Part shown: positions 1-64,000 of the stretch, piece after piece
Layout of the letters: every line of letters starts with the position of its first letter
Numbering within the stretch: position 1 is the first letter of the stretch
NCBI RefSeq assembly: GCF_017810075.1
Contig: NZ_JADNYK010000003.1
Location: forward strand, 558,001 to 622,000
DNA from: Pseudozobellia sp. WGM2
Lineage (GTDB): Bacteria; Bacteroidota; Bacteroidia; Flavobacteriales; Flavobacteriaceae
DNA: 64,000 nucleotides
Direction of reading: 5' to 3'
Program-made: the position numbers and the translations under genes
Notes under the pieces: generated by a model
The model's input: the letters and a program-made list of their open reading frames with translations, nothing else
Told to the model about the DNA's origin: nothing
The model's database searches: none

Positions 1-22
1 GGGCTTTGAATAATCACCGTCG

Positions 23-56
23 AAAAAGGGGTTAACTTGGCGGTGAGCCCCTTTTT
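23..56. terminator. Rho-independent terminator hairpin
   Basis: AAAAAGGGG at 23-31 can pair with CCCCTTTTT at 48-56 around a 16-nt loop. The A-run on one side and T-run on the other allow it to work in either direction. It probably ends a gene lying left of the window edge. Confidence 0.6.
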
Positions 57-120
57 TCATTGCCAAAAATATGTAATCTCAACACCGGATCCAAATAATA
101 TACGATTTATTTTCTGGTTT

Positions 121-162
121 AGGAGGATTTCTAATAGATAATATTGCTATTAGCAGTCTCCT
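121..162 (+). promoter_or_regulatory. Two-step inverted repeat in the leader of the pentapeptide-repeat gene
   Basis: AGGAG (121-125) pairs with CTCCT (158-162) and, inside it, CTAATAG (131-137) pairs with CTATTAG (147-153). The structure ends ten bases before the ATG at 173 and 55 bases before the ATG at 218. No T-run follows, so it is not a terminator. It could be an operator or a leader RNA structure; the function is unknown. Confidence 0.3.
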
Positions 163-217
163 TTGTATATAGATGCCCGTATTACAAAATCCATCACACA
201 TTTCTTTAAATTGCGAC

Positions 218-790
218 ATGCAAAAACCTTTTATCACCGACCAAACCTATAAAGGCGAAGACTATTCACAAAATCGATTACCCCAGGCCGAATATGAAAA
301 TTGCATTTTTGAAGGCTGCAACTTCTTTGAGGGGTTTCTCGACAACCAAAATTTTATGGAGTGTGATTTTATTGATTGTAACCTGAGCAATACCAATCTA
401 ACCAACTGCACATTTAAAGAAGTACGTTTTTCGTACTGCAAAATGATGGGATTAAAGTTTGAAAACTGTAATACCTTCTTGATGGATTTCAGTTTTAAGG
501 AATGCACTTTGAATCTTTCTTCGTTCTACGGACTCAAACTCAACCGACAAAATTTTGATAATTGCAGATTGGTAGACGTAGACTTTTCAGAAGCCGAACT
601 TATTGGCTGTTATTTTAAGAATTGCGACCTTAAAGGGGCTATTTTCAAACGTACCCAACTTGAGAAAGCCGATTTTACCTCAGCCTCAAACTATACGATT
701 GACCCCGAAAACAATCGCCTGGCAAAAGCCAAATTCGCTAAAGAGGGTATTGAGGGCCTGTTGACCAAATATCGTATTGTAATAGAATAG
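218..790 (+). CDS. Pentapeptide-repeat protein (Qnr/McbG-like)
   Basis: A cytoplasmic right-handed quadrilateral beta-helix protein. The repeats (A/C/S/T-x-[LF]-x-x) run almost end to end, for example CIFEGCNF, CDFIDCNL, NTNLTNCTF, CDLKGAIF and KADFTSA. The closing part, with YTIDPENNR and a final LLTKYRI, matches the C-terminal end usual in Qnr-like proteins. Relatives of this family can mimic DNA and protect gyrase, but most flavobacterial members have no tested role. An in-frame ATG at 173 would add 15 residues. I prefer 218 because family members usually start with a short MxxPxI-type segment directly before the first coil. It is a monocistronic unit. Confidence 0.85.
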   Translation: MQKPFITDQTYKGEDYSQNRLPQAEYENCIFEGCNFFEGFLDNQNFMECDFIDCNLSNTNLTNCTFKEVRFSYCKMMGLKFENCNTFLMDFSFKECTLNLSSFYGLKLNRQNFDNCRLVDVDFSEAELIGCYFKNCDLKGAIFKRTQLEKADFTSASNYTIDPENNRLAKAKFAKEGIEGLLTKYRIVIE

Positions 791-856
791 CACCCCTATC
801 AAAAGGTGTTTGCAAACGGATAATTTGTATCTTGTATTGGTCTAATTATCATAAAC

Positions 857-1348
857 ATGCGACACCTCTTCTTTCTTATTCTGTTGTATTCAACGGCAGG
901 TTTTTCACAGAACACGCTTCAACTTTCAGAAGGTGAAACCTCACCAAAGGCTACTTTAGAAGCTATTTCTTGGATGCAAGGCCACTGGCGGGGCGAAGCT
1001 TTTGGTGGTATTACAGAAGAAATATGGAGCCCTCCATTAGGTGGCTCAATGCTATTTTCTTTTAAACTGGTTACCGAAAATGAAGTTGGTTTCTACGAGC
1101 TGGGGCATATTCGTGAACTGAACGAAACTTTGGTATACGAGCTGAAACATTTTAATGCCGACCTTAAAGGTTGGGAAGAAAAAGACGAGGTACAGATTTT
1201 TAAGCTAGTCAAGGTTGACGGCGACCGAGTATATTTTGAGGGTTTTACCTTTGAAAAACTAAATGAGAACGAGGTAGCAATTTATGCCCTTATCGGTGAC
1301 GAAGGTGATGCGCAAGAAGAGGTTACCTTTAACTTTAAAAGATTCTAA
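857..1348 (+). CDS. Secreted DUF6265-like protein
   Basis: 163 residues with a cleavable signal peptide ending TAGFSQ. The mature part starts with an LEAISWMQGHW segment and an EEIWSPPLGGSMLF block. These are the hallmarks of the DUF6265 family of small periplasmic proteins with a lipocalin-like beta fold (WMxGxW, then E-x-W-xx-P-xGGxMxG). No catalytic function is established for the family. The gene is followed after a single base by the TTG start of the zinc-ribbon gene, so the two are probably co-transcribed and translationally coupled. The family call rests on motif memory; export is clear. Confidence 0.7.
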   Translation: MRHLFFLILLYSTAGFSQNTLQLSEGETSPKATLEAISWMQGHWRGEAFGGITEEIWSPPLGGSMLFSFKLVTENEVGFYELGHIRELNETLVYELKHFNADLKGWEEKDEVQIFKLVKVDGDRVYFEGFTFEKLNENEVAIYALIGDEGDAQEEVTFNFKRF

Positions 1349-1349
1349 C

Positions 1350-1700
1350 TTGAAGAAAAAATGTGAGGAATGTGGTAACGAGATTATGGGTCGGGTAGAT
1401 AAAAAATTCTGCTCAGACTATTGCCGTAATGCCTATCATAACAAACTGAACAAAGATTCGAAGAACCTCATACGTAACATTAATAATCGCCTGAGAAAGA
1501 ACTATAGAATTCTAGAAAGCTTTCCTTTAAAAGAAGGAAAAACCAGAACTTCTCGCACCCGATTACTGGACAAAGGTTTTGATTTTGACCATATTACCAA
1601 TCTTTATACGACCAAAAAAGGCACGATTTATTACTTTGTCTATGATTTGGGCTACCTGCCTTTAGAGAACGATTATTATATGATCGTCAAGCGAGAGTAA
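1350..1700 (+). CDS. Small zinc-ribbon protein (DUF2116-like)
   Basis: About 116 residues. The N-terminus has a four-cysteine zinc finger: CEECG, then KFCSDYCRNAYHN. A basic helical segment and a C-terminal beta-rich part with YDLGYLPL follow. This arrangement recurs in small uncharacterised Bacteroidota proteins. A TTG at 1350 starts one base after the stop of the preceding gene and gives MKKKCEECG. The ATGs at 1284 and 1308 would place the start inside the upstream gene and add residues with no similarity to the zinc finger, so TTG is preferred. Function unknown; nucleic-acid or protein binding is only an inference from the finger. Confidence 0.7.
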   Translation: MKKKCEECGNEIMGRVDKKFCSDYCRNAYHNKLNKDSKNLIRNINNRLRKNYRILESFPLKEGKTRTSRTRLLDKGFDFDHITNLYTTKKGTIYYFVYDLGYLPLENDYYMIVKRE

Positions 1701-1717
1701 CTTTCCCAAAAGACATA

Positions 1718-1746
1718 AAAAAAAGCGTCTTAAAGACGCTTTTCAA
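1718..1746. terminator. Bidirectional terminator between convergent genes
   Basis: AGCGTCT (1724-1730) and AGACGCT (1734-1740) form a 7-bp stem with a TAA loop, flanked by an A-run on the left and TTTT on the right. It separates the zinc-ribbon gene from the leftward CBS gene and can serve both. Confidence 0.85.
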
Positions 1747-1765
1747 TGCTCCTATTTTATTTGGT

Positions 1766-2236
1766 TTATTTCCAGTTTTGTCCGCTTAGTTTTAAAGCTG
1801 CGATTACAATATCTTTTCTACTTATCTGCCCGACAAGCAACCCATCTCTCATAACGGGTAATCTTCGTCGATTGTGCTTATCGAATATTCCGGCGGCATC
1901 GAAAATAGAGATATCGTGTGGTATGGTCTCTACTTCGCGGGTCATAAACTTCTCAACACTCTTGTCCAAAATAGGTTGATTAAAGTATTTGCTTTCAGAA
2001 ATCTGCTTCATACAATCGGCCTCTGAAATAATACCTACCAAAAAACCATTATCATCTAATACCGGCCCACCCGAAATATTGTGCTTGGCAAACTGTTCCA
2101 TCACCTCTAAAATAGACTGTTCCGTGGTAAAAGTAATCAGGTTTTGAGTCATGTAATCAGATACCAAGATGGGTGCATCATATTCCTTTTTCAAAACTGT
2201 CTTGGCCCGCGGGCCCATAAAACTCTTAATTCCCAT
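1766..2236 (-). CDS. Tandem CBS-domain protein
   Basis: 156 residues made of two CBS domains. The first (about 25-80) has VSDYMTQNLITF and GGPVLDDNGFLVGIISEAD. The second (about 90-150) has VEKFMTREVETIP and RRRLPVMRDGLLVGQISRKDI. Paired CBS domains form a Bateman module that binds adenine nucleotides or related ligands. Here there is no fused enzyme or channel, so it is a stand-alone sensor whose partner is not visible in the neighbourhood. No signal peptide; cytoplasmic. It has its own terminator shared with the convergent upstream unit. Confidence 0.88.
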   Translation of the reverse strand: MGIKSFMGPRAKTVLKKEYDAPILVSDYMTQNLITFTTEQSILEVMEQFAKHNISGGPVLDDNGFLVGIISEADCMKQISESKYFNQPILDKSVEKFMTREVETIPHDISIFDAAGIFDKHNRRRLPVMRDGLLVGQISRKDIVIAALKLSGQNWK

Positions 2237-2399
2237 AACGATTTGGATTTTATATCTGCCTAAACTACAGAAGGTTAATTACTAAAGATACAAAAAAAAG
2301 TAATTGATTCCTTTATTTTTTACGTTCCCTATTGACAAATTCATAACAATAACCTTAATTATTCGCAAATAATTGAGTTCTTATACATTCTCTTACAAC

Positions 2400-2429
2400 T
2401 TTGAATACCAAACTAATTTTATACTTTTA
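2400..2429 (+). promoter_or_regulatory. Candidate Bacteroidota-type promoter
   Basis: TTTG at 2400-2403 (-33 element) lies 18 bases from TACTTTTA at 2422-2429, one mismatch from TAnnTTTG. Transcription would start near 2436, just before the ATG at 2449. Confidence 0.35.
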
Positions 2430-2448
2430 GACTAAGCTTACCTCGCTG

Positions 2449-4734
2449 ATGAAAAAAATTCCCGCCCTAGTATTATTCGGTTTAATGGCTTTGGCCGTTT
2501 ATTGGGTATTTTATAGCGCTACCCCTATTTATACGCCAGATTCAGATGCGGCAAAGAGTCAATTTTCAACCGACAGGGCATTACAACATGTGAAAATAAT
2601 GGCCTCAGAGCCCCATGCGGTAGGTTTTCCGGCACATGCGAAAGTGCGCTCGTACATTCTGGCCCAATTAGAGAAATTAGGCCTGCAGACCGAGATTCAA
2701 GAAGGGTATGCCCTTGGCGGAGGGTCGAACTTGAGCAAGATCAGCAATATTTTGGCCCGCATCGAGGGGTCTAGTTCAGGTAAAGCCCTATTGCTTCTTT
2801 CCCATTATGATAGCAATCCGCATTCTTCATTAGGTGCCAGTGATGCCGCAAGTGGGGTCGCCACCATTTTAGAAGGAGTTCGTGCCTTTTTAGCCGAAGG
2901 AAAAAAACCAAAAAATGACATTATCATCCTCATTTCAGATGCTGAAGAACTTGGTCTCAACGGAGCTGATTTATTCGTGAATAAGCATCGCTGGGCGAAA
3001 GATGTGGGCCTGGTACTGAATTTTGAGGCACGTGGCAGCGGCGGCCCCAGTTATGCTTTCATAGAGACCAATCGAGGCAATCAGAACCTGATACGCGAAT
3101 TCATAAAGGCGAACCCAAAATACCCAATGGCCAATTCGCTGTATTATAGCATCTACAAACTTTTACCGAACGATACAGACCTTACTGTTTTTAGAAAAGA
3201 TAGGGATATCGAGGGATTTAATTTCGCGTTTATCGATGATCATTTCGATTACCATACCGCCCAAGACACCTACGCACGGTTAGACAAAAACACACTGGCG
3301 CACCAAGGCAGTTATTTGATGCCACTGCTCCATCATTTTAGCGCCGCCAATCTGGATAATTTGAAAAGCCTTAATGATTATGTCTATTTCAATATTCCAT
3401 TTTTTGAAATGGTTGCCTACCCTTTCGATTGGATCTGGCCAATGCTCGTTCTAGCATCACTGCTATTTATTGTGATACTAGCTTTTGGTATTAAGAAGAA
3501 AATATTGCATTTGAGAGCATTGCTCATGGGCTTTGTACCAATGCTATTGATCTTGGTCATAAACGCAGTTGCAGGTTATTTTGTTTGGCCACTTTTGAAA
3601 TGGGTTTACCCAGAATACCAAGATATATTACATGGCTTCACCTATAATGGGTATATCTACATTGCAGCTATGTTGATGTTTTCATTAACTACCTGTTTTT
3701 TTGTATATCGCATTTTTAATAAAGCAACAATATCGAATCTCCTGTTCGCGCCACTACTGTTGTGGTTGGTTATCTGCGGTGGTGTAGCTCTCTATTTACC
3801 TGGGGCAAGCTTTTTTATAATGCCTGTTTTTGCTTTACTTGCGATGTGGTATGTAAGTGTAAATCAAAAAGAGCCACATGCATTATTATTACTTTTTCTG
3901 GCTTTGCCTGCACTTTGGCTCTATGCCCCCTTTATCAAAGGGTTCGCTGTAGGCCTTGGGCTCAAAATGCTGGTAGCCTCGGCACTATTGGTTTCATTGA
4001 CCTTCTTCTTAACCTTACCCGTTTTCGCATTGTATAATTTTAAAAAGGGATGGGCTCAAACCAGCTTTATAATTTGCATAGCTATTCTAGTATACGCCCA
4101 TTTTCAATCAGGCTTTAGCAGAGAAAACAAAAGACCCAACAGTCTCGTGTATATTTTGGATGCTGACCAAAATTCGGCACACTGGGCTACTTATGACAAT
4201 GTATTGACCGATTGGAACAAAAACTTTTTTCAAGATTTTGATGAATTGCCCCAAGGCCTATCAACAAAGACAATCAGTAGCAAGTACGGCACTCATTTTA
4301 AAAAAATGTCTACAGCGCCGGTCAAGTCTATTGTTCCTCCAGAAGTAGAAACCCTAACAGATTCCATTATCGGAAAGCATCGGCTCTTGAAAATTCGCAT
4401 ATCTCCTCAACGACCTGTCAACCGGCTTGATTTCTTTACCAACGACACCAAAGTTGTTCAAGCTACCGCCAATGGTTTGCCTTTAGATGAACATTATCTT
4501 AAAAATCGGCAACCTGGTAAATTATTGACTCACTACGTTAGCGATGAAAAATTTACCGAACTAGAGCTGACCGTGCCTAAGGCTTCTATTCTTGAACTTA
4601 CGGTATATGAAGCTTCTAACGATTTAATGAACCATGCTCTTTTTGACATACCCGTGCGACCAGAAAACAATATACCCATGCCTTTTGTACTGAACGATGC
4701 GGTAATGACCGTTAAAAAAACACGATATGAATAA
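2449..4734 (+). CDS. M28-family metallopeptidase with C-terminal polytopic membrane domain
   Basis: 761 residues. An N-terminal signal/anchor helix is followed by an M28 aminopeptidase domain (about 40-310). The di-zinc ligands are visible in LLSHYDSNP, GASDAASG, SDAEELG, NFEARG and DDHFDYHTAQDT. About eight hydrophobic segments span 320-560, then comes a soluble extracytoplasmic domain (about 570-761). This layout resembles the ER metallopeptidase-1 type of M28 peptidase. The active site should face the periplasm and release N-terminal amino acids. It overlaps the next gene by 8 bases, which suggests translational coupling. Confidence 0.88.
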   Translation: MKKIPALVLFGLMALAVYWVFYSATPIYTPDSDAAKSQFSTDRALQHVKIMASEPHAVGFPAHAKVRSYILAQLEKLGLQTEIQEGYALGGGSNLSKISNILARIEGSSSGKALLLLSHYDSNPHSSLGASDAASGVATILEGVRAFLAEGKKPKNDIIILISDAEELGLNGADLFVNKHRWAKDVGLVLNFEARGSGGPSYAFIETNRGNQNLIREFIKANPKYPMANSLYYSIYKLLPNDTDLTVFRKDRDIEGFNFAFIDDHFDYHTAQDTYARLDKNTLAHQGSYLMPLLHHFSAANLDNLKSLNDYVYFNIPFFEMVAYPFDWIWPMLVLASLLFIVILAFGIKKKILHLRALLMGFVPMLLILVINAVAGYFVWPLLKWVYPEYQDILHGFTYNGYIYIAAMLMFSLTTCFFVYRIFNKATISNLLFAPLLLWLVICGGVALYLPGASFFIMPVFALLAMWYVSVNQKEPHALLLLFLALPALWLYAPFIKGFAVGLGLKMLVASALLVSLTFFLTLPVFALYNFKKGWAQTSFIICIAILVYAHFQSGFSRENKRPNSLVYILDADQNSAHWATYDNVLTDWNKNFFQDFDELPQGLSTKTISSKYGTHFKKMSTAPVKSIVPPEVETLTDSIIGKHRLLKIRISPQRPVNRLDFFTNDTKVVQATANGLPLDEHYLKNRQPGKLLTHYVSDEKFTELELTVPKASILELTVYEASNDLMNHALFDIPVRPENNIPMPFVLNDAVMTVKKTRYE

Positions 4735-5530
4735 AACAATTGCTGTATTAGGCTGTGGATGGCTGGGCCTGCCATTGGCACAAAGTTTTTTAAAAAATGG
4801 ATATCAAGTAAACGGAAGCACTACTACTAAAGATAAACTAAAAAAGCTGGAGCAGCTGGGCATTGCCCCGTTTCAAATAGGTTTAAAAGAAGATAAAATC
4901 GAGGGAGATATTGACAGTTTTCTAAAAAATATAGACGTTTTGATAATTAATGTGCCCCCAAGATTACGAAGTGGTAGCGGCGAAAACTATGTCATGAAGA
5001 TGAAATTATTACACTCAGCTATACAAGAATCGTCAATCAAAAAGGTCATTTTTGTAAGTAGCACTTCAGTGTATGGAGATATCGAAGGCCATGTGACCGA
5101 AAAAACGAACCCCCAGCCATCAACGGAATCTGGTAAACAATTGTTGGTTTCTGAAGACATCTTTAGAAATGACAATAACATTCAATCTACCGTTATTCGT
5201 TTTGGTGGATTGATCGGCCCTGAAAGACACCCCGTGACTATGCTATCGGGCAGAACTAATCTAAAAAATGGTCACCACCCTATCAATCTTATTCACTTAG
5301 ATGATTGTATCAAAATCATATCGGAAATAGTCGACGAAAGTTGGTACAACGAGACTTTTAACGGGGTTTACCCGTCTCATCCGAAAAAAGAAGATTATTA
5401 CATTTCTGAAGCAATTAAGAGAAAAATACAACCTCCTGATTATGAAATAAATACGTCAGAAAAAGGTAAAACGGTCCAATCTTACAATCTTACAAATGTT
5501 AAAGGCTTTAGGTTTACTACAACGTTATAG
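4727..5530 (+). CDS. YeeZ-like NAD(P)-binding epimerase/SDR-family protein
   Basis: 267 residues. A Rossmann glycine motif (LGCGWLGLP) sits at the very start. VIFVSSTSVYGD and a later RFGGLIGPERHP are typical of extended SDR/epimerase-like proteins. In place of the usual YxxxK the sequence has STESGKQLL, so classical SDR catalysis is uncertain, as in YeeZ and related proteins. It starts 8 bases inside the M28 peptidase gene, so the two are likely made together, but no metabolic link is evident. Cytoplasmic; substrate unknown. Confidence 0.75.
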   Translation: MNKTIAVLGCGWLGLPLAQSFLKNGYQVNGSTTTKDKLKKLEQLGIAPFQIGLKEDKIEGDIDSFLKNIDVLIINVPPRLRSGSGENYVMKMKLLHSAIQESSIKKVIFVSSTSVYGDIEGHVTEKTNPQPSTESGKQLLVSEDIFRNDNNIQSTVIRFGGLIGPERHPVTMLSGRTNLKNGHHPINLIHLDDCIKIISEIVDESWYNETFNGVYPSHPKKEDYYISEAIKRKIQPPDYEINTSEKGKTVQSYNLTNVKGFRFTTTL

Positions 5531-5615
5531 TTGATTTTCACCACAGGTATTTGATGGTTCACAACAAAGTCATCCGATTGTTGTTAAGAAGGTATGTAGT
5601 TCATCGATTATGCTC

Positions 5616-5623
5616 TAAATTTG
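5616..5623 (+). promoter_or_regulatory. -7 promoter box TAAATTTG
   Basis: A perfect TAnnTTTG element ends 25 bases before the ATG at 5648. A possible TTG start at 5621 falls inside this box, so it would not be in the transcript. This supports 5648 as the true start of the downstream gene. Confidence 0.5.
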
Positions 5624-5647
5624 AGATATAATTTAAAACTATTTGCC

Positions 5648-6019
5648 ATGGAAAATTCAACCTTACGCGGGCGGATTTTGATGGAAATTGAAAATTTGAT
5701 CGCCCGTGAAGTACCTAAGCAAAAAGTTCCCCAAAATTTAGAAAATCTGCATGTAGCGTTACTTAAGAAACACTATAATGCCGCAGACGTTTCAATTGAT
5801 TACCATAGGCGCCGAGTAGAATTGGCCATAGTGATGGACGACAGTGATTATGACCCTAAAAAAGTAAACCTCTGCGTGCCTACCTTACATACCAACTTGT
5901 GGTTTAGAAACCTGTGCGATTTTTTAAAATCTTGTATTGATCACGACCCTAAGAGTATTGCATTCTATGCCACCCTCTTAAGGTCTTACCAAGGTAGCGA
6001 AAGAAGCCTTGTGAATTAG
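5648..6019 (+). CDS. Conserved hypothetical cytoplasmic protein
   Basis: 123 residues starting MENSTLRGRIL. No signal peptide or membrane segment. The middle is beta-rich (VSIDYHRRRVELAIVMD) and the C-terminus has two predicted helices around a CIDHDPKSIAF segment. I do not recognise a family. It has its own promoter box and a strong terminator, so it is a single-gene unit of ordinary composition for the window. The start was chosen from the promoter position and the short distance to the ATG. Confidence 0.6.
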   Translation: MENSTLRGRILMEIENLIAREVPKQKVPQNLENLHVALLKKHYNAADVSIDYHRRRVELAIVMDDSDYDPKKVNLCVPTLHTNLWFRNLCDFLKSCIDHDPKSIAFYATLLRSYQGSERSLVN

Positions 6020-6040
6020 TAACTCTTGACCAATACCGAC

Positions 6041-6073
6041 AAAAAAAGGATATCTGCAGATATCCTTTTTTTT
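6041..6073 (+). terminator. Strong palindromic terminator
   Basis: AAAAAAAGGATATC and GATATCCTTTTTTT flank a TGCA loop, giving a near-perfect 32-bp palindrome 22 bases after the stop at 6019. The T-run suits the plus strand; the A-run would allow the other direction, but no leftward gene ends here. Confidence 0.85.
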
Positions 6074-6127
6074 GTTGGCTCTCTTTCTATTATCGTCTTA
6101 TTAACAGCTCAATAGCAATAATATCAT

Positions 6128-6135
6128 TACTTTTG
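6128..6135 (+). promoter_or_regulatory. -7 promoter box TACTTTTG
   Basis: A perfect TAnnTTTG box 43 bases before the ATG at 6179. No good TTTG was seen at the -33 position. Confidence 0.45.
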
Positions 6136-6178
6136 CGCACCAAAAACCTATAAAATTACAATCATTAAACACAATTTC

Positions 6179-6892
6179 ATGAAAAAGACGATTTTTTTGC
6201 TGCTATTGAGCCTCAGCTTTACGGCACAGGCACAAACGAAGAGCGAGTTGCAAAAACATTACGAAGATTTTTATAACGAAATGAGATTACAGGGAGATGT
6301 AAACGGAGTAATCAATGCTCTTACCCATTTAAACGTACTCTCCCCGTCTAAGGAGCGAAAAGACACCCTAGCGTTTGTATACGCCAACAATAGCCAACAC
6401 CTTCAGGCGCTAAATACTATAGGTGTAGAAAAAGAACCTACCGATTCTGATATGGCCGTTCAGGTCAAAGCTATTTCTCTCAAGGCAATGAACCAACCCA
6501 AAAGAGCCTTAGAGCATTTTGAAGAATTGTTCAAGAGAAACCAGAACCCTTATTTAGCCTACGAATTGGCCGACCTTAAAATTCAAACAGGTGATAACAC
6601 CGGTGCAGTGACCAACATCGATTATGGTATAGCTAATGCCAAAGACGATATGAAATATGCGTTTTATGAAAGACAGCAACCGTATGAGGTACCTCTTAAG
6701 GCAGCATTTTTTCATTTAAAGGCCTTGACCGAATATAACAAAGACAAAGAAAATATAGATGCCGCTATTTCATTGATTGATCAAGCTTTGGCAATAGACC
6801 CCAACTTCAACTTGGCAAGTCTAAGTAAGCAAGCTTTGGAAGCTAGAAAAAACCCTCCAGCTGCGGCGCCTGCCCCTGAGAAAAAAGAATAG
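6179..6892 (+). CDS. Exported TPR-containing protein
   Basis: 237 residues. A signal peptide ends FTAQAQ after residue 19. The mature protein is helical with TPR-like repeats around 60-150 (MNQPKRALEHFEELFKRNQ, PYLAYELADLKIQTGD) and another at about 195-225 (DAAISLIDQALAIDPNFN), followed by a low-complexity PAAAPAPEKKE tail. TPRs form a superhelical protein-binding surface; the partner is unknown. The product is periplasmic or outer-membrane associated. Its own -7 box and terminator mark it as a single-gene unit. Confidence 0.75.
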   Translation: MKKTIFLLLLSLSFTAQAQTKSELQKHYEDFYNEMRLQGDVNGVINALTHLNVLSPSKERKDTLAFVYANNSQHLQALNTIGVEKEPTDSDMAVQVKAISLKAMNQPKRALEHFEELFKRNQNPYLAYELADLKIQTGDNTGAVTNIDYGIANAKDDMKYAFYERQQPYEVPLKAAFFHLKALTEYNKDKENIDAAISLIDQALAIDPNFNLASLSKQALEARKNPPAAAPAPEKKE

Positions 6893-6920
6893 TTCATACG
6901 AACTACTATTACAATTTATA

Positions 6921-6948
6921 AGAACCCGCAAAACGGGTTCTTTTTTTT
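6921..6948 (+). terminator. Rho-independent terminator
   Basis: AGAACCCG and CGGGTTCT (6921-6941) enclose CAAAA and are followed by an eight-T run, 28 bases after the stop of the TPR gene. Confidence 0.85.
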
Positions 6949-7090
6949 GAACGGACATCAATAATCTTTGCGTTATACTACCCCAAATTCGCCTCCTTGG
7001 GTTAACGATTAATATGATTGATTACATGAAGTTCAATACGCAAATCCAATTCAACCACATTATAAAAATTGAATGCTGCTTTAGATTGTT

Positions 7091-7585
7091 CTATTCTTCT
7101 AAAATCAAATTGGTGTCCAACGTATTGTTGACGACCACATTAAACTGATTGCGAAAAGCATTATAAGCCTCGAACATCTGTAAAATTGATTCTTGCGGAT
7201 CTAACCTGTAGAATAGGTCTCCCTTTATTTTCAGCATATAGGTCTTGAAAATTTTTTGACGGCTCTTAATTTGTGGGATGTCGAATTTTTCGGGGTAAGT
7301 AGAAGCCTCCAAATCTTTTTGTTTTTCAATCAAATCATCGATTGCAAGTGCCAAATCGTCTTTGTTCTCTACATTATAGAGTGCATCGAAAGTTGTTTCA
7401 AAAGCTTTAAATTCTTCCCAATCATTTAATATGGCCTGGGCGTTTGAATTAACCGGCAGCTTTTTGGGCCATTTTTCGGTACTAAGCTCATACTCCGATG
7501 AACCGTCTTCTACCGCTATCTCTTTTTGGTCTTTACAGGAAACGAAAACGAGCATTAACATTACGAAAAACAACATTCTTTTCAT
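7091..7585 (-). CDS. Small lipoprotein of unknown function
   Basis: 164 residues. The start at 7585 gives MKRMLFFVMLMLVFVSCKD, a typical lipoprotein signal with the lipidated cysteine in VFVSC. An upstream in-frame start at 7609 would add eight residues before the signal and is less likely. The mature part is acidic and helical (NDWEEFKAFETTFDALY, LALAIDDLIEKQKDL, ILQMFEAYNAFRNQF). I do not recognise a family. It is divergent from the threonine-dehydrogenase-like gene, with about 65 bases between start codons. Confidence 0.7.
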   Translation of the reverse strand: MKRMLFFVMLMLVFVSCKDQKEIAVEDGSSEYELSTEKWPKKLPVNSNAQAILNDWEEFKAFETTFDALYNVENKDDLALAIDDLIEKQKDLEASTYPEKFDIPQIKSRQKIFKTYMLKIKGDLFYRLDPQESILQMFEAYNAFRNQFNVVVNNTLDTNLILEE

Positions 7586-7650
7586 AGAACGAATGTACAA
7601 ATTTTGCAAACAGTTATCTTTACTCCTATATCCTTTTTAACTTCCATTTA

Positions 7651-8595
7651 ATGCAGAAATACATATTAATCATAGGCGCTTGCGGCCAAATCGGAACAGA
7701 ACTCACCCTTGCTTTACGCCAAATGCATGGTGGTGCCCATGTTATAGCCAGTGATATTAGAGAAGGTAGCGAGAATCTTATGGAAACAGGCCCTTTTGAA
7801 ATTCTTGACGCCACTGATTACGATGCCCTTGAAGAAGTTATCGCGTATTACGAAATTAATGAGGTCTACCTTATGGCCGCCATGTTGAGCGCCACGGCAG
7901 AGAAATTCCCCATGCGTGCATGGAACCTCAACATGAACACCTTGTTCAATGTACTCAACCTGGCTAAGGACAAGAAAATCGATAAAGTTTTCTGGCCTTC
8001 AAGCATTGCAGTATTCGGGCCTAATACTCCGGAAAACTCAACCCCACAAAACACTATTATGGAACCCACCACCGTTTATGGTATCAGCAAGCAATCTGGT
8101 GAACGTTGGTGCAATTATTACCACAACAAATACGGAGTAGATGTAAGAAGTATTCGTTACCCGGGCTTGATCAGTTGGAAAACTATGCCCGGTGGCGGTA
8201 CTACCGATTATGCTGTTGAAATTTATCACAAGGCCCTATCAGAGCAAAAATACACTTGCTTTTTAGAGGCCGATACCGAATTGCCCATGATGTTTATGGA
8301 TGATGCGATTCGCGCAACCCTTGAACTCATGAATACGGAACCGGAAAATATCAAAATCAGGTCTTCGTACAACTTGGCGGCAATGAGCTTTAACCCAGCT
8401 CAAATAGCTGAAATCATCAAAAAGTATATCAAAGATTTTGAAATCAGTTACGAACCTGATTTTAGACAAGCCATAGCGGATACATGGCCCAATAGCATTG
8501 ATGATTCTCAAGCGCAAAACGATTGGGGTTGGAAACCCAAATTCGACTTGGAGAAAACGACCGAGGAGATGTTGAACAATCTTGCGACTAATTGA
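7651..8595 (+). CDS. SDR-type L-threonine 3-dehydrogenase
   Basis: 314 residues, full length for the extended-SDR threonine dehydrogenases of Flavobacteria (Flavobacterium frigidimaris type). NAD-binding GACGQIGTEL is at the N-terminus, followed by the catalytic SSIAVFGP serine region and YGISKQSGE (YxxxK). PGLISWKTMPGGGTTDYA is diagnostic for this threonine-dehydrogenase subgroup, as opposed to UDP-sugar epimerases. It oxidises threonine to 2-amino-3-ketobutyrate, which KBL lyase normally splits to glycine and acetyl-CoA; no kbl gene is seen here. Cytoplasmic single-gene unit. Confidence 0.87.
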   Translation: MQKYILIIGACGQIGTELTLALRQMHGGAHVIASDIREGSENLMETGPFEILDATDYDALEEVIAYYEINEVYLMAAMLSATAEKFPMRAWNLNMNTLFNVLNLAKDKKIDKVFWPSSIAVFGPNTPENSTPQNTIMEPTTVYGISKQSGERWCNYYHNKYGVDVRSIRYPGLISWKTMPGGGTTDYAVEIYHKALSEQKYTCFLEADTELPMMFMDDAIRATLELMNTEPENIKIRSSYNLAAMSFNPAQIAEIIKKYIKDFEISYEPDFRQAIADTWPNSIDDSQAQNDWGWKPKFDLEKTTEEMLNNLATN

Positions 8596-8628
8596 GCTTT
8601 AGAAATGCCATACAATAATCGTTGACAT

Positions 8629-8892
8629 TTATTTCAAATCAGATATGTTCAGTTTGAAGAGCATTCCATTGTCATTTTTTTTGGCCTCTGTAGCAATGTA
8701 AAGAGCACCATCTGGGCTAAAAGTGATACCCTCCGGTTGAGGAAAAGCTTTCTTATCAAAGAACTGAACGTCTTTCGCTTTGCCATCGGGATCTAAAACC
8801 AATAATTTGGGCTTAACCCCTTCCAGAATATAAATATCTTTTGTTTTTGGATGTATCGCAAGGTCGGATGGTCGGAAAGGTATAAAGTAAAT
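8629..8892 (-). pseudogene. C-terminal remnant of an SdiA-regulated-domain beta-propeller protein
   Basis: Leftward reading from 8892 to the TAA at 8629 gives 87 sense codons with clear propeller-blade signatures: PSDLAIHPKTKDIYILEG, KLLVLDPDGK, PQPEGITFSPDGALYIATE and a closing LFKLNISDLK. These match the last blades of SdiA-regulated/NHL-like secreted proteins, which are normally about 250-300 residues. An in-frame TAG lies at 8893-8895 and there is no start codon before the blades. The N-terminal two-thirds are absent, and the DNA up to 8992 does not continue them in another frame that I can see. It is most likely a decayed or deletion-truncated gene. Confidence 0.65.
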
Positions 8893-8992
8893 CTAAAAAC
8901 ATATAGGAATTCTTTTGAACGACGCCTGTATCCAATTCCTAAATCCTTACAGTTTTGCCTCCTATATTCGTGCCAAATCAAAATAAAAAAAT

Positions 8993-9439
8993 ATGAATAT
9001 TCTTAATTTAAAAACATCTCTGGCAGCTCTTCTACTTACTGCCACTATTACCGCACAAGATTTGAAAATCGAAGATATACCAAAAAACTTAAGTGATGAG
9101 TTTAAAAAAGCGTATCCGACCGCTTCGGATGTTGAATGGGAAAAGGAGGGCAATCAATATCAGGTCGAATTCGAAATCGACAGAAGAGATCATGAAATCT
9201 GGTATGATGCAGATGCCAAAGTGGTAAAATCAGAACAGGAAATTTCAAAAGATGATTTGCCTGAAAAAATTAAATCAACCCTTTCAAGCACATATGGGGC
9301 CTATAAAATCGACGACATCGAAACTAAGGAAGAAAACAATACCATTACTTACGAGATAGATTTAGAAAAAGGATGGAATGACGAAAAAACGGTCGTTTTA
9401 GATAAAAATGGTACTGTTACCAGTGAATACAACGATTAA
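8993..9439 (+). CDS. Exported PepSY-like domain protein
   Basis: 148 residues. A signal peptide ends TATITAQ. Two PepSY-like (PF11396-type) units follow. The first contains LSDEFKKAYPTASDVEWEKE with an EVEF-like strand and HEIWYDADAKVV. The second contains IKSTLSSTYGAYKIDDIE and TITYEIDLEKG. These small periplasmic proteins are common in Bacteroidota and have no firmly known role; inhibitor-like binding is only suggested by the fold. The gene has its own terminator shared with the convergent RimK-type gene. Confidence 0.8.
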   Translation: MNILNLKTSLAALLLTATITAQDLKIEDIPKNLSDEFKKAYPTASDVEWEKEGNQYQVEFEIDRRDHEIWYDADAKVVKSEQEISKDDLPEKIKSTLSSTYGAYKIDDIETKEENNTITYEIDLEKGWNDEKTVVLDKNGTVTSEYND

Positions 9440-9460
9440 CTTATTTTATTACAAGTGCGA

Positions 9461-9494
9461 AAAAAGGGGCGAAATTAACATTCTGCCCCTTTTT
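9461..9494. terminator. Bidirectional terminator
   Basis: AAAAAGGGGC (9461-9470) pairs with GCCCCTTTTT (9485-9494). It separates the rightward PepSY gene from the leftward RimB-RimK fusion. Confidence 0.85.
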
Positions 9495-9522
9495 CAATTA
9501 CTCTTCTACAGTATCTATTCCA

Positions 9523-10893
9523 TTAGCCATTGAACCGAAGTTTACGCTCAATTGCCATAATCATGGTATTGGCAATATCTTTACCTGTTGCATTTTCTAT
9601 ACCTTCGAGACCAGGAGATGAATTTACTTCGAGTAAAAGTGGCCCTTTGTTAGACCTGATAATATCGACCCCAGCAACTGCCAAATTGAGGACTTTGGCC
9701 GCCTTTTGCGCCAGTTTACGTTCTTCAGAGGTAATTTTCACTATCGAAGCTTTGCCTCCTTGGTGTATGTTCGCCCTGAACTCACCTTTCTCGGCCTGAC
9801 GCTGAATACTCGCTACTACTTTATTGTTTACGACGAAACACCGAATGTCTTGACCGTTGGCCTCTTTGATGAACTCTTGTACCAAAATATTGGTATTCAC
9901 ACTCTTAAAAGCGTTGATTACACTCTCTGCAGCTTTATTGGTCTCAGCCAGAACCACACCTTTACCTTGGGTACTTTCCAAAAGTTTAATGATTAAGGGT
10001 GCTCCATTCACCATTTTTATTAGGTCTTTGGTATCGGCCGGTGATTTGGCAAAACCGGTAATCGGTATGTGTATATCGTTTTTAGAAAATAATTGCGAAG
10101 CGAAAAGTTTATCCCTTGATTGTGAAATGGCCTCGGCAGCATTTTGGCAATACACTCCCAAATTATTGAATTGTCGTATCAAGGCACACCCATAAAAAGT
10201 TACCGAGGGCTTTATTCTCGGTATAACGGCATCGAACTCTTTTAAGATATTGCCCCCGCGATATCTAATTTCCGGGGAATGCGCATCAAGTTTCATGTAG
10301 GCCAGCTCAACGTTCAGAAAAACAATTTCGTGACCTCGGGCCTCTGCCGCCTCCATGATTCTTTTGTTACTATATAAATTCGGATTGCTCGCTAATAAGG
10401 CGATTTTCAAACCGGTCTTTTTCTTAAAATAGGGAGCGTACTTTTTATTGATTTCGTCATCCTCAAAACTCTGCACCTGGTAGTTTACCGCTGGGTTGAC
10501 CATAAATCGATCGCTTATCGCCTCTCTACCCAATAACATTCGAAACTCCATAGTGTCACGATTCGCGAGGGTTAGCTCAATATCGAAAGTTTCACCGCCC
10601 ATAGTTACGGCCGTTTTGACAACTAACCGCTCTTCAGAGATACCCGAAGAGCTTTTGACCATTCGGCGGTCTACCAGTTGGGCCTCACATTGAATGGCAA
10701 TACTTCGATTTTCCTGTAAAGGGTTAACCTCAAATTTTACCCATTCTTGCACTCCCCTAATCACTATTTTGGTATTGGTAGCCTGAATCGAAGATGTTTT
10801 CGCACCCGAGTCAACCCGGGCCTTTATTGCCGGAATACCAAGGTTTTTAAATACACACCACTCTTCACTACCTATAATCTTTAAATCACTCAA
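9523..10893 (-). CDS. rimK: RimB-like (retropepsin-fold) / RimK ATP-grasp ligase fusion
   Basis: 456 residues in two parts. Residues about 1-145 form a DUF785/RimB-type ATP-dependent zinc-protease-like domain: [17 protein letters not shown] with the aspartyl-protease-like DSGAKTS turn, and later [10 protein letters not shown]. Residues about 160-456 form Rim[43 protein letters not shown] (ATP-grasp loop) and [15 protein letters not shown] (metal-binding ENS-type motif). RimK adds glutamates to ribosomal protein S6 in gammaproteobacteria. The only plausible start is a TTG directly after the TAA of the upstream gene (10894-10896), so translation is likely coupled to the GNAT-nitrilase fusion. 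Confidence 0.85.
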
Positions 10894-12423
10894 TTATTTT
10901 CTTTTTGTAAGTTCAAAAATATCTTTTCTTCTATCTTTCAAATTTCTAACGGCACCGAATTGGTTCAGTTCTCTCAACAGGTCTACATCAACATCGGCAA
11001 TTAAGATCATTTCTGCATTCGGAGTGGCCTCTGCTTTTATTCCATTGGTCGGAAACGAAAAATCACAGGGTGTAAAGACCATACTTTGGGCAAACTGAAT
11101 ATCCATATTATGAACCTTGGGCAAATTGCCTACACTACCCGCAATGGCAACGTAACACTCGTTTTCTATTGCCCGTGCCTGCGCACAGTTTCGTACTCGT
11201 GAAAAGCCGTTTTGGGTATCGGTAAGAAAGGGCACGAAGAGAATATCCATACCCTCATCAGCCAATAGTCTGCTTAGTTCAGGAAATTCGACATCGTAAC
11301 AGATAAGTACCCCTATTTTACCACAATCGGTATCGAAAGTCTTCAATTGATTACCGCCTTGCATTCCCCAAACCTTTGACTCATCAGGAGTCACATGTAA
11401 CTTTTCATAACGCTCGACCGACCCATCTCGTTTGCATAAATAGCCCACATTATACAACCCATCTTCTTTCATTTCAGGCATACTTCCCGTAATGATATTG
11501 ATATTGTAGGATATTGAAAACTCAGAGAATTTCTGAACTATGGCCTCAGTGTGTTGCGCAAGTTCCCGAATAGCGTCAGATTCGGAAAGGTGATTATTTT
11601 CCGCCATTAAAGGAGCATTGAAAAACTCTGGAAAGAGCGCAAAATCGGAACGATAACCAGAAACAGAATCAATGAAAAACTCTGCCTGCTGTAATAATTC
11701 CTCAAGGCGATCATAGGGCCGCATCTGCCACTGAATTAGGCCTAAACGAACAATACTTTTTTTTGTGGCCGCCTTTTTATTGGGTTTTTTATAATAAATA
11801 TTATCCCACTCCATCAAAACGGCAAACTCTTTAGAAGCTTTATCACCTTCTAAATACCCTTTCAAAATTTTAGAGGGATGAAAATCGTTATTGATTTGAA
11901 AGCTTAAGACGGGGTCATGAATCTCTTTCAGTTTTACCTTATCGATGTACTGCTTAGGAGTCAACTCGTTGGCATACTCATGGTAATTAGGTATTCTACC
12001 CCCAAAAGCGATACCCTTAAGATTCAACTTTTCACAAAGTTCTTTGCGGTAATCGTACAGGCGTCGGCCCAAGCGAAGACCGCGAAACTCTGGTTTAATG
12101 AAAACGTCTATACCGTAGAGAATGTCTCCGTCTTCGGTATGGGTACTGAAGGTTTCTTGACCCGTAATTTCTTGAAATGTGTGTGTATCTTCAAACTCGT
12201 CGTAATCTACAATAATCGATAGCGAACAACCTGCTAATTGACCGTTGACCTTGATTACGACCTGCCCTTGGGGAAACAGTTTAATAAGAGATTTGATCTG
12301 CTTTTCTGCCCAATATGAATCGGGTATATTTTTATATACCTCTTTCATGGCTGTTTTCAGTTCCTGATAATCTTTCAGGTCTAAAAATTTCAGCTCAACA
12401 TTTTCAATGTCTTTCGAAATCAT
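10894..12423 (-). CDS. GNAT acetyltransferase-nitrilase (carbon-nitrogen hydrolase) fusion
   Basis: 509 residues. The N-terminal part (about 1-215) is a GNAT fold with the acetyl-CoA loop FRGLRLGRRLYD. The C-terminal part (about 225-505) is a nitrilase-superfamily amidase with the E-K-C triad in FPEFFNAP, YEKLHVTPDE and VLICYDVEFPE. The substrate could be an acylated amine, an omega-amide or a carbamoyl polyamine; the sequence does not decide. It lies just downstream of the polyamine operon in the same direction, 73 bases after the acidic protein, and directly before the RimK fusion. A shared role in modifying amines or peptides is an inference. Confidence 0.87.
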   Translation of the reverse strand: MISKDIENVELKFLDLKDYQELKTAMKEVYKNIPDSYWAEKQIKSLIKLFPQGQVVIKVNGQLAGCSLSIIVDYDEFEDTHTFQEITGQETFSTHTEDGDILYGIDVFIKPEFRGLRLGRRLYDYRKELCEKLNLKGIAFGGRIPNYHEYANELTPKQYIDKVKLKEIHDPVLSFQINNDFHPSKILKGYLEGDKASKEFAVLMEWDNIYYKKPNKKAATKKSIVRLGLIQWQMRPYDRLEELLQQAEFFIDSVSGYRSDFALFPEFFNAPLMAENNHLSESDAIRELAQHTEAIVQKFSEFSISYNINIITGSMPEMKEDGLYNVGYLCKRDGSVERYEKLHVTPDESKVWGMQGGNQLKTFDTDCGKIGVLICYDVEFPELSRLLADEGMDILFVPFLTDTQNGFSRVRNCAQARAIENECYVAIAGSVGNLPKVHNMDIQFAQSMVFTPCDFSFPTNGIKAEATPNAEMILIADVDVDLLRELNQFGAVRNLKDRRKDIFELTKRK

Positions 12424-12496
12424 ATTAGCGGTTTAGGGCCTAGGAAATTAAATTTTCGGGCTAAAAACCCAACTAATGGAATTTGCTCGAGAGTAA

Positions 12497-12829
12497 CTAA
12501 TCATCATCTTCAACGTCATCCATTGCTTCGGGGTCTGGTTCAACCACCGCTTCTGGATCATCATCGTCAAAATCTTCATAGTCATCTTCATCATAATTTT
12601 CCATAGTATACTCAAGCTTGGCGCTAATTTTCACCAAATATTTGGTGTCTTCAGTCAAAACTTCTACAGCCTCGATACGTTCGCCTTGAGCATTTTTGAA
12701 AGATATTATATTTCTGTCATCGTAACCATCAGGGTACCTTTCTACCAGAAGCTTAAGAACTTCTGGAGTCAATTTTTTAAAATCAACGATGACACGTTTT
12801 AGATTTGAATGGTCTCTTTTATTGCTCAT
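12497..12829 (-). CDS. Small acidic-tailed protein of the polyamine operon
   Basis: 110 residues. The first 75 form a compact domain (RVIVDFKKLTPEVLKLLVERYPDG, RIEAVEVLTEDTKYLVKIS). The last 35 are almost all Asp/Glu. Proteins like this are widespread in Flavobacteriia, and I recall some being labelled DNA primase, without support from motifs here. The gene overlaps the deoxyhypusine-synthase-like gene by four bases (ATGA), so it is translated with the polyamine genes. The acidic tail could bind polyamines or basic proteins; that is inference only. Confidence 0.75.
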   Translation of the reverse strand: MSNKRDHSNLKRVIVDFKKLTPEVLKLLVERYPDGYDDRNIISFKNAQGERIEAVEVLTEDTKYLVKISAKLEYTMENYDEDDYEDFDDDDPEAVVEPDPEAMDDVEDDD

Positions 12830-13809
12830 AGGTCTAGAAGATATGCAAAAATTAATGGGGCAACAATAGTTGCATCGCTTTCAATAATGAATTTAGGGGT
12901 ATCTATATCTAACTTTCCCCAAGTTATCTTTTCATTGGGTACCGCTCCGGAATAGGATCCATAGCTTGTGGTCGAATCACTAATTTGGCAGAAATAGCTC
13001 CAGAATGGAGTTTCTGTGCGCTCCATATCTTGATAGAGCATGGGCACCACGCAAATAGGAAAATCACCGGCAATACCACCACCGATTTGAAAGAAGCCGA
13101 TGCCGTTTTCTGAATTATCGGTATACCAGTCTGCCAAAAATGTCATGTATTCGATACCTGATTTCATGGTACTGGCTTTCAGTTCGCCCTTCAACACATA
13201 AGAAGCAAAAATATTACCCATGGTACTATCTTCCCAGCCGGGGCAAACAATCGGTAAATTTTTCTCTGCCGCAGCATACATCCACGAGTCTTTTAGGTCA
13301 ATTTCATAGTGCTCTTCCAACACTCCTGAAAGTAGCATTTTGTACATAAATTCATGAGGTAGATACCGTTCGCCTTTCTCTTCGGCATCTTTCCAAATCT
13401 TGAAAATATGCTCTTGCAACCTTCTAAAAGCCTCCTCTTCGGGTATGCAGGTATCGGTTACTCGATTAAGGCCTTTTTCGAGTAAACCCCACTCCTCTTT
13501 GGGGGTCAAATCGCGATAATTGGGTACCCTTTTATAATGGGAATGGGCCACCAAGTTCATGATATCTTCCTCTAAATTGGCACCCGTACAAGACACGATA
13601 TGCACTTTATCTTGCCTGATGATTTCAGCAAATATCTTGCCCAGTTCTGCCGTGCTCATCGCCCCGGCCAAAGAAACCAACATCTTCGCCCCATCATTTA
13701 ATTGGTCTTCGTAGCCTTTCGCCGCGTCAACCAGCGCCGCAGCGTTGAAGTGCAAATAGTATTTTTCTATAAATTTTGAAATTTCGCCCTTAGTCTTCGT
13801 CATCGTCAT
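12826..13809 (-). CDS. Deoxyhypusine-synthase-like enzyme (probable homospermidine-type synthase)
   Basis: 327 residues, cytoplasmic. NAD-binding and active-site signatures of the DHS family are present: SLAGAMSTAELG, VSCTGANLEED, FFQIGGGIAGDFP and the catalytic-lysine segment NEKITWGK (Lys near 299). Bacteria have no eIF5A substrate for hypusine, and bacterial DHS homologues that have been studied transfer the aminobutyl group of spermidine or putrescine to another amine, giving homospermidine. The position after arginine decarboxylase and agmatinase fits such a polyamine role. The gene overlaps agmatinase by 20 bases and the next gene by 4. The exact product is not settled by sequence. Confidence 0.85.
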   Translation of the reverse strand: MTMTKTKGEISKFIEKYYLHFNAAALVDAAKGYEDQLNDGAKMLVSLAGAMSTAELGKIFAEIIRQDKVHIVSCTGANLEEDIMNLVAHSHYKRVPNYRDLTPKEEWGLLEKGLNRVTDTCIPEEEAFRRLQEHIFKIWKDAEEKGERYLPHEFMYKMLLSGVLEEHYEIDLKDSWMYAAAEKNLPIVCPGWEDSTMGNIFASYVLKGELKASTMKSGIEYMTFLADWYTDNSENGIGFFQIGGGIAGDFPICVVPMLYQDMERTETPFWSYFCQISDSTTSYGSYSGAVPNEKITWGKLDIDTPKFIIESDATIVAPLIFAYLLDL

Positions 13810-14731
13810 ATTTTAAACTTGCGTTAGCCGCTTTATAATCTACATCGTAGGTATTATCATATTCTTCATCGGCCGCCTTACCCATAAATTTATAGCTAAG
13901 CATTTTATAATATAATTTTGCGGCCAGAAAATCTGCGCTCTTGTCATGCTCGTTCGGGCACAGCTCTACCATATCGAAGCCAACTACATTTTTTTCTTCA
14001 AAAACCTGCTTTAGAAAATCTAATGTCTCATACCAGAAAAGTCCGCCTGGTTCAGGCGTTCCAGTAGATGGCATTATCGATGGATCCAATACATCTAAGT
14101 CAAAAGTTATCAGCACATTATCGGTCAATGACTCAATAACCTTATCGATCCAATACTCATCGTTGACCATATCATGGGCGAAGAATGTTTTCTCATCATC
14201 CATAAAGGTTTTCTCGATAGCATCCATAGAACGAATACCAACTTGAACCAGGTTAGTAGTTTGACTCGCTTCATGAACGGCGCAAGCATGATTGTATTTG
14301 GTGCCTTCGTACGATTCTCTCAAATCGGCATGGGCATCAATATGCAAAACCGTAAGATTATCGAAGCATTCATTAAAGGCCCTAATGGTACCAATAGAAA
14401 TAGAGTGCTCACCACCAACCAGGGTTACGAATTTGTTTCGTTTGATATACTCTTTGGTTGTCTTGTGTACGGCATTCACCATGGCTTCGGCCGAACTGTT
14501 CTCGGTAATAGGTGCCGTTAAATGAATACCTTGCTCGTAGACTTCGGTATCGGTCTCAATATCATAAAGCTCCATATTTTCAGAAGCTTCTAAAAACGCT
14601 TGAGGACCTTTATCCGACCCTTTTCCCCAAGTGCTTGTTCCGTCATAAGGCACAGGAATCAAAATGATTTTTGCCTTTTCAAGTTGTGCGAATTCGTCGG
14701 GAATACCGGCGTAATTCTTTTTTGTACTCAT
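13790..14731 (-). CDS. speB: Agmatinase (ureohydrolase)
   Basis: 313 residues of the arginase/agmatinase family. The dimanganese ligands are visible in VGGEHSIS, HIDAHADLRESYEG and TFDLDVLDPS, and SGTPEPGG-like residues appear as STGTPEPGG. It hydrolyses agmatine to putrescine and urea. It lies downstream of arginine decarboxylase (65 bases) and overlaps the DHS-like gene, so the three form one polyamine operon. The C-terminus has an unusual acidic extension ending KYDDDED, similar in style to the acidic tail of the last operon gene. Arginase activity is the alternative, but the neighbour makes agmatinase more likely. Confidence 0.9.
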   Translation of the reverse strand: MSTKKNYAGIPDEFAQLEKAKIILIPVPYDGTSTWGKGSDKGPQAFLEASENMELYDIETDTEVYEQGIHLTAPITENSSAEAMVNAVHKTTKEYIKRNKFVTLVGGEHSISIGTIRAFNECFDNLTVLHIDAHADLRESYEGTKYNHACAVHEASQTTNLVQVGIRSMDAIEKTFMDDEKTFFAHDMVNDEYWIDKVIESLTDNVLITFDLDVLDPSIMPSTGTPEPGGLFWYETLDFLKQVFEEKNVVGFDMVELCPNEHDKSADFLAAKLYYKMLSYKFMGKAADEEYDNTYDVDYKAANASLKYDDDED

Positions 14732-14796
14732 TTTATTATAATTAAATCTATTAGTTCTAACTCTTATAACATTTCCGCAGAAAACATCAACTCATT

Positions 14797-16245
14797 TTAG
14801 CTCTCAAGCTCAACCTTTTCTTTGGCTTTTGAAGCCTGATCGTCTTTACTTAAGTTGTAGCCCAAAATCGACAGAAGGTCTTCGGCCCGCTGCTGTTGGC
14901 TAAAAAGCTCATAAGTAAAATCACCGTTAACATCTTTATCAATTAGAATATGTTTCGGCTGCGGAATTAAACAGTGCTGCAGACCGCCGAAACCGCCAAT
15001 CGTTTCTTGATAGGCCCCCGTATTAAAAAAACCGATATATAGTGGCTTGTCTCTCTTGAATTTTGGCAAGTAAATAGCGTTCATATTTTGTTCGCTGTTG
15101 TAATAATCATCACTATCACAGGTTAAACCACCTAATAGAACACGCTCATACTCATCTTTCCACCGGTTGATGGGCAACAAGATAAATCGTTTATTGATGG
15201 CCCAGGTATCAGGTAATGTTGTGATAAACGAAGAGTCTATCATATTCCATTTCTCACGGTCGTTCTGTTGTTTCTGGTACAGAATTTCATAAATGGCACC
15301 GCCACTCTCCCCAACGGTAAAACTACCGAACTCGGTAAAAATATGAGGCACGGGCACGTTAGCTTCTTGACAAGTAATATTGATCTGATTGATAATTTCA
15401 TCGATCATATATTGATAGTCGTATTCGAAAGCCAAAGTGTTCTTAATAGGAAAACCCCCGCCGATATTTAAACTATCTAGAGTTGGACAAATTTTCTTCA
15501 GTCTAACGTAGACTTTTAAGCATTTCACCAATTCGTTCCAGTAGTATGAATTATCCCTGATTCCGGTATTAATGAAAAAATGAAGCATTTTTAGCTCTAC
15601 TTTGTCATTATCCTTAATCTGGTTTTCATAAAAGGGCACTATATTCTTGTAGCCTATGCCCAATCGAGAGGTATAGAATTCAAATTTGGGTTCTTCTTCG
15701 GATGCAATACGAATTCCTACTTGAAAATCATCTGTAATCGCGTCAGAGAGCAAATCGAGCTCTTCATAATTATCAATAATGGGTATGCAATTCTGATGCC
15801 CTTGATTTATTAAGCGAGCTATGTTTTCGACGTACTGCTCTCTCTTAAATCCGTTACAGATGACGTAGGTATCATCTTTAATCTTGCCTGATTTCTTAAG
15901 CTGTTCTACAATATTGATATCAAAGGCCGACGAAGTTTCAATATGAACCTCATTGTTCAGTACTTCTTTCAGTACATGCTGAAAATGTGAACTTTTGGTA
16001 CAATAGCAATAATGGTACCTGCCTTTATAATTATGCTTTTCAATGGCGTTCGCGAACCATTGTTTAGCAAGATTTATATTTTGGGAGATTTTAGGGAGAT
16101 AGGTAAACTTCAACGGGCTACCATATTTTTCTACCAACTCATTTAGTGGAATGCCGTGAAAACGAAGAAACTCGTCTTCTAGCGTAAACTCTTCTTGTGG
16201 GAAGTAATAGGTTTGATCGATAAGATCGATGTATTTGGTATTCAT
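14797..16245 (-). CDS. speA: Arginine decarboxylase, PLP-dependent
   Basis: 482 residues, shorter than the roughly 630-residue E. coli biosynthetic SpeA but the usual length for the Bacteroidota alanine-racemase-fold form. The PLP lysine lies in YHYCYCTKSSHF near the N-terminus. SLNIGGGFPIKN is the phosphate-binding glycine loop, FTEFGSFTVGESGG aligns with the EPGR-type region, and GGLTCDSDDYY is the dimer-interface CDSxD motif. It converts arginine to agmatine, the substrate of the next gene product. First gene of the operon; a perfect inverted repeat and a long hairpin lie upstream. Confidence 0.9.
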   Translation of the reverse strand: MNTKYIDLIDQTYYFPQEEFTLEDEFLRFHGIPLNELVEKYGSPLKFTYLPKISQNINLAKQWFANAIEKHNYKGRYHYCYCTKSSHFQHVLKEVLNNEVHIETSSAFDINIVEQLKKSGKIKDDTYVICNGFKREQYVENIARLINQGHQNCIPIIDNYEELDLLSDAITDDFQVGIRIASEEEPKFEFYTSRLGIGYKNIVPFYENQIKDNDKVELKMLHFFINTGIRDNSYYWNELVKCLKVYVRLKKICPTLDSLNIGGGFPIKNTLAFEYDYQYMIDEIINQINITCQEANVPVPHIFTEFGSFTVGESGGAIYEILYQKQQNDREKWNMIDSSFITTLPDTWAINKRFILLPINRWKDEYERVLLGGLTCDSDDYYNSEQNMNAIYLPKFKRDKPLYIGFFNTGAYQETIGGFGGLQHCLIPQPKHILIDKDVNGDFTYELFSQQQRAEDLLSILGYNLSKDDQASKAKEKVELES

Positions 16246-16353
16246 TTAAAAGAAAATTGCATTGGTCACAGAATATATTGGGATCGACAGATAAAAAATA
16301 ACACAATTAAAAAGATTAATAATTCAATCCCTTGTTTAAGAGGCAATGATTAA

Positions 16354-16371
16354 CAAGTGTTAAAACACTTG
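16354..16371. promoter_or_regulatory. Inverted repeat upstream of the polyamine operon
   Basis: CAAGTGTT (16354-16361) and AACACTTG (16364-16371) form a perfect 8-bp inverted repeat with a 2-base spacer, 109 bases before the speA start and 163 before the rightward gene. It has operator-like geometry; the regulator is unknown. Confidence 0.4.
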
Positions 16372-16403
16372 AACAAATGAAAACAAAATTTCTCAAAAAA
16401 CAA

Positions 16404-16447
16404 GGAAATGGATGGAAATTACGATAAATTGTAATTTCTGGATTTCC
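16404..16447. repeat. Long imperfect hairpin in the divergent intergenic region
   Basis: GGAAAT (16404-16409) pairs with ATTTCC (16442-16447), and GAAATTAC (16415-16422) with GTAATTTC (16431-16438), separated by a small internal loop. No T-run follows. It could be a leader RNA structure of the rightward gene or a double operator. Confidence 0.35.
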
Positions 16448-16533
16448 TCATTATCCTATTGACTAAAAAATAAATATAACAAATTCATATTGAGATAATT
16501 AATTTTTAAATTTATTCAAGAAAAATATTCTTT

Positions 16534-17253
16534 ATGAAACTGAACAAAGCCTCTTTCAATATTATTTTACCGTTAATTTCTTATTTAGCAATTCTCACCT
16601 CTATTCAGGTGGATGCACAGCTATCGAATGGAGTTTATATGACTGAGGAAAAAGGACAACGCCATGAGCTAAAAATCAAGGACAATTACATCGTTCATTC
16701 TGTTTACGACCAATCACCTGCTAAATTCATTAAGACCGAAGGTGGCTACTTCACCCATGAAAACGGTGAATTGACCGTAAAGCTAGAATTCGATTCTGAC
16801 TTTGATTCGAATAAGTCAAAAAAATGGTCAGTATCTGTAAAGATGACGGATGATAAATTGATAATGAATACTGATCCCATACTTACATTTACCAAAACGA
16901 AAAATCTGGGGCAAGACTTAGATGGGCAGTGGCTCTTTGCCACTCGAGGGCCTGACGAGGGGCAAGAACGTCGCGGCGACGAGAACCCTAGAAAAACCTT
17001 AAAATTTTTAATTGACGGCAGATTTCAATGGATAGCCTACAATACCGAGACCTTCAAATTTCATGGTACGGGAGGCGGCTCTTTTACTTCTTCCGATGGC
17101 ATATATACCGAGCAAATCGAGTATTTCTCTAAAGATAACTCACGTGTTGGGGCCACTCTCCAATTCAAATATGAGATAAAAGGAAACGATTGGCACCACA
17201 CCGGAAAAAATAGCAAGGGAGAGCCGATGTACGAAATCTGGTCAAAGCGATAA
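16534..17253 (+). CDS. Exported lipocalin-like beta-rich protein
   Basis: 239 residues. A signal peptide ends SIQVDAQ near residue 29. The mature part is beta-strand rich with two similar halves, each opening with a G-x-W or NGVYM-type strand: LSNGVYMTEEKGQRHELKI, then LDGQWLFATRGPDEGQ, and it ends WHHTGKNSKGEPMYEIWSKR. The pattern resembles small secreted flavobacterial proteins with a lipocalin-like fold. No catalytic residues are evident and no precise family is claimed. It is divergent from the polyamine operon and convergent with the aspartoacylase-like gene. Confidence 0.65.
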   Translation: MKLNKASFNIILPLISYLAILTSIQVDAQLSNGVYMTEEKGQRHELKIKDNYIVHSVYDQSPAKFIKTEGGYFTHENGELTVKLEFDSDFDSNKSKKWSVSVKMTDDKLIMNTDPILTFTKTKNLGQDLDGQWLFATRGPDEGQERRGDENPRKTLKFLIDGRFQWIAYNTETFKFHGTGGGSFTSSDGIYTEQIEYFSKDNSRVGATLQFKYEIKGNDWHHTGKNSKGEPMYEIWSKR

Positions 17254-17260
17254 ACTTCAA

Positions 17261-17304
17261 ATATTTTACAAAATATAAGGTTGCCCAATCTAAACTTAGG
17301 GCAA
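17261..17304. terminator. Weak double hairpin between convergent genes
   Basis: ATATTTT/AAAATAT (17261-17276) and TTGCCC/GGGCAA (17281-17304) lie between the stops of two convergent genes. There is no long T-run, so terminator function is uncertain. Confidence 0.3.
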
Positions 17305-18366
17305 ATGCCCGATATTAAAGAGGGTATCCCCTTTATTTATAGGAGGTGTCCCGATTTTATATAGAATAATGCCACTGGCATTCGCGGTTACTTCCTTTAT
17401 TTGTTCACCAAAAAAATTAGTGATATACCCAATGCTTTCACCCTTGGTCACGCTATCACCCGCGTGTTTTTCAGAATAAAAAATGCCTGTGTGGTCACTT
17501 TTGACACTTGTGCGTTGCGTAATTATAGTCGACGGGCTCGAGTTAGAATTTTCATTGGGCATCATTTGCAAATGTGACAGCAAAGAAAATATCGAAGAAA
17601 CAATTTTATTCGTCTCTTGTTCCCCCGACATACCGAGTCTACCACATTCGATATCTACGGTTGGTATTTGTCGGTGAAAAGCTTCTTGAGAACAATATAA
17701 GCTGGGTTGAAGAACCCTTTCTTTTGCAATTTGAAACCGTATCGTATAGTCAAAACCCATTGCCAAAGCCATCGCTTTTCCTTTTTTAGATGCTTCAGGA
17801 AAAGCCTCCGAATTGTACCACGCATTATATGGCATTAAATCTTCTGGGGAGTCACCCGCGTGCATATCGACAAAAAAGTCTGAACGTGCAATTATCTTTT
17901 GGGTGATGGTATGAGCTAAACGTGCCGTGATAGAACCTTTTTCTTCACCAGGAAAAGATCGATTTAAATTTTTTCCGTCAAGCGGATTTAAAAACGGACT
18001 ACGCCCTAAAAATGCGGGAATATTTGCCATTTGTACTAAAATCACCGTTCCGCTTAGCTGTTTGGCATCTAACTTTTCAATAATTTTTTGGGCGGCCAGT
18101 ATCGGAGGGTATTCATAACCGTGAATGCCAGCAGTAATACCCAATACAGGGCCCGGTTTTGCGCCATGAAAAACGGTTACTGGAATAAATGTACTGTCTT
18201 TACCATCTGAAACTTGAATTTCGTAATAGTTCTTAGAGCCCGGATTATTCTCACGCCCTTCAAATGAAAAAGAGTTTTGACCTAGAAGAACCGTATGACC
18301 AATCAATAATGCAATAAAAGAGAAAAGATTTCGCACGCCTAAAAGTTTTATGCAAAAATACCTCAA
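17296..18366 (-). CDS. Exported succinylglutamate desuccinylase/aspartoacylase-family protein
   Basis: 356 residues. An N-terminal signal region ends HTVLLGQ. The M14-like carboxypeptidase fold of the AstE/AspA family follows. The zinc ligands are seen in GIHGYEYPP (HxxE) and FFVDMHAGD (His), and the catalytic region is in TVDIECGRLG. A C-terminal biotinyl-like beta domain has HTGIFYSEKHAGDSVTKGE. The family cleaves N-acyl amino acids or trims peptides. An exported version in a flavobacterium could deacylate amino acids outside the cytoplasm. It stands alone beside a tRNA gene. Confidence 0.82.
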   Translation of the reverse strand: MRYFCIKLLGVRNLFSFIALLIGHTVLLGQNSFSFEGRENNPGSKNYYEIQVSDGKDSTFIPVTVFHGAKPGPVLGITAGIHGYEYPPILAAQKIIEKLDAKQLSGTVILVQMANIPAFLGRSPFLNPLDGKNLNRSFPGEEKGSITARLAHTITQKIIARSDFFVDMHAGDSPEDLMPYNAWYNSEAFPEASKKGKAMALAMGFDYTIRFQIAKERVLQPSLYCSQEAFHRQIPTVDIECGRLGMSGEQETNKIVSSIFSLLSHLQMMPNENSNSSPSTIITQRTSVKSDHTGIFYSEKHAGDSVTKGESIGYITNFFGEQIKEVTANASGIILYKIGTPPINKGDTLFNIGHLP

Positions 18367-18474
18367 GCAGAAAATTTAGAGCATATCAAATCAGCAATAA
18401 TAGAACTGGATTGAAATGAAATTAATAAGGCAATGAGCGATTGCAATTCTTTGCTAAAGCTTTTAAAAAGGTAG

Positions 18475-18546
18475 TAGCCCCGGCAAGAATCGAACTTGCA
18501 TCTAAAGTTTAGGAAACTTCTATTCTATCCATTGAACTACGGGGCC
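18475..18546 (-). tRNA. trnR: tRNA-Arg (anticodon CCT)
   Basis: Leftward, a full cloverleaf can be folded. The acceptor GGCCCCG pairs with CGGGGCT (one G-T at the first pair). The D-arm is GTTC/GAAT, the anticodon arm GAAGT-TTCCTAA-ACTTT with CCT at the anticodon position, the variable loop is 4 nt, and the T-arm is GCAAG-TTCGATT-CTTGC, with discriminator A. CCA is not encoded. Reads the AGG codon. Confidence 0.95.
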
Positions 18547-18678
18547 AAAATATACGCTTGGTAGCAGATATCCACATATCTACCAAAAGCAGCATGAAGA
18601 AAAGTATTAAGAGGGCAAAAGTAGAATATTTTCAATTTCCTTGAAAATCCGATGCAATTTTAATCTTGCAGAAATAAA

Positions 18679-18709
18679 AAAGACGTCAACAGAGGCTGTC
18701 AACGTCTTT
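18679..18709 (-). terminator. Terminator of the oxidoreductase gene
   Basis: AAAGACGT/ACGTCTTT with an inner ACAG/CTGT stem (two mismatches between them). On the minus strand it is followed by a T-run, 38 bases after the stop at 18747. Confidence 0.75.
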
Positions 18710-18746
18710 CTATGATTAATTAGGTTTACAATCCTCTTATTATTCT

Positions 18747-20090
18747 CTACACATTTTCAGGAACCTCAAACCCTTCACGATAATCACGGGTCAAATATTT
18801 ATCTGCTTCGGCATCGTTTACAAAACGCTCTGTTTTAGGATCAAAATTAAGCACACGACCCGTTCTATAGGCAATGTTACCTAAATGCGCTAAACCAGAA
18901 GATAAATGAGCTGTTTCTACTGGGCCATTAAGTATAGATTTATCATGTTTACGAACCGCTTCTATAAAATTGGCGAAGTGGCCATCTGTTCCGCCATTGC
19001 CTCGATCCATACCAGTACCAGATTCACCACCATCTTCACCAGATTTACCAGGTGTTCTATCTTTACCTAAATATGTGGTGTACTTATCGTAGCCATCTAC
19101 TACTAAAATACCTTTGTCACCGTAGAAAATATTACCTACAGTAGCACCGCCCTCGGCATTTGTACACCAAGGTCGAACCTCAAACTGTATAATTTTATTT
19201 TCTTCCGGATAATTGTAAACTGAAGTAAGTACCTCGGGAGTTTCTTTACTATCATTCCAAAGAAACTTGCCGCCCATTGCGGTTATTTGTGTTGGAAGCC
19301 CTACATCTAAGCCCCACATACAAAGGTCGGTCTCATGTATACCTTGATTACCTACATCTCCATTACCATAATCCCAATGCCAATGCCAGTTGTAATGAAC
19401 CAAGTTTTGAGTAAACGGTTCTTTTTGGGCAGGGCCGGTCCATAAATCATAATCCAATCCTTCAGGCACTTGTGATAAGCCTTTATCCCCAATATCGGGC
19501 CTCCATCTAAACACAAGTCCACGAGACATGTACACTCTACCAATATAGCCATCTCTCATTAAACCTATGGCCTCATTGATGGCAGGTGAACTTCTAAGCT
19601 GTACCCCGTGTTGAACGATACGGTCATATTTATTGGCAGCTTCGACCATTTTACGCCCCTCCCATATATTATGTGAACCAGGCTTTTCTACGTAAACATC
19701 TTTACCAGCTTGACAGGCCCAGATTACCGATAACGCATGCCAATGGTTCGGACTGGCAATACTTACCACATCGATATCTTTATCATCGAATACCCTGCGC
19801 AGATCTTGCTCAAGAGATACTTTCTTATCATAGGTTTCTTTAAATGACTTCTGTCTCTCTTTAAGAATGTTCATATCGGGATCACATAAGGTGGCCACTC
19901 GAACATTATCTTGCGCCATTAAACTTTTGATATGCGATTTACCCCTGCCATTTACCCCTAAGACTGCAGCATTAATACGATCGTTAGCTCCGAAAACGTT
20001 TGCGGAAACAATAGTAGGAGCGGCAATGACCCCAGTTCCTGCAACTGCTGTTTTCTTGATAAAAGATCTTCTAGATGATTTCATTTTCAA
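18747..20090 (-). CDS. Tat-exported Gfo/Idh/MocA-family oxidoreductase
   Basis: 447 residues. A twin-arginine signal (SSRRSFIKKTAVAGTG) is followed by a dinucleotide-binding Rossmann domain (NAAVLGVNGRGKSHI). The family active-site motif is YVEKPGSHN, and the C-terminal domain contains GNQGIHETDLCMWGL. Exported members with a Tat signal fold and bind NAD(P) before export and are thought to use the cofactor in a closed redox cycle, as in GH109-type enzymes and related Bacteroidota proteins. The substrate is probably a sugar or inositol. It is a single-gene unit with a terminator. Confidence 0.88.
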   Translation of the reverse strand: MKMKSSRRSFIKKTAVAGTGVIAAPTIVSANVFGANDRINAAVLGVNGRGKSHIKSLMAQDNVRVATLCDPDMNILKERQKSFKETYDKKVSLEQDLRRVFDDKDIDVVSIASPNHWHALSVIWACQAGKDVYVEKPGSHNIWEGRKMVEAANKYDRIVQHGVQLRSSPAINEAIGLMRDGYIGRVYMSRGLVFRWRPDIGDKGLSQVPEGLDYDLWTGPAQKEPFTQNLVHYNWHWHWDYGNGDVGNQGIHETDLCMWGLDVGLPTQITAMGGKFLWNDSKETPEVLTSVYNYPEENKIIQFEVRPWCTNAEGGATVGNIFYGDKGILVVDGYDKYTTYLGKDRTPGKSGEDGGESGTGMDRGNGGTDGHFANFIEAVRKHDKSILNGPVETAHLSSGLAHLGNIAYRTGRVLNFDPKTERFVNDAEADKYLTRDYREGFEVPENV

Positions 20091-20788
20091 TATATTTGGT
20101 TTTAGTTAAGTTGAAATTAAAATAAACCCAAGCAACACTATTTCTTGATCAGTCTGTGCAATCGAATACACAAATTCGCCTAATGCTTGATTGGCCTAAG
20201 TTAATAATTATAAGAATAGTTTACCCTTATAAATTATCATATTACTAAAGAATATTGACCAAAACCATACAATTAGTCACATTTGTAGTGCGGGGACTAC
20301 GAAATAGACAATCAGATTAGCCTAGGGACAGTAGTATTCCACAGTCTAAAAGAAAATTTTAAAATCGCTAGAATATCATTCGCCAGTAGAAAAAACTATA
20401 AATAGACAAGCTATTACAAAACAGATGGCGAAAAAACAGAAAAGGACAATATAGTTATCCATAAGTAGGTGTTTTGTTCAAAATTACTCAAAAACACACC
20501 TTGGTTCACTTTTACTTACATTTTTTCGATGAAATCCTTACAAATTGACTTCACCAGTGGGTTCAACGATAAAGCCTACCCTTTCAACCATAATTCTGAA
20601 TGGTCACATCGACAAACTGTCACATTTCGTATAAAAGTGATTCAAATCGGAGAGGAAATCACTCAATTTTAATTAAAATGTTAATTGCGTGATAGCATCA
20701 GTAATCTATTTTTTTGTGGTATTAAGTAAGGTAAGGTCAGGCTACTTTTATTGGAGAATACTTTTATAAATTTTTAAAATAAAAAATT
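20091..20788. other. 698-bp intergenic region
   Basis: An AT-rich gap between a leftward and a rightward gene. A 67-codon rightward frame (20469-20672) has no recognisable features and is not called. One short inverted repeat (TTTGTAGT 20282-20289 with ACTACGAA 20296-20303, one G-T) is present. Promoters for both neighbours must lie here, but I see no perfect TAnnTTTG near either start. Nothing else was recognised. Confidence 0.5.
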
Positions 20789-20974
20789 ATGAATAAAGAT
20801 CAATTAGAAGGCAAGTGGAAACAAATCAAAGGTAATTTCAAGCAAAAATATGGCAAGGTCACCGATGACGATACCACTTATGCTGAAGGAAAGTTTGATG
20901 AAATGCTAGGTCGTTTACAAGAGCGTACCGGTAAAACCAAAGAAGAGCTACAGGAAGAAATAAGTAATTGGTAA
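20789..20974 (+). CDS. CsbD-like stress protein
   Basis: 61 residues, the normal size of the CsbD family. MNKDQLEGKWKQIKGNFKQKYG and the following LTDDD-like and YAEGKFDEMLGRLQERTG segments are characteristic. These small, charged, largely helical cytoplasmic proteins are induced by general stress in many bacteria; the molecular role is unknown. It is a single-gene unit with a long leader and a strong terminator. Confidence 0.92.
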   Translation: MNKDQLEGKWKQIKGNFKQKYGKVTDDDTTYAEGKFDEMLGRLQERTGKTKEELQEEISNW

Positions 20975-20994
20975 TTTATCTGTCACTTAAGGTT

Positions 20995-21018
20995 AGCCCC
21001 GATTTATCGGGGCTTTTT
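20995..21018. terminator. Terminator between convergent genes
   Basis: AGCCCCGA (20995-21002) pairs with TCGGGGCT (21007-21014), followed by TTTT. It ends the CsbD gene. Confidence 0.85.
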
Positions 21019-21024
21019 AATTCG

Positions 21025-21849
21025 TTACTTTCCAATTATTTCAGATTTCACTTCAACGAAATTTAACAATAGTGGAATTGCCGGATAGACCATATTGTGA
21101 CCATACCCATCCATTTCCATTAACTCAACATCTTCATGGCCCACAACTTTCATCATACGATAAAAGTAGGCTACCTCTTCATAGCGCCCCAAGAGCTCAA
21201 GTTCTCGATTTCCGGTAATCAGAAGCATCGGCGGTGCATCTTTACGCACATGAAATAAAGGAGCAAATGGGTCTATAATAGGTTGCGTACCCTCGATACC
21301 CATCTCTTTGCGAATTGTAAAATGTGTAATGGTATGTCCGCTAAACGGAATTAACCCAGCGATGTCATTGGCATCGATGTCGAACTTCTCAAGGTAGCTT
21401 TTGTCTAGGCCTACCATACTTGCCAAATAGCCCCCGGCAGAATGACCTGAAACAAAAATCTTCTCTGGATTACCATTGAACTTCTCGATATTTTTAAATG
21501 CCCAAGCGACTGCTGCTGCTGCGTCTTCAATGTAAATAGGATGCTTCACTTTGGGGTGCATGCGATAATTGACGGTAACTACAGCTACACCTTTCTCCAA
21601 TAGTCCTTCGGGAATGTGCTTATTTCCGTTTTCCAATCCACCGCCATGAAACCATACTATTGTTGATACATTGGTAGTGTCTTTTGGATAATAAACATCG
21701 AGTTTACATCGCTCTTTGAGGTATGCATCTGTCTTTTGCAAGCTAGTATTGTAGTAGGGTATATTTTCCTTTAACTCATACTCCGTTTGAGCAAACGTGA
21801 TATTGCCTAAAAAGAAAAAGATAATGTAGAGATAGAAGGTATTTTTCAT
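21025..21849 (-). CDS. Exported alpha/beta-hydrolase (esterase/carboxylesterase type)
   Basis: 274 residues. A signal peptide ends GNITFAQ. The oxyanion-hole motif VWFHGGGLENG, nucleophile elbow VSGHSAGGYLA and catalytic histidine in MDGYGHNMVYP define an HSL/BD-FAE-like esterase. It lies downstream of five genes for exported amine- or amide-active enzymes in the same direction (46 bases after the RidA lipoprotein gene), so it is probably the last gene of that operon. It could remove an acyl or ester group from the shared substrate, which is unknown. All products of this cluster carry export signals. Confidence 0.85.
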   Translation of the reverse strand: MKNTFYLYIIFFFLGNITFAQTEYELKENIPYYNTSLQKTDAYLKERCKLDVYYPKDTTNVSTIVWFHGGGLENGNKHIPEGLLEKGVAVVTVNYRMHPKVKHPIYIEDAAAAVAWAFKNIEKFNGNPEKIFVSGHSAGGYLASMVGLDKSYLEKFDIDANDIAGLIPFSGHTITHFTIRKEMGIEGTQPIIDPFAPLFHVRKDAPPMLLITGNRELELLGRYEEVAYFYRMMKVVGHEDVELMEMDGYGHNMVYPAIPLLLNFVEVKSEIIGK

Positions 21850-21895
21850 TTTCAGTGCTATTTATATGGGCGAAAGTAGGGAAAAAGAATTAGCA

Positions 21896-22474
21896 TCAAT
21901 CGCTCACTTCAACCACCATATCTACCTCAATAGCAATATTACCAGGCAAAGAACCCATACCGACTGCCGCTCGCGCATGCTTACCACGTTCACCGAAAAC
22001 GGCTACCATCAAATCTGAATAACCATTCACGACTTTGGGCTGATCCCCGAAATCTGGAGTACAATTGACCATGCCCTTAACCTTTACTATACGCTTTACT
22101 TTATTCAAGTTGCCCAATTCAGCTTTAAGCACTGAAAGCTGGTTTATACCGGTAATTCTAGCGGCTTCATACCCTTCTTCTATGGTTAAATCTTCACCGA
22201 CTTTACCGGTGATATTCTTACCATCTGGCTTTAAAGGACCTTTACCCGATAAAAAAATCAAGTTGCCGACGCGAACGGCATTTACATAATTAGCGATGGG
22301 CGAAGATGGTGTACTCAATTCGATACCTAATTCCCCCAATTTTTCTTCTGGATTGTAATCTGGGTCGAGCGTAGTTTCTTCAGCTGGGACAGCAGGAGCA
22401 GCTTGTTCTTTTTCGGCCGAAGTATCACATGAAAATAATACCATAAAGGCAAGTAGACTTACTATATATTTCAT
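21896..22474 (-). CDS. RidA-family lipoprotein
   Basis: 192 residues. The lipoprotein signal MKYIVSLLAFMVLFSC is followed by an Ala/Pro/Glu-rich linker and a RidA (YjgF/UK114) domain of about 145 residues: VRVGNLIFLSGKGPL, then HARAAVGMGSLPGNIAIEVD, which keeps the arginine expected to bind the substrate carboxylate. RidA proteins hydrolyse reactive enamine/imine intermediates made by PLP enzymes. They are normally cytoplasmic, so a lipoprotein form next to an exported PLP enzyme suggests enamine chemistry outside the cytoplasm. Second RidA of the cluster. Confidence 0.85.
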   Translation of the reverse strand: MKYIVSLLAFMVLFSCDTSAEKEQAAPAVPAEETTLDPDYNPEEKLGELGIELSTPSSPIANYVNAVRVGNLIFLSGKGPLKPDGKNITGKVGEDLTIEEGYEAARITGINQLSVLKAELGNLNKVKRIVKVKGMVNCTPDFGDQPKVVNGYSDLMVAVFGERGKHARAAVGMGSLPGNIAIEVDMVVEVSD

Positions 22475-22501
22475 AAAAGTTTATTATTTCTTAAGCAAAA
22501 A

Positions 22502-23716
22502 TTAAGCATTCTTAAGCACCTCTTTGACCCTTTGTGCTACTATTCGCTCTTGACCGGGCTCCATCATCCATGTAGTTATACCCACTTCTTCATTACCTCC
22601 AACAGTCTCTATAGATGGGTGACCGTCTCGCAAGGCCCTTCTCATATCGGGCTTCGAAATTTTGACTAAATCTTCATCCCAACGAATTTTAAGACTTGGT
22701 ACATGATTGGCGTGCGGGGGAACATGTATTTCAGTTTCCACACCATTAACGGATTTTGCACTATCGCTAATTAACTTGATCTGACTTTCCCACATTTCCC
22801 ATTCCTTTTTATGGTCTCTTGCGAGATACAACTCTAAGGCAACCAACATACCGAGCACTTCTTCTTTATTAACTTTCATACCCCTTGCAATGGTGGTACC
22901 TCTGGGAGGAGTATGCAATCGGGCGGCCTCAATAAATTTTCGTTTTCCCAAAAGTAATCCAGCACTTTGAGGACCCCGAATGCCCTTTCCTCCGGAAAAC
23001 GCAACGAGATCAAAACCCATTTTAGTAAACTTAAAAAGATTTTCTACAGGTGGTACATCGGCAGCACAATCTATAAAAGTGGGAATGTTATGCTTTTTGC
23101 CAAGAGCTACAAATTCTTCCCTCGAAATTTCTCCTGCATCGGTATTAGCGTTCAAAAACCATAACATTGCCGTATTCTTGTTAATTGCTTTTTCAAGATC
23201 TTTAGTACTCTTTACCTCAACAATTTTAGCCCCTGTATTGATTAGGGCATGTGTATACCCGATAGCATGCTTTTCTTGAACGATCACTTCATTTTTAAGA
23301 CCTGTGGTGTCAGGAAGTTGGCTGACCTTTTTCTCGTCCATACCACAAATGACTCCGGCCAGCCCAATGGTCATCGCCCCGAATGCCCCGGAAGAGACCG
23401 TTGCATATTCACACTCCAACAATTGAGCAATACGCTCCCCTACCTTATCATGTAACTCATCTAAGTTGACGTATTCAGTAGCTCCATAACTAATGGCTTC
23501 CGTAACCTCTTTATGCATCAACGAGCCCGTCATCGAGGTGTAGGTACCCGCAGCGTTAATAAAAGTTCTTAGCCCCAATTCTTTAAAAAAATCGCGAGCA
23601 GCAGGTTTTAAAAAAACTTCTTCCGTGGTCTTTGCCGACACCAAACTTGGTCCCAAAAGCCCGCCCACTAAAGGTAAGGCCGATATAGATTTCAATGCGT
23701 TTCTTCTACTGCTCAT
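22502..23716 (-). CDS. Tat-exported SelA-like PLP-dependent enzyme (fold type I)
   Basis: 404 residues from the ATG at 23716. An in-frame start at 23758 falls in the stop region of the upstream gene and is less likely. The leader SSRRNALKSISALPLVGG is twin-arginine-like. The fold-type-I PLP core follows: FINAAGTYTSMTGSLM at the start, VSSGAFGAM for phosphate binding, FIDCAADVPP, and the Schiff-base lysine in FSGGKGIRGPQSAG. Closest recalled relatives are the SelA-like/D-glucosaminate-6-phosphate ammonia-lyase (DgaE) group, often paired with the amidohydrolase found two genes upstream. It likely performs an elimination that yields an enamine. Export of such an enzyme is unusual. Confidence 0.83.
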   Translation of the reverse strand: MSSRRNALKSISALPLVGGLLGPSLVSAKTTEEVFLKPAARDFFKELGLRTFINAAGTYTSMTGSLMHKEVTEAISYGATEYVNLDELHDKVGERIAQLLECEYATVSSGAFGAMTIGLAGVICGMDEKKVSQLPDTTGLKNEVIVQEKHAIGYTHALINTGAKIVEVKSTKDLEKAINKNTAMLWFLNANTDAGEISREEFVALGKKHNIPTFIDCAADVPPVENLFKFTKMGFDLVAFSGGKGIRGPQSAGLLLGKRKFIEAARLHTPPRGTTIARGMKVNKEEVLGMLVALELYLARDHKKEWEMWESQIKLISDSAKSVNGVETEIHVPPHANHVPSLKIRWDEDLVKISKPDMRRALRDGHPSIETVGGNEEVGITTWMMEPGQERIVAQRVKEVLKNA

Positions 23717-23736
23717 AATTCTTAAATTAAGGGTTA

Positions 23737-24225
23737 TTATTCTACTGCTGCTATACAATCCATTTCTACCAAAGATTTACCGGGCACACCACCATAGGTT
23801 GCCACCGTAGTTCGTACCGGGGGATTCTTACCGAACCTACCTCGAAACACCTCATTCATAGCCTGGTAATCACCTAAATCGGCGAGATAAACATTTACTT
23901 TTAAGACCTGTTCCATAGATGAACCGTTCGCTTTCAAACCCTTCTCTAATTCTTGGAGCACAATTTCAGTATGGGCCTTAATTTCGTAAGGTTCTGTATG
24001 CGCTCCTTTACCGGCGATGTATAACGTATTACCATGCCTAACCGCACCAGAAAAAAGAGGGATGTCTTGATTGGTTACGATTTCTCCCACTACTTCTTTT
24101 TTTGCCGGTGTCTCGTCTGAGCCCATTTTCTTTGACATGGCATTAACAGAACCTACCCCAAAGAGTGCCGCCAAACCCATACCCAATTTTTTTAAAGAGG
24201 CCCTTCTTGTTGTTTTATTATCCAT
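23737..24225 (-). CDS. Tat-exported RidA-family protein
   Basis: 162 residues. The leader has TTRRASLKKLGMGLAALFG, a twin-arginine motif. The mature RidA domain shows NTLYIAGKGAH, HTEIVLQELEKGLKANGSSM, VLKVNVYLADLGDY and PPVRTTVATYGGVPG with the catalytic arginine, ending VEMDCIAAVE. This is a canonical trimeric RidA sequence with an export signal added. It is placed between the amidohydrolase and the PLP enzyme (20-base gap to the latter), consistent with hydrolysing the enamine/imine released by that enzyme. Confidence 0.86.
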   Translation of the reverse strand: MDNKTTRRASLKKLGMGLAALFGVGSVNAMSKKMGSDETPAKKEVVGEIVTNQDIPLFSGAVRHGNTLYIAGKGAHTEPYEIKAHTEIVLQELEKGLKANGSSMEQVLKVNVYLADLGDYQAMNEVFRGRFGKNPPVRTTVATYGGVPGKSLVEMDCIAAVE

Positions 24226-24257
24226 AATTTTAATATTACAATTAGTTATTAATCATT

Positions 24258-25499
24258 TTAGTTATCCCAATCTCCAACGGCGAGACCGTTCAGGTCATAC
24301 ACTACCTTACCTGCTCTAATCGTCAGTTCGCATTCGAACTTTTTATCACCCTTCATTCTTTTCCGCTGGGTATCGATAAAACCGAAATCCCCTTCGCGTA
24401 GATTCAATAAAGTAATATCAGCCACAGCACCCTCTGTTAAATGACCAAGGTCTTCTCTCTTTATGGCTTTGGCAGAATTCCAAGTTGTTGTAGCAATAAC
24501 TTCTGAAACGGGCATGTTCATGTTCAAAAATTTAGACATTATATTGGTTATATCTTTCATGCCAGCATTCATGCTACCGGTATGTAGGTCGGTACTTATG
24601 GTATTTGGTTTAAAACCTTGTTTCATTGCAGGTACCGCTTGAGCAAACAAGAAGCTCCCACCTCCATGGCCAACATCAAAAATAATCCCTTTTTTCTGCG
24701 CTTCCCGTGCAAAATCGGCTACTTTACCATCATCACCTACAATTGGCATTCTACCATTTACGTGAGCATAGGCATGGGTAAAAATATCGCCGGGCCTTAA
24801 TTTTTCCATAAAAAGTGTTTCTAAAGACAATTCGGGTTGACTGCCCCCAAAATCTATCATTACAGGAATATCAGCTAGTTTCCCAGCCTCCACAGCCTTT
24901 TCCGTAGGTGTCCAATCAAAGCCACTATAATGAGCGAGTTTTACCCCGACGACATGTGCTTTATTTTGCTTTGCGACCATGGCGGTGAGCTTAGCATCCA
25001 TATCGAAGAGGTTTTGCTCCAAAGCTCCACCTTTCATGCCTGAACCTACAATATTTATAAAGGATAATACCCTTGTTTTCGATCTATCTATAACCTGATC
25101 TTTGAACAATTGAAAATTACGCCAACCGGCACCCCCTGCATCAACCAAGGTAGTTACACCTGCTCTAAAACTAAATCCGTCTGGGGGAAGGGCGGTAAAA
25201 CTATTACTTAGATATGCATTAGGTTCAGTGCCATGAAAGTTATGGCTATGAATGTCTATTAGACCGGGAGAGACATACAAGCCTTCAGCATCGATTACCG
25301 TGCCTGCAGAATTTTTTGAGATATTCGAACCAACCTTGGCAATTGCATCACCTTTGATAGCAATATCGATCACCTTATCGATACCGTTTTTAGCATCTAA
25401 AACATGCCCATTTTTTATGAGTATATCAAATTCTTGGGCATTTACACCCAGAGTACACCATAAAATTACCCAAATGAGCGGCTTGATTTTTTTGTTCAT
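24258..25499 (-). CDS. Exported amidohydrolase (EF_0837/Atu3266-type)
   Basis: 413 residues from the ATG at 25499, which gives a signal peptide ending LGVNAQ. A start at 25517 would add six residues. The metal site of the amidohydrolase superfamily is visible: IDIHSHNFHG (HxH), HVVGVKLAHYSG (carbamylated-lysine region), FTHAYAH, DVGHGGGSF and TISTDLHTGS (catalytic Asp). I recall relatives of this amidohydrolase/deacetylase group encoded next to SelA-like enzymes in Firmicutes and Proteobacteria, but as cytoplasmic proteins. It likely releases an acyl or amide group before the PLP step. Confidence 0.85.
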   Translation of the reverse strand: MNKKIKPLIWVILWCTLGVNAQEFDILIKNGHVLDAKNGIDKVIDIAIKGDAIAKVGSNISKNSAGTVIDAEGLYVSPGLIDIHSHNFHGTEPNAYLSNSFTALPPDGFSFRAGVTTLVDAGGAGWRNFQLFKDQVIDRSKTRVLSFINIVGSGMKGGALEQNLFDMDAKLTAMVAKQNKAHVVGVKLAHYSGFDWTPTEKAVEAGKLADIPVMIDFGGSQPELSLETLFMEKLRPGDIFTHAYAHVNGRMPIVGDDGKVADFAREAQKKGIIFDVGHGGGSFLFAQAVPAMKQGFKPNTISTDLHTGSMNAGMKDITNIMSKFLNMNMPVSEVIATTTWNSAKAIKREDLGHLTEGAVADITLLNLREGDFGFIDTQRKRMKGDKKFECELTIRAGKVVYDLNGLAVGDWDN

Positions 25500-25521
25500 G
25501 TTTGTCATAAGTGTCAATCTA

Positions 25522-27285
25522 TTATTCCGTTGTTACTTTAATCGGTTCAATGGATAACCCGCTATTTTCTTGGTCATTTCTTATTTTGGTCACTTCATTT
25601 TCCTTTATTTCCGAAGCCTCATTACCAAAACTTGAGCGTATGTAAGTCAAAACTTGGGCAATTTCTATATCTTTTAAAAAGCTATGCTGTGGCATCATAC
25701 CATTATAAACTTCATCACCTACCTTCAGGCTACCCTCCATACCGTTCAACAATACCTTGATTAGTCGTGCTTTGTCTCCAGTTACCCAATCGGTTTCCAT
25801 AAGAGGGGGGAATCTTCCCGAGGCGCCCCTACCGTTCATTTGATGGCAAGCACTGCAATACTGCTGATAAATTTTTGCCCCGCCGACTAATTTCTTTGGC
25901 ATGAGGTTGTCTTTATCGATATCAGGGGTTCTAATGTGCGAAAGCTGCTTTCGCGCTTCCATTGCCAATAACTGGTCTTCCCCGAATTCATCTTTATTCC
26001 CCTGATAGACTACCTTCCATATTTTGCCCTTTACGGAATCTGAAATGTAAAGTTCTCCATCGGGTCCGATAGCGAGCCCCATTGGTCGGTGTGCGGCATC
26101 TTTGGTATTAATGATAGGATCTACTTGCGCAAAACCATCTGCAAATATTTCAAAATCACCGCGCGGTTTTCCGTTTTCGAATGGCACAAAGCCCACAAAA
26201 TACCCAGACTGCGGATAAGGGGCCCTATTGGTCGAACCGTGAAAAGTGATAAATGCACCATTTTTATAGCGTTCCGGAAACTGCTCTCCTTCATAAAAAA
26301 CTAAGTCATTGGGTGCCCAATGCCCTGGGAAACCAATAATCGGATCTTCGTAATCTGAACAACGACCAACGATTTCACCATCTCCTCCATATTCGGGAGA
26401 TAATACTTTTTTATCTTTTAGTTGATCGTAATAGCAATAAGGCCAACCAAAATGAGCACCTTCTTTAATTCGAATAAATTCTTCGGAAGGTAACAAAGCA
26501 CTTTCTTGTGGGGTGTAAATATTTGGCCATAGACGCAACAGGTCGTCTCGCCCATGTACTACCCCGTAAAGCTCTTCATCTACCGGATTCCAGTTCATTG
26601 CTACCAGACTTCGAATGCCTGAAGCATACTTATAACCATCTTTTTGGGTTTGCCCTAACTTATTGGCATCAAAACGCCAAATACCTGCATGGTCTTCTAA
26701 TTGGGGGCAAGGGTCAAGGCCAGGTGCACCTGGGGTACGTTTAGGTTCTTGACAGGCGTTCGATGGTGCCCCAAAAGGAACATACATATGACCTTTATTA
26801 TCAAAGGCTATCGGTTTACCAATGTGTTCATGTCTGCCATGCTCGTGGTCATCGGTCAATACCACTTCAACATCGCCTACGGGAGACATTGTCTCGGCCT
26901 TCAATTTTTGACGGTGTACCACTAAATCAGAACTATAATAAATATACCCATTATATACACGCATGGCTGTGGAATAGCTCCATCGTGACCCTTTTTCACT
27001 ACCTCCGAATTTTAAGGTTTCATCTGCGTAGTCGTCGCCATCAATATCTCTAAGGGCCATAACAGCAGTATTGGGCTGTGCATTTCTCATTTTGGCATAA
27101 ATGATGTGGTCATCGGTTACCGCCAAATGCCTGACAGTTTCCTCAATTTCTTCAATCACCACTGTAGATTTAAAACCGTCGGGTAAAAAGAGATTTCCTT
27201 CTTTCGCCTCGGGGCTGCATTGCACTAACAGTGCCATGGCCCAAAGCGCCAAAAAGAAATTCTTTGGGGTGAAATAAGGCTTCAT
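25522..27285 (-). CDS. Lipoprotein sugar-dehydrogenase-like propeller with C-terminal cytochrome c
   Basis: 587 residues. Lipobox ALLVQC. Residues about 35-440 form a six-bladed propeller of the PQQ-dependent glucose/sorbosone dehydrogenase type (EHIGKPIAFDNKGHMYVPFG, GIRSLVAMNWNP, AHFGWPYCYYD, HRPMGLAIGPDGELYISDS). Residues about 465-560 are a class-I cytochrome c with CSACH and the axial methionine in NGMMPQH. It probably oxidises a sugar or amino-sugar alcohol group and passes electrons to the respiratory chain at the outer face of a membrane. First gene of the export-only operon; an 18-bp palindrome lies 98 bases upstream. Confidence 0.87.
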   Translation of the reverse strand: MKPYFTPKNFFLALWAMALLVQCSPEAKEGNLFLPDGFKSTVVIEEIEETVRHLAVTDDHIIYAKMRNAQPNTAVMALRDIDGDDYADETLKFGGSEKGSRWSYSTAMRVYNGYIYYSSDLVVHRQKLKAETMSPVGDVEVVLTDDHEHGRHEHIGKPIAFDNKGHMYVPFGAPSNACQEPKRTPGAPGLDPCPQLEDHAGIWRFDANKLGQTQKDGYKYASGIRSLVAMNWNPVDEELYGVVHGRDDLLRLWPNIYTPQESALLPSEEFIRIKEGAHFGWPYCYYDQLKDKKVLSPEYGGDGEIVGRCSDYEDPIIGFPGHWAPNDLVFYEGEQFPERYKNGAFITFHGSTNRAPYPQSGYFVGFVPFENGKPRGDFEIFADGFAQVDPIINTKDAAHRPMGLAIGPDGELYISDSVKGKIWKVVYQGNKDEFGEDQLLAMEARKQLSHIRTPDIDKDNLMPKKLVGGAKIYQQYCSACHQMNGRGASGRFPPLMETDWVTGDKARLIKVLLNGMEGSLKVGDEVYNGMMPQHSFLKDIEIAQVLTYIRSSFGNEASEIKENEVTKIRNDQENSGLSIEPIKVTTE

Positions 27286-27382
27286 AATTTCAGGTTAGTT
27301 TGGCTAGTGGTATGCTATTTCCCTCGAAATAACACACTTAAAGTAGTGCACTTTTTTTATATGTACAAGCAAACCTTAAAAA

Positions 27383-27400
27383 AATGTGTTCGAACACATT
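27383..27400. promoter_or_regulatory. 18-bp perfect palindrome, likely operator
   Basis: AATGTGTTCGAACACATT reads identically on both strands. It lies between the cytochrome-propeller operon (start 27285) and the stop of the CBM9-like gene (27470). The central CG and full symmetry suit a dimeric repressor (LacI- or GntR-like sites are possible). No T-run, so it is not a terminator. Confidence 0.55.
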
Positions 27401-27469
27401 AAAATACTTGGATTAGCTCTAGAAGTAGTCTTAAAGGTGGACAATAAAGCTAAAAATTATAATTACTTA

Positions 27470-28189
27470 TCAATCAAACACCAAGGTTCCGAAGAACTCT
27501 GAACGATGAAAGTCAGGCCGGTCGGTATCAACAGAATTCCAACTTACATAATGTTGCTTAGAAGTATCATCACCGCATTTGTAGAAATTGGCCTTTGCCG
27601 TTAAATCTGAAAATACGATTTTATCTGAAAAAACAAAAATATCGGTAGGTATAACTATGGTCATTTCCCAATTATGCCCCCCTCCTCTTTCTTTAAATGG
27701 CTGGTCGCCTAGGCTAGATTTAATTTGTATTTTCTCTTGAATAATTTTTGGATCTACAAATTTTCTATCGTGCCTATCAGGACCATAAGCCAAATGCGTA
27801 GTACCGATACAATTAAACTCAAAATTATAATAATTTCCATTTTGCAGGGGGTCAACAAAAAACTCTACACAACTGTCTTTATGGGTAGAAGAATTAGGCT
27901 CGGTAAATTGAGCCAATATATTTTCTTCGCTCACATAGAACTTGAGCCACAAATTATTTTCATGTCTTGCAATTCGAAATTCAACCAAGGGCAAATACGA
28001 AAAGGAATCCCAATTTAAAGTTGCAATCCTGTTCTTCTCAGCATGTTCTTCCAACAAGCGTGAAACCACATTCAAATCAATTTTGTCGGTATACTTTATT
28101 TCTTTAACCTTCAGTTCCATATTTTGATTATCAGTTTGGGCCTTAACTGTTAGACTCATCAGCGCAAACAGAACAGTTATATACTTCAT
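27470..28189 (-). CDS. Exported CBM9-like (DOMON-type) protein
   Basis: 239 residues. A signal peptide ends LTVKAQ. The body matches the CBM9-like carbohydrate/heme-binding beta-sandwich: NLWLKFYVSEENILAQF, HKDSCVEFFVDPLQNGNYYNFEFN, GHNWEMTIVIP and KANFYKCGDD. Such proteins in Bacteroidota often sit in sugar- or glycoside-processing loci without a fused catalytic domain. It is 184 bases upstream of the propeller-cytochrome operon in the same direction, with the palindrome between them. It may be a binding protein for the same substrate, or independent. Confidence 0.78.
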   Translation of the reverse strand: MKYITVLFALMSLTVKAQTDNQNMELKVKEIKYTDKIDLNVVSRLLEEHAEKNRIATLNWDSFSYLPLVEFRIARHENNLWLKFYVSEENILAQFTEPNSSTHKDSCVEFFVDPLQNGNYYNFEFNCIGTTHLAYGPDRHDRKFVDPKIIQEKIQIKSSLGDQPFKERGGGHNWEMTIVIPTDIFVFSDKIVFSDLTAKANFYKCGDDTSKQHYVSWNSVDTDRPDFHRSEFFGTLVFD

Positions 28190-28264
28190 GATTTATATTG
28201 CTATAAAGCTTACACCTTTACCTAAGATACATTTATTGAATCTTATGCTTGAAAAGTCCGTATT

Positions 28265-30157
28265 CTAAGAACGTTCAATTTCGATAACTCCATCAACTTT
28301 ACTAAGTTCATATAAGCGATTAACCAAAGCCTTGCGATTCATAAGAACAGAACGTTGATTAATAGATCCCTTATCGGTAATTTCAGCTTTTTTGTCACAA
28401 GGTTCAAAATCTGCAATCGTCGCCCGTCTAATAATGGTAGACGCACCTGAACCCTGATTTGCCAAGTCTGTCATTGCTTCTTGAATAATTGATTGCACCT
28501 CTTTAGATTTACAAATCTCCTGTAGTGTTGAATTGGGTGGCAATTGTGCTACTGCCGTACAATTTGCAAAATCTAAGAAAAGTATGGCACCCACAAAATC
28601 TCTATCATGGCCTGTCAAGACTACATCTCGCACCAGACCTTGGGAAGCAGCAATCAACTTGCTTCTCATGATGCCGACGTTCACCCATGTACCTGAATTC
28701 AGCTTAAAATTTTCGGTAATACGCCCGTCATATATTAAACCAGCATTCGGGTTGTCGTCATCGGCAAAATTGAGGGCGTCTGCACTTTTAAAATAGCCCT
28801 CTTCATCAAAAGCACTACTTGTTTGTATGGGGTTACGCCAATATCCGGGACTTATATTCGGACCCTTAAATCGTACTTCAAAAGTATCATCGCAAGGCAC
28901 TAGTTTTGTTGTGATACCAGGTACGGGCACACCAAGATTGCCCGCCTGTTGGTCATAACGAGTATTGAACATGGTAGAAGGGCAAGCCTCGGTCATTCCG
29001 TATCCGGAGGAGATCAAAATACGTTTTCCTATCGATTTTATGGCAAGCACGTCTAAACTATCTCTTACATATTGCGAAAGACTGGCTCCTCCGAAAAACA
29101 ACATTTTCAGCTTACTAAAAAAATTTTTACAAAGCGCCTCATCTGTTTGCAGCTGAGTCACCAATTCTTCGAAACCTTTGGGCACGTTAAAATATACCGT
29201 GGGGGCTATCTCTTTCAAGTTATTCACGGTAATCTTGGTACCTTGGGGAGAGGGGTTTCCATCGTCTATATATAAAGTTCCTCCATTGAAAAATACCAAC
29301 CCAAAATTGTGGTTGCCCCCAAAAGTATGGCTCCAGGGCAACCAATCTACTAAAGTTAATTGACCATTTTTGACAAAGGGATAGGTTTGAGTAATCTGCT
29401 GAAGGTTGCAGGTCAGGTTGCCCTGTGTATTGATTACACCTTTGGGCATGCCCGTTGACCCGGAAGTAAAAAGAATTTTGGCCACGGTAGAAGCTTCCAC
29501 TTTAGCATTAGCCTCCGCTACATCAGAAGTTATCTCAGTTTTCAATACCGTTTTAAAAGGAACACTATCTCCGATTTCATTCTTAGCGGTAATTACAGTA
29601 GAATCGACATCGACCACTTCCAGAACTTTTTTAAATTGTTCACCATCTTGAACAAATATGAGTCCGGGTGTCAATACTTCCAAGCAATGCTTTAACTTCT
29701 TAAAATCGGTTGATCTTAATGAGTATGCAGGACTAATCGCCGAAAAGGGAATGCCCACATGCTGGGCTGCCAATGCCAAAAGTGCGTGCTGCCAACTATT
29801 GCCGGAAAGAACGGCTACGGGACGTTCGACATTGGCATCGCTATGCAGTAAAAATTGACCGATGCGCTGCACTTTTTCCCAAACTTGTGCATAGGAAAGT
29901 TTTAACCAATTGCCATCAACATCACGTTGAGCAATCATAGTTTTTTCGGGTGCGATTTCGGCCCAATACCTTAAGCGCTCAGTTACCGTTTTCGGGTAGG
30001 TTTCGAATGGCACTTGTGAGTGCAATAAAATACTACCGTCTTTACGGATTTCCTTCATTATGGCGATGGGTGCGGTGGGTACTTCTAAATAAGATATGTC
30101 TTGCTTGGTTTCCAAAAGGTTATTTACATTATTTGCCGGCCATACGTATGGCACCAT
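28265..30157 (-). CDS. Feruloyl-CoA-synthase-like AMP-forming ligase
   Basis: 630 residues of the ANL superfamily. AMP-binding signatures: [54 protein letters not shown] and the C-terminal hinge region [13 protein letters not shown]. The N-terminal ADGSILL-like block ([13 protein letters not shown]) and overall length match feruloyl-CoA synthases rather than short acyl-CoA synthetases. The long start at 30157 overlaps the upstream SDR gene by 29 bases; an ATG at 30058 would remove part of that conserved block. It would activate hydroxycinnamates such as ferulate released from xylan. The hydratase/lyase (Ech) is not in the window. Confidence 0.83.
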
Positions 30158-30896
30158 CTAAACGAATGGTCTCTCCGTTCAGCATTTGGTTTTCAATAAT
30201 ATGTTTGGCCAATTGGGCGTACTCTTCAGGTTTACCCAAACGGGATGGAAAAGGCACCTGCTGACCCAAAGACTCTTTTACTTCCTCAGAAAAACCCATT
30301 AATAATGGAGTCTCAAAAGTTCCCGGTGCAATTGTCATCACACGTATTCCGAAGCGTGCTAGTTCTCTAGCAGCGGGTAACATCATAGAAATAATTCCGC
30401 CTTTTGATGCTGAATATGCAGCCTGACCTATCTGGCCTTCGTAAGCAGCTACCGATGCCGTATTTATGATTAAACCACGTTCTCCGCTTTCCTCTGGACT
30501 GTTATTCTGAATCACTTCCGCCACTAGGCGCATCACATTAAAAGTTCCAATCAAATTAATTTGAATCACCTTACTAAAAGTAGAGAGTCGGTGTACTCCC
30601 TTTTTTCCTAAAATACGCTCTCCTGGGCCAATACCTGCGCAGTTGATTGCACCATGCAAACCCCCGAAATGGTCGAGTCCCTTTTGAATCGTTTCCTTTA
30701 CATTTTCCTCATCGGTAACATCGGTCTTCACAAAAAGAGCATTCGCTCCCAATTTTTTTTCTGACAGTTTTCCAGTTTCCTCGTTCACATCGGCCAAAAT
30801 GGCTTTTCCTCCATTCTCGATGACCATTTGTGCAGTGGCCAATCCCAATCCGGAGGCTCCACCGGTAATCAGAAACGTTTTATCGCTAATATTCAT
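30129..30896 (-). CDS. SDR-family 3-hydroxyacyl-CoA dehydrogenase-like enzyme
   Basis: 255 residues. Classical SDR signatures: [30 protein letters not shown] (serine) and [10 protein letters not shown] (YxxxK). The closing [15 protein letters not shown] and [10 protein letters not shown] ending resembles type-2 3-hydroxyacyl-CoA dehydrogenases (HSD17B10-like). It overlaps the feruloyl-CoA-synthase-like gene by 29 bases and is co-transcribed. Together they could perform activation and beta-oxidation-type side-chain shortening of a phenylpropenoid acid; this is inference. Cytoplasmic. Confidence 0.87.
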
Positions 30897-31082
30897 ATGA
30901 TTAACATTTATGCCATTTGGCCTTGGTCAGCATATAGCATATCAATTCTAACATTTTACGAAGATAACATATCAGTTATTACCATAGAACCAAATGCCTT
31001 TACAAACCGAATAACATAAAAGATAATTATTCGATAGAGTTTAGTAACTTGTCTAACACTCCATTCACTTAATTACACCCTG

Positions 31083-32444
31083 ATGAAACGCAAACAATTT
31101 ATTAAAACCACCTCTGCCGCCATGGTTGGCAGTATGTTGACACCTATGGTTTCTTGTAAAACCGACACCAAACAGGCTACAAAATCTAAAGAAGTCTTGC
31201 AAAGAACCAACTGGGCCGGCAACTATACCTATCAGGCCGATACCATTTACGAACCAAAATCTGTGGATGAAGTACAACAACTGATCAAAAAGTTAGACAT
31301 TCAGAAAGCCTTGGGTTCTACTCACTGCTTTAACAATATTGCCGATAGCCCGAAAAATCAGATTTCCACAAAAAAATTAAATAAGGTCATCGAGCTTGAC
31401 AAAGCGAATAAAACCCTTACCATAGAGGCCGGCGCCCGTTATGGCGACTTTGCCGAGATGCTGCATAAAGAAGGTTTTGCCCTGCACAACTTGGCATCAC
31501 TACCTCATATTTCGGTGGCAGGTGCCTGTGCTACGGCTACCCACGGTTCCGGTGTAAACAACAAAAATTTAGCCGGTCAGGTGCGATCGGTCGAATTAGT
31601 AAAACCAGATGGCAGTCTTTCTACCCTAAACCGGGAGCACCCTGACTTCGCTGCGGTAGTAGTGGGCTTGGGAGCCTTTGGTATTATCACCAAAGTAACT
31701 CTAATGCTTCAAGATACTTTTGAAGTTCAGCAAGATGTTTTTTTGGATTTGCCTTTAGAATCGGTTACTTCAAATTTTGAGGATATTATGTCAAGCGGCT
31801 ATAGCGTAAGCCTTTTCACCGATTGGCAAGATAACAAAGTGAGCGAGGTGTGGGTCAAGCGAAAAGTGTCACAAGAAATGGCCGACTTAGATAATGATTT
31901 TTACGGAGCCACACCTGCCAAAAAGAACATTCATCCAATCGTGGCCTTAGATGCGGTTAACTGCACGGAGCAGATGGGTGTTCCCGGGCCGTGGTACGAC
32001 CGTCTGCCTCATTTCAAAATGGGTTTTACCCCCAGCGCCGGTGAAGAATTACAATCGGAATATTTTGTGCCACGTGAGCATGCTGTAGAAGCCCTTTTGG
32101 CCATTGAAAAAATGAAGGATGAAATCTTTCCGCATATTCTCATTTCTGAAATTAGAACCATTGCAGCCGATAATTTTTGGATGAGTCCATGCTATAAGCA
32201 AGACTGCATTACGATTCATACCACCTGGAAGCAAAAACCGAAAGAAGTAATGGCATTACTGCCCAAGTTTGAAGAAGCTCTTGCCCCTTTCAACACCAAG
32301 CCACACTGGGGCAAATTATTTACCATAGATGCAGAAACGCTGCAAGCTCGTTATGAAAGACATTCAGATTTTGTGGCCCTAGCCAAAAAATATGACCCCG
32401 AAGGCAAGTTCAAGAACGGTTATTTGACCAAGAACATTTATTGA
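31083..32444 (+). CDS. Exported alditol/xylitol-oxidase-like flavoprotein
   Basis: 453 residues of the VAO family. The N-terminus KRKQFIKTTSAAMVGSMLT ends in MVSCK, a lipobox-like or Tat-like leader. The FAD domain has the covalent-flavin histidine in GSTHCFNNIADSP, equivalent to the RHSFNDIADS motif of alditol oxidase, and ATATHGSG. The C-terminus has PHWGKLF, typical of AldO/xylitol oxidases and gulono/arabinono-lactone oxidases. It would oxidise sugar alcohols (xylitol, sorbitol) with oxygen. Known AldO enzymes are cytoplasmic, so the export signal is notable. It is followed, after 141 bases, by a molybdenum aldehyde oxidoreductase pair. Confidence 0.83.
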   Translation: MKRKQFIKTTSAAMVGSMLTPMVSCKTDTKQATKSKEVLQRTNWAGNYTYQADTIYEPKSVDEVQQLIKKLDIQKALGSTHCFNNIADSPKNQISTKKLNKVIELDKANKTLTIEAGARYGDFAEMLHKEGFALHNLASLPHISVAGACATATHGSGVNNKNLAGQVRSVELVKPDGSLSTLNREHPDFAAVVVGLGAFGIITKVTLMLQDTFEVQQDVFLDLPLESVTSNFEDIMSSGYSVSLFTDWQDNKVSEVWVKRKVSQEMADLDNDFYGATPAKKNIHPIVALDAVNCTEQMGVPGPWYDRLPHFKMGFTPSAGEELQSEYFVPREHAVEALLAIEKMKDEIFPHILISEIRTIAADNFWMSPCYKQDCITIHTTWKQKPKEVMALLPKFEEALAPFNTKPHWGKLFTIDAETLQARYERHSDFVALAKKYDPEGKFKNGYLTKNIY

Positions 32445-32585
32445 AAGTTTATAGGAATTTGCAGTTCGAAATTTTCTCACAAATTGCTATAATACAATCA
32501 TTTAACACAAATTAACTATTTCAATTACCTTATAGCGTACAATTAGATAAGAAAAATTACTAATTTCAAGCAAACCTTTTCAATC

Positions 32586-33050
32586 ATGGCTACATACAAC
32601 TTAAAAATTAACGGGAAAACCCAAGAAATTGAGGTTGATCCCAATACTCCCATGCTCTGGGTCTTACGCGACCATTTTAAACTGGTCGGCACCAAATTTG
32701 GTTGCGGTATAGCCCAATGCGGTGCCTGTACCATTCATTTGGGCGATAATGCGGTGCGCTCGTGCCAATTGCCCGTTTCATCGGTGGGCGAACAAGAAGT
32801 CACCACCATCGAGGGGTTATCTGAAAATGGCGATCACCCGGTACAAAAAGCATGGTTAGAAGTAGATGTACCCCAATGCGGCTACTGTCAAGCAGGTCAG
32901 ATTATGACGGCTTCGGCCTTTTTAAAGAGCAATCCCAATCCGTCAGACGATGAGATTTCTACTGCTATGAACGGCAATATCTGTCGTTGCGGCACCTATA
33001 CTAGAATCAAAAAAGCAGTGAAAATTGCTGCCAGTTCCGATCAGGCCTAA
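32586..33050 (+). CDS. 2Fe-2S subunit of a molybdenum hydroxylase (IorA-like)
   Basis: 154 residues with two iron-sulfur clusters. The plant-type cluster is [15 protein letters not shown] plus the later SCQLPVS; the second is [10 protein letters not shown] with ICRCGTYTR. This is the small subunit typical of two-subunit aldehyde/isoquinoline oxidoreductases of the xanthine-oxidase family. No signal of its own; it should be co-exported with the Tat-bearing large subunit encoded 22 bases downstream. Confidence 0.92.
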
Positions 33051-33072
33051 CCACACCCAAAAAACTACACTC

Positions 33073-35301
33073 ATGACATTCGTAAAAACAAAAATAGGTA
33101 GACGCTCATTTATAAGAACCTCGGCCCTGGCCGGTGGTGGCATGGTGGTTGGTTTCAGTTGGCTGGCCTCCTGTAAGATGACCCCTGAAGAGGTTAACAG
33201 CTTACCCAAAGAATGGTTCGACATCAACGGATTTCTAAAAATAGCCGATAACGGACTGGTAACCATCATGTCTCCAAATCCGGAAATTGGGCAAAACGTA
33301 AAAACGGCCATGCCCATGATTGTGGCCGATGAGCTTGATGTCGATTGGAAAGATGTTATCGTAGAACAGGCGCCCTTGAATATGGATGTCTTTCAACGCC
33401 AATTGGCGGGTGGTAGCCAATCGATCCGTGCCGGTTGGGAAGGTTTGCGCATGGCAGGTGCTACAGCGCGAAAAATGCTGAAACAAGCGGCCGCCAAAGC
33501 TTGGGAAGTACCCGAAGAAGAAATTACAACCTCTATGGGAATGCTTCATCACAAGGCCAGTAATAAATCCGCAAGTTACGGAGAGATGGCCTCTGCTGCC
33601 GTAAGTATTGAAAAACCGGACGAAGCCCCAGAAACCATTGAAGCTCCTGAAGAAATTGAATTAAAGGATATAAAAGATTTTACCATTATTGGCACCGACC
33701 GTAAAAATGTTGACGGCCCCAGTATTGTGACCGGCAAACCTTTATTTGGTATCGATACGTATGAAGAAGGTATGCTTACGGCCATGATTGTTCATCCTCC
33801 TGCTTTTGGTCTGACCTTTAAATCGATGAACGCCGATGAAGCCAAAGGCATGCCGGGTATTAAAGACATTTTTCATGTAAATGTCTATCCTGAAGGGGCT
33901 GAAAAACAATGGAGCGACGGTGGCGGAATTCCTGAGTTGGTGGCTATTGTCGGTGAGAGTACTTGGCAATGTATGCAGGCAAAAAAAGCCCTGAAAGTCG
34001 AATGGGACGGCCCTTCAACCCTCGAAAGTACTGCGAGCTATGGTGACGACCTCAACAAATTGCTCGATGCGCCGGTAAAAGAACCGGCCCGGAAAGATGG
34101 CGATTTCAACAAAGCTTTCAATAGTGCGGCAAAAAAGATAGAAAGCATCTACAGTGCTCCGTTCTTGGCGCACAATACGATGGAACCAATGAACTTCTAC
34201 GCCAAAGTAACCGACGATAAGGCGCTATTGAGCGGACCGATACAAACGCCCGAGTTCTTGGAAAAAACCGTTTCTTCGGTGTTAGATATGCCCTTGGAAA
34301 ATATCGAGATAGACATGACGCGTATGGGCGGTGGTTTTGGCCGTAGACTTTACGGGTCTTTCGGGGTAGAGGCAGCCGTAATTTCCAAAAAAGCGAAGGC
34401 GCCCATCAAATTGGTCTATAGCCGTGAAGACGATATGACCCAAGGTACGTATCGACCTGCCTATAAGGTGAAGTTCAAAGCAGGATTGGATGCCGAAAAC
34501 AACTTGATTGCTTGGTATGTAAAAGGCGTGGGCACCAACGATGATTTAATATTCGAAAACCGTTTTCCTGCCGGTGCCGTTGACAATTACCTCGCTGAAA
34601 AAACCAGCTTAGAAACGAAAATAACTACCGGTGCCTGGCGTGCACCACGCTCCAATTTTATCGCTGGCGCAGAACAATCGTTTATGGACGAAGTTGCGGA
34701 ACTGGCCGGTAAAGACCCGATTGAATTTCGTTTGGCACTCTTCGACAGGGCGATTAAAGATCCGGTGGGCGACCCCGAAAAGAACGATTACGACCCTGAA
34801 CGTTATGCTGGGGTATTAAAGCTGGTCAAAGAAAAATCAAACTGGTCGAATTCCGGTGATAAGGCAAGAGGGGTCTCGGCCTATTATTGTCACAATAGTT
34901 ATGTAGCCCAAGTGTTAGACCTCACTATGAACAACAACCAGCCCAAGGTCGATAAGGTATGGTGCGCCGTAGATTGTGGTATCGTTATTAACCCGATAAG
35001 TGCCAAGAACCAAATAGAAGGGGGCATCATCGATGGTATCGGGCATGCAACCTATTCTCAAATGACCTTTGAAAATGGGGTGCCACAGCAAGAAAATTTT
35101 GATGACTACCGATTGATACGAAATACCGAAGCGCCAAAAGCCATCGAATCTTATTTTGTAGATAACGGCATCGACCCTACTGGTTTGGGCGAACCTTCGC
35201 TACCGCCCGTTGTGGGCGCCTTGGCGAATGCGATGTACAAGGCCACCGGAAAACGGGTCTATAACCAGCCGTTTATTTTAGAAAAAGAGGTCGTCGGGTA
35301 A
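33073..35301 (+). CDS. Molybdopterin large subunit, IorB/aldehyde-oxidoreductase type
   Basis: 742 residues from the ATG at 33073. A longer in-frame start at 33025 lies within the small-subunit gene and is unlikely. A twin-arginine leader (GRRSFIRTSALAGGG) is followed by a possible lipobox WLASC, so it may be a Tat lipoprotein. Molybdopterin-binding regions are visible: RMGGGFGRRLYGSFGVEAA, GAWRAPRSNF and a C-terminal GLGEPSLPPVVGALANA with the catalytic glutamate. No FAD subunit gene follows, so electrons probably go to a cytochrome. Substrate: an aldehyde or N-heterocycle; the neighbouring alditol oxidase would supply aldehydes. Confidence 0.88.
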   Translation: MTFVKTKIGRRSFIRTSALAGGGMVVGFSWLASCKMTPEEVNSLPKEWFDINGFLKIADNGLVTIMSPNPEIGQNVKTAMPMIVADELDVDWKDVIVEQAPLNMDVFQRQLAGGSQSIRAGWEGLRMAGATARKMLKQAAAKAWEVPEEEITTSMGMLHHKASNKSASYGEMASAAVSIEKPDEAPETIEAPEEIELKDIKDFTIIGTDRKNVDGPSIVTGKPLFGIDTYEEGMLTAMIVHPPAFGLTFKSMNADEAKGMPGIKDIFHVNVYPEGAEKQWSDGGGIPELVAIVGESTWQCMQAKKALKVEWDGPSTLESTASYGDDLNKLLDAPVKEPARKDGDFNKAFNSAAKKIESIYSAPFLAHNTMEPMNFYAKVTDDKALLSGPIQTPEFLEKTVSSVLDMPLENIEIDMTRMGGGFGRRLYGSFGVEAAVISKKAKAPIKLVYSREDDMTQGTYRPAYKVKFKAGLDAENNLIAWYVKGVGTNDDLIFENRFPAGAVDNYLAEKTSLETKITTGAWRAPRSNFIAGAEQSFMDEVAELAGKDPIEFRLALFDRAIKDPVGDPEKNDYDPERYAGVLKLVKEKSNWSNSGDKARGVSAYYCHNSYVAQVLDLTMNNNQPKVDKVWCAVDCGIVINPISAKNQIEGGIIDGIGHATYSQMTFENGVPQQENFDDYRLIRNTEAPKAIESYFVDNGIDPTGLGEPSLPPVVGALANAMYKATGKRVYNQPFILEKEVVG

Positions 35302-35313
35302 AATGTGTTCTAA

Positions 35314-35763
35314 ATGAGACTGTTTTTTATAGGGATGCTATTTTTGGTTTCAAGATTTTCCTTTGCCCAAAAATATATCGGCCCACAAGAGGATATCGAC
35401 CAAATTCTGGCAAATGCCAAAAATTTTTCACAATATGTGATGGACTCCGATTATGAGATGATCGGGAAGTCGTACACCGAAGATGCCAAGATTTTCCCGA
35501 ACAATCGAGATATTTTGACCGGGGAAGAAGCCATTTTAGGGTATTGGCATTTACCCGAAGGCCTAGAAACTATACACCATAAACTGATGCCCGAAGAAAT
35601 TAAGGTTTGGGGCGACGAAGCCTATGATTATGGTTATTATGAAGGCAAGACCAAAAAAGCCAATGGCGAAATCAGCAGTTGGAAAGGTAAATATGTTGTC
35701 GTGTGGCGCAAAGAAAATGGCGACTGGAAAATGTATTTGGATATTTGGAATGGGGTGAAATGA
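35314..35763 (+). CDS. Exported SnoaL/DUF4440-like (NTF2-fold) protein
   Basis: 149 residues. A signal peptide ends RFSFAQ. The NTF2-like fold is suggested by FSQYVMDSDYEMIGKSYTEDAKIFP, then GEEAILGYWHLPEG and a final strand VVVWRKENGDWKMYLDIWN. This is the typical DUF4440/SnoaL pattern. It starts 12 bases after the molybdenum large-subunit gene, so it belongs to that transcript; a role in binding the substrate or product is possible but unproven. Confidence 0.8.
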   Translation: MRLFFIGMLFLVSRFSFAQKYIGPQEDIDQILANAKNFSQYVMDSDYEMIGKSYTEDAKIFPNNRDILTGEEAILGYWHLPEGLETIHHKLMPEEIKVWGDEAYDYGYYEGKTKKANGEISSWKGKYVVVWRKENGDWKMYLDIWNGVK

Positions 35764-35775
35764 GCACTACGGAAG

Positions 35776-36189
35776 TTATTTTATTTTAAATTGAGATTGG
35801 CAATCGTAGCAATGTACTTTTCTCATTCGAAAAGGAATGGGTAGCGCAACAAGCATTAGAACCACCAATGACCATATTCTATTGATTCTTAGAATGGTCA
35901 CATTGCCAGACATACAATTAGGACATTTTATTGAAGATTCGGAATAATCATCTCGAATAGTTTCCAGCTCCAAATCTACACTTTCCCCTAAAATCTCTGC
36001 TGCTTTTTCAAAATCATTAGCTCTTACCTGAAGTTTGACCCCGCCCAACGCCTGCGAGTAGAAATTATGAACTTGTATGGTCATCTCATCTTTGGTAAAA
36101 CATTCCATACCATGAGCCTCTAATCTAGCACGGTCAATAGCGGCTTCGTGCGGAAACATATAAGTTTTTATGGTAGCGAACCGGTTCAA
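35776..36189 (-). CDS. DUF2007-like protein with zinc ribbon and membrane segment
   Basis: 137 residues. The N-terminal domain (about 1-75) matches DUF2007 (putative signal-transducing proteins): FPHEAAIDRARLEAHGMECFTKDE and GVKLQVRANDFEKAAEIL. A zinc-ribbon pair CPNC and CYDC flanks a hydrophobic stretch SLVVLMLVALPIP that may be a membrane hairpin. Function unknown; convergent with the preceding operon, 12 bases between stops. Confidence 0.75.
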   Translation of the reverse strand: MNRFATIKTYMFPHEAAIDRARLEAHGMECFTKDEMTIQVHNFYSQALGGVKLQVRANDFEKAAEILGESVDLELETIRDDYSESSIKCPNCMSGNVTILRINRIWSLVVLMLVALPIPFRMRKVHCYDCQSQFKIK

Positions 36190-36546
36190 TATTTTTTTAT
36201 AAAACCTAAACTTCTATTTTTGATTTTCTAAAACTACATATCTCTTTTTAGCTTTCAAAGTTTGTCGAAAATGACTTATTCCTTAGAACGAGTTACAGTT
36301 AGTCTTGTTGGAGGAATGAAACCTGGGTAACTCACCTGTTGTAATGATAACTTATTTCTGTAAGAATCATCATTTTTAAGGATTCTAGAAGCCATTACGA
36401 CATTCTCAAAAATTAAAGTTTACAGACCACTTGGTCGGCAACTAAACTTCTTTTAAACAGAAAATGTCGGTACACCTAAATTCATAGAATTTGTGATACC
36501 ATTTATCGATGAGGGCTCACAATCAATAATATTTAGAACGGCTCAA
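36190..36546. other. Intergenic region with no recognised feature
   Basis: About 357 bases between two leftward genes. It must carry the promoter for the DUF2007 gene. No hairpin, repeat or coding signal was recognised apart from the terminator of the upstream gene at 36547-36566. Confidence 0.45.
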
Positions 36547-36566
36547 AACAAACCTGTTGGTCTGTT
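36547..36566 (-). terminator. Terminator of the putative membrane regulator gene
   Basis: Leftward, AACAGACC pairs with GGTTTGTT (one G-U) around AACA, followed by TT. It lies 17 bases after the stop at 36583. Confidence 0.5.
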
Positions 36567-36582
36567 TAGAAGATTAATACTA

Positions 36583-37848
36583 CTATTCTGACAATTGATA
36601 GACAAGATTTTTAGTATTGCTCAACTCCACTTGTTCTACCCTACCCGTACCTTCAAAATGCAGAGAGATGCCTCTAATTTTTGCCGGTGTTTCGAGTACT
36701 TGCATCTGGTAGGCCAAATGGTCATTAACAAAAATCTGCAGTTCACCGTCTTTCGAAAGCAACTGTAATTGTACCGAATCTGAGAAGTCTACTCCAAAAG
36801 CGGAAAGGTCGGTTTTTTTTCCATCAATAAATTGTCCGAAGGCCATAATGTTCAAGGTGGCGACACAACCTTTGTTCGACAGCGGAATACCTATGGCCCC
36901 ACCCTCGTAAATAAGATAAACCTGAGCCCGTCGGCATCCAGTAGCACTTTTTTCAAAAGTATTTTGCAATCGTACGGAGAAAATAAATTCAGAGGTGTCA
37001 ATAGCACCGAAATCTTGCATTTGATACAAGCTTACTGAGGTATTTTCAACCTTTGGGTCGAGTCCGTAATCGGAAAGCACATTAGAGCTTATTGATAGTT
37101 CTCCTTTACGCTCTACATTTTCATTATCTAAATACAACGGTATGGAATCACGCTCGATAAGGCCCAACCAACCTTGGGTCGGTATAAACACATCATGGGC
37201 CTCCACTATGGTGCCATCGACCACCAATTTGGCATTAAAAAAACCCGGACGACGATAAATACAAGTGGCCACACTATCATTGCGATTGATGGTTATTCGT
37301 TTACTGGTATCCCAACTTTGCTGAATTTCGATTTTGGCATCGTCGGCAGCAGCAGAAACATCATAATCGAACACCACTGAATTAGGTAGGCCTTTAGCGA
37401 TGGTTCGGCTTTTGAATTCAAAGTCTGCCTTATGGTAAGTCACCTCTTTGATGATGGGTTGTTTGTCATTATCCCAATTTAATGCAAGTAGGGCTACCCC
37501 AATGGTCAATACCCCGATAATGGCCAGTATTTTCTGCCAAGGAATTTGAATGAAGGCGGGTGTATCTGTATCAGACTTCTGAGAGTTAACAAAATCCCGC
37601 CAGTCGGCATGACCCATAAATTGAGAAAGAATGTTCAAAGTTGCTGCACTGGGGTTGGCAATACGCTCGGCCCGGCCCCAGATACGTTTTAGCGTCGTAA
37701 CGCTCAAACGTTTTTTGGTTGCCTCAAAAATCTGTTCGCTAAGTGTTTCAAAATCACTATTACTCCAATTCTTGCCATTGCCCCAGCCCAACTTTGCTTC
37801 GATGCACGAAACCAAATGTTCGACCATATACAGTTTTGATTTATCCAT
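36583..37848 (-). CDS. Putative transmembrane one-component regulator (HTH-like N-terminus, LamG-like sensor)
   Basis: 421 residues. Residues about 1-90 contain FEATKKRLSVTTLKRIWGR, then PSAATLNILSQFMGHADW, a pattern I know from the start of many Bacteroidota proteins and which resembles a helix-turn-helix. One TM helix follows at about 107-124 (ILAIIGVLTIGVALLAL). The outer part has a PKD-like beta domain (about 135-240) and a LamG/concanavalin-like domain (about 250-415). With no signal peptide, the N-terminus stays in the cytoplasm and the rest outside. It is divergent (139 bases) from a gene for a secreted LamG-like protein, its likely target. Function not previously known to me. Confidence 0.6.
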   Translation of the reverse strand: MDKSKLYMVEHLVSCIEAKLGWGNGKNWSNSDFETLSEQIFEATKKRLSVTTLKRIWGRAERIANPSAATLNILSQFMGHADWRDFVNSQKSDTDTPAFIQIPWQKILAIIGVLTIGVALLALNWDNDKQPIIKEVTYHKADFEFKSRTIAKGLPNSVVFDYDVSAAADDAKIEIQQSWDTSKRITINRNDSVATCIYRRPGFFNAKLVVDGTIVEAHDVFIPTQGWLGLIERDSIPLYLDNENVERKGELSISSNVLSDYGLDPKVENTSVSLYQMQDFGAIDTSEFIFSVRLQNTFEKSATGCRRAQVYLIYEGGAIGIPLSNKGCVATLNIMAFGQFIDGKKTDLSAFGVDFSDSVQLQLLSKDGELQIFVNDHLAYQMQVLETPAKIRGISLHFEGTGRVEQVELSNTKNLVYQLSE

Positions 37849-37939
37849 AAAACTAAAAAGAGCAATAAAGGTGTGGGCGTTTGAATAGCATTAAACAGGA
37901 TTGAACAGCTTGAACAGGCCGAAAAAATACCTTGGAACC

Positions 37940-37947
37940 TACTTTTG
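37940..37947 (+). promoter_or_regulatory. -7 promoter box TACTTTTG
   Basis: A perfect TAnnTTTG 40 bases before the ATG at 37988, with a TTG-containing -33 region. Transcription of the LamG-like gene should start near 37955. Confidence 0.45.
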
Positions 37948-37987
37948 ACTTAATCAAATTTAGACTTTAATCATAAATCGAGCAAAA

Positions 37988-39172
37988 ATGAAAAAAACAC
38001 TAAAAAGACATCTTATATTGGGTTTGACGATAGGCTGTACCTTATTATCGCACGCCCAACATAAAATAAACGCTCAAAAGAAAACAATAGCTTTTCCAAT
38101 GACCGAAAAGCATTGGGCAACGGTCAGCAATAATGTAGAATTTACCTCTTACAAATCGACGAAAGTTGCCAGAAGTAAGAACGAGTCGGATATAGCAATT
38201 ATGCTCAAAGATTTTGTATTTACCACCGGTATCATTGAGTTCGATGTAGAATTGAAAGGGCAGGGTTTTCCGGGAATCAACTTCCGTGTAAGCGAAGATT
38301 CATTAAACTCGGAAATATTCTACTTAAGACATTTTGGCAAACCTAACCCCAAGCGAAGAACCACCATGCAGTATGCTCCGGTAATCAGCGGAGTAAACCT
38401 ATGGGACCTCACCGATGATTATCAAGCTGCGGCAACCCTTTACGAAAATCAATGGAACCATGTAAAACTGGTAGTATCGAAAAAGCAAATGAGGGTTTAT
38501 GTCAATGATATGGAAAAAGCAGCTTTATGGGTTCCGGCATTGGAGGGCATCACCAAATCTGGCCGTATCGGTCTTACGGGCAATGTAATTTATGCCAATA
38601 TGAAAATTACCCCCAATGCTACCGAAGACTTACCGACTACCGCAGGCTACGACCCAACCTACAATGACCCGAATTATCTCCGCAACTGGCAAATAACCGA
38701 ACCGATAGACTTCCCCTTCGGAAAAGACATCTTAAAAGGCATTCAAAGAAACCCCGGAGTAGCTATTGACCCGGCCTACCTTGATAGTACCGCCGTTTGG
38801 AAACCGATAGAAGCCGGCCGTCGTGCCCTCATTAACTTGACTAAAGAATTCGGGGGTGAAAGCGTAAGCCCTAGACGCTTGATTTGGTTAAAGACTACTG
38901 TCACCTCTGATAATATGCAAGAAAAACTGCTTAAACTGGGTTTTAGCGATGAAGTTTGGGTCTTTATCAACAAGCAACCCCTGTACAAAGATGAAAACTA
39001 CTTCGGTTCGCCGGGCATGAAAGAACCCCGCGGCCGAGCTACTTTAGACAACACTTCATTCGAAATACCTTTTCAAGAGGGAGAAAATGAAATTTTAATC
39101 GGCCTCACCAATTATTTTTACGGTTGGGGCCTCATTGCCCGATTAGCAGATACCGATGGTCTTGATTATTAA
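37988..39172 (+). CDS. Secreted LamG-like (DUF1080-type) protein
   Basis: 394 residues. A signal peptide ends LLSHAQ. Residues about 40-215 form a concanavalin-like sandwich of the LamG/3-keto-glucoside-hydrolase (DUF1080) type: TTGIIEFDVELKGQGFPGINF, WNHVKLVVSKKQMRVYVND and SGRIGLTGN. Residues about 235-394 form a second beta domain like the jelly-roll of glycosidases (VWVFINKQPLYKDENYFG, ENEILIGLTNYFYGWGL). No catalytic acid pair is obvious. It is divergent from the putative membrane regulator, whose outer domain has a similar LamG-like pattern, so the two may share a ligand. Confidence 0.72.
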   Translation: MKKTLKRHLILGLTIGCTLLSHAQHKINAQKKTIAFPMTEKHWATVSNNVEFTSYKSTKVARSKNESDIAIMLKDFVFTTGIIEFDVELKGQGFPGINFRVSEDSLNSEIFYLRHFGKPNPKRRTTMQYAPVISGVNLWDLTDDYQAAATLYENQWNHVKLVVSKKQMRVYVNDMEKAALWVPALEGITKSGRIGLTGNVIYANMKITPNATEDLPTTAGYDPTYNDPNYLRNWQITEPIDFPFGKDILKGIQRNPGVAIDPAYLDSTAVWKPIEAGRRALINLTKEFGGESVSPRRLIWLKTTVTSDNMQEKLLKLGFSDEVWVFINKQPLYKDENYFGSPGMKEPRGRATLDNTSFEIPFQEGENEILIGLTNYFYGWGLIARLADTDGLDY

Positions 39173-39180
39173 TTAAAAAA

Positions 39181-39212
39181 GCCCAGGTTTCCTCGGAAAC
39201 TTGGGCTTATAC
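39181..39212 (+). terminator. Terminator after the LamG-like gene
   Basis: GCCCAGGTTTC (39181-39191) pairs with GGAAACTTGGGC (39195-39206) with a small loop. A-run upstream; only TTAT downstream. It may also serve the convergent gene. Confidence 0.7.
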
Positions 39213-39231
39213 CTCAACTGACTCGGAGCTA

Positions 39232-39792
39232 TTAATGACCGAAACTGTGTGCCAATTTACCGGCCATATGACGGGGTCTTCTAAAAAACTTACCTACAGT
39301 ATCGGAAAAACCTTTTGATTTTACCGGTACAAAATCGAACCTCAAAATAGCTTCAGGGGCCTGGTCTCCGTTGATTAACAAACCGTTCTTTATTTGAAAA
39401 TCTAAATACTCAAAACCTTGAGCACTTTCTTCTTTTCTATCATGATATTTGAAGGTGCTTTTAGTCTCTTTGATATAGAACCTTAAAGATTTGTACCTAC
39501 CAGGGTTCAGAGTGGACACACTTCTTGACCGTAGAAAAAGACCTTTATGCAAGCCTTGAATGTCTAGGGTCGTATCTTCAAGAAAAAAGGCCAAGTTGTG
39601 TTCATTGCCTTGCTCATCAAAAGCAGAAAACTTGGTGACTGCAAGCTTCATTTCAGATATGTTCATATCAGAAACAAAGGCATTGGTCAAAACCATATCT
39701 ATTATACTTCTGCCTTCAAAATCCGTTTGAAATTGTGCCATCGCAAAAGGATGCGACATTAACACATTAGAATAAATTTGGGAATTTTTCAT
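39232..39792 (-). CDS. Hypothetical protein
   Basis: 186 residues from the ATG at 39792 (MKNSQIYSNVLM). A longer in-frame start at 39849 has no support. No signal peptide or membrane segment. The sequence is beta-rich (RSIIDMVLTNAFVSDMNISEMKLAV, YKSLRFYIKETKSTFKYHDRK split by turns) with a basic histidine-containing tail. I do not recognise a family. The direction is opposite to the xylan locus, and it probably marks its left border. Confidence 0.5.
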   Translation of the reverse strand: MKNSQIYSNVLMSHPFAMAQFQTDFEGRSIIDMVLTNAFVSDMNISEMKLAVTKFSAFDEQGNEHNLAFFLEDTTLDIQGLHKGLFLRSRSVSTLNPGRYKSLRFYIKETKSTFKYHDRKEESAQGFEYLDFQIKNGLLINGDQAPEAILRFDFVPVKSKGFSDTVGKFFRRPRHMAGKLAHSFGH

Positions 39793-40120
39793 AACTATAA
39801 GATTTGACAGCAAAGGTAAAACCGCATCATAAGCTGTGATACATCCCAATTTTCCGATTTGTGTAGTATTTTACCTTAAAAGAGACGTATGGTAATTTTT
39901 TTGCTTCCGTTCTAGTGAAAAAAGAGCAATCTAGTTTACAAACCCCTAATTTACAAAGGAGTAGTAACTAGGCTGACTAAAGTGATCTGCATACCGAACA
40001 TCCTACATTGTTAATCTACCATTTCACATCATCCTCTATTAGGATATTGCTAAAAAAATACGCTTGAAAGTGCCATTATAGCTAGACGTGCAACAAATGT
40101 AGCAACATACGCTTCAGATG
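39793..40120. other. Upstream region of the SusCD operon
   Basis: The 419-bp gap before susC. It contains TGCCATTATA at 40071-40080, a partial match to the ATGCCA-type element found before other units of this locus. No other hairpin or repeat of note. Confidence 0.4.
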
Positions 40121-40154
40121 TTTTATTGGAAAGACCTGTCTGAAAATACATTTG
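40121..40154 (+). promoter_or_regulatory. Candidate SusC promoter
   Basis: TACATTTG at 40147-40154 is a perfect TAnnTTTG. ATTG at 40125-40128 lies 18 bases upstream, one base from the TTTG -33 element. The start would be near 40161, leaving a leader of about 50 nt. Confidence 0.5.
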
Positions 40155-40211
40155 TTACTGAGAAAATTATTTAACATTTTCTTGGCACACTCAACTTAAC
40201 ATAAACTCAAC

Positions 40212-43200
40212 ATGATGAACAAACTCAAATTATTGTGCATTGCATTTTTCGCAATGCTGGGTCACTTAGCTTATTCCCAAGCTTCTACGGTGAGCGGTCT
40301 GGTTTCCGACGAATCGGGAACACCTCTACCAGGAGCCTCGGTTGTAGTCGCGGGAACGACTAACGGTACCCAAACCGATTTTGATGGTAACTATACCTTA
40401 GGTGATGTACCATCAGGAGCAACCCTTACCTTTAGTTACATCGGCTATGTAAGCCAAGAGGTTGCATTGAACGGAAGAACAACCATTAACATAACACTAT
40501 CCGAAGACCTTCAAGCACTTGACGAGGTGGTTGTAGTTGGTTACGGTACCCAATCTAGGGCAGAGGTAACCGGGGCGATTACCACCGTCGGCTCTGAAGA
40601 AATAGCTGCACTACCCGTAGCTACTGCAGACCAGGCACTACAAGGTAGGGCTGCCGGGGTAACGGTACTAAATACAGGTTCACCAGGTACAGCACCCGTC
40701 GTACGTATCAGGGGGCTTGGTACCATGAACAACAACGACCCCCTCTATGTTATAGACGGTATAATAGCTGGAGGTCTAGGAGACTTGAACCCCAATGATA
40801 TTGAATCGATCAACGTTTTAAAAGATGCGTCAACAACAGCAATCTATGGTTCGCTAGGATCCAATGGTGTAGTTATGGTGACGACGAAAAAGGGTAGAAG
40901 AACGGGCAAAACCGTTATCAATCTTGATTCATATACAGGTATACAATACTCTAACCAACGGTTCGATATTTTAAATGCCGACCAATACCGACAATTTGCA
41001 CAAGACGCTTTCGGGGTTACACCTACTTCGCCACTTTCGCAATCTAACAACAATACCGATTTTCAGGATGCATTATTCAGAACAGGAATCATGCAAAAAA
41101 TAGATCTTGGTATTTCTGGCGGTTCGGAAAATAACGATTTCAGGTTCTCTGCCGGATATTTGGATCAAGAAGGCGCCATAATAGAAACCGGTTTCGAGCG
41201 GTTCTCTTTTCGCGCTAATAGCAATTTTACATTAGGTAAATTTAAGTTCGGTGAGACCTTAGCCGTATCTTTCAATAAACAGAACCCAGAAAGAAACTTA
41301 GCAGATCGGTCATTGTTAGAACATGCCATTAAAATACCACCTTATCTTCCTATTTATAATTCTAATAACCTAGGTGGTTTTCAAGGGCCAAGTAATGGTT
41401 TGGACGGACAAGATGCCGAAAACCCGGTGAGGGTTCAAACACTCGGTGAGCACATAAATAAATCATCTGCAATTATAGGTAGCCTATTTGGGGAATTTGA
41501 AATAATTGAAGGCCTCAACTTTAAAAGCCAGGTAGGTCTTGAATATAGAAACTCAAACACTAATATCTTTCGTCCTTCCTACAATGATGACAGTGAAGGC
41601 GCAACACACGCGTCTGATTTTGCGCTAATCACCAAGAATTCGAGCTTAAGAAAATCTATTATTGTGACGAATAGTTTGAACTATAACAAAACATTCAACG
41701 ACGTTCACAACTTCGAAGTATTGCTATTGGCCGAGAAACAAGAAAGAACCGATGAGATTTTAAATTCCAATAGTCAAAATCCTATTACCAACGATATTAC
41801 GCAAGTATCGAACACTCAATCCTTTTTAGAATCAGAAGCATTTGAATACCAACGTATCGGGTATTTGGCCCGTCTGAACTATAATTTTGACCAGAAATAT
41901 ATTTTTGCGGCTTCGATTCGAAGAGATGCATCATCTCGCTTTGGTTCGGCCAATAGATGGGGTTCATTCCCTTCCGTAGCACTGGGATGGAACATTGCCA
42001 AAGAAAACTTCTTGGCAGATACCGCATTAAACACCTTAAAGTTAAGGGGTAGTTGGGGCATCACAGGAAATGATAAAATCGGAGAGTATCAATATAGCGC
42101 TACCTTGTTATCGAATTTCTTTTATCCCTTAGGCGACGGATTGGCCACAGGTACCACACCAGGTGGTCTTGCAAACCCCGAATTAAAGTGGGAAGAAACG
42201 ACTATGCGCAATATCGGTCTCGATTTCGGACTTTGGGATGGTAGGTTTACCGGTGCCCTTGAGTATTATAACAACACCAGTGATGATTTATTAATGAATC
42301 GTCCTCTACCGGGTACTCTAGGTATTCATTCAGGATCGGTAACTGAAAATGTCGGATCGGTAGAGACCAATGGTTTTGAGCTCAATATAGGGTACAACGA
42401 TTTTGAAGGCGACTTTACTTGGTCGGCCAACTTGAACCTAGGTACTTCTAGAAATGAGGTAAAATCTTTGGGCGAAAACGAATCACTATCGGGCGGTAGT
42501 TTTGAGTCACAAGATATTTCGCGTGTAGAAGTTGGTGAACCGCTATTCTTTTTCTATGGTTATGAAACCGATGGAATATATGACACAAGGGCTGAAATTG
42601 ATGCGGTTTTAAACCAGGTTCCCGATGATAATGGAGATGTTACCTATAACCCTGGAGATATCCGTTTTGTTGACCAAAACGGCGATGGCGCCATCAACGA
42701 TCAAGACCGTGTTAAGATAGGTAATCCATATCCAGACTTGACTTATGGTTTCAATTTGAACGCGGCATATAAAAATTTAGATCTTAATATGTTTATCTCA
42801 GGTGTAGCCGGAGTTGATGTATACAACACCAATATCTATGACTTAGAAGGCATGCCAAGATTGTTCAACGCTGGCACCAATGTCTTGAACCGATGGACAG
42901 GCCCAGGCACCTCAAACTCGGTTCCTGCAGCCGGTGGGGCCGATGAAAACTTCAATTCCATTTCCGATCGTTTCGTTGAAGATGGTTCTTATACCCGATT
43001 AAAGAACATAACTTTAGGGTATACCCTTAGCGGTACATCGCTAGAAAAGTATTTCTCTAAATGTAGAATATACATAAGTGGTCAGAATTTAATTACGCTG
43101 ACCGATTATTCGGGCCTAGATCCTGAAATAGGTAATCCATTAACTAATGACGGTGATGCAAGGAGATATGAATTAGGTATTGACCGAGGTAATTACCCGC

Positions 43201-43241
43201 AACCCAAATCAGTTTTACTTGGAGTACAACTATCTTTCTAA
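40212..43241 (+). CDS. SusC-family TonB-dependent oligosaccharide transporter
   Basis: 1009 residues. A signal peptide ends LAYSQ; the first of two adjacent ATGs is used. A CarboxypepD-regulatory-like domain (about 27-105: VSGLVSDESGTPLPGASVVV) is followed by the TonB-box-like VVVGYGTQSR, a plug domain (about 115-225, with NPLYVIDGI-like NNDPLYVIDGI and VNVLKDASTTAIYGSLGSNG) and a 22-strand barrel ending in QLSF. Together with SusD it imports xylo-oligosaccharides into the periplasm with energy from TonB. It is the first gene of the locus, ten bases ahead of susD. Confidence 0.95.
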   Translation: MMNKLKLLCIAFFAMLGHLAYSQASTVSGLVSDESGTPLPGASVVVAGTTNGTQTDFDGNYTLGDVPSGATLTFSYIGYVSQEVALNGRTTINITLSEDLQALDEVVVVGYGTQSRAEVTGAITTVGSEEIAALPVATADQALQGRAAGVTVLNTGSPGTAPVVRIRGLGTMNNNDPLYVIDGIIAGGLGDLNPNDIESINVLKDASTTAIYGSLGSNGVVMVTTKKGRRTGKTVINLDSYTGIQYSNQRFDILNADQYRQFAQDAFGVTPTSPLSQSNNNTDFQDALFRTGIMQKIDLGISGGSENNDFRFSAGYLDQEGAIIETGFERFSFRANSNFTLGKFKFGETLAVSFNKQNPERNLADRSLLEHAIKIPPYLPIYNSNNLGGFQGPSNGLDGQDAENPVRVQTLGEHINKSSAIIGSLFGEFEIIEGLNFKSQVGLEYRNSNTNIFRPSYNDDSEGATHASDFALITKNSSLRKSIIVTNSLNYNKTFNDVHNFEVLLLAEKQERTDEILNSNSQNPITNDITQVSNTQSFLESEAFEYQRIGYLARLNYNFDQKYIFAASIRRDASSRFGSANRWGSFPSVALGWNIAKENFLADTALNTLKLRGSWGITGNDKIGEYQYSATLLSNFFYPLGDGLATGTTPGGLANPELKWEETTMRNIGLDFGLWDGRFTGALEYYNNTSDDLLMNRPLPGTLGIHSGSVTENVGSVETNGFELNIGYNDFEGDFTWSANLNLGTSRNEVKSLGENESLSGGSFESQDISRVEVGEPLFFFYGYETDGIYDTRAEIDAVLNQVPDDNGDVTYNPGDIRFVDQNGDGAINDQDRVKIGNPYPDLTYGFNLNAAYKNLDLNMFISGVAGVDVYNTNIYDLEGMPRLFNAGTNVLNRWTGPGTSNSVPAAGGADENFNSISDRFVEDGSYTRLKNITLGYTLSGTSLEKYFSKCRIYISGQNLITLTDYSGLDPEIGNPLTNDGDARRYELGIDRGNYPQPKSVLLGVQLSF

Positions 43242-43251
43242 AAAAATTACT

Positions 43252-44739
43252 ATGAAAACAAATAAAATTATACTAACGGTTCTTGCGAGTTTGGGTCTGA
43301 TACTCTCTTGCAATGAAGATTCATTAGAACTAACAAATCCAAATGAGCTACTGCCCGAATCGTTCTTTCAAAACCCGATACAGGTACAATCTGCGGTAAA
43401 TGCAGTGTACTCCAACATGCAAACTCAAGGTCTCTATAGCAGGCATATGTTTTTTATGATGGATAACATGTCTCAAGAAAATGGAGGAAACAATCAGTTA
43501 GAAGCCGACAAAAGGCAATATCTTGAATTCTCGTTTAACCCGAGCCACGGTGCAATCGGTGCTTATTGGGAAAGTTGTTATAGAGGCATCAACAAAGCAA
43601 ACTATGTGATTGAAAACGAAGAAACAATTAATGCTATTCTACCTTCGGTCATGAGTGATGATGCAAAGCAGAAGGCACTGGGCGAAGCAAAATTTCTAAG
43701 GGCATTTTATTACTTTCTGATAGTTACCAGATTTGGCGATGCCCCATTAATTACAACTTTACCTCCAGAAGATGGCGTTGGATTTGGCAAAAATAGCAAA
43801 GATGAAATTTATGCCCAGATCATTAAAGATTTACAAGAGGCCATTCCCGTATTAAATGCCAAAGGAGAAGAAGAAAATGGTAGGGCCACAGTTGGATCGG
43901 CACGAGCATTACTGGGCAAGGTTTATCTTTTCTTAGAACAATATGACGACGCCCTTGCACAGTTCAATGCTCTAAATGGTTACGCTTTGGAAGATGACTA
44001 TTTCGACAATTTTAAAGAGGAAACCGAATTTGGCGTAGAGTCCATTTTTGAAATTCAATATGATGATGATCTTGGTTTTAGTGCTCAATGGAACTCCGAT
44101 AGAAGTGGTGAAGGTCCTAACGAGGCAACTTTTAGGGGCCAAGAATACGGTTTTAACGATTGGTTCAACGTCTTTCCATCCGATGATTTATTGAACGAAT
44201 ATGAAGAAAACGACATTCGTTTTGAGCAATCTTTCTATGTCAACGGAGATAAATTCGGTAAAGACAGCGCACTTACAGTAGACCATTTTCCTAGTAATGG
44301 AGGAGGTAATGCCGGCTGGTCGAAATACAATAATTACTATAAAGACGATAACGAAGACCAAACCTCGGGCATTAACTTTAAGTATTTGAGATACGCCGAT
44401 GTTTTGCTTATGATGGCAGAGTGCGAAAGCATGAGACCTGGCGGTGATCAAGATGCTGCCATAGGTTTAATCAACCAAGTTCGTGAAAGAGCTGGTTTAG
44501 ATCCTTTACCTACCGGTTTATCAGCGGCCCAAGTTTTTGATGCCCTAGTACATGAACGAAAAGTCGAATTGGCCGGAGAGCAATGCAGATTCAATGATAT
44601 CATTCGTTGGGGGATTGCAGACACCGAACTCGCAGGAACCAGTTTTCAGACCGGTAAGCATGAACTGTTGCCCATACCTCAAGCCGAGATAGACGCAAAC
44701 ATTAATATCAGTTCGGCAGACCAAAACCCTGGATACTAG
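43252..44739 (+). CDS. SusD-family surface glycan-binding lipoprotein
   Basis: 495 residues from the ATG at 43252, which yields the lipoprotein signal LILSCNED. An earlier in-frame start lies inside susC. The SusD/RagB fold is seen in ELTNPNELLPESFFQNPIQVQSAV split over the N-terminus, RGINKANYVIE, ALGEAKFLRAFYYF, ARALLGKVYLF and a closing RFNDIIRWG and ELLPIPQAEID. It caps the SusC channel and binds the oligosaccharide. A strong terminator 45 bases after the stop separates it from the VCBS gene. Confidence 0.95.
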   Translation: MKTNKIILTVLASLGLILSCNEDSLELTNPNELLPESFFQNPIQVQSAVNAVYSNMQTQGLYSRHMFFMMDNMSQENGGNNQLEADKRQYLEFSFNPSHGAIGAYWESCYRGINKANYVIENEETINAILPSVMSDDAKQKALGEAKFLRAFYYFLIVTRFGDAPLITTLPPEDGVGFGKNSKDEIYAQIIKDLQEAIPVLNAKGEEENGRATVGSARALLGKVYLFLEQYDDALAQFNALNGYALEDDYFDNFKEETEFGVESIFEIQYDDDLGFSAQWNSDRSGEGPNEATFRGQEYGFNDWFNVFPSDDLLNEYEENDIRFEQSFYVNGDKFGKDSALTVDHFPSNGGGNAGWSKYNNYYKDDNEDQTSGINFKYLRYADVLLMMAECESMRPGGDQDAAIGLINQVRERAGLDPLPTGLSAAQVFDALVHERKVELAGEQCRFNDIIRWGIADTELAGTSFQTGKHELLPIPQAEIDANINISSADQNPGY

Positions 44740-44783
44740 AAAAATATTAAAAATAGTTTCTTTAAGTTAGTTTAGTTTTTCTA

Positions 44784-44813
44784 AAACAGCGTGTTGGTTG
44801 CACGCTGTTTTTT
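44784..44813 (+). terminator. Terminator/attenuator after susD
   Basis: AAACAGCGTG (44784-44793) pairs with CACGCTGTTT (44801-44810) with a 7-nt loop, followed by further Ts: a strong intrinsic terminator. It lies inside a same-direction operon, so it may reduce rather than stop transcription into the next gene. Confidence 0.85.
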
Positions 44814-44862
44814 TCTAACAAATTATAGTAGTCTAACCATTACACTGATAAAAAGAAAAAAG

Positions 44863-47800
44863 GTGAAAAAATTTCTGACCGATAGTTTTATTTGCTGTTC
44901 AGTTGCGTTTTTTGTCGGTTGCACTGATAAAGAATCCAAAACGATTCCGGTCGAGGAAAAAATTTTCTCGTCACTCGATCCCAAAAAAAGTGGCATTGAA
45001 TTTAAGAATACACTTGTAGAAAACGACTCCCTTAATTATTTCACCTACTCTTACCTTTATATGGGTGGCGGTGTGGCCACCGGAGACATCAATAACGATG
45101 GCCTTATCGACATCTACCTTACCGGCAACCAAATGCCCAATAAGTTATATTTGAACAAAGGAAATTTACAATTTGAGGATATTTCCAATAAAGCCGGCGT
45201 AAGTGGTGATGACAGATGGTATACAGGGGTTACCATGGGTGATGTTAATGGTGACGGACTACTTGATATATATTGTTCCGTAGGTGGAAAGTTCGGTCCA
45301 AAGAATAATCAACTTTTTATAAATAATGGCGACAGTACATTTTCGGAAAAAGCCGAGGAGTATGGCCTTGGCGATATCGGAAACAGTGTTCAGGCAACAT
45401 TTTTCGATTACGATAAAGATGGTGATCTTGATTTGTACGTTGCCAATTATCCCCCCACTAAATTCGACTCCCCGACCTTTGTGTACACCTATAAAATGAA
45501 TAATCTTAAAGAGGAAGAAAGCGATCACCTTTTCAGAAACGACGGGGGCGAATTTGTCGATGTAACCAAAGAAGCGGGTTTGTTCGCATTTGGCCTTACT
45601 TTAAGTGCAACGGTAGGTGACTTGAACAACGATTTATGGCCCGACCTCTATATTTCGAGTGATTTTAACTCCCCTGACCTTATGTACCTCAACAACCAAG
45701 ACGGCACTTTTAAAGAAGTGGTAAAAGAAGCTACTTCCCATACGGCCTTTTATGGTATGGGAGCCGACATCTCCGACTTTAATAATGATGGGTTTCTTGA
45801 TATTTTTCAGGTAGATATGGATGCCAAGAGTAACAGGCGCAAGAAAGCCAATATGGCCAGCATGAACCCTCAATTATTTTGGGATGTGGTCGATGCCGGT
45901 TTTCACTACCAATACATGCACAATTGCATGCAACTTAATTCAGGAGTCTTCGAAAAGGGAATTCCCCATTTTTCGAACGTATCAAGGTTAACAGGCACTT
46001 CTTCCACCGATTGGAGTTGGGGGCCTCTGTTCGCTGATTTTGATAATGATGGCGACAAAGACCTCTTTGTTAGTAATGGTACTCGAAGAGAAATTAATAA
46101 CAATGATTACTTCAACCAATTAAAAGGTCTGGAACTTGATAAAGACACCCTCTTAAATCTCAGTCAACAAATACCTTCTGAAAAAATTGACAATTTCATG
46201 TTCGAAAACAAGGGCAATCTTGATTTTGAACGGGTCAATGAAAAATGGGGTATTCAATTTGAAGGCTTTTCTAACGGGGTCGCATATGCTGATTTGGATA
46301 ATGATGGAGACCTTGAGATTATCACCAATAATATCGACGACTACGTTACGGTATTTGAAAACAAAAGCTCAAAATCAAATAATTATCTTACCATAAAGTT
46401 TGAAGGAACCGAACACAATAAATTCGGATTAGGAAATCGAGTTTATTTGACCAATGATAACACCACCCAACTTCAAGAAATGACCCTGACTCGAGGGTTT
46501 CAATCATCAGTAGCGCCAGAGCTTCATTTCGGACTGGGAAAATCTGAAAGTATCGACGAAATTAAAGTAGTGTGGACCGATGGTAAAATACAGACCATCA
46601 CAAATGTATCAGTGAACCAAACCTTGGTTTTAAAACATGCCGACGCTAGCGATACAGAAATCGAAACCCCTCAAAGACAAAAACTTTTTTCCAATCGAGA
46701 TGAAAACTTCTTTGAAAAACACAAACACGAAGAGAACGAGTACGACGATTTTGAAAAGCAAGTATTATTGCCTCATAAAATGTCTTCTTTCGGCCCCGCA
46801 CTTGCCGTAGGCGATGTTAATAATGATGGCCTAGATGATTGTTTTGTGGGCGGGTCTGCGAAGCATTCGGCGGCACTTTTTCTTCAAAATAAAAATGGAT
46901 TTGAAAAACAGAAAGATTCGTTTTTAGATGAAGATCGCGCATTTGAAGATGTCGGTGCTCTTTTCTTCGATGCCGATAATGATGGTGACACAGACCTTTA
47001 TGTGGTCAGCGGTGGCTATGAGTTTCAACCCGATTCAAAACTACTTCAAGACCGACTCTATATCAATGACGGAACAGGAAAATTCGAGAAGTCTACTGGA
47101 GCATTACCGAAATTGACGGTGAGCGGGTCAAAAGCGTATGCGGCCGATTTTGATAACGATGGGGATCAAGATATTCTTGTGCTCGGCCGACAAGTTCCCG
47201 GAAGATATCCTTCGCCTGCCAGCAGCTATATTCTAGAGAACAATAGTAGCTCAGAAAAAATAGAATTTATAGTTTCTGAAAAAATGCATGCACCCGAGTT
47301 CGATAACATGGGTATGGCGACAAGTGCCGTTATTACCGATTTAAACGGTGATGACCGAATGGATTTTATCGTTGTCGGAGAATGGATGCCCATTAGAGCT
47401 TTCAAGAACACTGAAACCGGCTTTCAAGAAGTATCTCAAGAATTGGGCTTGAACGCTGATACGACGGGTTGGTGGTGGAGCATCGAGCAAGGTGATTTTG
47501 ATGGAGACGGCGACCCTGATTACCTCGTGGGAAACAATGGTCTTAATTATAAATATAAGGCTTCAGAAGAAGAGACTTTTGATATATATGTGAACGATTT
47601 TGACAAAAACAGCAAGCAAGATATTGTACTCAGTTATTACAATGATGGCAAACAGTATCCGTTAAGGGGTCGCGAATGTTCATCGCAACAAATACCGGGA
47701 ATCAAACAAAAATTTGGAGATTACGCCAGCTTTGCCGAAGCTACTTTAGCCGATGTATACACCGAAGCATCTCTAGAATCGGCACTACACTATCAGGTAA

Positions 47801-48168
47801 AATCATTTGCCAGTATTTATTTGGAAAATGACAATGGAAAACTGATTGCTAAAAAACTACCTATTGCAGCACAAACTTCAAGCATAAATCAAATACTTGT
47901 TGAAGATTATGATAAAGATGGAGCTTTGGATATTCTCATTGCGGGCAATCTTTATGCATCTGAAGTGGAAACCCCTCGGAACGATGCTGGCCACGGACTT
48001 CTATTGAAGGGTGATGGTATCGGAAACTTTACCGCGGTCGAAGGTTCAGAAAGTGGATTTTTTGTTCCCGGTGATGTGAAAGGCATGGCACCGATCAGTG
48101 CCAATGGTCAGCGTTATATTATCGTTGCCAAGAATAACGATTATTTACAGACGGTCAAAATCAACTAA
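44863..48168 (+). CDS. VCBS/FG-GAP-repeat and ASPIC/UnbV lipoprotein
   Basis: 1101 residues from the GTG at 44863, behind an AAAAAAGG purine stretch, giving the lipoprotein signal ICCSVAFFVGC. An upstream GTG at 44791 falls within the terminator hairpin and is rejected. The body is two large propellers built from calcium-loop repeats (for example DINNDGLIDIYLTG, DYDKDGDLDLYVANYPP, DFNNDGFLDIF, DFDNDGDKDLFVSNG, DLDNDGDLEI). An ASPIC/UnbV segment LTRGFQSSVAPELHFGLG lies near 560-600. It replaces the SusE/F-type glycan binders and probably binds xylan at the surface. It overlaps the convergent GH43 gene by four bases. Confidence 0.9.
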   Translation: MKKFLTDSFICCSVAFFVGCTDKESKTIPVEEKIFSSLDPKKSGIEFKNTLVENDSLNYFTYSYLYMGGGVATGDINNDGLIDIYLTGNQMPNKLYLNKGNLQFEDISNKAGVSGDDRWYTGVTMGDVNGDGLLDIYCSVGGKFGPKNNQLFINNGDSTFSEKAEEYGLGDIGNSVQATFFDYDKDGDLDLYVANYPPTKFDSPTFVYTYKMNNLKEEESDHLFRNDGGEFVDVTKEAGLFAFGLTLSATVGDLNNDLWPDLYISSDFNSPDLMYLNNQDGTFKEVVKEATSHTAFYGMGADISDFNNDGFLDIFQVDMDAKSNRRKKANMASMNPQLFWDVVDAGFHYQYMHNCMQLNSGVFEKGIPHFSNVSRLTGTSSTDWSWGPLFADFDNDGDKDLFVSNGTRREINNNDYFNQLKGLELDKDTLLNLSQQIPSEKIDNFMFENKGNLDFERVNEKWGIQFEGFSNGVAYADLDNDGDLEIITNNIDDYVTVFENKSSKSNNYLTIKFEGTEHNKFGLGNRVYLTNDNTTQLQEMTLTRGFQSSVAPELHFGLGKSESIDEIKVVWTDGKIQTITNVSVNQTLVLKHADASDTEIETPQRQKLFSNRDENFFEKHKHEENEYDDFEKQVLLPHKMSSFGPALAVGDVNNDGLDDCFVGGSAKHSAALFLQNKNGFEKQKDSFLDEDRAFEDVGALFFDADNDGDTDLYVVSGGYEFQPDSKLLQDRLYINDGTGKFEKSTGALPKLTVSGSKAYAADFDNDGDQDILVLGRQVPGRYPSPASSYILENNSSSEKIEFIVSEKMHAPEFDNMGMATSAVITDLNGDDRMDFIVVGEWMPIRAFKNTETGFQEVSQELGLNADTTGWWWSIEQGDFDGDGDPDYLVGNNGLNYKYKASEEETFDIYVNDFDKNSKQDIVLSYYNDGKQYPLRGRECSSQQIPGIKQKFGDYASFAEATLADVYTEASLESALHYQVKSFASIYLENDNGKLIAKKLPIAAQTSSINQILVEDYDKDGALDILIAGNLYASEVETPRNDAGHGLLLKGDGIGNFTAVEGSESGFFVPGDVKGMAPISANGQRYIIVAKNNDYLQTVKIN

Positions 48169-49202
48169 TCACCATAAGGGTTTAAAGTCTCGATAATTCC
48201 ATCGGGGCGGTAAACGATTTCCGCCATTTTCACCGACCTTAAGTGTGTAACGCCTTTTGACAAACTTGAATCGTGATAGAATAGGTACCATTTACTCTCT
48301 ACTTCGCAAATGGAATGGTGGGAGGTCCAACCCACCACAGGATTCAAAATTCTTCCGGTATACGTAAAAGGTCCGTACGGGTTATCGCCTATTGCGTAAC
48401 AGATATAATGGGTATCACCTGTAGAATATGAGAAGTAATATTTGCCTTGGTACTTGTGCATCCAAGCGGCTTCAAAAAACCTACGGTCATTATCCCCAGA
48501 AAGCAATAGCTTTCCATCTTCATCAAGAATCTGAAGTTCTTTGGGTGCTTCTTCAAACTCTAGCATATCATCCGTCATTTTCGCAACAAACGGTAACAAG
48601 GCCGGTTCATCATCATTTGGAATAAAAGCGGTGGGACTTTCCGGTTGTTCGGCATTGAAGGCTCCGGTTCTCCAACGCTGGAGCTGCCCGCCCCAGAGTC
48701 CGCCAAAATACATATAGTAGGCTCCGTCCTCATCTTCAAAAACTGCAGGGTCAATGCTAAAACTACCTTTTATTGCTTCTGGTCGGGGCACAAACGGACC
48801 TTCGGGAGAATCGCCTACTGCTACACCTATTCTAAAAATTCCGTCATATGCCTTTGCTGGAAAATACAGGTAATATTTCCCGTCTTTATGAGCAGCATCT
48901 GGAGCCCACATTTGTTTCTCGGCCCATGCTACATCTTTAACATGCAATGCAACCCCATGATCAACGGCCTCACTATTTAGACCATCCATAGAAATAACGT
49001 GGTAATCTTCCATAGCGAAATGGCTACCCAAATCATCGAAAGCTTCACCTGCATCAAGGTCGTGCGAAGGATAGATATATATTTTTCCGTTAAAAAAATG
49101 TGCCGATGGATCGGCCGTATATATATGTTTGACCAAAGGTTGTGAAATGGCCTTTTTATTCAACTCATCAAAATCGATATGTTCGATAGAATCTTCTGGC
49201 AT
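48165..49202 (-). CDS. GH43 glycosidase (beta-xylosidase/arabinofuranosidase), cytoplasmic
   Basis: 345 residues, a single five-bladed GH43 domain. The catalytic residues are visible as TADPSAHFF (base Asp), SIDPAVFEDEDG (pKa-modulating Asp) and FFEAAWMHK (acid Glu). No signal peptide is present and the sequence starts with an acidic MPEDSIEHID, so it should act in the cytoplasm. It is 29 bases downstream of the GPH symporter gene, which would deliver its short xylo-oligosaccharides. It lacks the extra C-terminal beta-sandwich of GH43_11/12 xylosidases. Confidence 0.9.
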   Translation of the reverse strand: MPEDSIEHIDFDELNKKAISQPLVKHIYTADPSAHFFNGKIYIYPSHDLDAGEAFDDLGSHFAMEDYHVISMDGLNSEAVDHGVALHVKDVAWAEKQMWAPDAAHKDGKYYLYFPAKAYDGIFRIGVAVGDSPEGPFVPRPEAIKGSFSIDPAVFEDEDGAYYMYFGGLWGGQLQRWRTGAFNAEQPESPTAFIPNDDEPALLPFVAKMTDDMLEFEEAPKELQILDEDGKLLLSGDNDRRFFEAAWMHKYQGKYYFSYSTGDTHYICYAIGDNPYGPFTYTGRILNPVVGWTSHHSICEVESKWYLFYHDSSLSKGVTHLRSVKMAEIVYRPDGIIETLNPYGD

Positions 49203-49231
49203 AGTCTGTTCTTTATCGTGTTCGCTAAATT

Positions 49232-50677
49232 TTAATTCTTCGGAGGTACCCTTCTTTTAATCAAGTCAGTCTCAATCTGAACCTCCATCTTTTTATTGAT
49301 TTCATAGAAAAACAACAATCCAGCGCCAATTACAAATGGTATCGCAGGAAAAATACTGACCAACAATTTGATGCCCTCAATAGCACTTTCGGGCTGTACT
49401 TCTGTGTTCGGCAAATACTCAAAAACACCTAGAACCCATGTGGTAATGGCACCTCCGATACTTAGACCAGCTTTTAGACCTACCATCATCGCAGAAAAAA
49501 TAATGGCAGTTGCCCGACGGTTGTTTTTCCAATCGGAATAATCGGCCACATCGGCAATCATTGCCCATAAGATAGGGATGGTTATTCCGTAGAAAAAACC
49601 ATGCAAAATTTGGGAAATAAACATTAGACTAACTGACTCTGGTGGGAAAAAGTAAAAGAATACAATGAACAAGGCCGAAATGAAAAGAAAAGTACCGAAA
49701 ACATCACGCTTACCGTATTTATCGGCCAATTTCTTTGACAGAGTAATGCCCACTATCATAAAAATAATACCCCCGGCATTAAATAGTCCGAAACCAGCGG
49801 AAATAGGATCTTGCCCAAACTCGTTCAAACCTATACTCGAGAGAAAATCAAGAATGGGTTGAATAACCGATGCAAGCTGCGGTCGATTTACATAGTTTTC
49901 AAAATAGTACACGTAGGCACCCCCTTTCATGGCCAATGTAATAAAGACCAAAGTGGTCAAGGTGAGCATAATGATCCAAGGCCTATTTTTAGCTAAATCG
50001 CCCAAATCTTCTTTCAAACTTGACCGTTGTTCCGGTTTTGGAACAATTCGTTCTCGTGTGCTCAAAAACGTAATCAGCAACATTACAGTACCGACAACAG
50101 CCAAAACGGTCATTACCTTTTCGATACCTACGGCCATATCGCCATCACCTGCACTTTTGATAATGCCCAACATAAATACCTGAACAAAGAACTGAGCGAA
50201 CATTACAGCTACAAAACGATATGAAGAAAGACTGTTACGTTCTCCCATGTCACCAGTTATTACCCCACTAAGCGCCGAATAGGGCAAGTTATTGGCAGCG
50301 TACAACAATAGTAAAAGCGTATATGTTACAATGGCATAGATGACCTTGCCTTTGTACGAGAAATCGGGTGTGGTAAACGCAAACAAGGCCACTACCCCCA
50401 AGGGTATGGCCGTAAACAATATCCAAGGGCGAAATTTTCCCCATTTGGTATGGGTTCTATCTGCAAGGGCACCGATTACAGGATTAAAGATAAAAGCGGC
50501 AATCAGGCCCACTACCAACATGATCACCGAAGAATCTTTCGGTGAAAGACCATAGATATCAGTATAGAAAAATGCGAGGTAGGTAATTAGCGTCTGAAAT
50601 ACCAAATTGGCTGCTAGGTCACCAAGGCTATAGCCGATTTTTTCCTTTACGGACAGTTTTTGCGAGTTTGAAGTCAT
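49232..50677 (-). CDS. GPH-family sugar:cation symporter (XynP/YicJ-like)
   Basis: 481 residues with about 12 membrane helices. Signatures of the glycoside-pentoside-hexuronide family: KEKIGYSLGDLAANLVFQ at the start, NPVIGALADRTHTKWGKFRPW between helices 2 and 3, NLPYSALSGVITGDMGERN and IPILWAMIADVADYSDWK. It takes up xylosides or glucuronides across the inner membrane with Na+ or H+. It lies between the GH10 and GH43 genes (33 and 29 bases), forming a three-gene operon. Confidence 0.92.
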   Translation of the reverse strand: MTSNSQKLSVKEKIGYSLGDLAANLVFQTLITYLAFFYTDIYGLSPKDSSVIMLVVGLIAAFIFNPVIGALADRTHTKWGKFRPWILFTAIPLGVVALFAFTTPDFSYKGKVIYAIVTYTLLLLLYAANNLPYSALSGVITGDMGERNSLSSYRFVAVMFAQFFVQVFMLGIIKSAGDGDMAVGIEKVMTVLAVVGTVMLLITFLSTRERIVPKPEQRSSLKEDLGDLAKNRPWIIMLTLTTLVFITLAMKGGAYVYYFENYVNRPQLASVIQPILDFLSSIGLNEFGQDPISAGFGLFNAGGIIFMIVGITLSKKLADKYGKRDVFGTFLFISALFIVFFYFFPPESVSLMFISQILHGFFYGITIPILWAMIADVADYSDWKNNRRATAIIFSAMMVGLKAGLSIGGAITTWVLGVFEYLPNTEVQPESAIEGIKLLVSIFPAIPFVIGAGLLFFYEINKKMEVQIETDLIKRRVPPKN

Positions 50678-50710
50678 TGCTGGGTTGATTATCTGAAATG
50701 AAACGAAGCG

Positions 50711-51838
50711 TTACTTGTTAAGCTCCATAACACTTTCATAAGCTTTTTTGGGTCGGTAGTTTCTATCGAAAAGTAGCGGATAATTCGTTCTATCGTCAAT
50801 GGGCCAGTTATTGAGCCACGACGACCCGTCGTTTATACCCCAGAATGTTACCCTATCAATTTTATCACGATGTTTACGAAATAGCTTGAAAATATCTTGG
50901 TATCGTTTAGCCAATATATTTTGAACAGAATCAGGCAGACTTTCAGGATAGGGATTCATTGATGGACTATTCTCAAAATTTTGACTCACTTCGGCCCCTT
51001 CTAAATCCCAGGGGTTGGGCAGTACCGTAATATCCAGCTCGCTAATCGAAACCTTTACCCCTGCGTCATGATAGGCGATAATACTAGTTTCAATTTCTTC
51101 AAGAGTCGGCCCTTCCAAATTCCAATGGCCTTGCATGCCCACTGCGTCAATCTTTATATTTTTTTCTTTTAATTTTTTTACCAAACGTATAACCCCTGCC
51201 CTCTTTTCGGGATTTGTAAGATTATAATCGTTGTAGACGAGTTGAACGTCTGGGTCCGCTTTTGCCGCAGTTTCAAATGCCAGTTCTAAATAGCTATCGC
51301 CCAAAACTTCAAGAAATATAGATTCTCGAAGAGTTCCATCTTCATTTAAGGCTTCATTTACCACATCCCAAGAGTCTATTTTACCCTTATACCTATTCAC
51401 TATGCTATTAATATGGTTTTTTAGAATGACAGTCATGGCCGAACTGTCGTTTACTTCGGTTACCCAATCGGCCAATTGGCTATGCCAGACCAAAGTATGG
51501 CCCACGGTATGTAGATTATTCTTTTTACCCAAATCAACATACTTATCGGCAATTTCAAAATTGAATTTATCAGGTGATGGATGTATATGCATCCACTTCA
51601 TGATGTTTTCAGGTGTAATACTATTGAACTCTTTTTTCAACAGTGCTGTCGCCAATGAATCTTTCTCTTCAATAACACCATTATTGATAGCGGCTCCCAC
51701 AAAGAAATCATAGGAAAACGTATTCTTGAGACTTGGGTCGACATGTTCTGCTTCCACATTTTCCGAAGCCTTATTTCCACAGGCCGCAACGACGGCAAGA
51801 AGGCATATACAACCAAAAATTTGAATTGGGGATTTCAT
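50711..51838 (-). CDS. GH10 endo-1,4-beta-xylanase lipoprotein
   Basis: 375 residues from the ATG at 51838, giving a lipoprotein signal LLAVVAACGN. An earlier in-frame start at 51883 is rejected because it would displace the signal. The GH10 barrel shows NSITPENIMKW, VGHTLVWHSQ, the acid/base Glu in WDVVNEALN and the nucleophile Glu in VSISELDIT, then TFWGINDGSSW. It should be surface or periplasmic and cut the xylan backbone. First gene of the leftward xylan operon; the motif TGGCATGAGCTGCCA lies 174 bases upstream. Confidence 0.94.
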   Translation of the reverse strand: MKSPIQIFGCICLLAVVAACGNKASENVEAEHVDPSLKNTFSYDFFVGAAINNGVIEEKDSLATALLKKEFNSITPENIMKWMHIHPSPDKFNFEIADKYVDLGKKNNLHTVGHTLVWHSQLADWVTEVNDSSAMTVILKNHINSIVNRYKGKIDSWDVVNEALNEDGTLRESIFLEVLGDSYLELAFETAAKADPDVQLVYNDYNLTNPEKRAGVIRLVKKLKEKNIKIDAVGMQGHWNLEGPTLEEIETSIIAYHDAGVKVSISELDITVLPNPWDLEGAEVSQNFENSPSMNPYPESLPDSVQNILAKRYQDIFKLFRKHRDKIDRVTFWGINDGSSWLNNWPIDDRTNYPLLFDRNYRPKKAYESVMELNK

Positions 51839-52003
51839 ATTATTTTTGTTTTTAACCGAATAGCAAGAAATATAATTTATCACATTTACAATACGACCAT
51901 TCGAAAATTACCGAATTATTCGTGAAATACAGATTAAACTATCGACATGATAAAAATCGTATTTCTCAATTAGGCTGGATGCCAATTATGAAGCAAGAAA
52001 TGT

Positions 52004-52026
52004 CAAAAATGTGGCATGAGCTGCCA
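52004..52026 (-). promoter_or_regulatory. Candidate operator before the GH10 operon
   Basis: Leftward ATGCCACATTTTTG (52017-52004) is joined to an inverted TGCCA (52022-52026) through TGAGC, giving TGGCATGAGCTGCCA. It shares ATGCCA-y-ATTTT with the element upstream of the GH67 gene. It lies between the HTCS stop and the GH10 start. Confidence 0.4.
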
Positions 52027-52054
52027 TTGCAATGTAAGAAAGGGAAAAGAACCT

Positions 52055-55000
52055 TTATTCTTGTTTAAATTCAGTGGGCAACACCCCAAAATAAGCTTTA
52101 AAACATTTGGTGAAATAAGAAGGTGACGAGAATCCGACTTTGTAACAGACTTCGCTAATAGAAGCATCTCCATTTTCAATAATTTCCTTGGCTTTTTCTA
52201 AACGTAGTTTTCTTAGGAATTCGTTGGCAGTATGGCCGGTCAGCGATTTTATCTTCCGGTAAAGCTGACTTCGGCTCAAGTTCAACTCCCCGGCCAATTG
52301 CTCTACATTCAGGTTTTCATCGGCTATATTTTCAATAATATACTCCATTACCTTAGTGATAAAACCTTTGTCAAGAAGTGATGTATTCTCGGGTATCTTT
52401 ACGTTATTCGTTCCTTCGCCAAATTTATCGAATAATATTTGCCTACTCTTTATAATTTGCCTGAGTTGTGCCCTAAGCACCTTCAAATCAAATGGTTTGC
52501 TCAGGTAGATGTCGGCCCCGGAATCAATGCCCTTTATCCAATCTTCACTCATTGTCTTAGCCGTTAACATCAATAACGGTATATGGCTCGTTCTCAAATC
52601 ATCTTTTATGGCCTTACAGAATTCTAAACCATCCATTTCTGGCATAACAACATCTGTAATAATTAAATCGGGTATACGCTCAAGGGCCAGTTTTAGGCCC
52701 TGTTGCCCATTTACAGCCTCAAACACATTGTATTCGGTCTGAAGCTCATTTTTGAGATATGACCGTAGCTCGGTATTATCTTCGACTATGAGTAAGGTCT
52801 TCTTTGCTCCTGTAAGCATTTCAAGTCGTGCGGTTTCAGGTATGTCTTGATTTGTTGCAGGCACCACCTCTTCATTAATTGTGGCGGCCAATAATAATTC
52901 TTCAGTATTAAAATGTTCTCTGCCCATGGGCAAGAATACCCTGAACTTTGTTCCAACGGCCTCCTCACTTTCGACGACAATATGCCCTTTCAGTAAATCG
53001 ACAAAACTTTTTACCACCTCTAGACCTATACCCGTACCCCCGTAATATTGACTGTTCATGTTTTTGACCTGATAGAATCGTTCAAAAACATTTCTTACCT
53101 CTTCTTGACTTATACCGCTCCCCGTATCTTCAATAAAAATCTCAATTGCTGGTAACTGCTTTTCGGTATCTATGAGGGGAAATATCATATTGGTTTCCCT
53201 TTGGTGTACGCCTATAGTGATGGTGCCATTGTCTGGGGTAATCTTAAATGCATTTGACAGTATGTTGAACAGCACTTTTTCTAACATACCGGGATCGCTC
53301 CAAAGCTTTACGTTTTTACCACTAGACTCAAAAAGCATCGCGATATTCTTCAATTCAGCTTCTTCATTAAAATGTTCCGCGATTTCTTGTGAAAAATCGA
53401 CCACATCGATTTCTGAAACCTTAATCGAAAACTTGTTCAACTGTAGTTTTCTGAAATCCATCAACTCATCGATCAGTCGTTTTAAACGAGCCGTATTTTT
53501 ATGAATGATATTGAGTTTTTCCGACAAACCTTTTGAAAGTCTATATTTTTGATCATGCATAACCGACTCAAGCGGGTTTAGAATCAGCGTTAGAGGCGTT
53601 CGAAATTCGTGAGAGATATTGGTAAAGAACTGAATCTTACGATTGTTCAATTCTTCTTCTTGCAAACGTCTGGCGCGTTCGACCTGTACCAAACGTTTTT
53701 CTCGAATTCTTTCTTTGGTCAGTCTAAATGCAAACACAGAAATCATTACGAACAATATGAGATAACAAGCAATGGCCAAAGTAGTTCTATACCATGGTGG
53801 CAATACGGTCAACCGCAGCGTTTTTGCACTCTCGTTCCAAACCCCATCATTGTTGGCCGCTTTGACCATAAAAGTATAATCGCCCGGTGATAAATTAGTA
53901 TAGGTGGCACTCGTGGTATTACTCACAAAATTCCAAGTATCTTCTAGGCCATCAAGGTAATAGGCATATTTATTCTTCTCAGGTCGGGTATAATTAAGGG
54001 CCGCAAATTCAATTGTAAAAAAAGACTGATTGTGGTTCAATGTCAAATGCTCTGTTTCTCCAATAGCTTTTTTCAATGGTGAGCTTGATGATTTATTATG
54101 TATTTTGAAGTTCGTAAAGTAGACTTCTGGTTTTCTTTCATTAAATGTAATAGCTTCTGGGTTTACTACATTTACCCCCTTATAGTTACCAAAATACATG
54201 GTGCCGTCTTCATCTTTAAAGCCAGCATTATAATTGAAATCATCTGACAACAAACCATCATTGGCGCTATAGTTGGTAAACTGTTTTTCTTCAATTTCAA
54301 AGTATGAAAGCCCTTTATTGCCTCCAAGCCATAGATTACCATCATCACCTTCTAAAATCGTAGCAATACTTTCTTGCTCCAAATTGGTCGAGGCACTGTT
54401 GAACCAAGTGATATTTTTTCCATTTACATCATATTTCCATAGCCCTGCACCATCGGTACCGATCCATATATTCCCAAACTTATCTTCGAAAAGTGTGACC
54501 GTTAAATCTATTAATACCTTTTCGGCCGGATTTTGCTCTTCGGACGGCATCAACTCTAGATTCTCGAATGCCCCTTTATATCCATTTTTCCTTTTAAACA
54601 CCCCACGGTTAGTAGCTACCCAAACTGTGTTGTTTCTGTCTACAAGAACTTTTCTTATTTCAGCACCTTGTCTAAAAAGACTATCTGCGACAAAATCGAA
54701 CTTTTTAGTTTTTGAATCATAATAATGTAATCCACTAGAGCTCGTGCCGATCCAAACTACACCATCGATATCTTCGGCAAAATTCATAATACGATGAAAC
54801 CGCAAGCGCCCGTTCACCTCTTGAATTTCATAATGCTTGAATTGATCACTTCCCCTGGGCAGATAATATATACCGGAGTTCCAAGTGGCCACCCACAGAT
54901 TGCTTCCACTATCGAAAAACAGATTCTGTACATCTAACGCCTCGAAGCCTTTTGCAATGGGGTTATCTTGATCGATAAGATGATCAAAGGTTTTTTTCTC

Positions 55001-56173
55001 TAGATCATAGACGTCAATTCCGCCCCCATCCATACCTATCCACAGCCTATTTTTTTTGTCTTTAACGATACTGGTTACCGATGATGATTGTAACGAGTTA
55101 CGTATGTTAGAAACACTTTCTAAATCTTTGAATTTATCATATAAAATGTCTGAAACCCCAACCCCGGCATTATAGTAACCGACCCAGACCCTTTTTTGGT
55201 CATCTACGAAAAGTGTCCAAATCGAATTGGATTTTAATCCGTTGTCCGCAAATTTATCGTAGTGATAGTGTTTAATTACCGAACCATCTTTTTCCACCAC
55301 TAGTAAACCGTCATTCTCGGTACCACATAAAATTTTACCATCCGGCCCCTGAACCATGGTCAAAATCTGCTCGTCAGTGATGGGGAATCTTTCAGCTTGA
55401 TACGTGTTTATAGAAGCGGAACTGACTTTGAGCAACCCGCTTGAGTAAGTACCCATCCAAATAGAACCCGAATCATCAATTATAATCGATTCAACACCAT
55501 AAGAAGCTCTATTTGCAAACTGCGCCCCTTTTAATGTAACGGGTTTTACCTTATTGCCATCATATTCATAAAGACCTTGATTAGTGCCAATAACTATTTT
55601 TCCATCGGGTCTTTTTTTAAGGCATCGTACTTGAAAAGTTTCAGGTGCAGATGCAACTATTTCGACGGGCCTTGCAATCAATTCTTGAGGGTCAACCTCG
55701 AACAAGCCATCTAAGTAGGTACCGATTAAAATTGTTCCCGAATCGGTTTCCTCAAGAGCGAGAACAATCAATTGGTCCAGAATTACATCACTTTCGTTGC
55801 GAAATACAATGTGATCAAAATTATCATAGTCGTTGTTATAGATATTCAGTCCTACTTCCGTACCCACCCATAAACGATTCTTGCTATCTATTAGACTGGT
55901 CTGCACCAATGAACTGTTCAACGACTTCGGATCATTGAATTTTTGACGATACGAAATAATATCAGAACCATAGTATTTATAGAGTCCACCACCGTAAGCT
56001 GCAATCCAAATAAGTCCGTTCTGATCCTGAACAATATTTGAAATAGCCTTTTGGGTTATACCCTGCTTCATATCAACAAAAGACAATTCGCTATCGACTA
56101 CTTGCGCATTCGTGAATTGAGAGATACTGAAGCAAAAAAGCCAAAGAAGTTTATACCAATTTGGTGAATTCAT
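52055..56173 (-). CDS. Hybrid two-component sensor-regulator (HTCS)
   Basis: 1372 residues. A signal peptide ends FTNAQ. Reg_prop repeats form two seven-bladed propellers over about 25-720 (repeated GLIWIAAYGGGLY, IWIGTDGAGLW types), followed by a Y_Y_Y domain (about 725-790), a TM helix (about 795-815) and HisKA with the phospho-His in NISHEFRTPL (near 854). HATPase spans about 930-1090 (GTGIGLEVVKSF), a receiver has the Asp in LIITDVVMPEMDG (near 1174), and an AraC HTH occupies about 1270-1372. It senses an oligosaccharide in the periplasm and activates the xylan genes. Divergent from GH67; one TM helix connects both halves. Confidence 0.95.
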   Translation of the reverse strand: MNSPNWYKLLWLFCFSISQFTNAQVVDSELSFVDMKQGITQKAISNIVQDQNGLIWIAAYGGGLYKYYGSDIISYRQKFNDPKSLNSSLVQTSLIDSKNRLWVGTEVGLNIYNNDYDNFDHIVFRNESDVILDQLIVLALEETDSGTILIGTYLDGLFEVDPQELIARPVEIVASAPETFQVRCLKKRPDGKIVIGTNQGLYEYDGNKVKPVTLKGAQFANRASYGVESIIIDDSGSIWMGTYSSGLLKVSSASINTYQAERFPITDEQILTMVQGPDGKILCGTENDGLLVVEKDGSVIKHYHYDKFADNGLKSNSIWTLFVDDQKRVWVGYYNAGVGVSDILYDKFKDLESVSNIRNSLQSSSVTSIVKDKKNRLWIGMDGGGIDVYDLEKKTFDHLIDQDNPIAKGFEALDVQNLFFDSGSNLWVATWNSGIYYLPRGSDQFKHYEIQEVNGRLRFHRIMNFAEDIDGVVWIGTSSSGLHYYDSKTKKFDFVADSLFRQGAEIRKVLVDRNNTVWVATNRGVFKRKNGYKGAFENLELMPSEEQNPAEKVLIDLTVTLFEDKFGNIWIGTDGAGLWKYDVNGKNITWFNSASTNLEQESIATILEGDDGNLWLGGNKGLSYFEIEEKQFTNYSANDGLLSDDFNYNAGFKDEDGTMYFGNYKGVNVVNPEAITFNERKPEVYFTNFKIHNKSSSSPLKKAIGETEHLTLNHNQSFFTIEFAALNYTRPEKNKYAYYLDGLEDTWNFVSNTTSATYTNLSPGDYTFMVKAANNDGVWNESAKTLRLTVLPPWYRTTLAIACYLILFVMISVFAFRLTKERIREKRLVQVERARRLQEEELNNRKIQFFTNISHEFRTPLTLILNPLESVMHDQKYRLSKGLSEKLNIIHKNTARLKRLIDELMDFRKLQLNKFSIKVSEIDVVDFSQEIAEHFNEEAELKNIAMLFESSGKNVKLWSDPGMLEKVLFNILSNAFKITPDNGTITIGVHQRETNMIFPLIDTEKQLPAIEIFIEDTGSGISQEEVRNVFERFYQVKNMNSQYYGGTGIGLEVVKSFVDLLKGHIVVESEEAVGTKFRVFLPMGREHFNTEELLLAATINEEVVPATNQDIPETARLEMLTGAKKTLLIVEDNTELRSYLKNELQTEYNVFEAVNGQQGLKLALERIPDLIITDVVMPEMDGLEFCKAIKDDLRTSHIPLLMLTAKTMSEDWIKGIDSGADIYLSKPFDLKVLRAQLRQIIKSRQILFDKFGEGTNNVKIPENTSLLDKGFITKVMEYIIENIADENLNVEQLAGELNLSRSQLYRKIKSLTGHTANEFLRKLRLEKAKEIIENGDASISEVCYKVGFSSPSYFTKCFKAYFGVLPTEFKQE

Positions 56174-56336
56174 ATGATTAAAGTCGAGTAAGTAAACAAA
56201 ACTTATAACGTTTTCGCTATTAATATTTTGCCTCTAAAAATAGTCATTTACCACTAACCACATGCTCTAGAACCTATATTTTGCCTTTTGTCTTAAAAAA
56301 CAGTGGTTAAACTATTATCCTGATACTGAACACCAC
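56174..56336. other. Left part of the HTCS-GH67 divergent region
   Basis: Together with 56337-56558 this is a 385-bp gap between divergent genes. Apart from the inverted repeat listed separately, no other feature was recognised. It must hold the HTCS promoter. Confidence 0.4.
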
Positions 56337-56366
56337 AAAATATGGTTTGCTATGCCATATTTTTTC
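56337..56366 (+). promoter_or_regulatory. Candidate operator before GH67
   Basis: AAAATATGG (56337-56345) and CCATATTTT (56355-56363) form a 9-bp inverted repeat. The right half reads ATGCCATATTTTTTC (56352-56366), matching the element before the GH10 gene. A second ATGCCAT lies at 56380-56386. Confidence 0.45.
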
Positions 56367-56558
56367 AAATGCTTCAAATATGCCATCATGGGCGACATAC
56401 TTTTTATAATATACCCTTCACTTATCTGAAATTTGAACATACGCAACAACTTTATTTATTTAAAGGTCGATGTAGCATTTATCGAACTTTTAAATAGCTA
56501 TTTTATATATTTAAAGGAGAATTTAGCACGTCTTCGCATCATACAACTCAACTTAAAA

Positions 56559-58733
56559 ATGATTAATCGCAATAACTTATTCGTTCTTTGTTTTCTTTAT
56601 GTGTTCGCTCTTTTCGCTCAAGCACCACCGGGATACGATCTCTGGTTAACTTATTCAAAAATAGTAGAGCCCGATATTTCAAAGAAATATTCTGACATCT
56701 CAACCTCGATAGCCTTTCTCGGAAATTCTAAAACTTTAAATATCGCCCAATCGGAGCTACATACGGCAACCGAAAAGATGCTGGGCCAAACTCCTACTTT
56801 CTTTAAGGCATTTGAGAGCAACCATTCAATGGTAATCGGAACAAAAAACCTTCTAGACCCTTCGCTAAACAAAGTACTTACTAAAGATTTAGAACAAATC
56901 GGCAATGAGGGTTTTATAATTAAATCGGTGCTCAGTCAAAAGAAAACCACCCTCGTTATTACGGCAAACGAAGATATCGGAATTCTTTACGGAGTTTATA
57001 GATTGCTTGCCCTTATGCAGCAGCGTAAAAACCTCGATAATATCGCTTTGGTCGACTCGCCGAAAATAGATATTAGAATGCTCAATCATTGGGATAATCT
57101 CGACCGGAGTGTTGAAAGGGGCTATGCAGGTTTTTCGTTATGGAAATGGCATAAACTTCCCGAATTTATCGACCAGAGATATATCGATTATGCAAGGGCT
57201 AACGCATCTATTGGTATCAACGCCGTTTCTTTGACCAACGTAAATGCCAATGCACTAATATTGACACCCATGTACCTCGAAAAGGTGAAAGCACTGGCCG
57301 ATGTCTTTCGGCCTTACGGTATCAAGGTCTACCTTACCGCTCGTTTTTCTGCCCCTATTGAAATCGGCGGATTACAGACCGCAGACCCGTTAAACGAGAA
57401 AGTTAAAGTATGGTGGGCAGATAAAACCGATGAAATCTATAAGCTGATTCCCGATTTCGGTGGGTTTTTGGTTAAAGCAAATTCAGAGGGGCAACCAGGC
57501 CCTCAAAACTATGAACGAAACCATGTAGATGGTGCCAATATGCTTGCCGAAGCCCTACAACCTCACAATGGTAATGTAATATGGCGAGCTTTTGTTTATT
57601 CTGAGCATGATGCCGATGACCGGGCCAAACAGGCCTATTCAGAATTTGTGCCCTATGATGGCAAGTTTATGGATAATGTTCTTGTACAGACCAAAAACGG
57701 CGCAATAGATTTTCAGCCGCGAGAACCCTTTCACCCCATGTTCGGGGCCACACCTAAAACTCCCTTAATGATGGAGTTTCAAATTACACAAGAGTATTTA
57801 GGTTTCAGTACGCACCTTGTATTTCTACCAAAGCTTTATGAAGAAGTGCTTGATTCAGACACGTATCAAGAAGGTGATGGTTCGACCGTAGCCAAAGTTA
57901 TAGATGGCTCTTTGCAAGGTCAAAAAATCACGGGTATGGCCGGTGTAACGAACATCGGAAACGATATTAATTGGACGGGGCACCCCATCGCTCAAGGTAA
58001 CTGGTATGGCTTCGGTCGTTTAGCATGGGACCCATATTTAAGTTCTGAGAACATTGCCGAAGAATGGCTTCGTCTAACTTTCTCCAATGACGATGCATTT
58101 GTTAAACCGATGAAAGAATTGCTCATTATGTCTAGAGAGGCGGTCGTAAATTACATGAACCCTCTTGGTCTACACCATATTTTCGATACCGGCCATCACT
58201 ATGGCCCAGGGCCTTGGGTAAGTGAACTGAGCCGACCAGAGTGGAATCCCGTGTATTATCATAACGCCGATGAAAACGGAATAGGCTTTGACCGCACACC
58301 TACAGGAAGCAATGCCACCGAACAATATGCAGAACCCTTGCGCAGTCAATTGAACGATCCACAAACTTGCCCCGAAGAATACTTATTATGGTTTCATCAC
58401 CTCCCTTGGGATTATAAATTGAAGAATGGAAAAACCCTATGGAATGGCATAGCATTAAAATATCAGGAAGGTGTAAATCAAGTCGAAAAAATGGTCTCTA
58501 CTTGGGAAACAATGAAACCCTATGTGAACAAGGCCCAGCATAAAGAAGTGCAGATGCTGCTACAAATTCAACTTAAAGAAGCCAAATGGTGGCGCGATGC
58601 CTGCTTACTCTATTTTCAGACCTTCTCTAAAAAAGAACTTCCTGAAGGGGTAGAAAAACCAACGCAAACCCTAGAATATTTTAAATCATTAAAATTCCCA
58701 TTCGCACCGGGCATACGCCCTCGGTGGAATTAA
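56559..58733 (+). CDS. GH67 alpha-glucuronidase
   Basis: 724 residues from the ATG at 56559, giving the signal peptide ending LFAQAP. A longer in-frame start at 56433 adds a 42-residue leader with no similarity. GH67 signatures: YGVYRLLALMQQ, RMLNHWDNLDRSVERGYAG, GFLVKANSEGQPGP, LVQTKNGAIDFQPREPF with the catalytic Asp/Glu pair and WTGHPIAQGNWYGFGRLAWDP (shortened here). It removes 4-O-methyl-glucuronic acid from the non-reducing end of xylo-oligosaccharides. It is the first gene of the rightward GH67-GH51-esterase operon. GH115 is excluded by length and motifs. Confidence 0.93.
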   Translation: MINRNNLFVLCFLYVFALFAQAPPGYDLWLTYSKIVEPDISKKYSDISTSIAFLGNSKTLNIAQSELHTATEKMLGQTPTFFKAFESNHSMVIGTKNLLDPSLNKVLTKDLEQIGNEGFIIKSVLSQKKTTLVITANEDIGILYGVYRLLALMQQRKNLDNIALVDSPKIDIRMLNHWDNLDRSVERGYAGFSLWKWHKLPEFIDQRYIDYARANASIGINAVSLTNVNANALILTPMYLEKVKALADVFRPYGIKVYLTARFSAPIEIGGLQTADPLNEKVKVWWADKTDEIYKLIPDFGGFLVKANSEGQPGPQNYERNHVDGANMLAEALQPHNGNVIWRAFVYSEHDADDRAKQAYSEFVPYDGKFMDNVLVQTKNGAIDFQPREPFHPMFGATPKTPLMMEFQITQEYLGFSTHLVFLPKLYEEVLDSDTYQEGDGSTVAKVIDGSLQGQKITGMAGVTNIGNDINWTGHPIAQGNWYGFGRLAWDPYLSSENIAEEWLRLTFSNDDAFVKPMKELLIMSREAVVNYMNPLGLHHIFDTGHHYGPGPWVSELSRPEWNPVYYHNADENGIGFDRTPTGSNATEQYAEPLRSQLNDPQTCPEEYLLWFHHLPWDYKLKNGKTLWNGIALKYQEGVNQVEKMVSTWETMKPYVNKAQHKEVQMLLQIQLKEAKWWRDACLLYFQTFSKKELPEGVEKPTQTLEYFKSLKFPFAPGIRPRWN

Positions 58734-58760
58734 TCAGCTTTTTAACTTTAAGCAACGATC

Positions 58761-60308
58761 ATGCACAAACTAAGAATGCTTTTCAGCTTTATTATTCTCA
58801 TCGCCAGTATTCAAATCAATGCCCAAGAGAACACCATAACCATTCATGTTGATCAAGCTAAAGATACCATCAGCAAACATATTTACGGGCATTTTGCCGA
58901 GCATCTAGGTCGTGGTATCTACGATGGGTTTTTTGTGGGAAAAGATTCCAAAATTCCCAATACAAATGGTATTCGCACCGATATCATTGAAGCATTACGA
59001 GAATTGAGTATACCGGTACTTCGTTGGCCCGGCGGATGCTTTGCCGAACAGTACCAATGGAAAGACGGCATAGGCCCGGTGGAAGAAAGACCTTTGGTCG
59101 TCAATACTTTCTGGGGAGGTGTTACCGAAGACAACTCTTTCGGCACCCACGAATTTTTAGAGCTGTGCGAAATGCTCGATACCGAACCCTACATTGCTGT
59201 AAATATTGCTAGCGGAACTGTCAAGGATGCCTCTCAATGGATAGAATATGTTACTTCTGATAAGGATAGTGAGGTCACCCGATTGCGCAAGGCCAATGGC
59301 CGCAAAGAACCGTGGGACGTAAAATTCTGGGGCATCGGTAACGAAAATTGGGGCTGCGGAGGAAGTATGGATGCCGAATATTATACCGATGTCTTCAAGA
59401 GATTTAGCACCTATTGCAATGCCGATTTTAAAATTGCCAGTGGCGGAGAGTGGGACGATTTGGAGTGGACACGAACTTTTATGTCAGAAATAAAGGAAGT
59501 ACCAGGGTTTATTGATATCGCTGACGGGCTTTCATACCATTATTATACGATTGCCAATGACTGGTCGGTCAAAGGTTCTGCTCTTGATTTTGTAGAGGAA
59601 GAATGGTTCAGAAGTATGGATCAAACCCTAAAAATGGAAGCCAATCTCGAAGACCATATTGCCATTATGGATGAGGAAGACCCCGATAATACCATTGCCC
59701 TAATTGCAGACGAATGGGGAACGTGGTACGATGTAGAAGAAGGGACGAACCCCGGTTTTCTTTACCAGCAAAATTCATTAAGAGATGCTCTGGTCGCCGC
59801 CCTTGGGCTAAATATTTTCAATAATCAAGCCCGACGCGTAAAAATGGCGAATATTGCACAGACTGTCAACGTGCTTCAGGCCATGATATTGACCAAAGAG
59901 GGCCAAATGGTCAAAACCCCAACCTTTTATGTATTCAAAATGTATAAGGTACATCAAGATGCGATGCAATTACCTTCTGAAGTGAAAGCAGAAAACTACA
60001 CTACCGAGCAGGGTGAAGTACCGGCACTCTCAGTTTCAGCCTCTAAAAATTCACATGGTCAAGTTCATGTGACCGTTGCCAACGTGCATCCTCATAAAGA
60101 ATTAAATACTGCAATAAACCTAAAGGGAGTTGAAAAGTTCGGTGAAGTTTCAGCTTCGATTATCACAGCTGACAAAATGAACGCCTTTAATGATTTCGGC
60201 AAAGAGGAACAGGTAAAACTTGAGACTTACGAGGGTATAAGAAGTAAAAAGGGAGCACTTTCCGTAGATATTCCCGCCAAATCAGTGATTTTGTTGAAAA
60301 TCAAGTAA
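58761..60308 (+). CDS. GH51 alpha-L-arabinofuranosidase
   Basis: 515 residues. A signal peptide ends SIQINAQ. The TIM-barrel shows HFAEHLGRGIYDGF, VLRWPGGCFAEQYQWKDG, the acid/base Glu in WGIGNENWGCGG and the nucleophile Glu in LIADEWGTWYD, followed by a C-terminal beta domain. GH51 releases arabinose side chains from arabinoxylan or oligosaccharides. Most GH51 enzymes of this length are cytoplasmic hexamers; here it is exported. The gene lies 27 bases after GH67. Confidence 0.93.
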   Translation: MHKLRMLFSFIILIASIQINAQENTITIHVDQAKDTISKHIYGHFAEHLGRGIYDGFFVGKDSKIPNTNGIRTDIIEALRELSIPVLRWPGGCFAEQYQWKDGIGPVEERPLVVNTFWGGVTEDNSFGTHEFLELCEMLDTEPYIAVNIASGTVKDASQWIEYVTSDKDSEVTRLRKANGRKEPWDVKFWGIGNENWGCGGSMDAEYYTDVFKRFSTYCNADFKIASGGEWDDLEWTRTFMSEIKEVPGFIDIADGLSYHYYTIANDWSVKGSALDFVEEEWFRSMDQTLKMEANLEDHIAIMDEEDPDNTIALIADEWGTWYDVEEGTNPGFLYQQNSLRDALVAALGLNIFNNQARRVKMANIAQTVNVLQAMILTKEGQMVKTPTFYVFKMYKVHQDAMQLPSEVKAENYTTEQGEVPALSVSASKNSHGQVHVTVANVHPHKELNTAINLKGVEKFGEVSASIITADKMNAFNDFGKEEQVKLETYEGIRSKKGALSVDIPAKSVILLKIK

Positions 60309-60337
60309 GTATTTAAGAACGTCCAACTGTCGATATT

Positions 60338-62272
60338 ATGAATAGATTTTACCGTCTTCCTGTTATTATATTCGTTCTTTGCACATTGCTTGCAGCAAAT
60401 GCCCAAGTTCGCCTACCCAAACTCATTAGTGATGGTGCAGTTCTCCAACGAGATACAGAGTTGAAAATATGGGGGTGGGCATCACCCAACGAGGCTGTAG
60501 AACTTAGCTTTAATCAAGAGAATTACACTACCACAGCGGACATCGATGGTAATTGGCATTTTATGTTGCCCCCGCAAGCTGCAGGAGGTCCGTATAAAAT
60601 GATTGTTAAGGGCAAAAATGAAGTTGTTGTAGATGATATTCTTTTTGGTGAGGTATGGCTCTGTTCGGGCCAATCCAATATGGAGCTGACCATGCATCGG
60701 CTGCGAGACAACTACCCTGACGATATTAAAAACTCGAAGAATTCTAAAATCAGGCAATTTCTCGTACCTGATAAATATGACTTTAATACTGTCCATAAAG
60801 ACTTAGACTCCGGAAGCTGGGTCGAGGCAAATTCTCAAAACTTATTGAACTTTTCAGGGGTTGCCTATTTCTTTGCGAAAGACTTATATGATAAATATCG
60901 AATACCAGTTGGCCTCATCAATGCGGCACTGGGTGGGTCGCCTGTGGAATCTTGGATGAGCGAAGACGCCCTTAAAGAATTTCCGGAAGCGTATGCCGAA
61001 TTACAGAAATTCAAGAATGCCGATCTTATCGCTGAAATAGAACAGAAAGACCAAAAACGACAACAAGACTGGTTCAATGAATTAAACGAAAAAGACCTAG
61101 GGTCAGTAAAGGGTAACGAATGGTTTGCACAAGAATTTGATGATTCTGAATGGAAAGAAATGCAAATGCCGAGTTTTTGGTCAGATACTGAATTGGGGAA
61201 TGTGAATGGAGTGGTTTGGTTTAGAAAAGATATTAACGTTCCTGAAAATTGGTTGGGAAAAGAAACGAAACTTTGGCTGGGCAGAATGGTCGACCAAGAC
61301 TATGTTTATGTCAATGGCACCCTTGTGGGCACCACGGGATATCAATATCCCCCAAGAAAATATGAGGTAAACGATAGTCTTTTGCAAGAAGGCAAGAATA
61401 CCATCACCGTTCGCTTGATCAGTCAACAAGGCAAAGGTGGCTTTATTTCAGATAAACCTTATTTTATAGCTGTGGGCAAAGACACTATTGATCTGAAAGG
61501 GCGGTGGAAATATAAACTTGGTACGGCGATGCAACCTCTAGAAGGTCCCACTTTTATCCGCTGGAAACCGGGTGGGTTATACAACCGGATGATCTCTCCG
61601 CTACTCAATTACAAGATAAAAGGTGCTATTTGGTATCAAGGCGAATCAAATACCGACCGACCAGAGACCTATAATGAAACTTTTTCTGCATTGATTAAAA
61701 ACTGGCGCGACAAATGGAAAATCGGTGAGTTTCCGTTTCTATATGTACAACTGGCCAATTACATGAAAGAGACCCATGAACCTGTCGAAAGCGATTGGGC
61801 GAAACTGAGACAGGCACAACTTAACACTTTAAAATTAAATAACACAGGCATGGCCGTTATAACCGATATTGGTGAATGGAACGACATTCACCCCCTAAAT
61901 AAAAAAGATGTAGGTAAGAGGTTGGCTCAACTCGCCTATAGCCTTGCTTATAATGAATCGGATACTAGGTTAAGCCCCGTACCAACAAAAGCCTTATTTT
62001 CTGACCATCTAGTTCAGGTATCATTTGAGAATAACCAATCAGGACTCAAATTGAAAAATAACGGACCGCTAAGAACATTTGAACTATCATCCGATGGCAT
62101 CAACTTCTTTAAAGCTAATGCCGAAATCATAGGTAAAGATGTTGTGGTAAAGAGTAGCAAGGTGTCAACACCCATTGCCATTCGCTACGCATGGTCAAAC
62201 AACCCCGCAAAGGCAAATCTTTTTTCAAAAAATGGCCTCCCGGTTTCTCCTTTTGAATTTAGAAAAGAGTAG
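60338..62272 (+). CDS. SASA-domain acetylesterase with inserted jelly-roll
   Basis: 644 residues. A signal peptide ends AANAQ. SGNH-type sialic-acid-esterase (SASA) motifs are split: LCSGQSNMELTM with the nucleophile Ser at about 115, AIWYQGESNTDRPETY, and the Asp-His pair in EWNDIHPLNK. Between them (about 255-400) lies an inserted beta-sandwich like the GH2 jelly-roll (WFRKDINVPENWLGKE, VYVNGTLVG). Family members deacetylate sialic acid or, in xylan loci, acetylxylan (CE6-like). Here acetyl removal from xylan is most likely. Third gene of the rightward operon, 29 bases after GH51. Confidence 0.85.
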   Translation: MNRFYRLPVIIFVLCTLLAANAQVRLPKLISDGAVLQRDTELKIWGWASPNEAVELSFNQENYTTTADIDGNWHFMLPPQAAGGPYKMIVKGKNEVVVDDILFGEVWLCSGQSNMELTMHRLRDNYPDDIKNSKNSKIRQFLVPDKYDFNTVHKDLDSGSWVEANSQNLLNFSGVAYFFAKDLYDKYRIPVGLINAALGGSPVESWMSEDALKEFPEAYAELQKFKNADLIAEIEQKDQKRQQDWFNELNEKDLGSVKGNEWFAQEFDDSEWKEMQMPSFWSDTELGNVNGVVWFRKDINVPENWLGKETKLWLGRMVDQDYVYVNGTLVGTTGYQYPPRKYEVNDSLLQEGKNTITVRLISQQGKGGFISDKPYFIAVGKDTIDLKGRWKYKLGTAMQPLEGPTFIRWKPGGLYNRMISPLLNYKIKGAIWYQGESNTDRPETYNETFSALIKNWRDKWKIGEFPFLYVQLANYMKETHEPVESDWAKLRQAQLNTLKLNNTGMAVITDIGEWNDIHPLNKKDVGKRLAQLAYSLAYNESDTRLSPVPTKALFSDHLVQVSFENNQSGLKLKNNGPLRTFELSSDGINFFKANAEIIGKDVVVKSSKVSTPIAIRYAWSNNPAKANLFSKNGLPVSPFEFRKE

Positions 62273-62280
62273 TCGAAGAT

Positions 62281-63054
62281 TTAGTTCCACTTAAAGGCAA
62301 AATAGCGGCAAGAACCTTCTCCTAAATTTTTGATACCGTGCATAGAACCAGATTTGGCCAGATAGAAATCTCCAGGACCTGCCTGATAGGTTTTGCCTGC
62401 TATGGTCATTTCTGTATTCCCGGCCATCATCAAAATTATTTCAGTTTCTATATGCTTGTGGGGTTCGTGGCTCGGCCCTAATTTATCCAATTGGGTCACA
62501 TGCATTTCGTAGCGCTCGCACATGGCTGTTTCCCTATCAAAATAGGGCACCCCTCCACCTCTAGAACTTGGCATGTATGTTAAAGAATCAGCATTAATCA
62601 TTAATGACCCTCCGGCTTTGGAACCTCTTTCGATATTCATGGGCTTTTTTGACCGATAGCGGATGACGTAATAGGTCAGATTGGTGTCACCTATGTTTTC
62701 CATCTGATGCATTTGTTGGGGCATAAGAAGAACTACTCCCTCCGGACCGAGAACTGTACTCTTACCCTCAATCGTAATCTTCATAGTACCTTCTCTTACA
62801 ATTATACATTCTTCAATATCTTTATTGGCATGAGCCGGACCAGGAGTTGCGCCAGGCATTTGAGTTGTCGCATGCATTTCAATGTATTCTAAGTGTGGTG
62901 AAGAACCTTCCAGAATGCTCCGGCCTTCCTTAAGTTCACTTTTTTTGACCGGAAAATCGTTCCATTTGTAAATTCCCTCTTCAATAGGTTCAAGTTGTGC
63001 ATTTGAATAGATGGCAAATAAGAAAATGAAACTGGAAATTGTGGTTTTCATCAT
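62281..63054 (-). CDS. Exported bicupin protein
   Basis: 257 residues; a signal peptide ends IYSNAQ (two adjacent ATGs possible). Two cupin barrels: the first has GPAHANKDIEECIIVREG and a late MPQQMHQMEN, the second has EPHKHIETEIILMMAGN and SGSMHGIKNL, each with the His/Glu metal pattern. It could act on a uronic acid product or be a sugar isomerase-like enzyme; KdgF-type activity (uronate linearisation) is a guess based on the divergent GH28 gene. Convergent with the esterase gene (8 bases). The shared upstream region carries the ATGCCA element. Confidence 0.78.
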   Translation of the reverse strand: MMKTTISSFIFLFAIYSNAQLEPIEEGIYKWNDFPVKKSELKEGRSILEGSSPHLEYIEMHATTQMPGATPGPAHANKDIEECIIVREGTMKITIEGKSTVLGPEGVVLLMPQQMHQMENIGDTNLTYYVIRYRSKKPMNIERGSKAGGSLMINADSLTYMPSSRGGGVPYFDRETAMCERYEMHVTQLDKLGPSHEPHKHIETEIILMMAGNTEMTIAGKTYQAGPGDFYLAKSGSMHGIKNLGEGSCRYFAFKWN

Positions 63055-63155
63055 TAGTGTTTTAAAGTATGGTTGAGGTATTAAACATTGAAATCAGTGT
63101 TCGTAAGCGAACTCAATGAACCACACTAATATAATGAAAAAGAACCAGTTGTGGT

Positions 63156-63184
63156 GATTTAAAATTGGCATGCCACAATATTTC
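63156..63184. promoter_or_regulatory. TGGCATGCCA palindrome with two outward ATGCCA elements
   Basis: TGGCATGCCA (63166-63175) gives ATGCCACAATATTTC rightward (63170-63184, toward GH28) and ATGCCAATTTTAAATC leftward (63171-63156, toward the bicupin). It resembles the elements before GH10 and GH67. Confidence 0.4.
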
Positions 63185-63249
63185 GAGGCGGCAACGCAAC
63201 TATAACAAATTGGTGATATCAATTTATAATTACGAATATATTATGTGGT

Positions 63250-63283
63250 GAATCGATTCTTTTTTAAATTTATGCAATCGATT
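63250..63283 (+). promoter_or_regulatory. Two LacI-operator-like sites before GH28
   Basis: GAATCGATTC (63250-63259) and CAATCGATTA (63275-63284) share the palindromic core AATCGATT with a 25-base period, 40 and 15 bases before the ATG at 63299. The central CG with A/T flanks is typical of LacI-family operators. Confidence 0.45.
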
Positions 63284-63298
63284 ACTTAAAATCATAAA

Positions 63299-64000
63299 AT
63301 GACATTTAAAATCACTTCGTTTACTAAAACTTTTCTTCCTCTATTCATCTTGAGCCTTGTACTGATAGCATGTAAGGAAGAGAAAAAAACTGAGACAGCA
63401 CAACCGACTGTTTCGCCCTTTGCCCAAGCGGACTCCATTATTAAATCTATAATAGTTCCTACTTTTCAAGACAAGACCTTTGACATCTTAGAATTCGGAG
63501 CTGTCGAAGGTGGCGAGACGAACAATTCAGAAGCTTTTAAAAGTGCAATTCAGGCCTGCAGTGAAGCAGGAGGAGGCAGAGTATTGGTGCCGTCTGGTAA
63601 ATTTCTTACCGGGCCAATTCACCTGAAAAGCAATGTAAACCTTCATCTTGAAGAGGGGGCAGAGGTCTTGTTCTCAAAGAACAAAGCTGATTATCTGCCT
63701 GTGGTACATACCTCATATGAAGGCGTTGAACTTATGAATTATTCGCCATTGATTTATGCCTATAAAGAAAAAAATATTGCCATCACCGGCGAGGGCACTT
63801 TCAACGGACAGGCAGATAAAACAAACTGGTGGCCCTGGTGTGGTGCAGAACGGTACGGACACGAAGAAGGTGAACCGCAACAGCGCGATGAACACAACCT
63901 ACCCAGATTACGTAAAATGAACGAAGATGCCGTACCTTTTTCAGAACGTGTTTTTGGAGAAGGCCATCAACTACGACCATCTTTCTTTCAACCCTTCGAA
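63299..64000 (+). CDS. GH28 polygalacturonase-family lipoprotein (partial, runs off the right edge)
   Basis: 234 codons up to the window end, with no stop. The signal region ends SLVLIACKEE (lipobox). The mature protein starts with a parallel beta-helix N-terminus typical of GH28: FDILEFGAVEGGETNNSEAF, then AGGGRVLVPSGKFLTGPIHLKSN, ITGEGTFNGQ and WWPWCGAE. The catalytic Asp residues (NTD, DD, GHG motifs) lie beyond the edge. It should cut polygalacturonan or rhamnogalacturonan at the cell surface. It is divergent from the bicupin gene and marks a second, pectin-type locus. Confidence 0.9.
   Translation, partial: MTFKITSFTKTFLPLFILSLVLIACKEEKKTETAQPTVSPFAQADSIIKSIIVPTFQDKTFDILEFGAVEGGETNNSEAFKSAIQACSEAGGGRVLVPSGKFLTGPIHLKSNVNLHLEEGAEVLFSKNKADYLPVVHTSYEGVELMNYSPLIYAYKEKNIAITGEGTFNGQADKTNWWPWCGAERYGHEEGEPQQRDEHNLPRLRKMNEDAVPFSERVFGEGHQLRPSFFQPFE

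Follow-up and report, generated by a model that had tools for sequence, protein, structure and literature searches.

How might a bacterium couple a signal outside its cytoplasmic membrane to a single gene within, using one protein? The question is raised by two divergent genes of Pseudozobellia sp. WGM2 (GCF_017810075.1, contig NZ_JADNYK010000003.1), which lie in a stretch of 64,000 nucleotides (positions 558,001-622,000, forward strand) that was analysed whole and is called the window here. An earlier note on this DNA had placed there two open reading frames separated by 139 bp and had read the leftward one as a membrane-spanning regulator and the rightward one as a secreted protein. Both frames lie where it had put them, and their products are referred to below as the regulator and the partner:

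36583-37848, minus strand: regulator gene, 421 aa, with a predicted cytoplasmic HTH domain (1-92), a TM helix (107-125), an Ig/PKD-like beta domain (about 144-232) and a galectin/ConA-like sensor (about 249-413) with conserved C305/C328
37573-37848, minus strand: codons of the N-terminal DNA-binding-type domain of the regulator (AF2 pLDDT 89.6; Cro/C1-type neighbours; profile alignment in XRE register)
37988-39172, plus strand: divergent partner gene, 394 aa, secreted, with a ConA-like (PF06439/CBM66-like) domain and a conserved C-terminal domain

Genomic setting and architecture of the two proteins

Reading of the window identified a xylan-type PUL adjoining the pair (40212-62272), which includes a SusC/SusD-like pair, GH43-, GH10-, GH67- and GH51-like enzymes, a symporter and a hybrid two-component regulator (52055-56173). 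The gene pair was judged not to belong to this PUL, given that its relatives elsewhere sit beside unrelated genes. In a sister species of the same genus (L025:5665-6929) a single-base deletion splits the regulator near residue 268, leaving two ORFs, and the partner gene is intact.

The regulator has no N-terminal signal peptide and a single TM helix at residues 107-125 (KD 2.36), confirming what had been proposed for residues 107-124. Across 16 relatives the cytoplasmic flank of this helix is usually the more K/R-rich, as the positive-inside pattern would have it. Together, helix and charge pattern support the proposed inside-TM-outside topology, with the N-terminus inside rather than outside. 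Beyond the membrane, the model contains beta domains at 144-232 and 249-413. Its residues from about 223 to 413 resemble ERGIC-53 (Z 11.7), galectins (about 11) and CBM66 (10.8), so that the outer domain is predicted to adopt the ConA-like jelly-roll fold of galectin/ConA-like lectins. Of the outer region described as PKD-like plus LamG-like in the earlier note, the second part is predicted to have this fold; the first was not confirmed as PKD-like by any domain-library match and appears in the model only as a beta-sandwich. Two cysteines, C305 and C328, are invariant and flank a predicted hairpin (strands 307-314 and 317-325); they probably form a disulfide, as expected of an exported domain. 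Judging from the modelled fold, the ligand of the outer domain would most likely be a glycan or glycoconjugate.

A signal peptide is indeed present in the partner, in keeping with its proposed secretion, along with a sub-threshold match to PF06439 (3-keto-disaccharide hydrolase)/LamG. When the partner domain was compared across 12 members, 11 matched PF06439, and CBM66 was matched weakly. The LamG-like domains of the two proteins had been called similar. This likeness holds at the level of fold at most, as the ConA-like domains of regulator and partner are only distantly alike by hhalign (probability 9.6%, E 0.0034).

A predicted Cro/C1-like domain at the N-terminus

Sequence searches of Pfam, NCBIfam and the PDB with the regulator gave no usable match, and neither Pfam nor NCBIfam gave an HTH match. 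The regulator matched no Cro/C1 family model above its cut-off, and one relative matched HTH_26 at E 0.019. The N-terminal block is nevertheless the best-conserved region of the protein: 17 relatives (window protein counted) align over their full length, at 22-53% identity to the window protein, and S49, T52, K54, R55, P66, T70 and L74 are invariant in these 17 sequences.

Because the Foldseek list for the full model was filled by ConA-like folds, the N-terminal domain was folded and searched separately. AlphaFold2 predicted residues 1-92 alone as five helices (3-20, 30-44, 50-56, 68-77 and 83-91; pLDDT 89.6), of which residues 50-56 (VTTLKRI) form the predicted recognition helix. With this domain Foldseek returned no significant HTH match, the best being an HTH antitoxin at E 0.70, followed by the DdrO HTH and, lower, lambda repressor. 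Nearly all neighbours ranked by a second structural aligner were Cro/C1 (lambda-repressor-like) and POU-type DNA-binding domains, including POU2F3 (Z 6.1), the XRE protein 3f6w (6.0), C.Esp1396I (6.0), DdrO (5.6) and lambda repressor (4.9); for a helical domain, Z values near 6 are modest. The model is therefore best described as a predicted lambda-repressor-like five-helix fold of Cro/C1 (XRE) type, at Z of about 5-6 and with a Foldseek E that is not significant. Profiles of the regulator and of four ordinary XRE proteins encoded in neighbouring loci were also compared by hhalign (E 0.016); LSVTTLKRIWGR...PSAATLNILSQFMG of the regulator fell, in the expected register, on the recognition helix and helix 4 of the XRE proteins. 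Taken together, predicted fold and sequence support a DNA-binding-type HTH with moderate strength. To that extent the helix-turn-helix suspected in the earlier note is borne out, and the structure prediction that it had suggested yielded a DNA-binding-type fold rather than one lacking DNA-binding features.

Direct repeats upstream of the regulator

The 139-bp intergenic DNA gave the main new result, which goes beyond what the earlier note had described. Two elements were located there:

37881-37915, minus strand: operator-like array, its four direct repeats pointing towards the regulator (GTTCAA 37915-37910, GTTCAA 37906-37901, GTTTAA 37896-37891, ATTCAA 37886-37881; pitch 9, 10, 10)
37940-37947, plus strand: -7-like element TACTTTTG of the partner gene, 24 bp from the array, with the same geometry in the orthologue clade

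Alignment of orthologous intergenic regions brought out the block TGTTCAA-TGTTCAA-TGTTTAA-TATTCAA, which reads towards the regulator, and the window array was not equalled by shuffles (p 0/400). A weight matrix was then built from a first set of loci and scored on held-out loci, which counted as positive when a three-unit array reached p<0.05 against dinucleotide shuffles. By this measure the array was found upstream of 26 of 30 held-out full-length regulators on the strand pointing to the regulator, as compared to 3 of 30 on the opposite strand. Many of these upstream regions are related by descent, so that a pooled p-value is overconfident; when those with detectable similarity to the matrix set were dropped, the array was present in 11 of 15. 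An array towards the regulator was not found in the held-out loci L118, L120 and L122, and in L113 a strong array (score 20.3) lies upstream of the regulator on the opposite strand, an inverted arrangement. Adjacent units are spaced by 10 bp in 20 pairs, by 9 bp in two and by 14 bp once, with none at other spacings up to 16 bp and a second peak at 20 bp. A lag test blind to the motif supported the period in many, not all, loci.

Within 296 upstream regions of context loci, scores of at least 14 were almost confined to the regulator and its divergent neighbour; L075, L081 and L031 depart from this. In the last of these a strong GTTCAA array (about 4573-4732; score 21.8) precedes not the regulator itself but a gene of 158 aa that lies just downstream of it, and this gene is possibly a separate target. 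The strict array, with no mismatch, occurs once in the 4.7-Mb genome, and the likely regulon is therefore the regulator/partner pair itself; at one mismatch, counts were near those of a reversed-pattern control. Moreover, loci with a divergent gene of no relation to the partner (L022, L023, L070 and L078) keep the array, which ties it to the regulator, and the array accompanies this family in at least two classes.

When the N-terminal columns were ranked by their association with repeat base 3 across non-redundant loci, residue 51 came out on top. It is the second residue of the predicted recognition helix; N or H at this position accompanies base A in 5 of 5 loci, and T or S accompanies base T in 29 of 31. 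The position corresponds to the base-contacting Gln29 of 434 repressor. All rows with N51 belong to a single clade, which means that a single event accounts for most of the covariation; in addition, the residue was spotted by eye before the columns were ranked and the label of L022 was assigned by hand. The covariation is thus only suggestive of a residue 51 that might read repeat base 3.

Distribution and relatives

At E 1e-10, 47 of 397 genomes from the same family and 42 of 395 from the class contain relatives of the regulator, the latter number also counting relatives matched in the N-terminal block only. Some genomes encode several paralogues, and full-length relatives were also found outside the class. 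A divergently transcribed homologue of the partner adjoins the regulator in 22 of 30 first-set loci and 22 of 30 held-out loci, or about three quarters, in counts that include near relatives, a weak partner in the first set (L027) and a partner further along the divergent operon (L068). The remaining loci, about a quarter, have other divergent genes or none beside the regulator.

A survey for the N-terminal block on other domains, as the earlier note had advised, found it in two further settings: in fusions with P-loop STAND/NACHT-like ATPases that are about 820-880 aa long and have no TM helix (L048-L054), and in a short form of about 300-390 aa that comprises the block, a TM helix and a small outer domain (L055-L067). 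The GTTCAA array was not found upstream of the short-TM relatives tested (L055-L064), of the STAND relatives or of L036/L037. For one distant clade (L076-L080) the units are 11 bp long around CCGTTCATTTA. In four of its loci (L076, L077, L079 and L080) a sugar isomerase-like gene lies near the pair, some also have GMC-type oxidoreductases, and these neighbourhoods, as read from sequence, are reminiscent of 3-keto-glycoside pathways. More distant relatives of the N-terminal block (L125, L127, L132, L139 and L141) are preceded by GTTCA-type repeats, mostly at a 9-bp pitch, which suggests that repeat pitch varies with the protein.

Proposed mechanism and alternatives

With architecture, predicted fold, array, conserved linkage and rarity of the site in the genome all computed, we infer DNA binding itself, the sign of regulation, the ligand and oligomerisation. 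In our judgement the regulator is very probably a membrane-anchored one-component switch that controls the divergent secreted-protein gene through the GTTCAA array. As a single-pass membrane transcription regulator it would keep its Cro/C1-like N-terminal domain in the cytoplasm, where several such domains would bind the GTTCAA repeats in a head-to-tail row along a single face of the DNA, with units one helical turn apart. From the array it would control the divergent lectin-like gene, and probably its own gene as well. On the other side of the membrane the galectin/ConA-like domain, stabilised by its probable disulfide, would sense a periplasmic ligand, and the signal may cross the TM helix by a change of oligomer state.

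The sign of regulation can be approached from promoter geometry. Bacteroidota promoters have the -7 consensus TAnnTTTG, and in the window's clade a -7-like TAnnTTT(G/A) is found at a fixed 24 bp from the partner side of the array, or at 34 bp where the outermost unit has decayed. Activation of the partner gene is the more likely sign, as the array stands just upstream of the -33 region of the partner promoter. The regulator might instead act mainly as an autorepressor or repressor, its array overlapping its own promoter and the ligand relieving repression of both genes. Such a role would suit the position of the array end 30-42 bp before the regulator ATG in most loci (three units counted), as well as the persistence of the array where the divergent gene differs. 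We consider it rather unlikely, because the spacing to the -7-like element is fixed and the partner promoter has no evident -33 element, which fits an activator.

The outer domain could also serve as a sensor of the system's own product, binding the secreted partner or competing for its ligand, so that the level of the partner is fed back rather than a nutrient sensed. The linkage in about three quarters of loci and the ConA-like folds of both proteins are in line with this, and the apparently single site in the 4.7-Mb genome makes the circuit look private to the pair; however, the two ConA domains are barely alike and the partner is missing from about a quarter of loci, so we regard such feedback as unlikely. 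Less probable still, another cytoplasmic regulator may bind the array, the N-terminal domain being a protein-protein module (for example anti-sigma-like, FecR style). That Pfam has no name for the domain and that Foldseek was not significant would allow for this, but the array follows the family across classes and differing divergent genes, residue 51 covaries with the repeat, and the fold neighbours are almost all DNA-binding. A surface or periplasmic adhesin or lectin with an N-terminal TM anchor and no regulatory role, as the lectin-like outer fold alone might suggest, is highly improbable in view of a conserved and confidently folded cytoplasmic domain of 100 residues and a conserved operator-like array.

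A broader reading builds on the membrane-anchored switch, and we offer it tentatively. Residues 1-92 would represent an unnamed Bacteroidota DNA-binding family that has been joined to more than one kind of sensor, namely ConA-like TM receptors, short TM receptors and STAND/NACHT ATPases. In the membrane form, three to four receptors would sit head to tail along one face of the array, so that promoter occupancy directly reflects their clustering in the membrane; the circuit would be private to the receptor and a single secreted lectin-like partner, which may itself take part in the sensing loop.

Comparison with known regulators

Judged by predicted fold and operator, the regulator combines a DNA-binding-type domain and a TM helix in one chain without a kinase, as transmembrane transcription regulators (TTRs) do, and it shares with TTRs of the ToxR/TcpP/CadC type a cytoplasmic DNA-binding domain, one TM helix and an outer sensor. 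The tox-box of ToxR, TNAAA-N5-TNAAA, is a direct repeat with a 10-bp pitch (PMC8517210), and direct repeats at a pitch of about one turn are found here too, with GTTCAA in place of TNAAA. However, ToxR and CadC have an OmpR/PhoB winged helix, whereas the regulator has a Cro/C1-like five-helix domain, an array of three to four units and a ConA-like outer sensor. Membership in the ToxR/CadC family was accordingly rejected: the regulator has no Trans_reg_C or OmpR/PhoB match, and its all-helical model has no wing. Hence the label ToxR/CadC-style, used in the earlier note, is apt for the way of working, from inside-TM-outside order to operator-like intergenic array, but not for descent, the domain being Cro/C1-like.

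A further comparison is with Cro/C1 (XRE) repressors, with which the regulator shares the predicted five-helix fold and the S-x-x-T-L-x-R register of the recognition helix; it differs from them in a longer helix 2/turn, in lacking a Pfam match and in its membrane anchor. Cro/C1 proteins usually bind palindromes and not direct repeats like those of the array, which counts against the proposed mechanism. Hybrid two-component systems (HTCS) are membrane glycan sensors with a DNA-binding domain of their own, and one is encoded in the neighbouring PUL (the hybrid regulator at 52055-56173), but the regulator has no kinase, receiver or AraC domain. SusR, taken here by its description, and the SusR-like regulators of Bacteroides are membrane proteins of Bacteroidota as well. 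SusR binds periplasmic maltose and activates the sus genes, and it has a cytoplasmic DNA-binding domain and predicted direct-repeat sites (PMC3878776). Its domain order of periplasmic N-terminal sensor and C-terminal DNA-binding domain is reversed in the regulator, and its sites are 67 or 77 bp apart, in contrast to repeats 9-11 bp apart.

The design had been thought undescribed, which does not hold. TTRs occur across bacteria and archaea and are enriched in Bacteroidota, according to a survey by Pfam DNA-binding models (Demey et al. 2023, PMC10269533), and SusR senses maltose from the membrane (PMC3878776). Therefore, both the TTR class and direct membrane sensing of glycans in Bacteroidota are known already. 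In the literature searched, which covered few subscription papers, we found no prior description of the regulator family, and the family appears undescribed; what appears to be new is the family of its DNA-binding domain, a ConA-like domain as outer sensor, an operator of three to four units and a private pairing with a ConA-like protein that is secreted. As its domain has no Pfam match, it would have been missed by the Pfam-model survey of TTRs (PMC10269533), and it thus adds to a phylum enriched for such regulators a DNA-binding domain that surveys of this kind would miss. TTRs pose the question of how a transcription factor fixed in the membrane locates its promoter and turns it on, and for this question the present system is a compact case: a single receptor acts through a short operator, the units of which are defined to the base, on one target gene beside it, and there are dozens of natural variants and a candidate specificity residue.
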